DNA from: Flavobacteriaceae bacterium | GTDB lineage: Bacteria > Bacteroidota > Bacteroidia > Flavobacteriales > Flavobacteriaceae | Reading direction: 5' to 3' | Assembly (NCBI GenBank): GCA_027073495.1 | Contig: JALSVQ010000101.1 | Coordinates: 1-47,356 of the forward strand | Length of the DNA stretch: 47,356 nucleotides | Shown: positions 1 through 47,356 of the stretch, one piece after another | Layout of the letters: each line of letters begins with the position of its first letter | How positions within the stretch are numbered: the stretch's first letter is position 1 | Program-made: the position numbers and the translations under genes | The notes under the pieces: generated by a model | What the model saw: only the letters and a program-made list of their open reading frames with translations | Told to the model about the DNA's origin: nothing | Databases searched by the model: none

Positions 1-346
1 CAATTTTTGGAGCAGTAAAATAAGGTATTCCTGTTTTTAATATACCAACCAAAGAAAACAGTATTACAGGAATTGCTATAATTGCTATTGTTCTCCAAAA
101 ACCAAGACTAAAAAGAGATAAAAAATTTGGTCTCTTTAAAAATTTAACAACAATTAGTCCACCAATAAGAGGCCCAATACCTAATGCTAAAATTTGTAAA
201 TAAATACTTAAATCATTTAGAAAATCTGGTTTAATTATAGCTATATAATATCGTAAAGAAATTGCTATAATATAGAAAAGAGTAATAGATGCTATTTTTT
301 TTACGGTTATAATATTCATTTTTTCTGTTTTTAATGTTGTATTCAT
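1..346 (-). CDS. Integral membrane protein, partial (possible CPBP-type)
   Basis: A reading frame open from the window edge, with its start codon at 346 and 115 codons visible; the C-terminus lies outside the window. The visible part begins with a short polar head and then has three hydrophobic helices, at about residues 17-30, 45-65 and 83-103. The second contains the stretch LGIGPLIGGLIV, which resembles the N-terminal helices of CPBP (CAAX/bacteriocin-processing) membrane proteases. The diagnostic EExxxR and HxxxN motifs of that family would lie outside the window, so the family is a guess. An in-frame ATG at 319 is an alternative start. It is codirectional with the LytTR regulator gene but 190 bp downstream of it, so it need not belong to that operon. 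Confidence 0.55.
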   Translation of the reverse strand, partial: MNTTLKTEKMNIITVKKIASITLFYIIAISLRYYIAIIKPDFLNDLSIYLQILALGIGPLIGGLIVVKFLKRPNFLSLFSLGFWRTIAIIAIPVILFSLVGILKTGIPYFTAPKI

Positions 347-536
347 TTTTTCTGGGTTTTAAATTAATTACACTACAAATAAACGACACAAATGATTTGT
401 AAAATAATAATAAATACTGAATTGTTGTTATTTAGGGATGAATTGTAAATATAACTTCACAAAATTATTCTTGAAGATCCTGATTTTGCAAATTTCAACC
501 AGAAATCACTAGTAAATAATTATTCTTCTTTGTTCA

Positions 537-1247
537 TTATAGTTTTTGTTTGTTAATCATCTCAAAAAAATCTTTTCTATACGTATCGCCAATCGACAAT
601 TCTGTATTATGGATAAAAATGCTATCTGTTGTTGTTCTTTCAATGTGATTAATAGCAACAATATACGATTTGTGAATTTTGATAAAATCTTTTTTACTTA
701 AAAATTCAGCTATATGTTTTAGCGTGTTGTAGGTAATGATTTGTTTGTTTTTTAGATGAATAGCTACGTAATTTTTAAGACTTTCAATGTAGCAAATATC
801 TATAATACGCACTTTTTCAAAACTGTTTTTGCTTCCTGTTTTTACAAATATAAAATCGTTTTTTTCGGTTGTATCTTCAATAAAAGCTTTTTCAGATTTA
901 AGTTTTAAAACAGCTTGATAAAAACGTTCAAACTCAAAAGGTTTTAGTAAATAATCTACAGCATCCAAATCGTAACTTTCTAATGCAAATTGTGGATAAG
1001 CAGTAGTGAAAATTATTTTTACTTTTCCTTTTACAATTTTTGATAATTGAATTCCTGTTAAATTAGGCATCTGGATATCTAAAAAAACTAAATCTATATT
1101 TTGTTCTTCTATTATTTGTAATGCTTCCAACGAATTTGTCGTAGTTGTTACCAGTTCTAAAAACGCAACTTTTGAAACATATTTTTCTAACAACCTAATT
1201 GCTGGTGGTTCATCATCTACAATAATACATTTTATTTTTTTAGACAT
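537..1247 (-). CDS. LytTR-family response regulator
   Basis: A 236-residue response regulator of the LytR/AlgR type. Residues 1-115 form a receiver domain with the acidic pair D11/D12, the phospho-acceptor D57 in the stretch FLDIQMPN, a TT pair at 81-82 and the conserved K102. Residues about 135-233 form a LytTR DNA-binding domain, recognised from VRIIDICYIESLKNYVAI and the later FIKIHKSYIVAINHI. The family length is about 230-250 residues, so the gene is complete. It follows the LytS-type kinase gene with a single base between them, so the two form one transcript and a cognate pair. Target genes cannot be read from the sequence; the divergent outer-membrane unit at 2503-5758 is one possibility. 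Confidence 0.93.
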   Translation of the reverse strand: MSKKIKCIIVDDEPPAIRLLEKYVSKVAFLELVTTTTNSLEALQIIEEQNIDLVFLDIQMPNLTGIQLSKIVKGKVKIIFTTAYPQFALESYDLDAVDYLLKPFEFERFYQAVLKLKSEKAFIEDTTEKNDFIFVKTGSKNSFEKVRIIDICYIESLKNYVAIHLKNKQIITYNTLKHIAEFLSKKDFIKIHKSYIVAINHIERTTTDSIFIHNTELSIGDTYRKDFFEMINKQKL

Positions 1248-1248
1248 G

Positions 1249-2289
1249 TTAAATTGGGATTTTTAGATACGTACTAAAGTAATCATTTTTTGTTTGATAT
1301 TTCAGTTCAAAATTAGTTTTGTAAATAGCTGTTAATCTACGTTGAATATTACTTTTACCAATACCTTTATGGGTATATTTTTCCGATGCTATAAATTTAT
1401 TTTCGGTTTTTAATATTAATTCGTTTTGGTCAATAATTAAATCAATTTTTGCTGGGTTGTTTTTATCATTAATTGTTCCGTGTTTAAATACGTTTTCAAT
1501 AAAATGAATTAATATTAACGATGGAATTTGTTTTCCGTTAACAACACCTTCAATATTAAAATTAACAAATAATTGATCTTCATAACGCTTATAATAAAAG
1601 TAAATATAATCTTTTAAAAAATTAATCTCGTTTTCTAAAGGTAAAAAATCGGCTTGTGCTTCATAGGTTACAAAACGTAAAAGTTGGGATAATTTATGAA
1701 TGTCTTTAGCTGTTTCTGGCTTATCATCAATCAATTCTACATAAAAAGCATTCAAAGTGTTGAATAAAAAATGTGGACTAATTTGCGATTTTAAATAACT
1801 GACTTCTGCTTTTTTATGATCGATTTCCAATTGATGGATTTTAGTTTTATTTGCAGAATATTGAAAAAACAAATACAAGGAAGTACTGTATAAAACCGCT
1901 TTTACCGAAAAATAGGTATTATCAAAAAAATAGAACAGCAAATTACTTCGTCCTTCATCGCTATAATTATGAAGTCCTGTTATTTTATACAAAACCACTT
2001 CTTCTAAAAAATAGCGTAAAACCGAAAAAGCAAGCAATAAAAATAGCACACCAACAACAAAACGTCCTATTTTTTTAACTTTTAAGGTATTTGGACTTAG
2101 CCAATAAAAATTGAAAAAATAAATAACAAAAAACGTAAACTTTGAAGCTAAAAAATACAGTGAAATAGGATAAGTAAAGTTTTCTTTAAACGTATCAATT
2201 CCTCTAAAATAGTAATCGCTCCAAAAATCCATTAATAGTACAATTATAATAACAAGCAGGTGATATTTCCATATTTTTTTAAATTCCAT
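1249..2289 (-). CDS. LytS-type sensor histidine kinase (His_kinase family)
   Basis: A 346-residue membrane kinase. Four hydrophobic segments lie in the first 145 residues (about 9-22, 43-63, 75-93 and 118-143), with no large extracellular sensor domain. The phosphorylation motif SQISPHFLFNTLN carries H173, typical of the His_kinase (PF06580) family that pairs with LytTR regulators. The ATP-binding part follows, with IHFIENVFKHG as N-box and GIGKSNIQRRL as glycine-rich lid. The first gene of the two-gene unit with the regulator just downstream. A Bacteroidota -7 box at 2294-2301 ends only four bases from the ATG, which suggests a leaderless or nearly leaderless message. The signal sensed is unknown. 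Confidence 0.92.
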   Translation of the reverse strand: MEFKKIWKYHLLVIIIVLLMDFWSDYYFRGIDTFKENFTYPISLYFLASKFTFFVIYFFNFYWLSPNTLKVKKIGRFVVGVLFLLLAFSVLRYFLEEVVLYKITGLHNYSDEGRSNLLFYFFDNTYFSVKAVLYSTSLYLFFQYSANKTKIHQLEIDHKKAEVSYLKSQISPHFLFNTLNAFYVELIDDKPETAKDIHKLSQLLRFVTYEAQADFLPLENEINFLKDYIYFYYKRYEDQLFVNFNIEGVVNGKQIPSLILIHFIENVFKHGTINDKNNPAKIDLIIDQNELILKTENKFIASEKYTHKGIGKSNIQRRLTAIYKTNFELKYQTKNDYFSTYLKIPI

Positions 2290-2293
2290 ACTA

Positions 2294-2301
2294 CAAATGT
2301 A
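2294..2301 (-). promoter_or_regulatory. Bacteroidota -7 box for the LytS kinase operon
   Basis: Read on the minus strand the site is TACATTTG, an exact match to the Bacteroidota consensus TAnnTTTG. It ends four bases before the ATG at 2289. No clear TTG -33 element was seen at the usual distance. Confidence 0.5.
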
Positions 2302-2502
2302 TCTTTTTTGATTTTAAGAATTTGAAAAAGAAGTTAAGAACTTCGTTTTTTTATACAAACACCCTTTTTTACACAACAAAACCTAAAATATAATAAAAAA
2401 CAGGTTTTGTATTGATTTTTGGAGCGTTGGTTGAAACTGACTTTTATTAAGAAACATTCAACATAATTTAGTCAAAAATTAATAATCTAAAACAAAAAAA
2501 AT

Positions 2503-3360
2503 ATGAAATCATTAATTAAAATTACCGCATTAAGTTTAATCCTATTCGTTGCACTTTCAAGTTGCATTACCAAAACCACTTACATTAAACCAATAGATAA
2601 AAAACAAACCGAAATATTATTAATAGGAACTTTTCACTTTGATAATCCAGGTTTAGATATTGCCAAAAATAATTCTTTTGAAGTATTAAACACAAAAACA
2701 CAAGCCGAATTAGATGTAATGGCTCAGAAAATAAAAGAATTTAATCCAACCAAAATATTTGTAGAATGGTCTTACGATAGACAAAACGAGTTAGACACAT
2801 TATACAATTCTTATCTAAATGGAACAGGTGATTTTTCAAAAGATAAAAACGAAATATTTCAATTGGCTTTTCGTGTAGGGAAACTAAATAATAATGAGCG
2901 TTTGGAAGCTATTGATTATAAAATGAATTTCCCTTTTGGAGAAGTGTTAGAAATTTTAGAAAAAAGAAAGCAAACAGCTTTAAAAGAAGAAATAATGACA
3001 ACCATTCAAAAAATAGGTACTGATTTTGACGAAAAATTAAAAAAGGGAATTTCATTAACTGATATGTTATTATCTCATAATACAGATACATTTAGATATA
3101 TGGCAAATAATGCATACGAAACTATATTAAATGCAGGTAACGATACTGATTTTGAATCTGCAAATTTAGTCTCGCAATGGAATAAACGAAACTTATATAT
3201 GTATTCACTTCTAAAGAAAAAAACTACGGATAAAGATGAACGTGTTATGGTTTTATTAGGTGCTTCGCATATTGCCAATATTAAATTAATGTTAGATGCG
3301 AATAAAGATTGGAAAACAGTAGAATTAAAAGATGTATTAACAATTAAAAAACAATATTAA
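2503..3360 (+). CDS. DUF5694-type lipoprotein (TraB/TIKI-like fold suspected)
   Basis: A 285-residue predicted lipoprotein. The signal peptide ends in a lipobox, LSSC, with the lipidated cysteine at residue 21. The mature part starts with EILLIGTFHFDNPG and ends with RVMVLLGASHIANIKLML. This pairing of a GTFHF element near the start with a GxSH element near the end is characteristic of DUF5694 proteins and is reminiscent of the TraB/PrgY/TIKI metal-dependent hydrolase fold; the catalytic role is inference. Residues 60-75 (FVEWSYDRQNELDTLY) are a further family-like stretch. The stop codon is one base from the start of the next gene, an outer-membrane protein, so they are cotranscribed. Both gene products should lie in the cell envelope. 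Confidence 0.75.
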   Translation: MKSLIKITALSLILFVALSSCITKTTYIKPIDKKQTEILLIGTFHFDNPGLDIAKNNSFEVLNTKTQAELDVMAQKIKEFNPTKIFVEWSYDRQNELDTLYNSYLNGTGDFSKDKNEIFQLAFRVGKLNNNERLEAIDYKMNFPFGEVLEILEKRKQTALKEEIMTTIQKIGTDFDEKLKKGISLTDMLLSHNTDTFRYMANNAYETILNAGNDTDFESANLVSQWNKRNLYMYSLLKKKTTDKDERVMVLLGASHIANIKLMLDANKDWKTVELKDVLTIKKQY

Positions 3361-3361
3361 G

Positions 3362-5758
3362 ATGAAAAAAACAATAACAATAATAGCAATAATGTTCACC
3401 TTTTGGATGAACGCACAAGAGATTAACATTTCTGGAAATGTACAATCCCAAAAAGAAAACGAACCTTTAATCAATGTAGGTGTTGCTTTTTATGACGCCA
3501 CAACAAATGATATAATCACTTACGCATATTCCGATTTTGATGGAATGTTCAAAATCAAGTTGACTGCAAAACCATTCTATATTAAAGCAAGTTTATTAGG
3601 ATTTAAAACCTATAAATCGGAAGTTTTTAAACTATCCAAATCAACTACTATAAACATCAAAATGCAACAAAGTAATGAGATTTTAGATGAAGTAGTCATT
3701 ACTGCTAAAAAGAAAATCATACGAATGAGTGGCGATAAAATGATAGTTGATGTAGTTAGTGCTGGTATTGGCGATGGCAATAATGGTATCGAAACACTGA
3801 GCAAATTACCTGGAATGCGAATGGATAAAGATGAAAATATTTTGTTTCGTGGCGATGGAAATTTACAAATTTTAATCAATGGAAAACCATCATTATTAAC
3901 TGGAAACGAGCTGAAACAATACTTAAAATCATTAAATGGCGATGTTATTAAATCAGTGGAAATAATTGCCAATCCATCTGCAAAATATGCTGCTTCCGGA
4001 ACAGGTGGAATTATTAATATTATCCTAAAACACAATACCAGAACAGGTCTAACAGGCACTGCATTTACATCGTTTGGTTATGCAGAAACTTTTAAACAAG
4101 GCAATGGAATTTCACTTTTTAACAATACCAAAAAATGGAATATCAATGCAGGAATTTACACCAATTATAATGAAAGTGTTAATCATAGAAAAGTTGTTCA
4201 AGTTGCTACAAACACCAATGGTATAAAACGTTTGGAACAAAAAAATGATTGGTATCCTATTGGTCGTAGTTATCTTGCAAAAATTGGAGCAGCTTACCAA
4301 CTAAGTAAAAAAGCAAATATTGGAGGAACTATTCAATACAATTTAGGAAATAGCGACGAAAAAACTACAGGAAGAACGGATGAATTTTTCAATATTAATT
4401 TTACCAAATACACCTTACTGAATACTACTTTAAAAAGCAGTAATAATACTCTTACAAGCACTATGTATTATAGCTTTGCAACAGATAGTTTAAAAACCAA
4501 AATTGATGCACAAATTAGTTATGCAAACTATGATAATAAAATTACACGAACTACCAAAAATCAGTTTTTAGATGCTGTTACAAATTTGAATTATTTACCT
4601 GATAATGATGTGATTAATAAAAATCCTACACTTTATCAAATTCTTAATTCAAAAATAGATGTTTCGCATAAATTTAGTAACAAATTCACCATAGAAACAG
4701 GATTGAAACACAGTTATGTGGCTAATAATTACGATTTAATATTAAAAGAAAAAAATGAGCAAAACGAGTATATTTTAGATCCATTACGAAGTAATAAATT
4801 ACTTTACAAAGAAAACATTACTGCATTTTACGGTATTGGAAACTACCAATTAGAGAAATGGAATTTTCAAGCAGGTTTGCGTGTGGAACACATTAATTAC
4901 AAAGCAACTTCTGTAACAGACAATACCGCAAACAATGGCAAAAATACTTCTTTTTTTCCGTCATTAAGTATTAATAGAACTTTAGAAAAAAATCAATATA
5001 AATTAGCGTATAGTCGTAGAATTCAACGTCCGAGATATTTAGATTTGAATCCGTTTTTTAAGTATGTAGATACCTATAATATTGAAGTTGGAAATCCTAA
5101 TTTAAAACCACAATACACCAATGTTTTTGATTTTACTTGGGTACACAATCGCAAGACGTCCATTTCAATTTACAGCAAATTAACGACTGATATGATTGAT
5201 CATATTTTTGATTACGATCAAAACACGCAAATTACTACTTTGTACAAAGGCAATGTGGCATCTGCAACTTTTGTTGGTGCATCTTTCAATACCAATTTTG
5301 AAGCTACAAAATGGTGGAATGTTCAGTTAAATGGCGATTTTTCTTTCAATCATTTAAAATCGGATATTCTTTCAAATAGTTATAACATAAAAAGTAATTC
5401 TTTTAATGCGAGCATTGACCAAAACTTTAAACTAAAAAAAGACTGGAGTTTTAGTTGGAACACCTATTATCAATCCGCAGGAAACTATGGAAATATCCAT
5501 CAATTTGCTGTTTACGATATGTCTATTGGTGTTAAAAAATACTTCTTACACAAAAAATTACGTCTTAATCTAAAAGCATACGATATTTTACAAAATAGTA
5601 TGTGGCATTCTACAATTACACAAAACAATGTGGTTACCGATTGGGTAAATCGCTCGGAAACGCGTAGAATTTCATTATCACTACATTATAATTTTGGTAA
5701 TGGAAAAAAGAAACGTGTAAAAGAGGCAACTTTGCAAGAGGAAGAAAGAAGGTTGTAA
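3362..5758 (+). CDS. Outer-membrane beta-barrel protein, TonB-receptor-like
   Basis: A 798-residue outer-membrane protein. A signal peptide (about 1-18) is followed by a CarboxypepD_reg-like domain (about 20-105), then a plug-like domain (about 125-215) containing LSKLPGMRMDKDENILFRG and ILINGKPSLLTGNELKQYL, and then a long region of alternating beta strands to the C-terminus. This layout matches the 'outer membrane beta-barrel protein family' (PF14905-like) of Bacteroidota, relatives of TonB-dependent receptors. No SusD-like partner is nearby, so a polysaccharide-utilisation role is not supported. It lies immediately downstream of the DUF5694 lipoprotein in one operon and is closed by a bidirectional terminator. 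The substrate is unknown. Confidence 0.88.
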   Translation: MKKTITIIAIMFTFWMNAQEINISGNVQSQKENEPLINVGVAFYDATTNDIITYAYSDFDGMFKIKLTAKPFYIKASLLGFKTYKSEVFKLSKSTTINIKMQQSNEILDEVVITAKKKIIRMSGDKMIVDVVSAGIGDGNNGIETLSKLPGMRMDKDENILFRGDGNLQILINGKPSLLTGNELKQYLKSLNGDVIKSVEIIANPSAKYAASGTGGIINIILKHNTRTGLTGTAFTSFGYAETFKQGNGISLFNNTKKWNINAGIYTNYNESVNHRKVVQVATNTNGIKRLEQKNDWYPIGRSYLAKIGAAYQLSKKANIGGTIQYNLGNSDEKTTGRTDEFFNINFTKYTLLNTTLKSSNNTLTSTMYYSFATDSLKTKIDAQISYANYDNKITRTTKNQFLDAVTNLNYLPDNDVINKNPTLYQILNSKIDVSHKFSNKFTIETGLKHSYVANNYDLILKEKNEQNEYILDPLRSNKLLYKENITAFYGIGNYQLEKWNFQAGLRVEHINYKATSVTDNTANNGKNTSFFPSLSINRTLEKNQYKLAYSRRIQRPRYLDLNPFFKYVDTYNIEVGNPNLKPQYTNVFDFTWVHNRKTSISIYSKLTTDMIDHIFDYDQNTQITTLYKGNVASATFVGASFNTNFEATKWWNVQLNGDFSFNHLKSDILSNSYNIKSNSFNASIDQNFKLKKDWSFSWNTYYQSAGNYGNIHQFAVYDMSIGVKKYFLHKKLRLNLKAYDILQNSMWHSTITQNNVVTDWVNRSETRRISLSLHYNFGNGKKKRVKEATLQEEERRL

Positions 5759-5767
5759 GTTATAATA

Positions 5768-5810
5768 AAAACCCTTTAAGTGCATTGCTAATTTGCGTTT
5801 AAAGGGTTTT
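5768..5810. terminator. Bidirectional intrinsic terminator
   Basis: A 12-bp inverted repeat (AAAACCCTTTAA at 5768-5779, complement at 5799-5810) with a 19-base loop, flanked by A and T runs on both sides. It lies between two convergent genes and can serve both. Confidence 0.75.
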
Positions 5811-5823
5811 ATTAATTCAAATA

Positions 5824-8241
5824 CTACTCAAACTTTAAATATTTTATTAAATCTACTTTGGTTGCGTTATATGCTTTAATACCAACAACAGTGAAAACCA
5901 AAATCAACAAAATCAATGGTGTTAATATAAATGGCACTATTGGCATATCTATTTTATAGATGAAAGTATCTAACCAATTTCTCATAAAATAATAGGCAAT
6001 TGGCAGTAAAAACACTAAAGCAATCAGCGTTACTTTTAAAAAACCTTTAACTAATTGAATAATAATTTCCTTTTCGGAAGCGCCTAAAGTTTTACGAATG
6101 GCAACTTCTTTTAAACGTTGTTGAATGGTTAAAGTAGCCAAAGCAAATAAGCCAAGAAGCGAAATCAATATAACTACAAAAGTCAAAATACCAAATATTG
6201 TTTTTTGCTTTTTATATTTAGTATAAGTATATGCAAATTGCTTATTCAAAAATTCACTCGAAAACGGATAATCTTGTGCTACATTCTTCTTCCAATAATT
6301 TTGGATAAAATCCATAGTTTCTGGTATATTTCCACCTTTTAGTTTAATTTGGACGGCGTGAAAATTGTAGTCTTTCATCCATTTATACATATTCCAGTGC
6401 ATTAAAAACATTGGACTAATTTTTCTATCAAAGCCTTTTATATGATAATCTTTTACCATACCAATAACCGTTTTTTGGATGCTATCTTCATCAAATCCTA
6501 AACGTATTTTTTTTCCAATGGGATTGTTGTAAATACCCAGTTTTTTAGCTGCAGTTTCATTGATAAGGATATTATTAATAGTATCCGAAGCATATTTAGC
6601 ACTGATATTTCTTCCCTTTAAAACTTTAATTTTTAGCAAGTCTAAATAATCAAAATCAATGGCATTACTATTGGCTTGTATCGAGTTTTCGTTATAATTA
6701 ATATTGGTAGAATTAGAACTTCCTCCTCCAGGAATATAATAATTGCTTGTAACAGCTTCAATATTGGGATGCTTTACCAATTCTTGTTTTAAAGTCTGAT
6801 ATTTTTGATATCTATTCTCTGTACTATTCATCCAAACTATTGCAATTTGATCGCCAGAAAATCCTAAATCTTTATGCATCATAAAATGAACTTGACTGTA
6901 AACAATAATTGCTCCGATAAGGAAAAATCCAGAAATTAAAAACTGTAATCCCAACATTATATTGCGTAGCAATACGCCTTTTTTACTACGTGAAATATTG
7001 CCTTTTAGCACTTCTATTGCTTTATAATTAGATTGATATAGTGCAGGGATTATTCCGATAAATAAAGCAACCAACAAAGCAATTAAACCAACTTTTACTA
7101 AAGTATTATTACCTGAAAAAGAAATAGCTGTTCTAAGAAAACTATTAAACGAAGGCAATACTAAGTCCACCAAAACAACAGCTAAAATATAAGCGATTAA
7201 ACATTGCACTACAATTTCTATCATATATTGAAAAATCAATGCTGTTTTTGGTAAACCTAAAGTTTTTTTAACCCCAACTTCTTTTGCACGCTGACTTGCC
7301 GAAGCAATAGAAAGGTTAATGAAATTTACACAAGAAATAACGATTAAAAGTATCGATAAACTTAACATTATAAGTATTAATTGGTAATTTCCTTTCCCTT
7401 CTGGACCAGCACTTGGCGCTAAGGTATGCAAACGGATATCCATTAGATTTTCTACAATAATACTAGTTCCGTGTTTTTTATGAAACTCTTCTACGCTTAT
7501 TCCATCTGCTTTTGCATATTTAGCATCGGAATTTTTAATAACAACGGCATCCATTTTTTGCTCGACTATGCGTTTGTTTCCTGCTGCATCTTTATTCAAT
7601 TTACAGAATAATGTATAGGAAAAATTACCCCAACTATCACGTACTTTTTTCTGATATTGCGTAACCATATCTGGCATAAAATAGGCTTTTGTCGAATTAT
7701 CAAAAACCATAGTGATAATGTAATCAACGTCATTTATTTTAACAGTTTTTCCTATTGGTTCAGCATCAGTAAAATACTTTTTGGCAAGTTTTTGTGATAT
7801 GGCAATGTGATTTTTTGCCTTAGCAAATACTTCTTTGCTCCCTTGTGTTATCGGAAAAGGAAAGAAATCAAAAAAATTAGATTTACCAGTTAAGATATTT
7901 TCTGTATAGATTTTTTTGCTACCAACGGTAACCAGTTCCGCATCATACCAAGAATTACTTAGGTAATAATCTTGAACTTCTGGTATGTCTTGCTTATACG
8001 TGATACCTTCAATACCTGTACTGGTTTCCCAAATTTCGCCATCAGGTTCCATTTTATGGATCACCTTAAAAATAGTGCCTTTGTTTGGGTTCCAAGCATT
8101 GTATTCGTTCTCATTATAAAAATAAAGCAACACAAACAAAAGACCTGCAAAGCCTAAAGTTAATCCCAGAATATTAATACTGATATTTAACCAATTTTTC
8201 TTACTATTTCTATAGAAAAGTTTTAACCAAATCTTGTACAT
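5824..8241 (-). CDS. ABC transporter permease, FtsX/MacB type (copy 1)
   Basis: An 805-residue permease with two FtsX modules and two MacB-type periplasmic core domains. The first transmembrane helix is at about 19-42, followed by a periplasmic domain (about 45-280), three helices around 290-410, a further one around 430-450, a second periplasmic domain (about 455-680) and three C-terminal helices. The cytoplasmic coupling motifs read ASQRAKEVGVKKTLG and QQRLKEVAIRKTLGAS. Two base pairs separate it from a close paralogue upstream (8244-10655), and both follow an ABC ATPase and HlyD-type adaptor on the same strand. By family it is a mechanotransmission exporter subunit, for example for antimicrobial peptides or lipophilic compounds; the substrate cannot be read. 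Confidence 0.92.
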   Translation of the reverse strand: MYKIWLKLFYRNSKKNWLNISINILGLTLGFAGLLFVLLYFYNENEYNAWNPNKGTIFKVIHKMEPDGEIWETSTGIEGITYKQDIPEVQDYYLSNSWYDAELVTVGSKKIYTENILTGKSNFFDFFPFPITQGSKEVFAKAKNHIAISQKLAKKYFTDAEPIGKTVKINDVDYIITMVFDNSTKAYFMPDMVTQYQKKVRDSWGNFSYTLFCKLNKDAAGNKRIVEQKMDAVVIKNSDAKYAKADGISVEEFHKKHGTSIIVENLMDIRLHTLAPSAGPEGKGNYQLILIMLSLSILLIVISCVNFINLSIASASQRAKEVGVKKTLGLPKTALIFQYMIEIVVQCLIAYILAVVLVDLVLPSFNSFLRTAISFSGNNTLVKVGLIALLVALFIGIIPALYQSNYKAIEVLKGNISRSKKGVLLRNIMLGLQFLISGFFLIGAIIVYSQVHFMMHKDLGFSGDQIAIVWMNSTENRYQKYQTLKQELVKHPNIEAVTSNYYIPGGGSSNSTNINYNENSIQANSNAIDFDYLDLLKIKVLKGRNISAKYASDTINNILINETAAKKLGIYNNPIGKKIRLGFDEDSIQKTVIGMVKDYHIKGFDRKISPMFLMHWNMYKWMKDYNFHAVQIKLKGGNIPETMDFIQNYWKKNVAQDYPFSSEFLNKQFAYTYTKYKKQKTIFGILTFVVILISLLGLFALATLTIQQRLKEVAIRKTLGASEKEIIIQLVKGFLKVTLIALVFLLPIAYYFMRNWLDTFIYKIDMPIVPFILTPLILLILVFTVVGIKAYNATKVDLIKYLKFE

Positions 8242-8243
8242 AA

Positions 8244-10655
8244 TTATTCAAATTTTAAATATTTAATTAAATCAATTTTTGTAGCCTTAAAAGCTTTAAA
8301 ACCGACAACTACAAATACTAAAATTGCTAAAATTAGTGGTGTAATGATGTATGGAATTATTGGCATTTCTATTCTAAATTTAAAATTATCTAACCAGTTT
8401 TGCATAAAATAATAAGCAATAGGCAATAGTATAACCGAAGCAATAACTACTATTTTTAAGAAGTTTTTAATTAATTGAAACATTATTTCTTTAACGGATG
8501 CTCCTAAAGTTTTACGTATTGCAACTTCTTTTAATCGTTGTTGAATGGTTAAAGTAGCCAAGGCAAATAGACCTAGTAAAGCAATTAAAATAATCGTTAA
8601 AGATAATATAGAAAATAGTGCTTGTTGTTTTTTATATTTCTCATAGGTTTTAGCAAACTGCTTATCTATAAATTTATATTCAAATGGGTATTCTACATCA
8701 ATATTTTTTTTCCAAAAACTTTCAATTTCTTTTATTGTTTTGTCAATATCATTTGGTTTTATTTTTATTTGTATAGTACTTAACCATTCTTCTGAATAAT
8801 CAAAAGTATTAAAATGCAACATAAATAGTGGTTCAATGGCACGATCTAATCCTTTCATATTATAATCATCTATAACACCTACTACATAAAAGTATTCTTG
8901 TTGAGGATTGTCACTATCCCAACCTATTTCTAATTTTTTACCAATTGGGTCGTTAAAAATACCTAATTGTTTAGCAGCAGTTTTATTAATTATAATGTTG
9001 TTTATAGTATCCTTTGCGAATTTTGATGAAAACCCACGTCCTTTTAATATTTTAATATTCGCAAAATTGATATAATTATAATCAACCGAATTACTTAATA
9101 CTTGAATAGGTTTATCATCTTTATACGTAAGACTTGTTGCGCTAGAACTACCAAATCCAGGAATACTAGAACTACTCGAAATACTTTCAATATTATTATT
9201 TTTGCCTAAAATTTGTTTTATTAATCTATATTTTTGTAATTTATTTTTTGATTTTATATCAATAGCCAATATGTGTTTTCCAGAAAAACCTAAATCTTTT
9301 TGCATCATATAATTAATTTGAGAATTAATAACAAATAGACCAATAATAAATAGCCCTGAAATTAACAACTGTAATCCAAGCATTAGATTTCTTACAAAAA
9401 CACCTTTTTTACTTCTTGATATATTTCCTTTTAATACATCGGTAATTTTATAATTTGCTATGTAAATAGCCGGAACAAGACCTACTAAAACTGTAATTAT
9501 TAATGTTATTACAGCAATTTTAAAAAGAAAAGTAATCGCTAGTAAATTTAATTCTTTACCTGCAAATTCATTAAAATTAGGTAATATTAATGCCACTAAA
9601 ATTAATGCCATAAGTAATGCTATAAAACCTTGTAAAATAATTTCAAAAACATATTGAACTATTATTTTTTGTTTAGATAAACCCAAGTTTTTTTTTACGC
9701 CAACTTCTTTAGCTCTTTGACCTGCGGATGCTATTGATAAATTAATAAAATTAACACAAGAAATAATAATTAACAGAATAGATATTCCTAATAATATCAT
9801 AAGCATACTATAATTACCACTACCTTCTGGTCCACCATCGTGCGTGATACTATGCAAACGCAAATCAGATAAAGGTTCTGGTATAGCTAGTATTTCGCCG
9901 TACTTTTCTTTATACTCTTTAATACTTATACCTGCTTTTTTGGCATCAGGTTCTATAGTGTGCTTAGCAATAATGCTAGCCATTTTTTCACTCAACTTGT
10001 TAATATCTGTATTTTTAGTTGTTTTAACAAAGACAGCATTATTAAAGTTATTCCAATTATTACCAATATTTTTATATTGTTGAATAAGATCAGGAGCATA
10101 AAAAGATTTATGGTTAATTTCATATATAACAGTTATTAAATATGATGTGTTGTTAAAAGTTAACATTTTACCAATTGCCGTATCATTACCAAAAAAAATT
10201 TTAGCTAATTTTTTAGATATAGCAATATTTGTTTTGCTTTCTTTAAACTTATCAACACTTCCTTTAGTTATTTTAAAAGGGAAAAAATCAAAGAAATTCT
10301 TTTCAGCAACTATTGCAGTCTCTATATAATTTGAAGTTCCATTAATTTTAACAATTATTTCATTATACCAAGGAGAAGCTATTAAATGTTCTTTTACTTC
10401 AGGTATTTCGTTTTGAAAAATTTCACCTTCAATATCTGGTCCAACCTGATAAACAGTTTCTGCATCCAAACTATGTGAAACTCTATATATATCATCTTTA
10501 TTTGGGTTCCATCTATTGTAACTTTCCTCGTCATTTATATAAAGTAGTACGATAATTAAACCTGCTAAACCAAGGGCTAATCCAAGTATATTAATACTAA
10601 TGTTTAACCAATTTTTCTTGGCATTTCTAAAGAATATTTTAAACCATAAATTCAT
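8244..10655 (-). CDS. ABC transporter permease, FtsX/MacB type (copy 2)
   Basis: An 803-residue permease with the same architecture as its neighbour at 5824-8241: helix at about 19-42, periplasmic core, FtsX helices, second periplasmic core and three C-terminal helices. It shares long stretches with the neighbour, including NLSIASAGQRAKEVGVKK, a GNISRSKKGV turn, and the ending KIDLIKYLKFE. The two are evident tandem duplicates that have diverged in the periplasmic parts. Base composition is slightly more AT-rich than copy 1. They may form a heterodimer with one ATPase, or serve different substrates. It sits 44 bp downstream of a small secreted protein gene in the same orientation. Confidence 0.92.
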   Translation of the reverse strand: MNLWFKIFFRNAKKNWLNISINILGLALGLAGLIIVLLYINDEESYNRWNPNKDDIYRVSHSLDAETVYQVGPDIEGEIFQNEIPEVKEHLIASPWYNEIIVKINGTSNYIETAIVAEKNFFDFFPFKITKGSVDKFKESKTNIAISKKLAKIFFGNDTAIGKMLTFNNTSYLITVIYEINHKSFYAPDLIQQYKNIGNNWNNFNNAVFVKTTKNTDINKLSEKMASIIAKHTIEPDAKKAGISIKEYKEKYGEILAIPEPLSDLRLHSITHDGGPEGSGNYSMLMILLGISILLIIISCVNFINLSIASAGQRAKEVGVKKNLGLSKQKIIVQYVFEIILQGFIALLMALILVALILPNFNEFAGKELNLLAITFLFKIAVITLIITVLVGLVPAIYIANYKITDVLKGNISRSKKGVFVRNLMLGLQLLISGLFIIGLFVINSQINYMMQKDLGFSGKHILAIDIKSKNKLQKYRLIKQILGKNNNIESISSSSSIPGFGSSSATSLTYKDDKPIQVLSNSVDYNYINFANIKILKGRGFSSKFAKDTINNIIINKTAAKQLGIFNDPIGKKLEIGWDSDNPQQEYFYVVGVIDDYNMKGLDRAIEPLFMLHFNTFDYSEEWLSTIQIKIKPNDIDKTIKEIESFWKKNIDVEYPFEYKFIDKQFAKTYEKYKKQQALFSILSLTIILIALLGLFALATLTIQQRLKEVAIRKTLGASVKEIMFQLIKNFLKIVVIASVILLPIAYYFMQNWLDNFKFRIEMPIIPYIITPLILAILVFVVVGFKAFKATKIDLIKYLKFE

Positions 10656-10699
10656 AATGATTGATTTTTTTAGTTAATAATAAGTTTTATCTAAATGAA

Positions 10700-11167
10700 T
10701 TAATTGATTTCAAAAACATTACAAGTAGTTGAATTATTAACTATAATAGCATAAATTCCTTTTTCAATTTTTGGGATAGTAATTGTATAATCCGTTTTTG
10801 TTTTTTGCGTTTCAAAATTTATTTCATTTTTAATACTATTAAATGAAGTTATGTCTTGATCGATGCTTTTATCCTTATTTAGTTTAATTATTTTAATATC
10901 TAAATTTGCATTTTTTTCGTTTATAAAAAGAAATTTTAGATTTTTTTGAACATTCGAAATTACATTTGGTACATCATCATTAAGTTTATAATTTACATTA
11001 CCTTTATTAGCTATCTTTAAAAAAACTTGTTGTTTTAATGCTATTTTAACGTCTTTTACTACAAGAAAAGTAGTTGCGTTTTTAGTGTCGATTGTTATCT
11101 TTTGTGCAAAAGAAATTGTAGCTATCATTAGAAATAGGCTTACTATATATGTTTTTAAATTTTTCAT
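10700..11167 (-). CDS. Small secreted protein, unrecognised
   Basis: A 155-residue protein with an evident signal peptide (MKNLKTYIVSLFLMIATISFAQ would be cleaved near residue 21) and a mature part rich in lysine, asparagine and isoleucine with alternating beta-type hydrophobicity. The end, KIEKGIYAIIVNNSTTCNVFEIN, resembles the closing strand of small Ig-like or sorting-domain folds, but I do not recognise a family. It is embedded between the ABC ATPase (127 bp upstream) and the two permeases (44 bp downstream), all on one strand. Its position inside an exporter operon suggests a periplasmic or exported accessory role, which is inference only. Confidence 0.7.
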   Translation of the reverse strand: MKNLKTYIVSLFLMIATISFAQKITIDTKNATTFLVVKDVKIALKQQVFLKIANKGNVNYKLNDDVPNVISNVQKNLKFLFINEKNANLDIKIIKLNKDKSIDQDITSFNSIKNEINFETQKTKTDYTITIPKIEKGIYAIIVNNSTTCNVFEIN

Positions 11168-11294
11168 TTTATGTTGTTTTTATTTTTTTTTATTGCTTCT
11201 TAAAGTGTAATATTAATATTCGTAATTAAGTCTTATATCTTTTATCTAAAAGCCAAGCGGTCTTTAGTCTTTTATTGGGCACTACTAGTTTTTA

Positions 11295-11996
11295 CTACTC
11301 AACAAGCACATCCATTTTATGCGTGTTTTTCTCTTCAGAAATAATTACACCATCTTTTAGAGTTACTATTCTACTAGAGAATTTTGCATCGTAAGCGGAA
11401 TGCGTTACCATAATTATGGTTGCTCCTTGCGAATGTAATTCGGTTAATAATTCCATTACTTCATTTCCGTTTTTACTATCTAAGTTCCCAGTTGGCTCAT
11501 CGGCAAGTATTAATTTCGGGTTAGTTACCAAAGCTCTTGCTACAGCTACACGTTGTTGCTGCCCTCCAGATAATTGTAACGGAAAATGCTTTGCTCTATG
11601 CGCAATACCAATGCGTTCTAAAATTTCAATAACACGCGTTTTACGTTCTTGTTTTGGTACTTTGTTATAGATTAATGGCAATTCTACATTTTCGTAAACA
11701 GTCAATTCATCAATAAGATTAAAATTTTGAAATACAAAACCAATATTCGCTTTACGTAAGTTTGCACGTTCTTTTTCTTTGAATTTAGCAACTCCGGTTC
11801 CATCAAAAAGATACGAGCCTTCGTTTGGCATATCTAACAAACCAATGATGTTTAAAAGTGTTGATTTTCCACAACCTGATGTTCCCATTATCGAAACGAA
11901 TTCGCCTTTTTTTACCGTTAAACTTAGTTTATTTAATGCTGTTGTTTCTACTTCTTCTGTTCTGTAAACTTTTGTTAAATCTTTAATTTGTATCAT
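11295..11996 (-). CDS. ABC transporter ATP-binding protein (MacB/LolD type)
   Basis: A 233-residue nucleotide-binding subunit. Walker A is GTSGCGKST (about residues 39-47), the Q-loop is in FVFQNFNLIDELTVYENVELP, the ABC signature is LSGGQQQR, and Walker B with the catalytic glutamate is LILADEPTG, followed by the H-loop MVTHS. The SGGQQQRVAVARAL and ENVELPL features place it in the MacB/LolD/FtsE group that pairs with FtsX-type permeases. It sits 109 bp downstream of the HlyD-type adaptor and upstream of two such permeases, so the set forms a tripartite-like exporter. No outer-membrane TolC homologue is encoded here, so a partner elsewhere would be needed for export across the outer membrane. 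Confidence 0.95.
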   Translation of the reverse strand: MIQIKDLTKVYRTEEVETTALNKLSLTVKKGEFVSIMGTSGCGKSTLLNIIGLLDMPNEGSYLFDGTGVAKFKEKERANLRKANIGFVFQNFNLIDELTVYENVELPLIYNKVPKQERKTRVIEILERIGIAHRAKHFPLQLSGGQQQRVAVARALVTNPKLILADEPTGNLDSKNGNEVMELLTELHSQGATIIMVTHSAYDAKFSSRIVTLKDGVIISEEKNTHKMDVLVE

Positions 11997-12105
11997 ATTA
12001 TATTGTTTTTTGCAATCGCTTAAAGCATTGCTATTAGTGTTTCAATTATTTTTAAAATTAGGTTTAATATTAGTGTTATCATTCTATTATTTTTTTAGTA
12101 TTCTA

Positions 12106-13356
12106 TTAATTTTCGTTGACATTGACAACTTCAACATCTATAAAATCATCGTAACTACTGGTTATTATTTTATCGCCAACTTTTAAGCCATCTATAATTT
12201 CGTAATAAAACGGATTTTCACCACCAATTTTTATATTTTTTTTAGTTGCTTTATTATTAGAATTTACAACAAAAACCCATTTACCATTAGTACTCTGATA
12301 GAACATTCCTTTAGGTATAAGAAGTGCTTTTTTATTACCTGATAAAAATAATTTTGTCCGTACAGACATTCCTCTTTTTATAGATTTTGGTAAACTGTCT
12401 TTTTCAAAAGCCAACTCCACTTTAAACTGACCGTTTACAATTTCTTGATGTATTTTTGAAATGTAAATATTATGTGCTTTATTATCCATATTTATAGTTC
12501 CTTTTACGTTAACTTTTAATTTGGAATTGTAATATTCATCAACTTTAGCAATTAATTTATAACCATCTAAAACAGCTAATTTCCCTACACTTTCACCTTG
12601 GTTATAACTCTGACCTAAAATAGGGTTAAAACCAGATAATTGACCATCTTTAGGAGCTTTTACTGTAAAGTTCTCTTTGTTTTTTCGTAGCAACTCTAAA
12701 CTTTTATGCATATTTATTAAAGAAGTATTAATTCTTGATAATTGTACTTTTCGTTCTGTTTTTTCATTACTTGTACTTGTTTTAATTACATCTTTACGTT
12801 GCTTCTGAAATTTATATTCCTGTTCCGTTTTTTCATAATCATTTCTTGCTAAAATATCTTTACCATATAATTTTCTATCTAAATTATATTGGCGTTCTGC
12901 ATTTTTAAAAGAATTATCAATACTCAATAATTGCTCGTCTAAATTCAATTGCTGATTTTTTATGGAGACACGAATGTTTCGTAAATTATTAATTTGCTCA
13001 ATCATTGCTGTTTCTTGCGTAAGATATCTCAATTCAGCATTTGGATTGTAAATTCGCATTAATGGCGTTCCTTTTTTTACAATTTGACCACTTTCGGCAA
13101 ATATTTCGGCAACAGCACCACCTTGAATAATATTAATAAAAATAGATGTTTTAGGTTCTACCGTTGCATTTAATAATACAATATCTTCAAAATCACCTTG
13201 AAAAACCTCTTTAATAGTTAAATCTGCTTTAGCTAAATTGATTTGCTTTTTTCTTGTAAAGTTCATTATAAGAATACTTGCCAACAATAAAATAGGAATA
13301 CTATAAAGTAACATCTTTTTAGTCTTTTTGTTTTTTGGTGTAATTTGTTTGTCCAT
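12106..13356 (-). CDS. HlyD/RND-type periplasmic adaptor subunit
   Basis: A 416-residue membrane-fusion protein. An N-terminal helix at about residues 15-32 anchors it in the inner membrane. A beta-barrel/lipoyl region (GGAVAEIFAESGQIVKKG) leads into a long coiled coil (about 110-240), and a C-terminal barrel and membrane-proximal domain follow. The frame stays open upstream to a possible start at 13389, but I chose the ATG at 13356 because the stretch before it overlaps a candidate sigma-54 promoter (13381-13397) and starts with an atypical polar leader. First gene of the exporter unit running to 5824. In this arrangement it would link the ABC permease to an outer-membrane channel encoded elsewhere. 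Confidence 0.9.
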   Translation of the reverse strand: MDKQITPKNKKTKKMLLYSIPILLLASILIMNFTRKKQINLAKADLTIKEVFQGDFEDIVLLNATVEPKTSIFINIIQGGAVAEIFAESGQIVKKGTPLMRIYNPNAELRYLTQETAMIEQINNLRNIRVSIKNQQLNLDEQLLSIDNSFKNAERQYNLDRKLYGKDILARNDYEKTEQEYKFQKQRKDVIKTSTSNEKTERKVQLSRINTSLINMHKSLELLRKNKENFTVKAPKDGQLSGFNPILGQSYNQGESVGKLAVLDGYKLIAKVDEYYNSKLKVNVKGTINMDNKAHNIYISKIHQEIVNGQFKVELAFEKDSLPKSIKRGMSVRTKLFLSGNKKALLIPKGMFYQSTNGKWVFVVNSNNKATKKNIKIGGENPFYYEIIDGLKVGDKIITSSYDDFIDVEVVNVNEN

Positions 13357-13380
13357 TATTAATTTATTTACAAAGTACTG

Positions 13381-13397
13381 TTCCAACAATGTGCCAT
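13381..13397 (-). promoter_or_regulatory. Candidate sigma-54 (-24/-12) promoter of the exporter operon
   Basis: On the minus strand the sequence reads TGGCACATTGTTGGAAC. The -24 part TGGCAC is perfect; the -12 part is TGGA where TTGC is expected, so the match is partial. It lies about 25 bases before the adaptor ATG at 13356, a normal distance. The divergent neighbour encodes an NtrC-type sigma-54 activator, which makes the assignment more plausible. Confidence 0.45.
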
Positions 13398-13469
13398 TAA
13401 ATTAATAAATCATAACACTCACTTAATCAATTGTTTATGTTTTTACCTTGTTTTTCAAGCGTTCATTTT

Positions 13470-13487
13470 CGAACAATTGTTTGTTCG
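13470..13487. promoter_or_regulatory. Inverted repeat, candidate activator binding site
   Basis: CGAACAATTGTTTGTTCG has 6-bp arms CGAACA/TGTTCG around a 6-bp centre. A second, overlapping GTTC-N6-GAAC pair precedes it at about 13461-13474. The site is 75-90 bp upstream of the candidate sigma-54 promoter and just upstream of the activator gene, the expected place for an enhancer used by both promoters. Confidence 0.4.
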
Positions 13488-13515
13488 TTATCAAACAGTT
13501 TTGTAACTATGCAGT

Positions 13516-14886
13516 ATGAGAAAGACACAAGCAAATATTTTAATTGTAGACGATGATGATGATATCTTATTTTCTGCAAAAATGGTATTAAAGAAATATT
13601 TTGCCCAAGTTTTTACTACTAATAATCCAAAGAAAATTCAATCTTTTTTTAGTGAACAAACTATTGATGTGGTTTTGTTAGATATGAATTACCATATTGG
13701 TTTTGAAGATGGCAGAGAAGGTTTGTATTGGTTGAATTATGTAAAAGAAATTAGTAAAGAAACAACCGTTATACTAATGACAGCCTTTGGTTCAGTAAAC
13801 TTGGCTGTAGCTGCCATAAAAAAGGGCGCTACTGATTTTATACTCAAACCTTGGGATAATGACAAGCTTTATGCTGTGGTCAATGCAGGTGTAGAATTGA
13901 CTCGTTCTAAACGAAAAACAAGCCATTTAGAAACCGTTCAAGAACGATTAACTACCGATTTTCAACAAAAATCTACTTTGGTTAAGAGTAAGTCACAGCA
14001 GATGAATGCTGTGTTGAAAATGGCTCATAAAGTAGCTCCAACAGATGCTAATATTCTTATTTTAGGAGAAAATGGAACAGGTAAATTTATATTTGCCAAA
14101 GAAATACACCTACAATCCGACAGAAAAAATAAGCCATTTATTCACGTAGATTTAGGGTCACTTAACGAGAATTTATTTGAAAGTGAATTGTTTGGTTATG
14201 CCAAAGGCGCTTTTACCGATGCGCAAAAAGATACTATTGGTCGTTTTGAAATTGCCGAAGGAGGAACAATTTTTTTAGATGAAATTGGCAATTTGCCTTT
14301 ACACCTTCAAGCAAAATTACTGACTGTTATTCAAGAACGAAAAATAATACGCTTAGGCGAAAACACCAGTAGAAACATAGATTGCAGGATTATTTGTGCT
14401 ACCAATGCAGATATTCATAAAATGGTAAATAATCAAGAATTTAGACAAGATTTATTATTCAGAATTAATACCATTGAGTTTCATTTACCTGCTTTAAGAG
14501 AACGCCAAGAAGATATTGAACTATTGGCAAATTTCTTTTTAGAAAAATTAAAAATTAAATATAAAAAACAACTAAAAGCCATTGATAAAGACGCATTAAA
14601 AGCATTGAACAACTATCATTGGCCTGGAAATATTAGAGAATTAGAACATATTATGGAACGTGCTATTATCATTACAGAAAACGATGTCATAACACTACAC
14701 GATCTCCATTTTTCAAACAATCGGTTTGAAGAAAATACAATGCTTTCGCTTAATTTAGCCGAAACTGAAAAAATGTTAGTCCAAAAAGCTTTAGACAAAC
14801 ATCAAGGAAATATTAGTAAAGCAGCCAAAGATTTAGGGCTAACACGTGCTGCTTTGTATAGACGATTAGAAAAATTTGAATTGTAA
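13516..14886 (+). CDS. Sigma-54-dependent response regulator, NtrC type
   Basis: A 456-residue activator with three parts. The receiver domain (about 1-125) carries the acidic cluster D12-D15, phospho-acceptor D56 and K111. The AAA+ domain (about 150-385) carries Walker A GENGTGK (184-190), the sigma-54 contact loop GAFTDA (231-236; canonical GAFTGA, with the G-to-D variant I recall as usual in Bacteroidota), and Walker B FLDEIGN with D255/E256. A Fis-type helix-turn-helix ends the protein (GNISKAAKDLGLTRAALYRRL). It is divergent from the exporter operon and is followed, after a transposase insertion, by a histidine kinase gene that is its probable partner. Its role is to activate sigma-54 promoters, probably including the one at 13381-13397. 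Confidence 0.95.
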   Translation: MRKTQANILIVDDDDDILFSAKMVLKKYFAQVFTTNNPKKIQSFFSEQTIDVVLLDMNYHIGFEDGREGLYWLNYVKEISKETTVILMTAFGSVNLAVAAIKKGATDFILKPWDNDKLYAVVNAGVELTRSKRKTSHLETVQERLTTDFQQKSTLVKSKSQQMNAVLKMAHKVAPTDANILILGENGTGKFIFAKEIHLQSDRKNKPFIHVDLGSLNENLFESELFGYAKGAFTDAQKDTIGRFEIAEGGTIFLDEIGNLPLHLQAKLLTVIQERKIIRLGENTSRNIDCRIICATNADIHKMVNNQEFRQDLLFRINTIEFHLPALRERQEDIELLANFFLEKLKIKYKKQLKAIDKDALKALNNYHWPGNIRELEHIMERAIIITENDVITLHDLHFSNNRFEENTMLSLNLAETEKMLVQKALDKHQGNISKAAKDLGLTRAALYRRLEKFEL

Positions 14887-14905
14887 TATTCATTTTCTTT
14901 TACCC

Positions 14906-14950
14906 TTCTTCTATCCTTCTAGGGTTTGAAACCCTAGAAGGATAGAAGAA
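14906..14950. repeat. Perfect 22-bp palindrome, REP-like
   Basis: Two perfectly complementary 22-bp arms (14906-14927 and 14929-14950) flank a single G. The core is CTAGGGTTTGAAACCCTAG. It lies 26 bases before the ATG of a REP-associated transposase. No T run follows on either strand, so it is not a normal terminator; a structure recognised by the transposase is more likely. No second copy was seen in this window. Confidence 0.8.
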
Positions 14951-14976
14951 AAATATAAAAGTAAAAAAAAGAAGTT

Positions 14977-15579
14977 ATGAGTAGAATACCATTAGAACAA
15001 GGAAAATATTATCACGTATATAATCGTGGAAATAATAGTAGTGATTTATTTTATGAAAAAGATAACTATCTTCATTTTTTACGATTGTATAAAAAATATA
15101 TGGAAGCAGTAGTCGATACATTTGTGTGGGTATTGCTAAAAAATAATTTTCATTTATTAATTTACATAAAAGAACAAAATGAAATTGAAACAGAAAAATT
15201 ATCGTATTCAACAATAGATAAGCCTAAAATAGTTTCTGCATCAAAACAATTTTTACATATGTTCAATGCATACACGCAATCAATAAATGAACGACATAAA
15301 AGAACAGGTAGTTTATTTGAAAAAAAATTTAGAAGAAAAGAAGTTACATCTGAAAAATACTTTCAAAATTTAATTTATTACAATAAGCCAGTAAAACACG
15401 GATTTGCAGATAGTATGAATGTATATCCTTGGTCGTCTTATGAAACCATAATATCCAAACGAAAAACTAAATTACAGCGCAAAAGAGTTATTGAAATGTT
15501 TGATAACTTGAATAATTTTAAATATTACCATTCTAGAAAACAAAATTTAAATAATATAGATGATTTACTAATTGAATAA
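14977..15579 (+). CDS. REP-associated tyrosine transposase (RAYT), probably degenerate
   Basis: A 200-residue protein of the Y1/IS200-like (TnpA-REP) family, recognised from its start PLEQGKYYHVYNRGNN, the middle DTFVWVLLKNNFHLLIYIKE, and the end YPWSSYETI. In this family the middle motif normally reads NHFHLL, giving the HUH metal-binding pair. Here it is NNFHLL, so the first histidine is an asparagine. The usual helix with the catalytic tyrosine, of the form YYIHxNPVKHGF, reads YYNKPVKHGF and seems two residues short. Activity is therefore doubtful. It is preceded by a palindrome of the type such proteins recognise. It separates the sigma-54 activator gene from the kinase gene, which suggests insertion into a former operon. 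Confidence 0.85.
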   Translation: MSRIPLEQGKYYHVYNRGNNSSDLFYEKDNYLHFLRLYKKYMEAVVDTFVWVLLKNNFHLLIYIKEQNEIETEKLSYSTIDKPKIVSASKQFLHMFNAYTQSINERHKRTGSLFEKKFRRKEVTSEKYFQNLIYYNKPVKHGFADSMNVYPWSSYETIISKRKTKLQRKRVIEMFDNLNNFKYYHSRKQNLNNIDDLLIE

Positions 15580-15613
15580 TTAGTAAATCTTTGAGGAATT
15601 TCAAAAAAGATTA

Positions 15614-16945
15614 ATGCATAAAAAATACCACATACAACTCATCATCCGTTTAATACTTATTGTTGCAAACGCAATAATTCTTTTCCATTTTCACCAAAAA
15701 GGAATGGTTATCACTACTTTTGTTTTTGGTTTATTTTTAATTTTTCAATTTTTCTTGTTTCTAGAATTTATCAAAAAGCAATTCCAAGAAATTGAAAAGT
15801 CTATTGATTGTTTACTTTACGATGATTATTCCGTTACCTTAAAAGAAAACAAGAATAAAAGTGAATTATTTAACAAAACAGCAAAACTCATTGCCAAGCA
15901 TAAAAAAATCAACTTACAAAAAACATCAGAAGAAGTTATTTTTATCAATATTTTGGAAAGTTTAAGTATTGGAATACTCATTTTAAGACGACATAACGAC
16001 ACAAAAAATAGTATCGAGGTATTTCAGATAAATAAAGCTTTTGCCGATTTTTTAAACATACCAAAATTTTATAATTGGGAATTGCTGAACAAAAAAATAA
16101 CTCCATTAACCAAAATTGTTAACACCAATGGATGGCGTTCTTTTAAAGAAGTAATATCATTAACAATCAATCGAGTAGAAGAAAGTTTTTTCTTAAAAAC
16201 ATCATTAACAAAAACATATAATTACGAGTATTTAATCATCAGTTTGGAAACCATTCAGCAATTAATAGATAAAAAAGAAAAAGAAGCGTGGTATAAATTA
16301 ATGAATGTAATGTCACACGAAATTATCAACACCATTACACCAATCAGCAGTTTAGCAGGAAACTTAGGCTCATTATTAGACGATAATTTTGATGAAGAAA
16401 ACAAGAGCGAACTTAAAAAAGGATTGGCTATTATAAAAAGACGTTCGCACCATTTAACCAGTTTTGTCAATTCGTACAGAAAGTTAGCGGAGTTACCAAC
16501 GCCAAGTAAAACAAGTGTGAATTTGAACAAATTAATTCAAAATACATTACATTTATTTGAACAACAATTTAAGCAAATAAATACCATTGTTAACTTTAAA
16601 AGCGATACTATTCTCAAAATTCAAGCAGATAAACAACAACTGGAACAAGTGTTTATTAATATTTTTTCAAATTGTTTTTATGCCTTAGAAAAAGTAGAAA
16701 AACCAATAATAAATATAGCGTTTGAAGCTAAAAACAACAGCACACAAGTTCGAATAACAGATAATGGTATTGGTATTCCTGATGCTATAAAAAATCAAAT
16801 TTTTGTACCTTATTTCACAACTAGAAAAGATGGTTCTGGTATTGGTTTAGCCTTAGCAAAAAGTATTGTCGAAGCGCATCAAGGAACAATTAATTTCACT
16901 TCAATAAAAGGAGAAACTACTTTTGTATTGAGTTTTAGGCATTAA
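15614..16945 (+). CDS. Sensor histidine kinase, partner of the NtrC-type regulator
   Basis: A 443-residue kinase. Two transmembrane helices (about 8-28 and 31-51) are close together, so there is almost no periplasmic sensor; a HAMP-like stretch and a PAS-like region (about 105-215) follow. The phosphorylation motif is NVMSHEIINTITPIS with H235. The catalytic domain has QVFINIFSNCFYAL as N-box, ITDNGIGIP as G1 and GSGIGLALAKSIVEAHQG as G2. This NtrB/NtrY-like form commonly pairs with NtrC-type regulators, and the regulator gene lies upstream, separated by a transposase gene. The intramembrane-type sensor would fit detection of envelope stress, which is inference. It converges on the small secreted protein gene at 16980. 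Confidence 0.93.
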   Translation: MHKKYHIQLIIRLILIVANAIILFHFHQKGMVITTFVFGLFLIFQFFLFLEFIKKQFQEIEKSIDCLLYDDYSVTLKENKNKSELFNKTAKLIAKHKKINLQKTSEEVIFINILESLSIGILILRRHNDTKNSIEVFQINKAFADFLNIPKFYNWELLNKKITPLTKIVNTNGWRSFKEVISLTINRVEESFFLKTSLTKTYNYEYLIISLETIQQLIDKKEKEAWYKLMNVMSHEIINTITPISSLAGNLGSLLDDNFDEENKSELKKGLAIIKRRSHHLTSFVNSYRKLAELPTPSKTSVNLNKLIQNTLHLFEQQFKQINTIVNFKSDTILKIQADKQQLEQVFINIFSNCFYALEKVEKPIINIAFEAKNNSTQVRITDNGIGIPDAIKNQIFVPYFTTRKDGSGIGLALAKSIVEAHQGTINFTSIKGETTFVLSFRH

Positions 16946-16979
16946 GAGTTTTAAAAAATATAATAAAAACCTTAAACAA

Positions 16980-17336
16980 TTATTTTTTATCTAAGCGCTT
17001 TTGTTTACGATTAAAACGCGCTTGTTTTCTTTTATTTTTTTTCAATTTTTTTAATCGCAATTTTTCAGATTCAAATGCTTTAATGGTTTTATCATCAATA
17101 ATATTGGTAATATCCACATCGTAATTTAAAGCACGCAATTTGTATTGAAGCCCTTTAAGCTTACCTTCTTTTTTTATTTTGAATAATTCAGCATCGATTT
17201 TTGTCCATTTATGAGTAGTCTCATCATAGCACATAACATATTTTGATGTCGCACCTTTCTTAGATGTACTTTGCGCTTGAATGGTTACAGTAGCAAAAAG
17301 CAAAATAACGCTTGCAAATAGTTTTAAATTTTTCAT
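16980..17336 (-). CDS. Small basic secreted protein, unrecognised
   Basis: A 118-residue protein with a signal peptide cleaved near residue 21 (ending TIQAQS). The mature part contains YVMCYDETTHKWTKID and LKGLQYKLRALNYDVDIT, followed by a C-terminus made mainly of lysine and arginine. The middle has the look of a small peptidoglycan-binding-like repeat (RALNYDVDITNIIDDKTIKA), but the match is weak. A Bacteroidota -7 box at 17375-17382 precedes it. It is monocistronic: a convergent kinase gene lies downstream and rlmH, codirectional, lies 94 bp upstream. Confidence 0.75.
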   Translation of the reverse strand: MKNLKLFASVILLFATVTIQAQSTSKKGATSKYVMCYDETTHKWTKIDAELFKIKKEGKLKGLQYKLRALNYDVDITNIIDDKTIKAFESEKLRLKKLKKNKRKQARFNRKQKRLDKK

Positions 17337-17374
17337 AAGTATTTAATTATTTCTTAGTGTTTCGTGTTTCTAGT

Positions 17375-17382
17375 CAAATGTA
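17375..17382 (-). promoter_or_regulatory. Bacteroidota -7 box for the gene at 16980
   Basis: Minus-strand TACATTTG, an exact TAnnTTTG match, 38 bases upstream of the ATG at 17336. Confidence 0.5.
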
Positions 17383-17430
17383 CAAAACTTTTTTTAATAA
17401 AAACTCTTGCAATAAAGTCTTCTCACTACA

Positions 17431-17904
17431 TTACCGATGATGATACGGTTCATTCTTCAAAATTGTAAAACCTCTATAGATTTGTTCTACAACAAAAAGA
17501 CGTACCATTTGATGCGAAAATGTCATTTTTGAAAGTGCTATTTTTTCATTCGCACGTTTGTAAATTGCTTCTGAAAAACCATAAGGACCTCCGATAATAA
17601 ACACGAGTTGCTTTGCTCCCGAATTCATCTTTTTTTGGAGATAAAATGAAAAACCTACGGAGTCAAATTGTTTTCCGTTTTCATCTAATAACACCACATA
17701 ATCACTTGTTTGCAATTGTTTCTCAAGCAACTCACCTTCTTTTTCTTTCTGCTGTTTCTCGCTAAGATACTTGCTTTTTTTTACATCTGGAATAACAAAA
17801 AGTTCAAAGCCGATATAATGTTTTAACCTATTTTCGTATTTTGTAATAAGTTGCTGCAATGCCTGTTCATCTGTTTTACCTATTGCTATTAGTTTTATTT
17901 TCAT
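17431..17904 (-). CDS. rlmH: 23S rRNA (pseudouridine1915-N3)-methyltransferase RlmH
   Basis: A 157-residue SPOUT-family methyltransferase of full family length. It methylates pseudouridine 1915 in helix 69 of 23S rRNA using S-adenosylmethionine. The SAM-binding knot is visible as FIIGGPYGFSE, and the C-terminal motif HQMVRLFVVEQIYRGF...YHH is diagnostic. The start MKIKLIAIGKT is typical of the family. A -7 box TAACTTTG (17924-17931) with a TTTG 23 bases further upstream forms a promoter that overlaps the divergent promoter of the YihY-type gene. Confidence 0.97.
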   Translation of the reverse strand: MKIKLIAIGKTDEQALQQLITKYENRLKHYIGFELFVIPDVKKSKYLSEKQQKEKEGELLEKQLQTSDYVVLLDENGKQFDSVGFSFYLQKKMNSGAKQLVFIIGGPYGFSEAIYKRANEKIALSKMTFSHQMVRLFVVEQIYRGFTILKNEPYHHR

Positions 17905-17920
17905 ATGCTTGCTATTATAA

Positions 17921-17952
17921 TTGCAAAGTTAACGTATTATTTAATACATTTG
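17921..17952 (+). promoter_or_regulatory. Promoter of the YihY-type gene
   Basis: TTG at 17921-17923 and TACATTTG at 17945-17952, spaced 21 bases, match the Bacteroidota -33/-7 pattern. The start codon follows 26 bases after the -7 box. It overlaps the divergent rlmH promoter. Confidence 0.6.
17924..17931 (-). promoter_or_regulatory. Bacteroidota -7 box for rlmH
   Basis: Minus-strand TAACTTTG, 20 bases from the rlmH ATG. A TTTG lies 23 bases upstream of it on the same strand. Confidence 0.5.
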
Positions 17953-17977
17953 TAATTCAAACCAAAAAGCAACGAAT

Positions 17978-18904
17978 TTGACAAAACCCATAGAAGCGCG
18001 CATCAATAAAATACCTGTGGTAAAACATTTGGCACGTTTAGCTAAAAAAATTCCAATTCCAGGACTGCAAGGCATGAGTCTTTATGATATTTTAGAACTC
18101 TATGTTTTAGGTATTGTTCGTGGTGCTTTAACTTCTCGAGCAGGCTCCATAGCATTTAGTTTTTTCTTGGCATTATTTCCTTTTTTACTTTTTATCCTTA
18201 CACTGATTCCTTTTGTTCCTATTGATGGCTTTCAAGATGATTTTTTGGGCATGGTAGAAACCATGTTACCTCCAAAAACTTCAGATGCTGTAGATGGCGT
18301 TATCAATGATATTATTAATAATAAATATAGTGGTTTACTCTCTTTTGGTTTCTTAATGTCTATGTTTTTAATGACCAACGGTGTCAATGCTATTTTTGGT
18401 GGTTTTGAATACAGCTATCATAAAATTAAAACACGTTCCATCATAAGAATGTATGGCGTTGCTTTTGCTACATCTTTAGTATTGGCATTTTTACTCATTA
18501 TATCCGTAGCTGTCATCGTAGAGATGCAGATGGGAATAAGCAAACTTGAGCAACACAATTTGGTCAATGACTCCCTATTTTGGATGCGTTTTGTCAGGAC
18601 AGCTGTCGTTGCATTTACACTTTTGGTTGGCGTCTCTTTACTTTTTTATGTAGGAACACGCGAAGGAAAACACCTGCCTTTTTTCTCCGCAGGTGCTATA
18701 TTTACAACTATTTTCTTTGCGCTAAATTTCTATCTTTTTGGCATTTATGTAATGAAGTTTGCTACTTATAACAAGCTTTACGGTTCTATAGGAACGCTTT
18801 TAATATTGATGCTTTTTGTATGGCTCAATTCGATTATATTATTACTCGGTTTTGAATTAAACGCTAGTATCATTCGTTGTAAAAAAATAAAGCAAATCTC
18901 CTGA
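17978..18904 (+). CDS. YihY/BrkB-family inner-membrane protein
   Basis: A 308-residue membrane protein with about six hydrophobic helices. The family signature is seen in ALTSRAGSIAFSFFLALFPF near the first helix, in LMTNGVNAIFGGFEYSY in the middle, and in YGSIGTLLILMLFVWLNSII near the end. The start codon is TTG, chosen because MTKPIEARINKIPVV resembles the usual family N-terminus and a promoter lies just upstream; the next in-frame ATG would remove about 30 residues. The stop overlaps the priA start (TGATG), so the genes are translationally coupled. YihY proteins are sometimes called ribonuclease BN, but that name was a misassignment; the function is unknown. Confidence 0.92.
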   Translation: MTKPIEARINKIPVVKHLARLAKKIPIPGLQGMSLYDILELYVLGIVRGALTSRAGSIAFSFFLALFPFLLFILTLIPFVPIDGFQDDFLGMVETMLPPKTSDAVDGVINDIINNKYSGLLSFGFLMSMFLMTNGVNAIFGGFEYSYHKIKTRSIIRMYGVAFATSLVLAFLLIISVAVIVEMQMGISKLEQHNLVNDSLFWMRFVRTAVVAFTLLVGVSLLFYVGTREGKHLPFFSAGAIFTTIFFALNFYLFGIYVMKFATYNKLYGSIGTLLILMLFVWLNSIILLLGFELNASIIRCKKIKQIS

Positions 18905-21360
18905 TGGCAGTCTTTTTTATTGATGTCATATTGCCAAGACCACTGCAGCAAACATTTACGTATCAAGTATCTGAAAGTGAATACCATTTTGTACAAAACG
19001 GTATGCGCGTAGCAGTACCATTTGGAAAAAACAGCAATACCATTCACACGGCGCTAATCATTGGCAAGCACCAAAAGCCACCAGAACGCTATGTTGCTAA
19101 AGAAATACATCAAATACTGGAAGACAAACCTATTGTAACCGAAAACCAAATAGCACTTTGGCAATGGATATCAAACTATTACCTCTGCCCTATTGGCGAT
19201 ATTTTCCGCGCCGCAATGCCTAGCGCTTTTATTCTTGAAAGCGAAACCCTTATCCGAAAGAAAACAACAGCAACATTAGATGAATTATCTTTAAATGATA
19301 ATGAATACCTTGTCTTAGAGGCTTTGGATCAACAAGCAAATTTAGTGATAAAAGACATCTCAAAATTACTCTCAAAAAAAAATGTATTACCTATAGTAAA
19401 AAAGCTAATAGACAAAGGATATATTGAAACGCAAGAAGCCATTTATGCCAAATACAAGCCCAAGCTTATAAAATACGTTTTACTCAATCCTATTTATGAA
19501 AAAGAAAATGCTTTAAATGAACTACTCAATCAATTATCGCGTGCAGAAAAACAACGTGAATTAATCCTCAGTTTCTTTAGCCTAAAAGCAAAAAATAAGA
19601 CGGTACGCGCCAAAGCGTTAATCAAAGCTGCAGGAAGCAACACAGCTGTACTCAAAGCTTTGGTCAACAAAGAAATATTACAAATTGATTATCAGCAAGA
19701 AGACCGTGTATTATTTAATGGCGGACATCAAGCGCTCCCTGTATTAAATGAAGCGCAAGAAGCAGCATTAAAAAAAGTAAAACACAGTTTTGAAAGCAAA
19801 ACGACTTGCTTACTTCATGGCGTAACATCAAGTGGGAAAACGGCTATCTATACACAACTTATTCAAGAGCAATTAGATCAAGACAAACAAGTCTTATTCT
19901 TAGTTCCTGAAATAGCATTGACAACACAGTTAATAGCTCGATTAAAACGTTATTTTGGTAATAAAATAGTGGTTTATCATTCTAAATATAGTAGCAACGA
20001 ACGTGTAGAAGTTTGGAAAAATGTATTGCAAAAAAACAAAACAGCTCAATTAATTATTGGCGCTCGTTCTTCTATTTTTCTACCTTTTCAAGACCTTGGG
20101 CTCATCATTGTAGATGAAGAACATGAGGTTTCGTACAAGCAGTTTGACCCATCGCCACGTTATCATGCACGAGACACTGCTATAGTGCTTGCTCAAAAAC
20201 ATCAAGCAAAAATACTTCTTGGTTCTGCCACACCAGCCATTGAAACATACTACAATGCGCAGCAAGGAAAATACGGGTTAGTAACACTCGACAAGCGTTT
20301 TGGCGAAGTAAAAATGCCTCAAATTCAAGTCATTGATTTGAAAGAAAAATACTTCAAAAAACAAATGAAAGGGCACTATTCAGATACGTTATTAGAACAA
20401 ATGGAGCAAGCCTTATCCAAAGGAGAACAGGTTATTTTGTTTCAAAACAGACGGGGTTATGCGCCTGTGCTTAGCTGTCATACTTGTGGTGAGTCTCCAG
20501 AATGTCCCAATTGTGACGTAACACTTACTTATCACAAACACCACAATCAACTCCGCTGTCACTACTGTGGTTATGCTATGGCAGTACCACTAGTTTGTCC
20601 TGCTTGTAGTAGCAAAGATATAACGAGCAAAGGTTTTGGTACAGAGCAAGTAGAAAGCGAAATACAAGCGCTTTTTCCTGATTATAAAGTTGGTCGAATG
20701 GATTTTGATACCACCAAAGGAAAATACGGTTATCAAAAAATAATAAACAGTTTTCAATCACAAGAAATTGCAATCCTTGTAGGTACACAAATGCTAAGTA
20801 AAGGACTTGATTTTTCTAATGTAAGCCTTGTCGGTGTTTTAAATGCCGATAACCTCTTGCATTTTCCTGATTTTAGAGCACACGAACACAGTTTTCAATT
20901 GCTCACACAAGTAGCAGGGCGCTCTGGAAGAAGCAAAAAACAAGGACAAGTACACATTCAAACCTTTAACCCCAAGCATAAAACCTTACAGCAAGTCATC
21001 ACCAATGATTATATGGCTTGTTATACTACAGAACTACAAGAACGGAAACAATTTCTTTATCCGCCATTTTATAGACTCATCCGCATAAGCATAAAACATC
21101 GTGATTTTGATCGCACGCAAGAGGCATCTGCTTGGTTTGCTCAAGCTTTGCGTCAAACCTTTGGCGCGCAAGTTCTAGGTCCTGAAACACCTGCTATTGG
21201 ACGTATTCGTAACTTGTATATTCGTACTATTTTACTCAAAATACCACCGAAACAATCCTTGACTAAAAGTAAAGCAGCACTGCTCAAAATACAAAGGCAC
21301 TTTGAAGCTATAGCACAGTATCGCGCGGTGCGTTTACTTATTGATGTGGATGCGTATTAA
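18904..21360 (+). CDS. priA: Primosomal protein N' (replication restart helicase PriA)
   Basis: An 818-residue superfamily 2 helicase that recognises stalled forks and reloads the replisome. The N-terminal DNA-binding domain starts FFIDVILPRPLQQTFTY. Walker A is GVTSSGKTAIY (about residue 305), the DEEH box is IIVDEEHEVSYKQFD, and motif III reads LLGSATPAIE. The zinc-binding insert carries the eight expected cysteines in CHTCGESPECPNC and CHYCGY...CPACSS. Later helicase motifs are GTEQVESEI, GTQMLSKGLDF and QVAGRSGR. Length and domain order are normal. It starts within the stop codon of the upstream YihY-type gene. No terminator is obvious; a weak hairpin lies at 21420-21446. Confidence 0.97.
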   Translation: MAVFFIDVILPRPLQQTFTYQVSESEYHFVQNGMRVAVPFGKNSNTIHTALIIGKHQKPPERYVAKEIHQILEDKPIVTENQIALWQWISNYYLCPIGDIFRAAMPSAFILESETLIRKKTTATLDELSLNDNEYLVLEALDQQANLVIKDISKLLSKKNVLPIVKKLIDKGYIETQEAIYAKYKPKLIKYVLLNPIYEKENALNELLNQLSRAEKQRELILSFFSLKAKNKTVRAKALIKAAGSNTAVLKALVNKEILQIDYQQEDRVLFNGGHQALPVLNEAQEAALKKVKHSFESKTTCLLHGVTSSGKTAIYTQLIQEQLDQDKQVLFLVPEIALTTQLIARLKRYFGNKIVVYHSKYSSNERVEVWKNVLQKNKTAQLIIGARSSIFLPFQDLGLIIVDEEHEVSYKQFDPSPRYHARDTAIVLAQKHQAKILLGSATPAIETYYNAQQGKYGLVTLDKRFGEVKMPQIQVIDLKEKYFKKQMKGHYSDTLLEQMEQALSKGEQVILFQNRRGYAPVLSCHTCGESPECPNCDVTLTYHKHHNQLRCHYCGYAMAVPLVCPACSSKDITSKGFGTEQVESEIQALFPDYKVGRMDFDTTKGKYGYQKIINSFQSQEIAILVGTQMLSKGLDFSNVSLVGVLNADNLLHFPDFRAHEHSFQLLTQVAGRSGRSKKQGQVHIQTFNPKHKTLQQVITNDYMACYTTELQERKQFLYPPFYRLIRISIKHRDFDRTQEASAWFAQALRQTFGAQVLGPETPAIGRIRNLYIRTILLKIPPKQSLTKSKAALLKIQRHFEAIAQYRAVRLLIDVDAY

Positions 21361-21419
21361 GTGATGAGTGAAAAAAGTATTCTCCAAATTAATTTTGATA
21401 CAAAATAATAATAATTTTT

Positions 21420-21446
21420 AATGTTGTCCTCCAATTATGCAACATT
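21420..21446. terminator. Weak hairpin between convergent genes
   Basis: AATGTTG (21420-21426) and its complement CAACATT (21440-21446) flank a 13-base loop between priA and the convergent gene at 21524. There is no strong T run, so termination is uncertain. Confidence 0.3.
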
Positions 21447-21452
21447 TATAAT

Positions 21453-21481
21453 TTCGACAAAATGAAGAACGAAGGTTTCTC
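21453..21481. repeat. Degenerate fragment of a dispersed repeat
   Basis: The segment TTTCGACAAAATGAAGAACG, followed by AAGGTTTCTC, resembles the end of the repeat at 28240-28329 read on the other strand. It is a short and imperfect match in an intergenic gap. Confidence 0.3.
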
Positions 21482-21523
21482 AAACATGGCAGAGAAAGGA
21501 AAAAAAAATCAATTTCACTGTTC

Positions 21524-22357
21524 CTACCTTGTCATTTTATAACTTTGATAACATTCTAAGATAGCATCCAAAAACTGAAGATCATTCGCTTTTTTTATAA
21601 ATGCATCAGAATAGTGACAACTATTTAATATCTCATCCAAATCTTCTTTTTGAACTTCAAGAAGCACCATTATAAGCTCTCTATCATAGCGGTCAATCAA
21701 TAAATTTTCTATTTCATCAGCTTCTTTCATTTTACGAAGTTTACGCATCTGTTTAGGTCGTGAGCCAAACATACTATATAAAAAGTCAACAGGTTTAAAG
21801 ATTGCTGCAAGTGGATTGTTAATTACCTTACTCGCATCATATTGCTTCAAAACAACGCCTTGATTAGGTATACCTCTAGTATCAACTTCGTAAGCGGTAT
21901 GTGTTGGGATAAACTTGGCATCCGTTTCGAGTACTCCAACAAGTTTATATGAACTCACAGAAACTTCTGCAATCTCAAAAGGTTTAACCCGCATTATAAT
22001 TTTACTATTTACAATAGCAATCATATCTTGCGTAACAATTAATTGAATGGACTGATAGCCCAAATAAGAAATCAACAATCTATCGCCTACAAATACATCT
22101 AAAGCAAATTTACCATTTTCATCAGAAGAAACACCATTGAGGTTTTCTAGGTCGATAATATTAGCATTTTGCAATGGTTTTGAAATATTATCAGAAACAA
22201 CAATAGCATGCAGAGTCACCAATTCTTTATTAACTACAGTAGAATCTTGTACTTGTAGCACAATTGGTTTTTGAATAGAGTCAAGTTGTTTGGGTTTGAC
22301 TTGTGCAAACGAAATAACATTCCAAATAAATAGTATAAAAAATAGTTGTTTTCTCAT
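21524..22357 (-). CDS. Secreted protein with CarboxypepD_reg-like domain
   Basis: A 277-residue protein. The frame is open to 22393, but the ATG at 22357 gives a clean signal peptide (MRKQLFFILFIWNVISFAQ) and is preferred. After about 30 linker residues comes a CarboxypepD_reg-like (DUF4480-like) domain, about 45-125, recognised from LQNANIIDLENLNGVSSDENGKF read in two parts and from DRLLISYLGYQSIQL. The C-terminal half, with MRKLRKMKEADEIENLLIDRY, is charged and helical and unrecognised. It is probably periplasmic or outer-membrane-associated; several Flavobacteriaceae genomes carry such solitary genes of unknown role. It converges with priA. Confidence 0.82.
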   Translation of the reverse strand: MRKQLFFILFIWNVISFAQVKPKQLDSIQKPIVLQVQDSTVVNKELVTLHAIVVSDNISKPLQNANIIDLENLNGVSSDENGKFALDVFVGDRLLISYLGYQSIQLIVTQDMIAIVNSKIIMRVKPFEIAEVSVSSYKLVGVLETDAKFIPTHTAYEVDTRGIPNQGVVLKQYDASKVINNPLAAIFKPVDFLYSMFGSRPKQMRKLRKMKEADEIENLLIDRYDRELIMVLLEVQKEDLDEILNSCHYSDAFIKKANDLQFLDAILECYQSYKMTR

Positions 22358-22449
22358 TGTAAAATAATTGATGGAGTAAATGTATAAAAACAAGTAGCAA
22401 AAAACGGTGTATTTAACTATTATTTAACCGAAACCCTATCAAAATAGCT

Positions 22450-22457
22450 TACCTTTG
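22450..22457 (+). promoter_or_regulatory. Bacteroidota -7 box for mgsA
   Basis: TACCTTTG, an exact TAnnTTTG match, 19 bases before the mgsA ATG. Confidence 0.5.
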
Positions 22458-22476
22458 TGAAAAATTTAAGAATAAT

Positions 22477-22839
22477 ATGGAAATAGCAGTCATTTCACAT
22501 GATGGAAAAAAAGCAGAAATGGTTCAGTTTTTAATGGACAATAAAACACTCTTAAAACAAAAAGACATTCACATAGTTGCCACAGGAACTACTGGTTTAA
22601 AAGCAGAAAAAGCTGGTTTTAAGGTTACACGATTTTTATCAGGACCAATAGGTGGCGATGCCCAGATAGCGGTTCGAGTGGTAGAAGGCAAAACAGCTAT
22701 GGTTTTTTTCTTTAGAGATCCTTTAGAAAAACATCCGCATGAACCTGATATTTCTATGCTAATGCGTCTTTGTGATGTGCATAATGTACCTTTAGCTACC
22801 AATCCTGCAACAGCAGAATTATTAATTAAAAGTATTTAA
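22477..22839 (+). CDS. mgsA: Methylglyoxal synthase
   Basis: A 120-residue enzyme that converts dihydroxyacetone phosphate to methylglyoxal and phosphate, a bypass of lower glycolysis. Recognisable parts are the start AVISHDGKKAEMVQF, the phosphate-binding TGTTGL, the active-site stretch LSGPIGGDAQIAVRV with its catalytic aspartate, and FFRDPLEKHPHEPDI with the conserved histidine. It ends with VPLATNPATAELLI. It is shorter than the 152-residue E. coli enzyme mainly at the N-terminus, which is usual for the short form. It converges with pth, with four bases between the stop codons. Confidence 0.95.
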   Translation: MEIAVISHDGKKAEMVQFLMDNKTLLKQKDIHIVATGTTGLKAEKAGFKVTRFLSGPIGGDAQIAVRVVEGKTAMVFFFRDPLEKHPHEPDISMLMRLCDVHNVPLATNPATAELLIKSI

Positions 22840-22843
22840 ATAC

Positions 22844-23467
22844 CTATTTCCCATTAAATTGGTTCATTGTATTGGCTGTTCCTGCAGAGGCAAAACTCAA
22901 TATCAACTGAGTACTCAATGCTAAGCGTTCTTTGAGTTGTTCTTGCTCTTCTGCTGACCATTTACCAAGCACATAGTTTACTTGTCTTCCTTTTGAGAAA
23001 GCAGCTCCTATACCAAAACGAAAACGTGGATATTTATTCGTTTGGAGTATATTTTGAATATCTTTCAATCCATTATGACCGCCATCACTCCCTTTTGCTT
23101 TAAGACGGATAGATCCAAAAGTTAAATTTAAATCATCGGCAACAATTAAAAGATTTTCAATACCTATCTTTTCTTTTTGCATCCAATAATTTACTGCTTT
23201 ACCACTTAGATTCATATACGTACTCGGTTTTAGCAATATTAACTTTCTCCCTTTATGATTAAAGGAAGTGATACTACCCAGTTTTGCAGTTTCAAATGAT
23301 ACTTTTTTTTCTTTGGCTAAAGTATCAATGATTTTAAAACCAATATTATGTCTTGTATCAACATATTCTGTACCAATGTTTCCTAAGCCAACGATTAAAT
23401 ATTTTTTCAAAGTCTCTTTTTTTCTTTGTTTCTGAAAATGAATTATTTTATAAAAAAATGTAAACAT
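22844..23467 (-). CDS. pth: Peptidyl-tRNA hydrolase
   Basis: A 207-residue enzyme that releases peptides from prematurely dropped peptidyl-tRNA. The core begins KKYLIVGLGNIGTEYVDTRH with the catalytic histidine, followed by LKPSTYMNLSGKAV, IVADDLNLTFGSIRLK and GSDGGHNGLKDI. The frame is open up to 23506, but that region lies inside an intrinsic terminator hairpin, so the ATG at 23467 is preferred. The short N-terminal extension before the core matches what I recall of flavobacterial Pth proteins; the TTG at 23410 is a shorter alternative. It is third in the prs-rplY-pth order, but the terminator upstream suggests partly separate expression. Confidence 0.93.
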   Translation of the reverse strand: MFTFFYKIIHFQKQRKKETLKKYLIVGLGNIGTEYVDTRHNIGFKIIDTLAKEKKVSFETAKLGSITSFNHKGRKLILLKPSTYMNLSGKAVNYWMQKEKIGIENLLIVADDLNLTFGSIRLKAKGSDGGHNGLKDIQNILQTNKYPRFRFGIGAAFSKGRQVNYVLGKWSAEEQEQLKERLALSTQLILSFASAGTANTMNQFNGK

Positions 23468-23494
23468 TAAATTATTATTTATGCGAATATAAAA

Positions 23495-23524
23495 AAAGCA
23501 TCTCAATATAAATCAAGATGCTTT
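23495..23524 (-). terminator. Intrinsic terminator after rplY
   Basis: On the minus strand AAAGCATCT is followed by a 12-base loop, AGATGCTTT and a T run. It lies 24 bases after the rplY stop and 28 bases before the chosen pth start, so it acts as terminator or attenuator inside the prs-rplY-pth block. Confidence 0.8.
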
Positions 23525-23547
23525 AATATATTTTAAAAGGCTATTGA

Positions 23548-24150
23548 CTATTCTGCAGCCTCTGCTCCTTCTTCTGCTCCTTCTTCTTCTACATCTGCAG
23601 TTGCATTACGAGACGTTCTAACTTGAACAACAACAGTATTGTCTGCTTCAAGAAGTGTAAATTTATCATTTTTTAATTCAGTAACATATAATTTGCTACC
23701 AATTTTAAGATCAGTAATATCTGCTTCTATAGTATCAGGCAGATTAGCTGGTATGGCGCGTACTTTTAATCTACGTTTATTAAAACGTAAAGCACCACCA
23801 TTCAATACTCCAACAGAATTTCCTGTTAATATAACTGGTATATTCATAGTGATTTCTTTATCATCAAAAATTTGATAAAAATCAATATGCATTATACGGT
23901 CTGTTACTGGGTGAAACTGGATATCTTGCAAGATTGCATTATAAGTTTCTCCGTTTTCCAATTCAATTACTGCTGTATATACATTTGGAGTATATACCAA
24001 GTTCTTGAATGCAATTTCTTTTGCTGAAAAGTGAACTGATTTTTCTCCTCCGTATAATACGCAAGGTACCTTTTCAGCATTACGTAAGGCTTTTGAATCT
24101 TTCTTGCCTACGCTTTCTCTTTTTGATCCTTTGATTGTAATCGATTTCAT
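23548..24150 (-). CDS. rplY: 50S ribosomal protein L25 / general stress protein Ctc
   Basis: A 200-residue L25 of the long Ctc (TL5) form. The N-terminal 5S rRNA-binding domain starts [20 protein letters not shown] and contains [10 protein letters not shown]; the C-terminal domain (about 95-185) contains [18 protein letters not shown] and [12 protein letters not shown]. The tail is very acidic, rich in glutamate and alanine, as is common in this family. It sits 22 bp downstream of prs, the conserved bacterial gene order, and a strong terminator follows it. Confidence 0.96.
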
Positions 24151-24172
24151 TGTTACATGATTTTAATTAATG

Positions 24173-25114
24173 TTACATTATAAATTCGCCACTGATAGAA
24201 CTATGCTCATGAACATTTTTCATAACCTTAGCGAATAACGGGGCGCAAGATACTATTTTTATTTTAGTTGAAGCACCTTTTTTTATAGGAATTGTATCGG
24301 TAACGACAAGTTCGGTAAGTTTGGAGTTTTCTATAGTTTGATATGCCTGACCAGAAAGCACTGCATGTGTTGCTATAGCGCGCACACTGACAGCACCACG
24401 ATCGAGCATAAGATTGGCTGCGCGTGCCAAAGTGCCGCCTGAATCTACCAAATCATCAACTAGAATTACATTTTTTCCTGCTACATCTCCTATAAGCTCC
24501 ATTTCTTCTATTTGATTGAGTGCATTACGCTGTTTGTAGCAAATAACCACTTCCGAATTCAGATGTTTTGAATAGGCATAAGCGCGTTTTGAACCACCCA
24601 TATCAGGCGAAGCTATAATTAAATTATCGAGATTTAAATTTTCTATATATGGCAATAATATACTTGATGCGTACAAATGATCTACTGGCTTTTCAAAAAA
24701 ACCTTGAATCTGATCAGCATGCAAATCCATAGTCATAATACGTGTTGCACCTGCAGTTTCTAGCAGTTTTGCCACTAATTTAGCTGTAATAGGCACGCGA
24801 GGTTTGTCTTTTCTATCTTGTCTTGCCCATCCAAAATAAGGAATTACCGCAGTGATATGCCCTGCCGAAGCGCGTTTGGCAGCATCGCATAATAAGAGCA
24901 TTTCCATAAGATTGTCACTAGGCGAAAAGGTAGATCCGATAATAAAAACGCGGCGTCCGCGTACGGTTTCATTAAAAGCAGGACGAAATTCGCCATCAGT
25001 AAATTTTCGAAAGTCAATTGATCCTAGATTTGCTCCGTATTGGGAGGCAATAGCTGTAGCAAGTGTTTCACTATTAGAGAGTGAAAATAGCTTGGGTTTT
25101 AAGTTGTGTGACAT
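24173..25114 (-). CDS. prs: Ribose-phosphate pyrophosphokinase (PRPP synthetase)
   Basis: A 313-residue enzyme making phosphoribosyl pyrophosphate from ribose 5-phosphate and ATP, the precursor of nucleotides, histidine and tryptophan. Visible motifs are FRKFTDGEFRPAFNETVRG, YFGWARQDRKDKPRVPITAK, the catalytic histidine in MTMDLHADQIQGFF, and the PRPP-binding loop VILVDDLVDSGGTLARA. Length is normal. A -7 box lies at 25144-25151. A large 5' part of this gene and its promoter occurs again, decayed, at 25993-26556. First gene of the prs-rplY-pth block. Confidence 0.97.
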   Translation of the reverse strand: MSHNLKPKLFSLSNSETLATAIASQYGANLGSIDFRKFTDGEFRPAFNETVRGRRVFIIGSTFSPSDNLMEMLLLCDAAKRASAGHITAVIPYFGWARQDRKDKPRVPITAKLVAKLLETAGATRIMTMDLHADQIQGFFEKPVDHLYASSILLPYIENLNLDNLIIASPDMGGSKRAYAYSKHLNSEVVICYKQRNALNQIEEMELIGDVAGKNVILVDDLVDSGGTLARAANLMLDRGAVSVRAIATHAVLSGQAYQTIENSKLTELVVTDTIPIKKGASTKIKIVSCAPLFAKVMKNVHEHSSISGEFIM

Positions 25115-25143
25115 GATAAATTAGTATATTTAGTTGTGTGCTA

Positions 25144-25151
25144 CAAAGCTA
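25144..25151 (-). promoter_or_regulatory. Bacteroidota -7 box for prs
   Basis: Minus-strand TAGCTTTG, an exact TAnnTTTG match, about 30 bases before the prs ATG. The same box is duplicated at 26496-26503 in front of the prs pseudogene. Confidence 0.55.
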
Positions 25152-25258
25152 AACTATTTCATACAAATGGAAAGAAATTTATTTCAAAATTACTTTTATA
25201 AATTCAAATTGTGTCACCAATTTTTTTGTTTGTATTTTGATAATTTAATTTGTGCTGA

Positions 25259-25924
25259 CTATAAAAAACGTATCATAACATACACGCAAACAAACAAAAA
25301 TCCAAATAACAATAAATAACCTTCAAAAAGTCCTTTTCTAGCAATATTTTCGCTAATACTGTATTTATAATTATCTTCTAGATTAAATTTCCCAAAACTA
25401 AATCTAAAAATCCAAAGGGTGTTTTTATTCTTCTTTGCAATTCTTCCCTTTTTTTGGTTTTGTAATTCTTCAGGGTCTATATAGATTGTAATCTCTTTTC
25501 CTTTCCAGTCTGGTATAAATACATCTACATAGTTTGGTTTATTGGCTACGGAACTAATTCTAAAATATTTATCCTGACTTTTATTATAAATGGTAAAAAA
25601 ATACTCGCTTACATTCGCTCCAAGTCCTAAATAATTAAAATTTGTTATTTCTACTTTATCACTTACCATTTCATCAATAATAATTGTTCTTTTTGTTAGA
25701 GAATCTATTCTTTTTTTTAGCTTTTTTTTATAAAAATTACGAATTACAATGTGTATATATAAAAAATAGACTAAAGATGGTATAAATGAATATAAAATTT
25801 TTGGTTTAAAAACTGCTCTAGAATCAAATAGCATTCCCAATAAAATTACAAGTATTGGTAAGGCTAAAAAAAACGATAACCCATAACCTGTTCTTACATA
25901 TAAATTGGTTTTTCTTTTTTTCAT
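25259..25924 (-). CDS. Membrane protein of unknown function (221 aa)
   Basis: A 221-residue protein with two hydrophobic helices near the N-terminus (about 13-33 and 43-62), a soluble beta-rich middle (about 75-190) and a C-terminal helix (about 200-219). The middle contains EYFFTIYNKSQDKYFRISS and KEITIYIDPEELQNQ. This recalls DUF3592-like or bacterial PH-type membrane proteins, but I do not recognise the family. It is strongly AT-rich and lysine-rich, and lies in a 788-bp segment between prs and a partial copy of prs, so it seems to have arrived with that rearrangement. It may be an immunity-type or accessory protein; this is speculation. Confidence 0.7.
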   Translation of the reverse strand: MKKRKTNLYVRTGYGLSFFLALPILVILLGMLFDSRAVFKPKILYSFIPSLVYFLYIHIVIRNFYKKKLKKRIDSLTKRTIIIDEMVSDKVEITNFNYLGLGANVSEYFFTIYNKSQDKYFRISSVANKPNYVDVFIPDWKGKEITIYIDPEELQNQKKGRIAKKNKNTLWIFRFSFGKFNLEDNYKYSISENIARKGLFEGYLLLFGFLFVCVYVMIRFL

Positions 25925-25992
25925 AATTAAATACTTTTTGTTGATTTACTACTTTTATTGTGTAAGAGACGTTATTGAAATTCCATTTTTCG

Positions 25993-26466
25993 CATCTCCT
26001 ATAAGCTCCATTTCTTCTATTTGATTGATTGCATTACGCTGTTTGTAGCAAATAACCACTTCCGAATTCAGGTGTTTTGAATAGACATAAGCGCGTTTTG
26101 AACCTGCAGTTTCTAGCTGTTTTGCCACTAATTTAGCTGTAATAGGCACGCGAGGTTTGTCTTTTCTATCTTGTCTGCCCATCCAAAATAAGGAATTACC
26201 GAATTGATATGCCCTGCCGAAGCGCGTTTAGCAACATCGCATAATAAGAGTATTTCCATAAGATTGTCACTAGGCGAAAAGGTAGATCCTATAATAAAAA
26301 AGTGGCGTCCGCGAACGGTTTCGTTATAAGCAGGGCGAAATTCGCCATCAGTAAATTTTCGAAAGTCAATTGATCCTAGATTTGCTCCGTATTTGGAGGC
26401 AATAGCTGTAGCAAGCGTCTCACTATTAGATAGTGAAAATAACTTGGGTTTTAAGTTGTGTGACAT
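25993..26466 (-). pseudogene. Truncated, frameshifted duplicate of prs
   Basis: The segment 25993-26556 copies 24484-25204, which comprises the 5' two-thirds of prs and its upstream region. The first 97 codons are nearly identical to prs. A one-base deletion near 26175 (TCTTGCCC became TCTGCCC) breaks the frame, and 156 bp (52 codons) are missing, with the joint at 26102-26104 carrying the 3-bp repeat ACC present at both ends of the lost segment. The 157-bp length difference between copies is exactly these two changes. Homology stops at 25993, before the PRPP-binding loop, so no active enzyme can be made. Confidence 0.92.
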
Positions 26467-26495
26467 GATAAATTAGTATATTTAGTTGTGTGCTA

Positions 26496-26503
26496 CAAAG
26501 CTA
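26496..26503 (-). promoter_or_regulatory. Duplicated prs -7 box
   Basis: Minus-strand TAGCTTTG, identical to the prs box and in the same relation to the start of the prs pseudogene. It could still drive transcription of the pseudogene and the 221-residue gene downstream. Confidence 0.45.
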
Positions 26504-26596
26504 AACTATTTCATACAAATGAAAAGAAATTTATTTCAAAATTACTTTTATAAATTAAAAAAAGATGTAAGTTTGCAAACCAATTCAAACAATAAT

Positions 26597-26678
26597 GCTC
26601 GAGTGGCGGAATTGGTAGACGCGCTGGATTCAAAATCCAGTTCTTTCGGGAGTGTGGGTTCGATTCCCACCTCGAGTA
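26597..26678 (+). tRNA. tRNA-Leu (anticodon CAA)
   Basis: An 82-base class II tRNA. The acceptor arms GCTCGAG and CTCGAGT pair with one G-U at the end, the D arm contains GGAATTGGTAGAC, the anticodon stem CTGGA/TCCAG holds the loop TTCAAAA with anticodon CAA, a long variable arm TTCTTTCGGGAG follows, and the T arm is GTGGGTTCGATTCCCAC. CCA is not encoded. The gene is 41 bases beyond the end of the prs duplication and is followed directly by a terminator. Confidence 0.95.
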
Positions 26679-26683
26679 CAAGT

Positions 26684-26722
26684 AAAACCTCAACTATTTA
26701 AAATTAAATAAGTTGAGGTTTT
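26684..26722 (+). terminator. Intrinsic terminator of tRNA-Leu
   Basis: AAAACCTCAACT (26684-26695) pairs with AGTTGAGGTTTT (26711-26722), with a 15-base AT loop and a T run after it, five bases past the tRNA end. Confidence 0.85.
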
Positions 26723-26734
26723 TTATTTACTGTT

Positions 26735-26916
26735 TTAGACAACATTTAAAAATAAGCAGCTACTTACTCCTATTATTATGGCCCCTACTCCTAACGTCAT
26801 AACCGAAAAAGCAACTGCAGCTATTGCTAAACCTGCAAAAAACAATTGATGCAGCTCCTTTCCAACTATTTATACCCAAAATCATTTAATAATAATAAAT
26901 CCGCCTTAATGAGCAT
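26735..26916 (-). pseudogene. Possible remnant of a short hydrophobic peptide gene
   Basis: An ATG at 26916 starts a 16-codon frame, MLIKADLLLLNDFGYK, ending in TAG. An overlapping frame that is open from 26869 to a stop at 26735 would encode GKELHQLFFAGLAIAAVAFS followed by a glycine-rich, hydrophobic end. A one-base shift would join them into a peptide of about 59 residues that resembles a small bacteriocin-like or membrane peptide. No double-glycine leader is visible. It could be chance; the rest of 26723-27023 shows nothing. Confidence 0.3.
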
Positions 26917-27023
26917 CACTGCATCTTTTTTTGAATGTATTACACTTAAATTTCTTTTTGAGGAGTCCTGGCCCAGGACTCATTTGCATAGTGTAAACTA
27001 CAAATGTTTTTTGTGGTAAATAA

Positions 27024-27638
27024 CTACTCATATTTTTTATTTTTAATTAGTATTCTTTTAATTCCTATTTTAGATTTTATGTTGAAATCTGTCATTTGTG
27101 TAATGTTTTCTGAGTTAAATCTATTTTTTAAAAATTCTTGAAAAGCTACAAATTTCTTGTTGTTTTTAATTATTTTCTTAGGACATGATAAATTAATTAT
27201 TTTATTTTTTTCATTTTTCAGCTTAATTATATATGTTTTGTTTGTTTCATCTACTTCTCTTTCTATTAATTCTATAGTAAAAGGCTTTCTTGTATCAAGA
27301 GTAAAAACAGATTTATCTAATCCGTTTTTTTGCATAGTGACTTGATTCTTTTTATCAATTTTTGCTGTTATTTTTTTTTTAAATATATAAATAAGACTTT
27401 TTATATATATTAGTGTAAAAGGAGTAACAATAAAAGCAAATATACTTAGCTTCTTCATTAAAGGGAATCTAAAATCATTTATTAATTCCCATCCCCAAAA
27501 ATATTCTACTATCCTATTAAAAGGAATAAATACTATTAAATAGAACAGTCCAGATATAACAAATATAATCCAAATATAATTGGTATATACAAATGCTTCA
27601 AATTCGAATTCTTGCTCTCTTTTATTTTTATTATCCAT
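27024..27638 (-). CDS. Membrane protein of unknown function (204 aa)
   Basis: A 204-residue protein with two hydrophobic helices (about 20-42 and 65-87) followed by a soluble, lysine- and isoleucine-rich domain with alternating strands (about 90-200), including YIIKLKNEKNKIINLSC. The layout of two helices plus a small beta domain is similar to the 221-residue gene on the other side of tRNA-Leu, though I see no clear sequence similarity. Its ATG overlaps the end of a frameshifted pseudogene by eight bases (stop TAA at 27631), so the two were probably one operon. No family recognised. Confidence 0.65.
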   Translation of the reverse strand: MDNKNKREQEFEFEAFVYTNYIWIIFVISGLFYLIVFIPFNRIVEYFWGWELINDFRFPLMKKLSIFAFIVTPFTLIYIKSLIYIFKKKITAKIDKKNQVTMQKNGLDKSVFTLDTRKPFTIELIEREVDETNKTYIIKLKNEKNKIINLSCPKKIIKNNKKFVAFQEFLKNRFNSENITQMTDFNIKSKIGIKRILIKNKKYE

Positions 27639-28003
27639 TATCTAATTCTGATTTTTCATTTGATATATTAAACTGTATATCTCCTTGATTTATAATATTA
27701 TCAAATTCACTTTGATTTGTGTTTTTAGAAGTTTTAATAAACTCTAAATCATGTATATCTTTATTCTTAATAAGTTATCCAATGCAAAAATATCCTCTTT
27801 ATTAATAATTTTGGATAATATTCCATTTTTATCTATTATAAAATTTACGTTATTCCTTATAGCTTCTGTTTTAGAAACAAATTCATATACTTTTGATAGT
27901 ACTGGAGGCTTAAAATCATAGTATAAATCATTAAGTTTTACTTTTGCTTTTTTACTTTCAGATTAAGAGCTACTACATATTCTTTTTTTAATTGTAATGC
28001 CAT
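27631..28003 (-). pseudogene. Frameshifted gene of unknown function
   Basis: An ATG at 28003 starts MALQLKKEYVVALNL and the frame ends quickly at a TAA. A second frame continues with KAKVKLNDLYYDFKPPVLSK and reaches a stop near 27770. A third frame continues with NKDIHDLEFIKTSKNT and ends at 27631. Together the three pieces read as one protein of about 120 residues with two single-base frameshifts. It overlaps the start of the 204-residue gene. The family is not recognised; a sequencing error cannot be excluded. Confidence 0.6.
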
Positions 28004-28070
28004 AGCTCTCGCAGTTTAAATTAGTAATTTTATTTAATTAGCTTTTTTGTTATGCCAATGTAAGAATTTT

Positions 28071-28239
28071 TTATGAAAGTATTATTAAATTTATCTTTTT
28101 TGAAATTATAAATGGGTTACAGTACTCCAAACTTAATCGTTCTTGTTCTAATTTTTCTGCCAATCGCTTTGAAACTATTGGTCCGATGTAGCTAGCACCA
28201 AAATTATTCACTATTTTTTCTGCTATTTTTGAATTAAAC
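28071..28239 (-). pseudogene. C-terminal remnant of an ORF cut by a repeat
   Basis: A frame without a start codon encodes KIAEKIVNNFGASYIGPIVS and continues with KRLAEKLEQERLSLEYC to a stop at 28071. It begins exactly at the border of the repeat 28240-28329. On the far side a frame ending at 28336 encodes KQWKKVKEISHIHSVETINK, possibly the upstream part of the same gene. No function recognised. Confidence 0.45.
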
Positions 28240-28329
28240 TGTCATCCCGACAGAGCGACACAGGAGCGACGAGGAATCTTCTGATTTATCTGCTTTCATG
28301 AGATTTCTCACTGCGTATCGAAATGATAG
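28240..28329. repeat. Dispersed REP/MITE-like repeat (about 90 bp)
   Basis: Starts CTGTCATCCCGACAG and ends ATTTCTCACTGCGTATCGAA followed by ATGATAG. The two ends form imperfect inverted repeats (CTGTCATCCCGA against CTATCATTTCGA read on the other strand), and the inner parts AGGAATCTT and GAGATTTCT also pair partly. I recall such elements as frequent in Bacteroidota intergenic DNA. Two short degenerate relatives lie at 21453 and about 31828. Confidence 0.6.
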
Positions 28330-28588
28330 CTTTTTTTATTGATATTTGTTGATAGTTTCAACGCTGTGAATATGTGATATTTCTTTTACTTTTTTCCATT
28401 GCTTAAAAAACCTTGATACCAATAAAATTTTCTTACTATTCTATTTTTCATTTCGCTTGTCCAACAGGCTATTTTATTGGGCTATTGTGTTTAACGCCAA
28501 TTCATTGTTAATTTGCTAACAAACTCAAATATACTACTAAAATAGTAATTAAAAGTCAATTAATCTCTTAAAAATAAATTTAGAAAAA
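28330..28588. other. AT-rich gap with ORF debris
   Basis: This gap upstream of the repeat contains a short minus-strand frame ending at 28336 (KQWKKVKEISHIHSVETINK) and nothing else that looks like a gene. No tRNA, hairpin terminator or promoter box was recognised. Confidence 0.4.
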
Positions 28589-29833
28589 TCAATACCAACG
28601 TTTCTTTTTCTTCTTTGAAGCTACTGATTTTCTTCCTTTCCTATGTTTTGAACCCGAGCGTTTTTTATGTACTTGCGGTTTCTCTTTAGGATCCAGCGGA
28701 TATGGATTGTCCACAGCTGCTGGTATAGGTTTTTGAAGTAATTTCTGAATACTCAAAACATAACTTTTCTCATCTGCTCCACAAAAAGAATAGGCATTTC
28801 CGCTTAATCCTGCACGCCCTGTGCGCCCAATGCGGTGAACATATATTTCTGGAATATTGGGCATATCAAAATTAATAACCGCGTCCAAACCACTGATATC
28901 TATTCCTCGCGAAGCTACATCTGTAGCTATCAAGATATTGACTTCGCCTTTTTTAAAGCGTTGTAAGGCTTCTTGGCGTGCCGCTTGTGATTTATCACCA
29001 TGAAGGCTTACTGCATTATAATTGTTTTTGAGTAATGTTTTTTCTAATTTATCGACACCAAATTTAGTACGTCTAAAAATAAGTATTTGCCCTTTGGTGG
29101 CATTGCGTAATACGTGCAAGCACAATTCCATTTTCTGGCGTTTTGGAACATAATACAAGTGTTGTACCACTGTCTTGGCAGCAGTAGCTGTTGGTGCTAC
29201 AAATATTTTTTGAGGTGCTTCAAGCATTTTATTTGCCAGTTCCATTACTTTGTCTGGCATTGTAGCAGAAAATAATAAATTTTGCTTTTTGTTTGGACAA
29301 AGGCGTTCTATTTTATTGATATCATCTTGAAATCCCATATCAAGCATCAAATCGGCTTCGTCAAGCACAAAAACTTCAATATAATCCAAATTAACAGCGT
29401 CTTGCTTGTGCAAATCAAGCAAACGTCCTGGAGTTGCGACTAATATATCCACGCCTTTAGCTAAAATATCGAGCTGTGGCTCTATCGCTACTCCTCCATA
29501 AACTACGGTTGTACGTAGATTGGTAAACTGTCCATAGGTATTGAAATTTGCTGCTATTTGAATAGCCAATTCACGTGTTGGACTCAAAATCAGAGCTTTT
29601 ATTTTTTTACCTTTCTTAGGTGCATCTTGTCTATCCAAAAAGAGTTGTAGTAGTGGCAATGCAAATGCTGCCGTTTTACCTGTTCCTGTTGGCGCAGAAA
29701 CAATAAGGTCTTTTTTATCTAAAATAGCTGGAATAGCACGTTCTTGCACCAATGTTGGTTTTGTGTAATGCTGTGCAGCTACAGCTTTAAGTATGGGTTT
29801 GCTTATCGCAAAATCTGAAAATTTCATAGTCAT
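28589..29833 (-). CDS. DEAD-box ATP-dependent RNA helicase (RhlE type)
   Basis: A 414-residue helicase that unwinds short RNA duplexes, probably in ribosome assembly or mRNA turnover. The Q motif is at about residues 24-30, Walker A APTGTGKT at 47-54, PTRELA at 85-90, the DEAD box at 158-161 and the SAT motif follows. The C-terminal RecA domain has ATDVASRGIDI and HRIGRTGRAG. The tail is basic, with KKRSGSKHRKGRKSVASKKK, an RNA-binding extension typical of RhlE. ATGs at 29833 and 29827 are both possible. A -7 box at 29845-29852 gives it its own promoter just after the sigma-factor gene. Confidence 0.95.
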   Translation of the reverse strand: MTMKFSDFAISKPILKAVAAQHYTKPTLVQERAIPAILDKKDLIVSAPTGTGKTAAFALPLLQLFLDRQDAPKKGKKIKALILSPTRELAIQIAANFNTYGQFTNLRTTVVYGGVAIEPQLDILAKGVDILVATPGRLLDLHKQDAVNLDYIEVFVLDEADLMLDMGFQDDINKIERLCPNKKQNLLFSATMPDKVMELANKMLEAPQKIFVAPTATAAKTVVQHLYYVPKRQKMELCLHVLRNATKGQILIFRRTKFGVDKLEKTLLKNNYNAVSLHGDKSQAARQEALQRFKKGEVNILIATDVASRGIDISGLDAVINFDMPNIPEIYVHRIGRTGRAGLSGNAYSFCGADEKSYVLSIQKLLQKPIPAAVDNPYPLDPKEKPQVHKKRSGSKHRKGRKSVASKKKKKRWY

Positions 29834-29844
29834 ATATTAAAATA

Positions 29845-29852
29845 CAAAGGTA
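29845..29852 (-). promoter_or_regulatory. Bacteroidota -7 box for the DEAD-box helicase
   Basis: Minus-strand TACCTTTG, an exact TAnnTTTG match, 11 bases from the ATG at 29833, which implies a very short leader. Confidence 0.5.
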
Positions 29853-29870
29853 AGCTAAAAATCAGCGTGT

Positions 29871-30422
29871 TTATCTTCTTCTTTTTATTATTTCGGCTAA
29901 TAATTTTCGAGCACGGAGTAATTTGACTTTTACAGTATTAATCGGCTCATTGAGCTCATCAGCAATTTCGCGATACGCTAATTCTCTAAAAAATCTTAAA
30001 TTGATGATTTCTTGATATGCTGGCTTGAGTTCTTTGATACAAGCCAATAGATTTGCTAAATTTTGTGCTGCAATGATTTTATCTTCTGGCGAAGGGCTTT
30101 CATCAAGCACAAAATAAGCTTCTCTATCATCTTTATTAAGCGATATGGTTTCTGTTTTTATCTTGCGTAAATGGTCAATGTAGATATTTTTGCTGATGGC
30201 CATTATCCACGATTTAAAGCTGTATTTGTCATCAAAAGTTGCAATTTTATCAAAGGCTTTGGCAAAAGCTTTTACTGCAATATCTTCGGCCTCATCTTCA
30301 TCTTTAGTTTTAGCATAAATAAAAAAATAAACGGTATCCCAGTAATGCGCAAAAAGAAATCCAAATGCCATTTGATTGCCTTGTTTTGCTTTCTTTATAT
30401 TTTCATTAATCTGTGCTGTCAT
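29871..30422 (-). CDS. ECF-type RNA polymerase sigma factor
   Basis: A 183-residue sigma-70 family factor with region 2 (AFGFLFAHYWDTVYFFIYAK and the core-binding and -10-reading stretch FKSWIMAISKNIYIDHLRKI) and region 4 (LKPAYQEIINLRFFRELAYR then EIADELNEPINTVKVKLLRA). The start at 30422 is preferred to 30431 because its A is shared with the stop codon of the glycosyltransferase gene (TAATG), a coupled arrangement. No anti-sigma factor gene follows, as would be usual; the next gene is an RNA helicase with its own promoter. The regulon is unknown. Confidence 0.92.
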   Translation of the reverse strand: MTAQINENIKKAKQGNQMAFGFLFAHYWDTVYFFIYAKTKDEDEAEDIAVKAFAKAFDKIATFDDKYSFKSWIMAISKNIYIDHLRKIKTETISLNKDDREAYFVLDESPSPEDKIIAAQNLANLLACIKELKPAYQEIINLRFFRELAYREIADELNEPINTVKVKLLRARKLLAEIIKRRR

Positions 30423-31528
30423 TAGTTCCAATGTAATGGTTTTCGGATAGTATTGTACAAAAACTGTGCTAATTGCAACAGCAAAAGTACAAATTCTAAT
30501 ATTGGACTAAAAATAATTAAATCTTTTTCATTTAATTTTTCGGCTGTTTTGTACATAATAAAGTATTGTAAGCCTAATTTAACAGCAAAAAGAAGTAACA
30601 CCACTTGCCATTGATAGCTATAAATAAGCAGAAATAATGCAAAAGACCAAAACAAGAATAAGCTTACAAAGTGCATTGCTAGTAGTGCTTGATGGTTTTT
30701 TTTATACTGATTTGCAGTACTAATATGTCTTCGCTTCTGACGAAACCAAGCTTTCAAGCTTGTTTTAGGCTTCGAAATAGTATGTGCGTTTTTAGTATAA
30801 TGAATACGAGTATTCGTTTTTGTTGCAGCTGCATTGACAAACAAGTCATCATCACCAGATTGGATATGCATGTGTGCATAGAAACCATTGTTTGCTACAA
30901 AAAGTGATTTGGTATAAGCCAAATTTCGACCAACACCCATATAGGTAAGTCCGCGCAACTGAAATGAAAAATAATGCAATGCCGTAAGCATCGTCTCATA
31001 ACGGATAAGCTTATTCAAAAAACCATTTTGTTTTTCGTAAGCACCATAACCAAGTATCAGCTCGGTATCGGCATCAAAAGATGCTACCATTTCGCTTATC
31101 CAATTTTTAGAACTCGGTTTGCAATCAGCATCTGTAAAAAGTAAATGTTCATTGTTTGCAGCTTTAATACCTAATGATAAAGCATATTTTTTTGAAGCAA
31201 CAATACGTTCATTGTGTTTTACATCAACTATTTTGATGTTATCGTACTGCGTTGCAAATTTTTTAAATACGTCTAAAGTAGTATCCGTTGATGTGTCATT
31301 GACCAATACCAATTCGAAGTTTGGATAGTCTTGTGCTAATATAAAAGGGATATTTTCTAAGCAATTCGGAGCTTCATCTTTAGCGCAAATAATTACCGAT
31401 ACGGACTTTTTATTTTTCTCTTCTTTTTGTATTTTTTTATGAAAAACAAACTTGAGGTAAAAATAAAAATAGTACAGCATTTGAATACCAAAAACAGTAC
31501 AAAAAAGAATAAAAATAATGGAAAACAA
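30422..31528 (-). CDS. Family-2 glycosyltransferase, membrane-anchored
   Basis: A 368-residue GT-A type glycosyltransferase. An N-terminal transmembrane helix (about 3-25) precedes the catalytic domain, which starts SVSVIICAKDEAPNCLENIP and carries VLVNDTSTDTT and the metal-binding LLFTDADCKPSSKNW. Acceptor-side motifs include QSGDDDLFVN and the QxxRW-like WFRQKRRH. Two or three C-terminal helices (about 285-360) anchor it again. This is the layout of processive-like or polyprenyl-linked sugar transferases, but the product is unknown. It is coupled to the sigma-factor gene downstream, and a small cysteine-rich membrane protein gene lies five bases upstream. Confidence 0.93.
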   Translation of the reverse strand: MFSIIFILFCTVFGIQMLYYFYFYLKFVFHKKIQKEEKNKKSVSVIICAKDEAPNCLENIPFILAQDYPNFELVLVNDTSTDTTLDVFKKFATQYDNIKIVDVKHNERIVASKKYALSLGIKAANNEHLLFTDADCKPSSKNWISEMVASFDADTELILGYGAYEKQNGFLNKLIRYETMLTALHYFSFQLRGLTYMGVGRNLAYTKSLFVANNGFYAHMHIQSGDDDLFVNAAATKTNTRIHYTKNAHTISKPKTSLKAWFRQKRRHISTANQYKKNHQALLAMHFVSLFLFWSFALFLLIYSYQWQVVLLLFAVKLGLQYFIMYKTAEKLNEKDLIIFSPILEFVLLLLQLAQFLYNTIRKPLHWN

Positions 31529-31533
31529 AATGA

Positions 31534-31764
31534 TTAATTCAATTTTTTAAATTCTGGCATTGCATCTTCTGAAACATTATCCAAATTGGTGCTGCATCCA
31601 CCTTCATTACCACAACCGCAAGTAATACCTTGCTCTTTCATTTTGACATTAGAACCTGCGCATGTGCCATCAAACGCACCGTCCTTTTTTGCCCAAATTT
31701 TTATTGCTATTCCTGCAAAAGCAAGTCCTAGCATTGCTATCGATATTAATATAAGTTTTAACAT
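31534..31764 (-). CDS. Small cysteine-rich membrane protein, NqrM-like
   Basis: A 76-residue protein with one N-terminal helix (about 3-23) followed by a cysteine-rich segment. Four cysteines lie in the order TCAG, TCGCG, GCSTN, so the pattern is C-x14-C-x-C-x5-C. The helix and the clustered cysteines resemble NqrM (DUF539), a small factor for Na+-translocating NADH:quinone reductase maturation that is thought to bind iron, but the spacing is not identical and no nqr genes are nearby. It starts an apparent operon with the glycosyltransferase and sigma factor. A -7 box lies at 31779-31786. Confidence 0.7.
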   Translation of the reverse strand: MLKLILISIAMLGLAFAGIAIKIWAKKDGAFDGTCAGSNVKMKEQGITCGCGNEGGCSTNLDNVSEDAMPEFKKLN

Positions 31765-31778
31765 AATTTATTTTTGTG

Positions 31779-31786
31779 CAAAATTA
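31779..31786 (-). promoter_or_regulatory. Bacteroidota -7 box for the NqrM-like/GT/sigma unit
   Basis: Minus-strand TAATTTTG, an exact TAnnTTTG match, 15 bases from the ATG at 31764. Confidence 0.5.
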
Positions 31787-31827
31787 CAAAGGTTTTTACT
31801 AATAATCACTTCGAAAATTCATTTCTT

Positions 31828-31872
31828 TAAAAAAAGATTTCTCAGAGTTCATCCTCGCTTTGTCGAAATGAA
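31828..31872. repeat. Degenerate fragment of the dispersed repeat
   Basis: GATTTCTCAGAGTTCATCCT followed by CGCTTTGTCGAAATGAAC resembles the end of the 28240-28329 repeat (GATTTCTCACTGCGTATCGA, then AATGATAG). It lies in the gap between murB and the NqrM-like gene. Confidence 0.35.
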
Positions 31873-31904
31873 CTATTTTCTGCTAATCAGCCCTTAGAAA
31901 ACAA

Positions 31905-32915
31905 TTAAAAAATATTCACTTCTATTTGCAAAGCAATATCAAACTTCTCTTTTACAGCTGCTTGAATTTTATTTGCCAATGCCAAAATGGCCTCACCTGT
32001 AGCATTATCATAATTAATCAATACTAGTGCTTGCTTATGATGCACGCCAGTACCATCTTTGTATTTTTGCCCTTTGAAGCCACAAGATTCTATAAGCCAA
32101 GCTGCTGGAATTTTAATTTTGTTTTCTTCCAAAACATAATGCGGCATATCGGTAAAATCATTAATTAACGTTTCAAAAAGCACTTTATCAACAACAGGGT
32201 TTTTAAAGAAACTACCACTATTTCCTATTTCTTTAGGGTCTGGTAATTTTGCACTGCGTATTGCGATTACGGCTTGAGCTACATCACGTATTGTAGGTTC
32301 ATCTATTGCTTTAATACGTAATTCATTAGCAATAGCTCCATATGCCGTTTTGAGCTGATGCTTTTTTTTAGTCAATTTAAAAATTACTGCGGTAATAATA
32401 ACTTTGCCTTTCAAATCATTTTTAAAAATAGAATCACGATACCCAAATTGACATGCTGCATTGTCAAAAATAGCTTCCTCACCTGTTTCTATATTCAATG
32501 TCTTTACAGTCGCTATAGTATCTTTGACTTCTACACCATAAGCACCAATATTTTGTATTGGACAAGCACCAACACTTCCTGGTATCAAAGCAAGATTCTC
32601 AATACCACCAAAATCGTGATCTATGGTCCAAAGCACAAACTCGTGCCAAACTTCTCCTGCGGCTACTTCTACATAAGCAAAATCTTCATCTTCGTTAATG
32701 ATTTTTATGCCTTTGGTAGCGATATGAAGGACTGTTTGTTCAACATCTTTGGTCAATAGCATATTGCTGCCTCCTCCAAGAATAAAAAGATTCTTTTTAT
32801 TTTTGATAATTGTTTGCAAATCAAAAAATGTTTCGGCAAGCATAAAACGCGAGGCGTTAACGGCTATGCCAAAAGTATTATATGTTTTTAGTGATTTGTT
32901 TTCAGATAATTTCAT
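31905..32915 (-). CDS. murB: UDP-N-acetylenolpyruvoylglucosamine reductase
   Basis: A 336-residue flavoprotein that reduces UDP-GlcNAc-enolpyruvate to UDP-N-acetylmuramate with NADPH, the second step of peptidoglycan precursor synthesis. It starts NKSLKTYNTFGIAVNAS, with FAD-binding FILGGGSNMLL and LIPGSVGACPIQNIGAYGVE. The catalytic serine stretch is IGNSGSFFKNP, and the end LQIEVNIF carries the conserved glutamate. The insert pattern is the type I (E. coli-like) form. It lies 15 bp downstream of an aminotransferase gene in the same direction, so they are probably cotranscribed. Confidence 0.96.
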   Translation of the reverse strand: MKLSENKSLKTYNTFGIAVNASRFMLAETFFDLQTIIKNKKNLFILGGGSNMLLTKDVEQTVLHIATKGIKIINEDEDFAYVEVAAGEVWHEFVLWTIDHDFGGIENLALIPGSVGACPIQNIGAYGVEVKDTIATVKTLNIETGEEAIFDNAACQFGYRDSIFKNDLKGKVIITAVIFKLTKKKHQLKTAYGAIANELRIKAIDEPTIRDVAQAVIAIRSAKLPDPKEIGNSGSFFKNPVVDKVLFETLINDFTDMPHYVLEENKIKIPAAWLIESCGFKGQKYKDGTGVHHKQALVLINYDNATGEAILALANKIQAAVKEKFDIALQIEVNIF

Positions 32916-32930
32916 TTTTATTTGGTAAAA

Positions 32931-34124
32931 TTATTGATTTTTATAGCTTTTCAGTGCAAGTTCCAACAAGGCTGCTGCACGTAATAAATTTTCTTGTTTC
33001 AAAACATAAGCAATACGCACTTGGTTTTTTCCACTACCTGGAGTAGAATAAAATCCACTTGCTGGCGCTACCATAATGGTTTCATTAGTATCACTAAAAG
33101 ATTCTAGGAGCCATTGTGCAAAATGATCGGCATCTGCTACAGGAAGTTCGGCAATAACATAGAAAGCACCTTTTGGACTTCCTACTTTTACACCTGCTAT
33201 CTTTTGCAATGCTGCAATCAAAGTATTACGGCGCTGTTTATATTCTGTAAGCACCTCATCAAAATAAGATTGGGGCGTTTCCAAAGCTGCCTCACTTGCT
33301 ATCTGCGCATAGGTTGGCGGACTCAAACGTGCTTGTGCATATTTTAATGCCGTAGCCACAACAGCTTTATTTTTGCTTACTAAATAACCAACACGAGCGC
33401 CACACATACTGTATCTTTTGGAAACAGAATCTATCATAATAGCATGCTGTTCCAGGCCTTCAAACTCCATAATGGAGTGATGTTTCATTCCATCATACAC
33501 AAACTCACGATATACCTCATCTGCTATGATAAATAAATCATATTTCAAAGCTAAAGCCTTAAGTTTTTCAAGTTCTTCTTTGGTATAAAGATAACCCGTA
33601 GGATTACCTGGATTACAAATAAGAATTGCTTTTGTTTTATCGGTAATTAATGCTTCAAAAGTTGCTATTGGCGGCAATGCAAAACCGTTGCTTATATTAG
33701 ATTCTACAGGAACTATCTTAATGCCACTTGCTGTGGCAAAACCATTATAATTGGCATAAAAAGGTTCTGGGATAATAATTTCATCTCCTGCATCTGCAAT
33801 ACTTCCTAAGGTAAACAATAAGGCTTCTGAACCACCTGTAGTCACAACAATATCAGCAGAAGTCACGACTATATTATGTTTAGCATAGTATTTTGCTAAT
33901 TTTTCACGATAAACTTCGGAACCTTCAGAACGACTATAAGACAACACATCTACTGTAGTATTTTTAATAGCATCTAGCGCTACTTGTGGTGTTTTAATAT
34001 CAGGTTGCCCAATATTAAGATGATACACAGTAAGTCCTCTTTTTTTGGCATTTTCAGCAAAAGGAACCAATTTACGTATAGGAGATTCGGGCATCTTTTG
34101 CCCTTTTATTGAAATTTTCGGCAT
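32931..34124 (-). CDS. Class I/II pyridoxal-phosphate aminotransferase
   Basis: A 397-residue fold-type I aminotransferase of the aspartate/aromatic group. It has YHLNIGQPDIKTP near the start, VTTGGSEALLFTLGSIAD for cofactor phosphate binding, LICNPGNPTGYLYTKEEL with the conserved asparagine, IIADEVYREFVYDG with the aspartate and tyrosine that hold the cofactor ring, and SVSKRYSMCGARVGYLV with the Schiff-base lysine. The closing GSGKNQVRIAYVL carries the carboxylate-binding arginine. The amino-acid specificity cannot be fixed from sequence. It precedes murB by 15 bp. Confidence 0.94.
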   Translation of the reverse strand: MPKISIKGQKMPESPIRKLVPFAENAKKRGLTVYHLNIGQPDIKTPQVALDAIKNTTVDVLSYSRSEGSEVYREKLAKYYAKHNIVVTSADIVVTTGGSEALLFTLGSIADAGDEIIIPEPFYANYNGFATASGIKIVPVESNISNGFALPPIATFEALITDKTKAILICNPGNPTGYLYTKEELEKLKALALKYDLFIIADEVYREFVYDGMKHHSIMEFEGLEQHAIMIDSVSKRYSMCGARVGYLVSKNKAVVATALKYAQARLSPPTYAQIASEAALETPQSYFDEVLTEYKQRRNTLIAALQKIAGVKVGSPKGAFYVIAELPVADADHFAQWLLESFSDTNETIMVAPASGFYSTPGSGKNQVRIAYVLKQENLLRAAALLELALKSYKNQ

Positions 34125-34242
34125 AATATCTTCACATTTAATAAATGCAAATTTGCGAAAAAATATTGGCTTTAACTAGTTCTTTTTAACAATTTGATAG
34201 AAAATTGACTGCTCCTAATAAAATATTGAAAAACAACCATTA

Positions 34243-34437
34243 TTATCCTAAAGCTAATGAACAAGCACGTAATTCTGGTTTTTCTCTTGTAAATTTTATT
34301 AACCAAATACGTAATTCATCAACTTCATAAGGCAATAAACGGGCAACAGCCTTGTCGAGTTCTTTGCAAAATAAAACGGAATTAAAACTAACTTTTTTCA
34401 AAACTGACTTAGTGTATTCAAACATTGCTCTTGACAT
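34243..34437 (-). CDS. Small conserved protein, 64 aa
   Basis: A 64-residue protein starting MSRAMFEYTKSVLKKVSFNS and continuing FCKELDKAVARLLPYEVDEL. It is helical, with no signal peptide or membrane helix. I recall very similar short proteins in many Flavobacteriaceae and other Bacteroidota, which supports a real gene; no function is known to me. It lies 118 bp upstream of the aminotransferase gene and 78 bp downstream of the AIM24-family gene, all on the minus strand. Confidence 0.75.
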   Translation of the reverse strand: MSRAMFEYTKSVLKKVSFNSVLFCKELDKAVARLLPYEVDELRIWLIKFTREKPELRACSLALG

Positions 34438-34515
34438 CTTAATGCTATTTTAGTTAATCTATACTATTAACGAAACGAAGCATCTGAAAATTACATTCAA
34501 AATGTTAAAGTTTGC

Positions 34516-35316
34516 TTAAAAACGATTATCACCATCCAAAATATCACCAAGACCACCGAGAATACTACCTTCGCCTCTGCGTTGACCACCAGATTTTGGT
34601 GCAGAAGCTATAATTCTATCTGCCAATCTACTAAAAGGCAGTGACTGCACATACACCACACCTGGTCCTTGAAGTGTTGCAAAATAAAGCCCCTCACCTC
34701 CAAAAATGGTATTTTTGATTCCGCTTACAAATTCGATATCATAGCGAACACTATGTGAAAAGCCAACAACACAACCTGTATCTACACGAAGACGCTCTCC
34801 TGCTTTCAATTCTTTTTTATGAATTGTTCCTCCTGCGTGCATAAATGCCATGCCATCGCCTTCCAATTTTTGCATAATGAAACCTTCTCCACCAAACAAA
34901 CCTCTTCCTATTTTTTTTGAAAATTCAATACCAATACTTACACCTTTTGCAGCACAGAGAAAAGCATTCTTCTGACAGATAAATTTGCCTTGTTCCAAAC
35001 TCAAATCTAAAGGTATAATTTTTCCTGGATAAGGCGAAGCAAAAGAAACTTTACGTTTCTGAGCCCCTTCATTATGATAAACAGTCATAAAAAGACTTTC
35101 TCCAGTCAACACGCGTTTTCCTGCGGACAACAATTTACCTAAAAAGCCTGAGTTTTCTTGCGTTCCATCACCAAAAAGAGTGTCCATTTTTATATCATCT
35201 TCCATCATCATAAAGCTACCTGATTCAGCAACGACACCTTCTTGTGGATCTAATTCTATTTCAACAAATTGCATTTCTTCACCATAAATGATGTAATCTA
35301 TTTCGTGTGCATTCAT
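34516..35316 (-). CDS. AIM24 / TIGR00266-family protein
   Basis: A 266-residue protein of the AIM24 (TIGR00266) family, which has a duplicated beta-barrel tubby-like fold. Typical features are VEIELDPQEGVVAESGSFM near the start, SGFLGKLLSAGKRVLTGESL, ISFASPYPGKI-like FASPYPGKIIPLDLS, FGGEGFIMQKLEGDGMAFMH and the repeated IFGGEGLYFATLQGPGVVYV. The C-terminus is glycine-rich. Bacterial members are of unknown function, while the yeast homologue acts in mitochondrial inner-membrane organisation. It lies seven bases downstream of a DUF4442 gene and is probably cotranscribed with it. Confidence 0.92.
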   Translation of the reverse strand: MNAHEIDYIIYGEEMQFVEIELDPQEGVVAESGSFMMMEDDIKMDTLFGDGTQENSGFLGKLLSAGKRVLTGESLFMTVYHNEGAQKRKVSFASPYPGKIIPLDLSLEQGKFICQKNAFLCAAKGVSIGIEFSKKIGRGLFGGEGFIMQKLEGDGMAFMHAGGTIHKKELKAGERLRVDTGCVVGFSHSVRYDIEFVSGIKNTIFGGEGLYFATLQGPGVVYVQSLPFSRLADRIIASAPKSGGQRRGEGSILGGLGDILDGDNRF

Positions 35317-35323
35317 ACTGTTA

Positions 35324-35788
35324 TTATTTTTTTGGTTTTTTTAATTTTATACTCCATTCAAACTCAAATGCAGAGACAATATCGCCTTGAGCATCTGTGG
35401 CAACAGCGGTCAATACAATCACTTGCCCTTCTCCAGTAACTAGCGCTTCTTGTAGTTTTTCATCTATTGCTTCGCCATCTTCACATACAAAAGCAATGCG
35501 CCCACGCCCTTTTTTGGTAAACGTGGCATTTTGCTTGGTCACCAACATCGAAACAGGCTTTCCACATTCTTGTATTTTTTTCATCACCAAAGCACCTGTT
35601 GATAATTCTGCTGCCATTGCTTGAACACCGTAATAAAGGGAGTTAAACGGATTTTGATTTACCCAACGATGTGTCACTTTGACAACTGCTATTTTATTGG
35701 TTATTTTCCGTAAACGAACGCCTGTAAAAAATGCAGACGGCAATTTGAAAAGCATAAAAATATTAAGATTTGGTGGTGTTATCCGCAT
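35324..35788 (-). CDS. DUF4442 (hotdog-fold) protein
   Basis: A 154-residue hotdog-fold protein of the DUF4442 family. It starts MRITPPNLNIFMLFKLPSAF and has HRWVNQNPFNSLYYGVQAMA, the stretch usually containing the active-site asparagine or aspartate, and ends in a short basic tail. The family resembles PaaI-type acyl-CoA thioesterases, but enzymatic activity has not been shown for this gene. It sits upstream of the AIM24-family gene in a two-gene unit. No promoter box was recognised upstream. Confidence 0.88.
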   Translation of the reverse strand: MRITPPNLNIFMLFKLPSAFFTGVRLRKITNKIAVVKVTHRWVNQNPFNSLYYGVQAMAAELSTGALVMKKIQECGKPVSMLVTKQNATFTKKGRGRIAFVCEDGEAIDEKLQEALVTGEGQVIVLTAVATDAQGDIVSAFEFEWSIKLKKPKK

Positions 35789-35902
35789 TATGTTAATTAG
35801 TTTTGAGTTAGATTATACAATAAATTTCAGATCAAATTGTTACTTTTTGTAAAAGTAAGCGTTAATTTTTTAAAAATTAAACTTTTATATCAAATTATTT
35901 TA

Positions 35903-35910
35903 TACATTTG
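35903..35910 (+). promoter_or_regulatory. Bacteroidota -7 box for the T9SS-sorted protein
   Basis: TACATTTG, an exact TAnnTTTG match, 11 bases before the ATG at 35922. No -33 TTG was found. Confidence 0.5.
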
Positions 35911-35921
35911 CAGCAAGTTAA

Positions 35922-36305
35922 ATGCTTATGAAAAAAAAATTACTTTATTTATTCGTTATAGCTACATTTTTATTTGCCGAAAAAACCTTTGCGCAAAAAG
36001 AAACTTATGCTGATGATGTATTTGCTACAGAACAACTGGATGATCAAGGCCCTAAGCTAAGCAAAAACATATCTTTTTACCCAAATCCTATTCGGGATAA
36101 ATTTTCTATAACCAATGAAACAGGTGTTTCAATAGTTCGTATTGAATTTCATTCTATTGTAGGAAATCGTGTTAAAGTTCTTTTTATATCAGATAGCAAT
36201 AGTTTAAAAGATATTTACATTGATGATTTAAAACGTGGTATCTATTTTACTACGATTTATTTTGAAAATGATCAGGTACTTACTAAAAAGATATTGAAGA
36301 AATAA
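35922..36305 (+). CDS. Miniature secreted protein with T9SS type A sorting domain
   Basis: A 127-residue protein made of a signal peptide (about 1-24, ending TFAQ), a linker of about 20 residues, and a C-terminal type IX secretion sorting domain (about 48-127). The domain is recognised from ISFYPNPIRDKFSITNETG, the GNRVKVLFI strand, and LKRGIYFTTIYFENDQVLTK with its final KKILKK. There is no cargo domain to speak of, which is unusual for a sorted protein, although similar short genes beside xerD exist in related genomes as far as I recall. An ATG at 35928 is an alternative start. It would be exported by a T9SS encoded elsewhere. Confidence 0.85.
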   Translation: MLMKKKLLYLFVIATFLFAEKTFAQKETYADDVFATEQLDDQGPKLSKNISFYPNPIRDKFSITNETGVSIVRIEFHSIVGNRVKVLFISDSNSLKDIYIDDLKRGIYFTTIYFENDQVLTKKILKK

Positions 36306-36373
36306 TTTCTTTTTATTGACTATAATACTTCGTTGTCTACGCCCAGTATTCTTCAAATTTTTACTTTTCACTC

Positions 36374-36400
36374 TTGATTCGCAACTATTCACTACATTTG
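36374..36400 (+). promoter_or_regulatory. Promoter of xerD, apparently leaderless
   Basis: TTG at 36374-36376 and TACATTTG at 36393-36400, spaced 16 bases. The ATG of xerD is four bases after the -7 box, so transcription would start at or beside the start codon. Confidence 0.5.
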
Positions 36401-36404
36401 TCTC

Positions 36405-37301
36405 ATGAATTGGAAAACTGCATTAACAGCTTACAAAAACCATTTGCTATTAGAGCGTGGACTTTCTGAACATACTATTAGTAACTATCAGCTTGATGTC
36501 ATTAAGTTTATCAATTATCTTGAACAGTACACTATTACAAGTGTACCAGCAACTGTTAGTGAAGCGCACGTTCAGGAGTTTATTTATACCATTGCCAAAA
36601 TAATCAGTCCAACAACGCAAGCACGTATTATATCAGGGTTACGCAGTTTTTTTGATTTTATTATTCTAGAAGATTTACGCCAAGATAATCCTACTGCACT
36701 ACTGGAAACTCCCAAAACAGGACGTAAGCTCCCAGATACACTTTCATTAGAAGAAATTGATTTGCTAATTGCAGCAATAGACCTTTCTAAAGCAGAAGGC
36801 GAGCGCAACAGAGCTATACTAGAAACACTTTATGCTTGTGGACTGCGTGTCACAGAACTAACCACACTGCGCATATCTGATTTATTCTTTAAAGAAGGCT
36901 TTATACGCGTTATTGGGAAAGGTGACAAACAACGTTTTGTGCCAATAAGCGAACATACCCAAAAATACATAAACATATACAAAGACGAAGTACGTAAGCA
37001 TCAAAAAATACAAGCAGGGTTTGAGGATACACTCTTTTTAAACCGAAGAGGAAAACAGCTTACACGTGCTATGATTTTTACCATCATAAAACAGCTCGCT
37101 GTAAAAATAGATTTAAAAAAAACCATAAGTCCCCATACATTTCGGCATTCATTTGCTACACATTTACTAGAAAATGGTGCTGATCTCCGCGCCATACAGA
37201 TGATGCTCGGTCACGAAAGTATAACTACAACCGAAATCTATATGCATCTTGACAAATCGCATCTCAAAAAAGTAATGACTCAATATTTTCCAAAGTTTTA
37301 A
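36405..37301 (+). CDS. xerD: Tyrosine recombinase XerD
   Basis: A 298-residue tyrosine recombinase of normal length that with XerC resolves chromosome dimers at dif. The N-terminal SAM-like core-binding domain is at about 4-95. The catalytic set is complete: R148 (CGLRVTEL), K172 (GKGDKQR), H244 and R247 (PHTFRHSFATHLL), H270 (LGHESITTTEIY) and nucleophile Y279. Full-length and without mobile-element neighbours, it is the housekeeping recombinase rather than an integrase. In Bacteroidota a single Xer protein may act alone. It ends at a bidirectional terminator shared with the convergent receptor gene. Confidence 0.94.
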   Translation: MNWKTALTAYKNHLLLERGLSEHTISNYQLDVIKFINYLEQYTITSVPATVSEAHVQEFIYTIAKIISPTTQARIISGLRSFFDFIILEDLRQDNPTALLETPKTGRKLPDTLSLEEIDLLIAAIDLSKAEGERNRAILETLYACGLRVTELTTLRISDLFFKEGFIRVIGKGDKQRFVPISEHTQKYINIYKDEVRKHQKIQAGFEDTLFLNRRGKQLTRAMIFTIIKQLAVKIDLKKTISPHTFRHSFATHLLENGADLRAIQMMLGHESITTTEIYMHLDKSHLKKVMTQYFPKF

Positions 37302-37307
37302 AAATTA

Positions 37308-37338
37308 AAAGCCTTGCACAAAATAAGCACAAGGCTTT
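37308..37338. terminator. Bidirectional terminator between xerD and the receptor gene
   Basis: AAAGCCTTG (37308-37316) pairs with CAAGGCTTT (37330-37338) across a 13-base loop, between two convergent genes. T runs are short. Confidence 0.65.
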
Positions 37339-37346
37339 GAAGCAAA

Positions 37347-39473
37347 TTACAAATCTTTTAATTGATTACTACTTTTATCAGCGCTTATTGTCCAGAAATA
37401 ACCAATAAAAACACCACGCTTGACATTGGGTGTTATCGCCTCTCGTGCATACGTACCATTTATATTTGGTGTATTTTTATAGTCATAACCATAAACATTA
37501 TTAAAACCAAATACATTGGTTACCGAAAAATAGAGTATTTTTTGTTGACTGATTAAATACGCCCAATTAAAACTCACATTGTTATAGTTTTTTGTATTAG
37601 CTTGCATAAAACCACTTGCATTACGGTCATTATAAGGTCTTCCTGTGGCAAAATTATAAGCAAACCCTATTTGTGATTTCAGTTTCGAACTCCAATATTT
37701 TCCTACTAACGAGACATTGTGTTTAGAAGTGAAATTAGGTGTTGCTGCTGCTGGATAATTTTTATAATCGCGTTTTGAATCTAAGTAGGAGTACGAAATC
37801 CAATATTCAAAATTCTTAATACTCGCACCATCACGCCAAAAAATATCAATCCCTTTAGCATAACCATTTCCTGTTTGATTATAAGTACTCGATGGTAAGA
37901 AAGTCGCTGTATCGTATTTTAATAAATCATCATATTTTTTGTAATATGCTTCTGCTATAAACAATTGTTTCCCTTTTTTATATTGATAATTCGCAATATA
38001 ATGTGTTGCTTTTCTATTAGATATATTTGATGCATATTTTAGAATTTTGTTTGATGCCAATTGATAAAAATTGCCATAAGACAATGCCAATTGTCCATTT
38101 TGTGCTGTTTTCACTGCTAATGCTAAACGTGGCGCTAATTTAAATTCATCATTAATAGCGGTATGCTCTGCACGTAAACCAAACTTAAAACCAATATTTT
38201 TACTCAAAAACAAATCGCCTTCGGTGTAAGCAGCTGTGATATTATTGTTGAATTTTGATACTGTAGTAGTAGCATAATCGCTTTGAAGGTAAGAAACACC
38301 GCTTAGCAATTTAAAACGCTCCGAAAATTGATGTTTAATATTGGCTTTAAAATAAGCCCCATTTTCAAATTCTTTTAAGCTAGTCGCAAAACGTATAATC
38401 TTAGTTTTGTTATGCGAATAACTAGCACTAACTTTCAAAACTGATTTATCTCCTAATGAACCCGTATAAGATGTATTAACATAAACATTTTTATCATCTG
38501 AAGCAGTACGTATCTTGTTTTCAAAATTAATATTATCTTGAGATACATCGTAGTTTGTATTACTATAAGCACCATACACTTTCAACAATCCATTTTTCAA
38601 TTTTTTACGAAAAACAAGCTCTCCAGAACCTCCATTGTAGACTTTATGCCAAACATATTTATCGGGTATCAGTTTTTGATAAGGTTTCAGATTAATGTAC
38701 ATCGCATTGATAGACAGTGATGTTGAATCTTTCATAATAGTATGTCCCAGTGAAACTCCTAAATCCATCAAGTTAATATTAGTCTGGTTTTGCGTAGGAT
38801 AACTAATCGTATTCAAAAGTAACACACTAGAAAGTGCTTGCCCATACTCCGCGCTATATCCGCCTGTACTAAATGTAAAACCATCAAATAGAAAAGGGGA
38901 GAAACGTCCACGAGTAGGTACGCCATTTGCTGCCGCTGCATAAGGTTTAAAAACACGAGCTCCATCAATATAAGTTTGTACTTCTCCTGCCTCACCACCA
39001 CGTACATACAAGCGTCCATCTTCGGCTACTGTCTGTGTACCTGGCAAAGTATTAATTGCCGAAATATAATCTCCTGCTTCACCAGCTGTAGTCACAACAT
39101 CTAGTGGTTTCAAAACAGTCACTTTGGCTTTTCCTCCGGCTTGATATGCACCTGCTGTAAGTTCTACAGCATCTAATGTGTTTACAGATTCTTTGAGCTT
39201 TATTGTCAAATTTTTCATTTGACTAACCGATATCGATTTACGGTATGTTGCAAAACCCAAATAAGAAACAATAAGTGTTTGCAGTCCTTTTTTGGAACTG
39301 ACAAAAGTGAATTTCCCTTGTTCATCAGAAGTTGTTCCATCATAGGTGTTTTCTAAATAGATATTAGCTCCCAAAATTGGTTCGTCTTTGCTATCTACTA
39401 TTCTCCCATCAATACTTTGTGCTTGCAGGACTAGCTGAAAACACAATAAGCCAAAAATTAATACTCGTTTCAT
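37347..39473 (-). CDS. TonB-dependent receptor
   Basis: A 708-residue outer-membrane receptor. After a signal peptide (about 1-18, ending LQAQS) comes a CarboxypepD_reg-like domain (about 20-108, with VDSKDEPILGANIYLENTYD), a plug domain (about 115-225, with GDYISAINTLPGTQTVAEDG and LYVRGGEAGEVQTYIDGARV), and a beta-barrel to the C-terminus. The plug and barrel pattern is that of TonB-dependent receptors, here of the short form without a SusD partner. The ligand is unknown. It stands alone, convergent with xerD. Confidence 0.92.
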   Translation of the reverse strand: MKRVLIFGLLCFQLVLQAQSIDGRIVDSKDEPILGANIYLENTYDGTTSDEQGKFTFVSSKKGLQTLIVSYLGFATYRKSISVSQMKNLTIKLKESVNTLDAVELTAGAYQAGGKAKVTVLKPLDVVTTAGEAGDYISAINTLPGTQTVAEDGRLYVRGGEAGEVQTYIDGARVFKPYAAAANGVPTRGRFSPFLFDGFTFSTGGYSAEYGQALSSVLLLNTISYPTQNQTNINLMDLGVSLGHTIMKDSTSLSINAMYINLKPYQKLIPDKYVWHKVYNGGSGELVFRKKLKNGLLKVYGAYSNTNYDVSQDNINFENKIRTASDDKNVYVNTSYTGSLGDKSVLKVSASYSHNKTKIIRFATSLKEFENGAYFKANIKHQFSERFKLLSGVSYLQSDYATTTVSKFNNNITAAYTEGDLFLSKNIGFKFGLRAEHTAINDEFKLAPRLALAVKTAQNGQLALSYGNFYQLASNKILKYASNISNRKATHYIANYQYKKGKQLFIAEAYYKKYDDLLKYDTATFLPSSTYNQTGNGYAKGIDIFWRDGASIKNFEYWISYSYLDSKRDYKNYPAAATPNFTSKHNVSLVGKYWSSKLKSQIGFAYNFATGRPYNDRNASGFMQANTKNYNNVSFNWAYLISQQKILYFSVTNVFGFNNVYGYDYKNTPNINGTYAREAITPNVKRGVFIGYFWTISADKSSNQLKDL

Positions 39474-39649
39474 CTTGTTATATTTTTTAATTATAGCACA
39501 AAGATGAAACGAGTAACTAGGCTATAAAATAATAATTAGCTGAAACGTCAATATTTATTGATGAATTGTATTTTTAAAACAGTACGATTTAAACTTATTG
39601 TCTAGGGTTTCAATAAATAGGTCTTTTTTCAAAGTTTTAATCCCTATAG

Positions 39650-40555
39650 TTATTTTTCAACCACAAAAGATATAGCTAAGTTTCGAGTGAAATTTTCTTT
39701 ATCTTTGATTAATTTCTCACTATATTTATTGACTTGTTCCAACATGAACTTGGTCATTGAAACAATAAAAGGTTTCTTGGTTATACCAAATCGCACAGCT
39801 GTTCTTTGTTTGTAAAGGATATTGTTTCTATCGGTTAAAACAGGTCTAAGCTCCATTTTATTATTTGTAATGAATTTGCCTTGAGCATCTACATAACCTA
39901 TATATTCAATACCAAAAACGAGACCAGTTTTAGATAATTTAATATTATCTTTAGATAAATCAATTTGTAGCAAATCACGCTTTATTTTTTTTAGCTCATA
40001 AGGTTCACTAGCATATATTTTAGTTTGTAGCGAATCATTTTGGTATATATTCACTCGAACAAAAGCCTTTGAAGCATTAGAATATAGTGCTTTATGATAT
40101 ATTATCTTATCAAATTTAAAAGAAACAGTTTTTAATTTTCCTACAATCGTTTTATTTTTAGGTATTATAGTCGTAATTATTTCGAGCTTATGCATTAAAG
40201 GTGATGAACCAAAATATCTTTTATCGACATGAGAAAAAGCAACATTTTTTTCTATTTTTTTAGACGATAATACAATTTCGTCTAATGCAATGGTTTTTGG
40301 TTTTAAAAAAATAGTATCTGTTTGGGTTAAATCTACAAGCTGTTTTTCATAACCAAGATAGTAAACGGTAGCTTTTTGAATACGGTTTTTTACTATATTA
40401 AAAACACCGTTTTCATCACTATAAACTCCTTTATCATCTATTAGCATTTCGGCAAAAGGCAATGCTCTTTTTGTTATGGAGTCTAAAATAATTAGCTCTT
40501 TTTGAGCCAAAACATTGATAGTAAAAAACAACATTAAAAAGACTAAATTTTTCAT
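39650..40555 (-). CDS. Secreted protein with CarboxypepD_reg-like domain
   Basis: A 301-residue protein with a signal peptide (about 1-17, ending VLAQ), then a CarboxypepD_reg-like domain (about 20-95) with ALPFAEMLIDDKGVYSDENG, and a C-terminal beta-rich region (about 105-300) of unknown fold with VSFKFDKIIYHKALYSN. It appears to be an outer-membrane or surface protein of a kind common in Flavobacteriaceae, without known function. A -7 box at 40580-40587 precedes it, and it lies codirectional with but well separated from aroA upstream (94 bp). Confidence 0.8.
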   Translation of the reverse strand: MKNLVFLMLFFTINVLAQKELIILDSITKRALPFAEMLIDDKGVYSDENGVFNIVKNRIQKATVYYLGYEKQLVDLTQTDTIFLKPKTIALDEIVLSSKKIEKNVAFSHVDKRYFGSSPLMHKLEIITTIIPKNKTIVGKLKTVSFKFDKIIYHKALYSNASKAFVRVNIYQNDSLQTKIYASEPYELKKIKRDLLQIDLSKDNIKLSKTGLVFGIEYIGYVDAQGKFITNNKMELRPVLTDRNNILYKQRTAVRFGITKKPFIVSMTKFMLEQVNKYSEKLIKDKENFTRNLAISFVVEK

Positions 40556-40579
40556 AAAAGTTTGTATTAATTACAAATT

Positions 40580-40587
40580 CAAATGTA
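40580..40587 (-). promoter_or_regulatory. Bacteroidota -7 box for the gene at 39650
   Basis: Minus-strand TACATTTG, an exact TAnnTTTG match, 24 bases before the ATG at 40555. Confidence 0.5.
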
Positions 40588-40649
40588 ATAAAACACCGTA
40601 ATACAGTATCTTAACAAAATATTAATTATTTCTTAATGCGTTGCTAAAT

Positions 40650-41855
40650 TTACACCAACACGCTATCCAAATCATTCCAAAAATCGGAATATGACTTTTT
40701 AACGACTGTTGCAGCTGCAATATGAATAGGTACGCGCAAAGCCAAAGGTGCAAATGCCATTGCCATCCGATGGTCTTGATAAGTTGCTATAGTAATACCT
40801 GCATTAATTGCAGTTGAAGTAGCGAGTTGCAAACTTGTAGCTGAAATAGAAACTGTAGCGCCAAGTTTTGTTAATTCGGTTTTAAGCGCTTGCAAACGGT
40901 CAGTTTCTTTTATCTTTAAAGTATGTAGTCCTGTCAAATCACAAGAAATACCCAAAGCAAAACAAGTCACCACAATAGTCTGTGCGATATCGGGGGCATC
41001 TTTTAGGTCTAAGACTAGATGCTTGGTCAAAATGGGTGATTTTGACAAGTGCAAACAATTGTCTTTCTGAACAGTTTTTACACCTAATTGCTTATAAATA
41101 TCCACCAAAACACTATCGCCTTGCAAGCTGTTTTTATAAAAAGCATCCAAAACCAAAGTCCCTTTTTTAGACAAGGCTACAAGGCTATAAAAATAAGAAA
41201 CAGCAGACCAATCGGATTCTACAGTTATGGTTTTTTGTAAAGGTTTTATTAAGGGATAAACCGTTATGGTTTGTTTTTCAAAACTTGTTTTTACACCAAT
41301 TTCATGTAATAATGACAAGGTCATCTCGATATAAGGAACAGAAGTGATTTCACCTTGTAAATGAATAATTAATGGTTTACTAAATTGCGGTGCAATAAGT
41401 AATAATGCCGAAATATATTGACTGCTTACACTGCCATCTAAAGCAATGGAATAATTATTAAATTGCTTCCCTTTGATTTGCAATGGTGGATAACCTTCCT
41501 TTTCTAAATAAGCAATCGCTGCTCCCATATCACGAAGCGCATCGACCAAAACACCAATAGGGCGTTCTTTCATACGCGATGAGCCCGTTAGAATTTTTGT
41601 TTTACCTTCTTTTGACGCAAAAAAAGCTGTTAAAAAACGCATAGCTGTGCCTGCATGACCAATATCAATGGTTTCTTCATTGCTTGCAAGTGCTTCAATC
41701 AATACTTTGGTGTCTGCAGCGTTAGAAGCATTTTCTAAAGTCACTTCAGGAAATAACTGATTGAGTATCAACAAACGGTTGGACAAACTCTTTGAACCCA
41801 CAACGGTCAATTTTCCTGATACAGTTTTCTTAGTATAATCCAGCAATTTAACCAT
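40650..41855 (-). CDS. aroA: 3-phosphoshikimate 1-carboxyvinyltransferase (EPSP synthase)
   Basis: A 401-residue enzyme of the shikimate pathway that transfers enolpyruvate from phosphoenolpyruvate to shikimate 3-phosphate. Conserved stretches are VGSKSLSNRLLIL (substrate-binding lysine and serine), DIGHAGTAMRFLTAFFA, SSRMKERPIGVLVDAL, LKIKETDRLQALKTEL and YQDHRMAMAFAPLAL. The GTAMR element (GTAxR) is present. It is about 25 residues shorter than E. coli AroA, as usual in Bacteroidota. Its ATG shares a base with the stop of the MazG-like gene (TAATG), so the two are coupled. Confidence 0.95.
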   Translation of the reverse strand: MVKLLDYTKKTVSGKLTVVGSKSLSNRLLILNQLFPEVTLENASNAADTKVLIEALASNEETIDIGHAGTAMRFLTAFFASKEGKTKILTGSSRMKERPIGVLVDALRDMGAAIAYLEKEGYPPLQIKGKQFNNYSIALDGSVSSQYISALLLIAPQFSKPLIIHLQGEITSVPYIEMTLSLLHEIGVKTSFEKQTITVYPLIKPLQKTITVESDWSAVSYFYSLVALSKKGTLVLDAFYKNSLQGDSVLVDIYKQLGVKTVQKDNCLHLSKSPILTKHLVLDLKDAPDIAQTIVVTCFALGISCDLTGLHTLKIKETDRLQALKTELTKLGATVSISATSLQLATSTAINAGITIATYQDHRMAMAFAPLALRVPIHIAAATVVKKSYSDFWNDLDSVLV

Positions 41856-42184
41856 TAGTACAGCTTTTTATTATTATGATGTCTGTCGTGGTCACGCTTG
41901 GTGCGCTTATCCATTTTTTTATCAAAACTTGCTTGCAAATCGGTGTCTGTTTGATTCGCCAAACAAAGAACTACAAAAAGCACATCAGCAAGTTCTTCGC
42001 CCAAATCTTTTGTCTTATCGCTATCTTTTTCAGATTGTTCACCATATCTGCGCGCTATAATACGTGCCACCTCTCCTACTTCTTCGGTGAGCTGTGCCAT
42101 ATTGGTTAGTTCATTGAAATAACGAACGCCGTGTTGCTGAATCCAAGAATCTACTTGTTTTTGTAAGGTCGTAATACTTTGCAT
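41855..42184 (-). CDS. MazG-like nucleotide pyrophosphohydrolase
   Basis: A 109-residue all-alpha NTP pyrophosphohydrolase of the MazG/dUTPase-like superfamily. The metal-binding motif is LTEEVGEVARIIARRYGEQS followed by LGEELADVLFVVLCLANQTD, that is EExxE and ExxD spaced as in this family. It probably hydrolyses non-canonical or excess nucleoside triphosphates. It is coupled by overlapping stop and start to aroA downstream. The basic tail KRDHDRHHNNKKLY is unusual but short. Confidence 0.9.
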   Translation of the reverse strand: MQSITTLQKQVDSWIQQHGVRYFNELTNMAQLTEEVGEVARIIARRYGEQSEKDSDKTKDLGEELADVLFVVLCLANQTDTDLQASFDKKMDKRTKRDHDRHHNNKKLY

Positions 42185-42292
42185 CTTTAAAATAATTTGT
42201 ACTTTGCGTAAAAATACTATTTTTTAAATGAAATACCCTTTTTTAGCAACAAAATGAATGCGATTGGAACGGTTTTTGAATGCAATAATCTT

Positions 42293-42943
42293 ATGAAGAA
42301 GTTACTATTTTTAGTATTAATAATGCCATTACTAGCAAAAGCACAAATCGGACTAAACGATAGCACTGCTATACGTAATGATACACTCGTTGCGCAAGAA
42401 ATTGTTCTTGAGGGTGTGAAAGTTATTGCATTCAAACCTTTGAAATTCAGCTCTACAAAAGCAAAAAATCATTATTATTGGCTACAAAAAAAAGTATATC
42501 ATGCGTATCCTTATGCCAAAATTGCGGCTGAAAAATTAGAAAAATTAAAGCAAGAGCTTGCAACTATAAAAAGCAAGCGAAAACGTAAAAAACACACCCG
42601 AAAAGTACAAAAATACCTTGAAGGAGAATTTACCGATCAACTCAAAAAACTCACAAAAACCGAAGGGCAAATATTAGCAAAGCTCGTACATCGGCAAACG
42701 GGAATTACAACATATCAACTGGTTAAAAATTTGAGAAGTGGCTGGCGTGCTTTTTGGTATCAACGCACTGCAAAACTATTTAGTATTGATTTAAAAGCAA
42801 AATATAACCCAAACACTATCAAAGAAGATTTTCTTGTTGAAGATATCTTACAACGTTTTTTTGCTAAAGGATTACTCGATGAACAAGAAAAAAAGATTGA
42901 TTTTGATTATTATGCATTAGTCAAAAAATGGGGCGAATATTAA
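42293..42943 (+). CDS. DUF4294-domain secreted protein
   Basis: A 216-residue protein. The frame is open to 42254, but the ATG at 42293 gives a proper signal peptide (MKKLLFLVLIMPLLAKAQ) and is preferred. The mature part contains YYWLQKKVYHAYPYAKIAAE, a long lysine-rich coiled region (LKQELATIKSKRKRKKHTRK) and GQILAKLVHRQTGITTYQLV, features of the DUF4294 family found in Bacteroidota. The function is unknown. It is divergent from the MazG-aroA unit. Confidence 0.86.
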   Translation: MKKLLFLVLIMPLLAKAQIGLNDSTAIRNDTLVAQEIVLEGVKVIAFKPLKFSSTKAKNHYYWLQKKVYHAYPYAKIAAEKLEKLKQELATIKSKRKRKKHTRKVQKYLEGEFTDQLKKLTKTEGQILAKLVHRQTGITTYQLVKNLRSGWRAFWYQRTAKLFSIDLKAKYNPNTIKEDFLVEDILQRFFAKGLLDEQEKKIDFDYYALVKKWGEY

Positions 42944-43087
42944 TCAATACTTAATTTTTTTTATAATACACACAAAAACAGGTGCTTAATATTATATTTA
43001 GTTGGATAAATTTAACATTTTATACTATTAATTTATTATTTTTATTTTATATATTTACACCTTATCAATTTAATAACACAAATAATC

Positions 43088-43663
43088 ATGAAAAACATTA
43101 AAAACATTAAAAACATTTTAGTAGCAGTTACATTGTTAACTGTATCATTTTCTTATGCACAATTTGACGTTGCATTAAACCCTTTAGGCGCTTTATTTGG
43201 CAGACCAGGAGTGTCAGCAGAATATGTTGTATCAGACAATATTGGTGTTGAGCTAGAGGTTAGCACAGCTTTTGGTAAGGCAGCTGGTATTAGTGTAGAT
43301 GGATACAACCCTAAGCAATCTGGTTTTGGATTGAAACTACAAGGTAAGTATTATTTCTCTCCAGATGAAGGTGCAGATGGAATATACCTTAGTTTATATG
43401 TTAGACAAAAATCTTTAAAAATTGAAGATAAATCTTCAACTGATTATCAAGGGTTTAAAAGTTCTATTTTAGCAGCCGGTTTGACTGTTGGAAAAAAATG
43501 GATTTTTGACAATAGCTTATTCGTTGAAACCGCATTTGGAGCTGGACGTGCATTTTCAGAAAAATATGAATGGTTAGATTCTAGTAATACAGCAACTGAT
43601 TACGGTGTTAATCTTGGTGTTGATTTTGTTGCTAGACTTGCCATAGGTTACCGTTTTAACTAA
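43088..43663 (+). CDS. Small outer-membrane beta-barrel-like secreted protein
   Basis: A 191-residue protein with a signal peptide (about 1-25, ending SYAQ) and a repeated KNI motif in its first residues (MKNIKNIKNI). The mature part alternates glycine- and aromatic-rich strands (GVELEVSTAFGKAAG, GLKLQGKYYFSPDEGADG, LFVETAFGAGRAFSEKYEW) and ends FVARLAIGYRFN, a C-terminal phenylalanine-type strand typical of small outer-membrane barrels related to DUF3575/OmpW-like proteins. Monocistronic, with a strong terminator after it. Confidence 0.8.
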   Translation: MKNIKNIKNILVAVTLLTVSFSYAQFDVALNPLGALFGRPGVSAEYVVSDNIGVELEVSTAFGKAAGISVDGYNPKQSGFGLKLQGKYYFSPDEGADGIYLSLYVRQKSLKIEDKSSTDYQGFKSSILAAGLTVGKKWIFDNSLFVETAFGAGRAFSEKYEWLDSSNTATDYGVNLGVDFVARLAIGYRFN

Positions 43664-43682
43664 GACAAGTAAAATATTCTTT

Positions 43683-43712
43683 AAAAACCACATGTTTTGA
43701 TATGTGGTTTTT
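43683..43712 (+). terminator. Intrinsic terminator after the small barrel gene
   Basis: AAAAACCACAT (43683-43693) pairs with ATGTGGTTTTT (43702-43712) over an 8-base loop, followed by further Ts. Confidence 0.85.
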
Positions 43713-43728
43713 TTAAAATTAAATAATT

Positions 43729-44313
43729 ATGAAACATATTACTATTATTTTAGTATTCTTATTTACTAGTTTGAGTTTTGGTCAATTAACAAAAAAAAGT
43801 GCAACACTTTTCTTTAACAATGGTGATAGCCTAAAATGTTTTGCCCGTGTTTCGGGAGCTAATGTGCGTTATGCAAAAACTAAAAAAGGAAAAGAAACGA
43901 AGATAAACTATAAAGAATTAGATCATATTGAATACCTCAACAAAGATGACTTAACCAAAGTATATTTCATAAAAGAAAAAGGAAAATCTAAACCACCAAA
44001 ATTAATGCAACTGGTTACTAATGGAGCAGTACAAGTCTATTGCGTAGTTTCTGGCTCTACTAATAATCCAAGCTTTATTACTTACAAAAGAGCAAAAGAA
44101 AAAATGTCTTTAAAATCGTACATAATACATTATTTTATCAAACGTAAAGGGGATAAAGAGGTTGTTCGAATTTCTAGACATTTTAAAAATAATATGATTA
44201 GTTTTTTTAACGATTGCAAAGAATTAGTAAGCAATATAAAAGATGAAAAAAAAGGGTTTCACAAAAAAGATATTGTAAATATTGTGGAATTTTATAATAC
44301 CGAATGTAAATAA
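43729..44313 (+). CDS. Secreted protein of unknown function (194 aa)
   Basis: A 194-residue protein with a signal peptide (about 1-18, ending SFGQ). The mature part starts with a beta-rich stretch, LFFNNGDSLKCFARVSGANV, that resembles short secreted Bacteroidota proteins carrying a DUF-type 'nutrient-uptake' start, and continues with a helical, basic end (HFKNNMISFFNDCKELVSNI). I do not recognise a family. It starts 16 bases after the terminator of the small barrel gene and so has its own promoter, which I could not define. Confidence 0.7.
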   Translation: MKHITIILVFLFTSLSFGQLTKKSATLFFNNGDSLKCFARVSGANVRYAKTKKGKETKINYKELDHIEYLNKDDLTKVYFIKEKGKSKPPKLMQLVTNGAVQVYCVVSGSTNNPSFITYKRAKEKMSLKSYIIHYFIKRKGDKEVVRISRHFKNNMISFFNDCKELVSNIKDEKKGFHKKDIVNIVEFYNTECK

Positions 44314-44422
44314 CAATCATCCAAACCATAAGCATGTATTCAAGATATTGAATCTGTATGCATTCATGTGTTTTTTAAAATTCTCTTAACACTTCACATC
44401 CCAAAAAGTCATTATTTTTTTG

Positions 44423-44430
44423 TACTTTTG
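44423..44430 (+). promoter_or_regulatory. Bacteroidota -7 box for ilvE
   Basis: TACTTTTG, an exact TAnnTTTG match, 21 bases before the chosen ATG at 44452. It lies inside the longer open frame that starts at 44368, which argues against that upstream start. Confidence 0.55.
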
Positions 44431-44451
44431 CACAATAAAAATATATTGAAA

Positions 44452-45525
44452 ATGATGATGAGTGAAACAATAACAATTCCGGTAACACAAAACCCAAACA
44501 CCAACTATCAAAATATAGATATCTACAATTGTCCTTTTGGAAAAATCCACACAGACCATATGCTTATCTGTGATTATAAGGATGGCGCTTGGCAAATGCC
44601 TAAAATTGTTCCATTCAAAAATTTTGAAATGTCACCTTTTTCACGTGTTTTTCATTATGGTCAAGCCATATTTGAAGGGATGAAAGCCTATAAAGATGAA
44701 CAAGATGCTGTTTGGCTTTTTCGCCCTCACGATAATTTTACCCGATTTAACAGCTCCGCAAAACGTATGGCAATACCAGAACTTCCCGAAGAATATTTTA
44801 TGGAAGGTGTACGTAAACTCGTTGCTACCGAAAAAAATTGGATTCCAAAAGGTTTTGGAAATTCTTTATACATCAGACCATTTATAATAGCTACAGAACA
44901 AGGTATTTTAGCAGCTCCTTCAAGTGATTATCGATTTGCTGTGATTGTAGCTCCTGCAAATGCTTATTATTATAATGATGTTAATGTAGTTGTTGCAGAA
45001 CGTTATAGCCGTGCTGCCAATGGTGGTGTTGGTGCTGCAAAAGTAGCGGGTAACTATGGCGCACAATTCTACCCTACGCAACTCGCCATTAAAGAAGGCT
45101 ATCAGCAAATTATTTGGACTGATGATATTGAGCACAAATATTTAGAAGAGTCCGGAACAATGAATGTGTTTTTTAGAATAAATGATACTTTAATAACAGC
45201 GCCTACAAGTGACCGTATTCTTGATGGTGTAACACGAAAAAGTGTTCTAAAAATAGCTGAAAATCTAGAAAGAATGAACGTTGAAGTACGTCCTATCACT
45301 ATTGACGAACTTAAAGCGGCACATGAAGATGGATCACTTAAAGAAATTTTTGGAACTGGAACTGCTGCTGTAATAACGCCTATTGCCTCTTTTTCGCATG
45401 AAAACAAAGCTTATAAGCTAAACAAACAAGCTGATAGTTTTGCTGTAAAATTAAAACAAGATTTACTCAATATACAATATAATATTACTAAAGACACTTT
45501 TGGATGGCGAAAAAAAGTTTTATAA
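44452..45525 (+). CDS. ilvE: Branched-chain amino acid aminotransferase
   Basis: A 357-residue fold-type IV pyridoxal-phosphate enzyme, group II, that transfers amino groups between branched-chain 2-oxo acids and glutamate. Motifs are VFHYGQAIFEGMKAYKDEQ, WLFRPHDNFTRFNSSAKRMA, the cofactor lysine in GGVGAAKVAGNYG, and the closing EIFGTGTAAVITPIASF. The frame is open to 44368, but three consecutive ATGs at 44452-44458 follow a -7 box, so the start is set at 44452. The last 22 bases overlap the start of the lipoprotein gene downstream. Confidence 0.94.
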   Translation: MMMSETITIPVTQNPNTNYQNIDIYNCPFGKIHTDHMLICDYKDGAWQMPKIVPFKNFEMSPFSRVFHYGQAIFEGMKAYKDEQDAVWLFRPHDNFTRFNSSAKRMAIPELPEEYFMEGVRKLVATEKNWIPKGFGNSLYIRPFIIATEQGILAAPSSDYRFAVIVAPANAYYYNDVNVVVAERYSRAANGGVGAAKVAGNYGAQFYPTQLAIKEGYQQIIWTDDIEHKYLEESGTMNVFFRINDTLITAPTSDRILDGVTRKSVLKIAENLERMNVEVRPITIDELKAAHEDGSLKEIFGTGTAAVITPIASFSHENKAYKLNKQADSFAVKLKQDLLNIQYNITKDTFGWRKKVL

Positions 45526-46127
45526 CAATAGCAATAATTGCTTTACTATTTGTTAGTTGTGCTGAAAAATCGATTCAAATACCATTATCAGCAACTAGTG
45601 GGCAAACAGAAATATACGACAATTCACCAGTTTGGTTTTCTAAATCTGGTGACACTATTAGTATAAACAAAGGAGGACTGATCAGTTCAACCAATTGGTT
45701 TTTTGCTATTGAAAAAACATTACCGCTTCGACTCATTGTCCCCAATATTCAAAAGCTTCGAAAAAAGAAAAAGAATAGTATTCATGCCAAAGCAGGAACC
45801 AAAAATTATTTTGTTTATGCAGATACTTTGATCAAAAAGAATAGTTTTTTTGATTTTGGAGGAATTAAATATAAGCATATTTCGAAAAACACATTGAAAG
45901 ATAGCATAAAAAACAAGCTGTTTATTAGTAATTCTACCATTCAATTAAACAATGAAAAACTACAATACAAAGACTTAAAGCAAGCACTTTTAAATCTTAA
46001 TAATGAAAAATCTTTACAACTTAGTGCTGCTAGTAATACTACATTTCAAAATTATATAAAAGTGTTACTTCCATTAGAAAAAATGAATATTACATTAGAT
46101 AGCACGCAGTATATCGTTAATAATTAG
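45504..46127 (+). CDS. Putative lipoprotein of unknown function
   Basis: A 207-residue predicted lipoprotein. The signal peptide ends in the lipobox LLFVSC, with C19 lipidated. The mature part has IPLSATSGQTEIYDNSPVWF, a turn-rich middle, and a helical end, and matches no family I recognise. Its start lies 22 bases inside the ilvE gene in another frame, so it is translationally coupled to it. It precedes the diadenylate cyclase gene by 24 bp, in the place often taken in relatives by a short envelope gene. Confidence 0.72.
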   Translation: MAKKSFITIAIIALLFVSCAEKSIQIPLSATSGQTEIYDNSPVWFSKSGDTISINKGGLISSTNWFFAIEKTLPLRLIVPNIQKLRKKKKNSIHAKAGTKNYFVYADTLIKKNSFFDFGGIKYKHISKNTLKDSIKNKLFISNSTIQLNNEKLQYKDLKQALLNLNNEKSLQLSAASNTTFQNYIKVLLPLEKMNITLDSTQYIVNN

Positions 46128-46151
46128 TAAATTGCCCCAAAGAAAAGAAAT

Positions 46152-46916
46152 ATGCTAACACCCAGTTTTATAGATATATTAGACATTTCTTTAGTTGCTA
46201 TATTATTATACTACATATATAAGCTTCTAAGACGCACTGTTGCTATCAATATATTTATCGGTATTGCTATTATTTTTATTATCTGGAAAATAACCGAAGC
46301 ATTGCATATGAAAATGCTTAGTAGCATTTTGGGTTCAATGATTGGCGGTGGTGCTATTGCATTAATAATAGTTTTTCAACAAGAAATACGTAAGTTTTTA
46401 TTGATGATTGGCTCATCCAACTTCACCTCAAAAAAAGGTTTTATAAAACAACTTAAATTTTTAAAATCTGAAGTAAATACCACAGCCTATCTCGATGAAA
46501 TAATGGCTGCTTGTCTCGATTTTTCTAATGACAAAACAGGAGCATTAATCGTTATAGAACGGCATACTTCTTTAGAATTTTTACAAAATACTGGCGATAC
46601 TATGAATATAGTCATCAATAAACCTATTCTGAAAAGTATTTTTTATAAAAATAGTCCACTTCACGATGGTGCCATTATTATACGAAATAACAAAGTAATT
46701 GGCACACGTGTTATTCTTCCCGTTTCTGATGCTGATATTCCTAAACATTATGGACTAAGACATCGTGCTGCGCTTGGTATCACCGAAAAAACAGATACTA
46801 TAGTTATTGTAGTTTCCGAAGAAAACGGAAAAATAACCTATGTCAAAGATGGTCAGTTTTTTGATGTTGAAAATATCGAAAAATGGAAAGAAACCATTAC
46901 CAATGATTTGGAGTAA
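46152..46916 (+). CDS. cdaA: Diadenylate cyclase CdaA
   Basis: A 254-residue membrane enzyme that makes cyclic di-AMP from two ATP. Three N-terminal transmembrane helices (about 11-24, 32-48 and 58-75) are followed by the DAC (DisA_N) domain, with the catalytic DGA motif at 172-174 (SPLHDGAIII) and RHR at 203-205 (LRHRAALGITEKTD). The family name TIGR00159 also applies. No CdaR/YbbR-type regulator gene follows; the next gene is convergent, nine bases away. Cyclic di-AMP generally controls potassium and osmolyte balance and cell-wall homeostasis. Confidence 0.95.
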   Translation: MLTPSFIDILDISLVAILLYYIYKLLRRTVAINIFIGIAIIFIIWKITEALHMKMLSSILGSMIGGGAIALIIVFQQEIRKFLLMIGSSNFTSKKGFIKQLKFLKSEVNTTAYLDEIMAACLDFSNDKTGALIVIERHTSLEFLQNTGDTMNIVINKPILKSIFYKNSPLHDGAIIIRNNKVIGTRVILPVSDADIPKHYGLRHRAALGITEKTDTIVIVVSEENGKITYVKDGQFFDVENIEKWKETITNDLE

Positions 46917-46925
46917 TATAATGTA

Positions 46926-47342
46926 CTAATCTACCAAAAACGTTATTCTTTCTTTTGGAGCAATTAATGTAATACGAACTATTTTGCTATTTTGTATTTT
47001 ATTGAGTTGTTGTTTTTCTAAATCGTAATCTATCAAAGTAATACTACGCCCTGAAATAGCAGAAAGTTCAGATACTAACTCCAAAGCATCCGATTTCAAT
47101 AGCATTTCACTACCATCTTTAAACAACAATTCCAGTTGTACAGCATTTTCTGTTTTGAAGAACAAATCTCCTATCACAATAGTTTTAAGCATAAAAAACC
47201 CACCCAACTCATCGTAACCAAAATGAATGTCATTATTTTCAGACTGAGCAAAGGGCGATGTTGTGATACTTTGTATCATTTCTTCGGCTTGCTTAGTACC
47301 TGCCTGTTTTTTGTGTAATGATGCGAATATTTTTTTAAACAT
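46926..47342 (-). CDS. Protein of unknown function (138 aa)
   Basis: A 138-residue protein starting MFKKIFASLHKKQAGTKQAE, with no signal peptide or membrane helix. The middle has alternating strands (GYDELGGFFMLKTIVIGDLF, then MLLKSDALELVSELSAISGR), and the end returns to strand pattern (SKIVRITLIAPKERITFLVD). I do not recognise a family. It is convergent with cdaA with nine bases between the stop codons, and its ATG is 14 bases from the window edge, so the upstream context is unseen. Confidence 0.72.
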   Translation of the reverse strand: MFKKIFASLHKKQAGTKQAEEMIQSITTSPFAQSENNDIHFGYDELGGFFMLKTIVIGDLFFKTENAVQLELLFKDGSEMLLKSDALELVSELSAISGRSITLIDYDLEKQQLNKIQNSKIVRITLIAPKERITFLVD

Positions 47343-47356
47343 GGATATCTTTTTTA

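Follow-up and report, generated by a model that had tools for sequence, protein, structure and literature searches.

A degenerate RAYT unit with a REP-like hairpin, probably inserted between the genes of a two-component system in a Flavobacteriaceae bacterium

Results

A RAYT (TnpA-REP, Y1/HUH transposase) unit with its own hairpin appears to have inserted between the genes of a response regulator and its histidine kinase in a Flavobacteriaceae bacterium and to have decayed thereafter, a history to which we assign a probability of about 0.83. The unit would comprise the gene of a Y1/HUH single-strand transposase together with its own REP-like hairpin, and would have entered between the regulator stop codon and the kinase start, oriented like both genes, presumably by the normal single-strand chemistry of RAYTs. 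A matching right hairpin would once have been present and was presumably lost later. Following insertion, the metal-binding histidine and the Tyr-to-Asn spacing of the transposase would also have disappeared, and no matching hairpin is left on the right. The regulator, RAYT and kinase genes are probably on one transcript with the kinase third; the kinase would be uncoupled from the regulator's stop codon, and its level may have changed in either direction.

Layout of the locus

The stretch of DNA analysed (the window) comprises 47,356 nucleotides and belongs to a source genome of 2.35 Mb in 192 contigs (88.6% complete). Open reading frames and domain matches bear out the layout described in a first-pass annotation, with a RAYT-like gene and a palindrome located between a sigma-54 regulator and a kinase. 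The features of interest are:

13516–14886, + strand: open reading frame of a sigma-54-dependent response regulator (Response_reg, Sigma54_activat and HTH_8 domain matches)
14887–15613, + strand: inserted stretch, 727 bp, missing from the same gene junction in relatives
14906–14950, no strand: perfect palindrome of 45 bp (22-bp arms, 1-nt loop), the putative left-end REP-like hairpin
14977–15579, + strand: gene derived from a RAYT (TnpA-REP, Y1/HUH transposase), 200 codons, open
15145–15153, + strand: HUH site, here Asn57-Phe58-His59
15379–15390, + strand: catalytic Tyr135, with Asn-Lys-Pro next and the Y-I-H-x-N-P motif short of two residues
15562–15589, no strand: weak AT-rich hairpin (12-bp arms, 4-nt loop) that spans the RAYT stop codon
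15614–16945, + strand: open reading frame of a sensor histidine kinase, the regulator's partner (HATPase_c match)

The regulator translation contains a receiver, an AAA+ domain with GAFTDA (identified by eye) and a Fis-type HTH. The G+C content of the inserted stretch is 24%, compared with 32% for the regulator and 28% for the kinase. Transposase and palindrome had been said to occupy exactly the gap between the two genes: both do sit there, but the inserted stretch (14887–15613) is slightly wider than the 14906–15579 first assigned to them. An Rfam scan of the whole window returned a tRNA as its sole match. Divergent from the regulator, on the - strand at 8244–13389, lies the gene for a 427-aa HlyD-type adaptor (the nearest NCBIfam model, DarC, matches below its cut-off), with an ABC ATPase and a large permease-like protein beyond it (by eye from the translations). 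The genes of this region beside the two-component pair likely encode an export system.

The regulator-kinase junction is empty in relatives

A kinase scan of species-level genomes gave 28 loci, 26 of which hold near full-length orthologues (kinase identity 52–61%) from Tenacibaculum, Polaribacter, Lutibacter, Ulvibacter and unclassified Flavobacteriaceae. In all 26, a regulator orthologue (68–72% identity) is located directly 5' of the kinase with a spacing of -1 to +4 nt by extrapolation; 18 of these loci allow a kinase ATG to be assigned at -1 to +5 nt, and in 8 none was assigned. None of the 26 has a RAYT match at the regulator-kinase junction. A second draw comprised 397 family genomes, with the kinase present in 8, the source genome among these. 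In each of the 7 other loci the regulator adjoins the kinase and RAYT is absent between them, the extrapolated spacings being short in five and, in the most distant pair, ~25 and ~120 nt. Records already counted account for three of these loci, giving 30 distinct empty sites in total.

Hence, 14887–15613 is an insertion in the source lineage, a conclusion well supported because 30 distinct loci lack a RAYT at this junction. The earlier reading of the locus as an insertion into an operon is upheld in both samples (26/26 and 7/7, three shared), and the comparison with relatives that had been proposed as its check yielded junctions free of RAYT. An empty site in a close relative was not encountered, which leaves the limits of the unit approximate and no target motif defined. 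None of 11 RAYT-bearing genomes carries the kinase too (kinase search, E 1e-80). A 2021 paper (PMC8266576), in its statement on tnpA-REP, reports no evidence of mobility, which counts against insertion of the unit.

The inserted gene encodes a predicted Y1/HUH transposase

Pfam gave no match for the RAYT-like protein, even at E 10. The NCBIfam model REP_Tyr_transpos matches it at 34.9 bits, under the 80-bit cut-off, and the match is below cut-off for the four of four relatives tried too. An AlphaFold model (pLDDT 91, from an alignment of 46 sequences) has as its best PDB match 4ER8 (Foldseek E 1e-7), the REP-associated transposase in complex with its REP hairpin. The two superpose with Z 15.7 and 2.6 Å over 156 residues, compared with Z ~9 for IS608, and a profile match to 4ER8 was obtained at E 1.5e-6. 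The tRNA-His guanylyltransferases, which rank second in Foldseek and also occur among the IS608-type matches, were rejected as they fall to Z ≤6.7 in structural alignment. Judged by the model, the protein encoded at 14977–15579 has a Y1/HUH transposase (RAYT) fold.

Genomes were considered RAYT-positive when a search with the window protein gave a match at E ≤1e-10, a definition that places more distant RAYTs outside it; 62 of the 397 family genomes qualify, the source genome included. The three nearest RAYT relatives are 62–67% identical to the window protein. From 74 other matched places, 69 were read, which together with the window form a set of 70 RAYT loci.

The palindrome goes with the transposase gene

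The palindrome at 14906–14950 is the longest perfect hairpin in the window (loop up to 8), the next longest having 12-bp arms, while 20 order-1 Markov simulations of the window yielded maximal arms of 9–15 bp. For the RAYT loci, a flanking hairpin was scored when it exceeded the best of 700 mononucleotide shuffles, with hairpins overlapping gene ends allowed. Such a hairpin was found in 54 of the 70 loci, window included: 30 have it on both sides, and 24 on one side (13 left alone, 11 right alone). Left and right hairpins share sequence in 28 of the 30 two-sided units, the exceptions being the window and L100. The window ranks among the two-sided units through its weak right hairpin, 15562–15589, which is palindromic (score 22; best shuffle 19). 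This hairpin was rejected as a cognate right end, as it scores 10 against the left one, a value that the right hairpins of all 29 other units equal or exceed. A matching flanking hairpin is therefore found in the window on the left side only.

The palindrome core (14915–14941, 27 nt) aligns gapless with seven hairpins, from L003 (both), L004, L006, L007, L008 and L067. Both-side changes are seen in 8 of 13 pairs, 99% of cells pair, and the alignment was reached by 0/500 shuffles on four measures and 2/500 on a fifth; these hairpins were picked for pairing and equal length and come from related loci, which inflates the counts, and the compensated differences alone carry weight. The window core agrees with the L003 core in 22 of 27 letters, and the five differences comprise two compensated pairs and the loop (by eye). 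This agreement with the hairpins of near relatives favours palindrome and transposase being one unit, as the first-pass annotation had treated them. On both strands, the sequence next to the window hairpin is free of GT[AG]G, which does not form a common foot across the hairpin set either (by eye); similarly, no guide tetranucleotide common to the hairpin feet was seen by eye.

The common form of the family's hairpins, CCTnnnAGG-TTT-loop-AAA-CCTnnnAGG, occurs in 100 of the 397 genomes. It was found in 48 of 62 RAYT-positive versus 52 of 335 RAYT-negative genomes (Fisher 1e-21, kinship not corrected for), and a reversed-pattern control gave 0 in every row. In eight genomes chosen for one hairpin form, 3–19 copies each were counted, flanking copies included; four RAYT-negative genomes have 0 of one hairpin form, G021 having 2 under a wider pattern. 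The 52 RAYT-negative genomes with the common form, and the 16 of 70 RAYT loci without a hairpin above control, weigh against the proposed history. On sequence grounds, the palindrome is nonetheless strongly supported as the RAYT unit's own REP-like hairpin, because hairpins of similar sequence, differing by compensated changes, accompany the nearest RAYT units and because hairpins of this kind go with RAYT across the 397 family genomes.

In the source genome the common form is absent, and a single palindrome represents its own form. RAYT gene, palindrome and inserted stretch are each single in the assembly, with other DNA matches short and weak, and dispersed cognate hairpins were not found in the source genome (single copy, 88.6% complete). 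The first-pass annotation had named a lack of palindrome copies elsewhere in the genome as grounds for abandoning the insertion and, taken literally, this is what we observe. The single copy does not overturn the insertion, because the empty sites are independent evidence and because the nearest RAYT relatives hold just 1–3 own-form hairpins (G291, G088 and G116 with 2, 3 and 1, mostly flanking). We likewise dropped the single copy as a sign of decay, low copy number being usual in these nearest relatives.

Further observations concern the hairpins themselves. G036 has two RAYT genes (L025, L087) with different flanking hairpin forms and copies of both, and G088 has 3 hairpins in the form of its own unit, 33 in the common form and a second, broken RAYT match. 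These two genomes hint that each RAYT may have its own hairpin family. Nested within each hairpin arm there is often a shorter inverted repeat whose halves are 3 nt apart (CCTnnnAGG): in a survey omitting right hairpins that overlap the stop codon, inner arms of at least 4 bp occur in 59% of 81 RAYT-locus hairpins (from related loci) versus 2.5% in shuffles. RAYT-locus palindromes could thus alternatively fold as two small hairpins. At L007 and L008, the final RAYT residues and the stop codon fall within the right hairpin.

Active-site residues are altered in the window protein

Relatives mostly have N-H-F-H and Y-[IV]-H-x-N-P, where the window protein has N-N-F-H and Y-N-K-P. The first HUH histidine is Asn in the window and His in 66 of 69 relatives; the second is conserved in 69/69, and Phe is found inside HUH in 65/69. 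A two-residue gap follows Tyr135 in the window and in none of the 69 relatives. The window protein keeps the catalytic Tyr and the second HUH His, and has neither the HUH motif nor the Tyr-then-Y---NP arrangement by which RAYTs are recognised. In their account of the active site, Quentin et al. 2018 (PMC6006769) assign the histidines of HUH, together with the Y---NP Asn, to the metal-binding site. The window protein is altered at both metal-binding elements, since its first HUH His is replaced and its Tyr-to-Asn spacing is shortened.

The window deviates at 4 of 25 positions conserved in at least 90% of the other sequences (the third-highest count among 53, shared), and its branch length is 0.30 versus 0.15 for its sister L004. 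Pairwise NG86 dN/dS is 0.12–0.20 against L003, L004 and L005, with dS >1 and thus rough. Relaxed selection was not detected by codon position, private changes not differing in this respect from the sister's (p 0.72). A long neutral phase is therefore not supported, given the open frame, the dN/dS of 0.12–0.20 and the p of 0.72. The best reading appears to be that the RAYT gene was constrained until recently and then lost catalysis. The window RAYT protein is presumably inactive, and the unit probably immobile, because the metal-binding His, the Tyr-to-Asn spacing and a matching right hairpin are all gone.

Consequences for the operon and alternative readings

A kinase start at or next to the regulator stop codon is the usual layout for translational coupling. 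Coupling would be broken here, because the kinase no longer starts beside the regulator's stop codon. The 104-nt leader with the palindrome has a predicted RNA fold of -40 kcal/mol (z -8.5), in line with the earlier suggestion of a strong mRNA hairpin. No terminator-like sites were scored on either strand, and the palindrome was rejected as a terminator on that basis. Sigma-70-type promoters number 6 versus 7.3 in shuffles. A Bacteroidetes-type promoter consists of TAnnTTTG with TTG 17–23 nt upstream; no site with both elements of this consensus was found in 13301–15700, where bare TAnnTTTG occurs twice, once within the regulator gene and once within the RAYT gene. By default, we infer that read-through transcription covers all three genes.

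It is conceivable that the dead RAYT is kept as a regulator that binds its own upstream palindrome (as RNA or ssDNA) and so sets kinase:regulator output. The 200-codon frame is open with dN/dS at the low values given above. Moreover, there are 78 private nucleotide changes, a random one of which creates a stop in 7.2% of cases, so that the chance of zero stops were all 78 neutral is 0.003. The left palindrome is perfect with no matching right one left, and the fold is confidently predicted (pLDDT 91). However, selection prior to the lesions accounts equally for the open frame, and the longer branch and the changes at conserved positions resemble decay. The arrangement is known from one genome only, RAYT lying between the genes at no other regulator-kinase locus examined. 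We consider such a binding role very improbable. A built-in control module, in which dead transposase and palindrome together set the kinase:regulator ratio of the two-component operon, strikes us as very improbable.

An ancestral regulator-RAYT-kinase arrangement that was lost in relatives, or an assembly chimera, would also produce the observed layout; there is one filled site only, and the assembly of the source genome is fragmented. Loss is unparsimonious in view of 30 distinct empty sites in several genera, while a chimera needs two joins precisely at gene ends with both genes still in order, and we regard either as highly implausible. Equally implausible is a palindrome that serves the regulator gene as terminator or regulatory hairpin, with RAYT a neighbour by coincidence: the palindrome starts 20 nt past the regulator stop codon (19 nt between) and the leader RNA does fold at -40 kcal/mol, but there are 0 terminator-like sites, the 26 orthologous loci leave no space for a hairpin between the genes, and the palindrome core matches the hairpins of the nearest RAYT units.

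Relation to known elements

The inserted unit most resembles TnpA-Y1 subclass 2.6 (Bertels group 5), which in the description by Quentin et al. 2018 (PMC6006769) is mostly from Bacteroidetes, with YIH[QN]NP and an SS motif, and has atypical hairpins without GT[AG]G and with copies elsewhere in the genome. Shared features are the Bacteroidetes host, the relatives' similar length together with their YIHxNP and their SS motif downstream of the Tyr region, the presence of flanking hairpins that lack GT[AG]G, and hairpin copies elsewhere in the relatives' genomes. In the window, the first HUH His is missing, as is the Y-x3-N spacing, one matching hairpin is present and copies elsewhere are absent. 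Compared by published motifs, host and GT[AG]G-free hairpin agree with the subclass, while NH[LIV]H and YIH[QN]NP are absent from the window protein. The relatives too differ, having mostly Phe inside HUH where the table of the same paper gives NH[LIV]H for subclass 2.6; NH[IFV]H, as given there for subclass 2.4 (Bertels group 4), permits the Phe seen here. Subclass 2.4 is likewise found in Bacteroidetes, but its REPs bear GT[AG]G and its table row has no SS motif, neither of which fits here.

The fold, a transposase gene beside its own palindrome and a usually single gene copy are shared with REPtrons and E. coli TnpA-REP (4ER8), from which the window differs by the lack of a GTAG foot, a perfect rather than bulged stem and a broken active site; identity to 4ER8 is 15% in structural alignment. 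IS200/IS605 elements are alike in Y1/HUH fold (IS608 Z ~9) and subterminal hairpins. They are unlike in that the relatives' Tyr context is class 2 Y---NP, not Y---Q, and the window unit is not multi-copy: in place of several near-identical copies with defined ends there is one, whose ends are not defined. Likened by description, TIRtrons/TIRYTs share a RAYT-like gene and long flanking repeats that are not GTAG REPs, Di Nocera et al. 2013 describing RAYT-like genes with long, partly self-complementary repeats.

The window unit would thus be a degenerate derivative of Bacteroidetes TnpA-REP units known since 2018, as opposed to an active member, because the homologous unit fails two functional definers. 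In its remarks on these genes, PMC8266576 characterises RAYT genes as mostly single-copy and housekeeping-like. That a RAYT gene and its hairpin occupy a junction empty in 30 relatives provides evidence for whole units reaching new places. The locus also suggests the sequel of arrival, with altered catalytic residues and just one matching hairpin. The element type is already known, and the new aspect is the empty site for a whole RAYT unit; the papers covered by our literature search contain nothing on RAYT insertion in a two-component operon. Furthermore, a Flavobacteriaceae hairpin class tied to RAYT genes makes hairpin recognition testable outside Proteobacteria.

RAYT-HemF and other fusions

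Among the papers covered by our literature search, none deals with RAYT-HemF fusion. In 16 of the 70 RAYT loci (L081, L082, L084–L089, L092, L095–L097, L099–L101 and L103), RAYT and HemF (oxygen-dependent coproporphyrinogen oxidase) are fused within a single open frame. Pfam matches for three fusions include PF01218 at E ~1e-133 in all three and PF01797 in two. HemF itself is found in 331 of the 397 family genomes, with one match per listed row and three in G250. Within the fusions, HemF starts with ATG in 5 of 16 and has none of ATG, GTG or TTG in 11. A RAYT-class hairpin lies in frame just 5' of HemF and is translated as a linker in 11 of 16, e.g. SDLSGFENLTGL. Since 11/16 have none of these three codons at the expected HemF start and the hairpin linker is translated in 11/16, fusion strains may make HemF only as a transposase fusion. 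Such an element would then be part of a core metabolic enzyme.

RAYT is located upstream of a separate hemF in seven loci (L076, L077, L080, L090, L093, L094 and L102), two of them ~1 kb off, and these unfused arrangements are possible forerunners of the fusion. At L105, a RAYT-like sequence, a PIF1-type helicase and an HRDC domain are combined in one 954-residue open frame.
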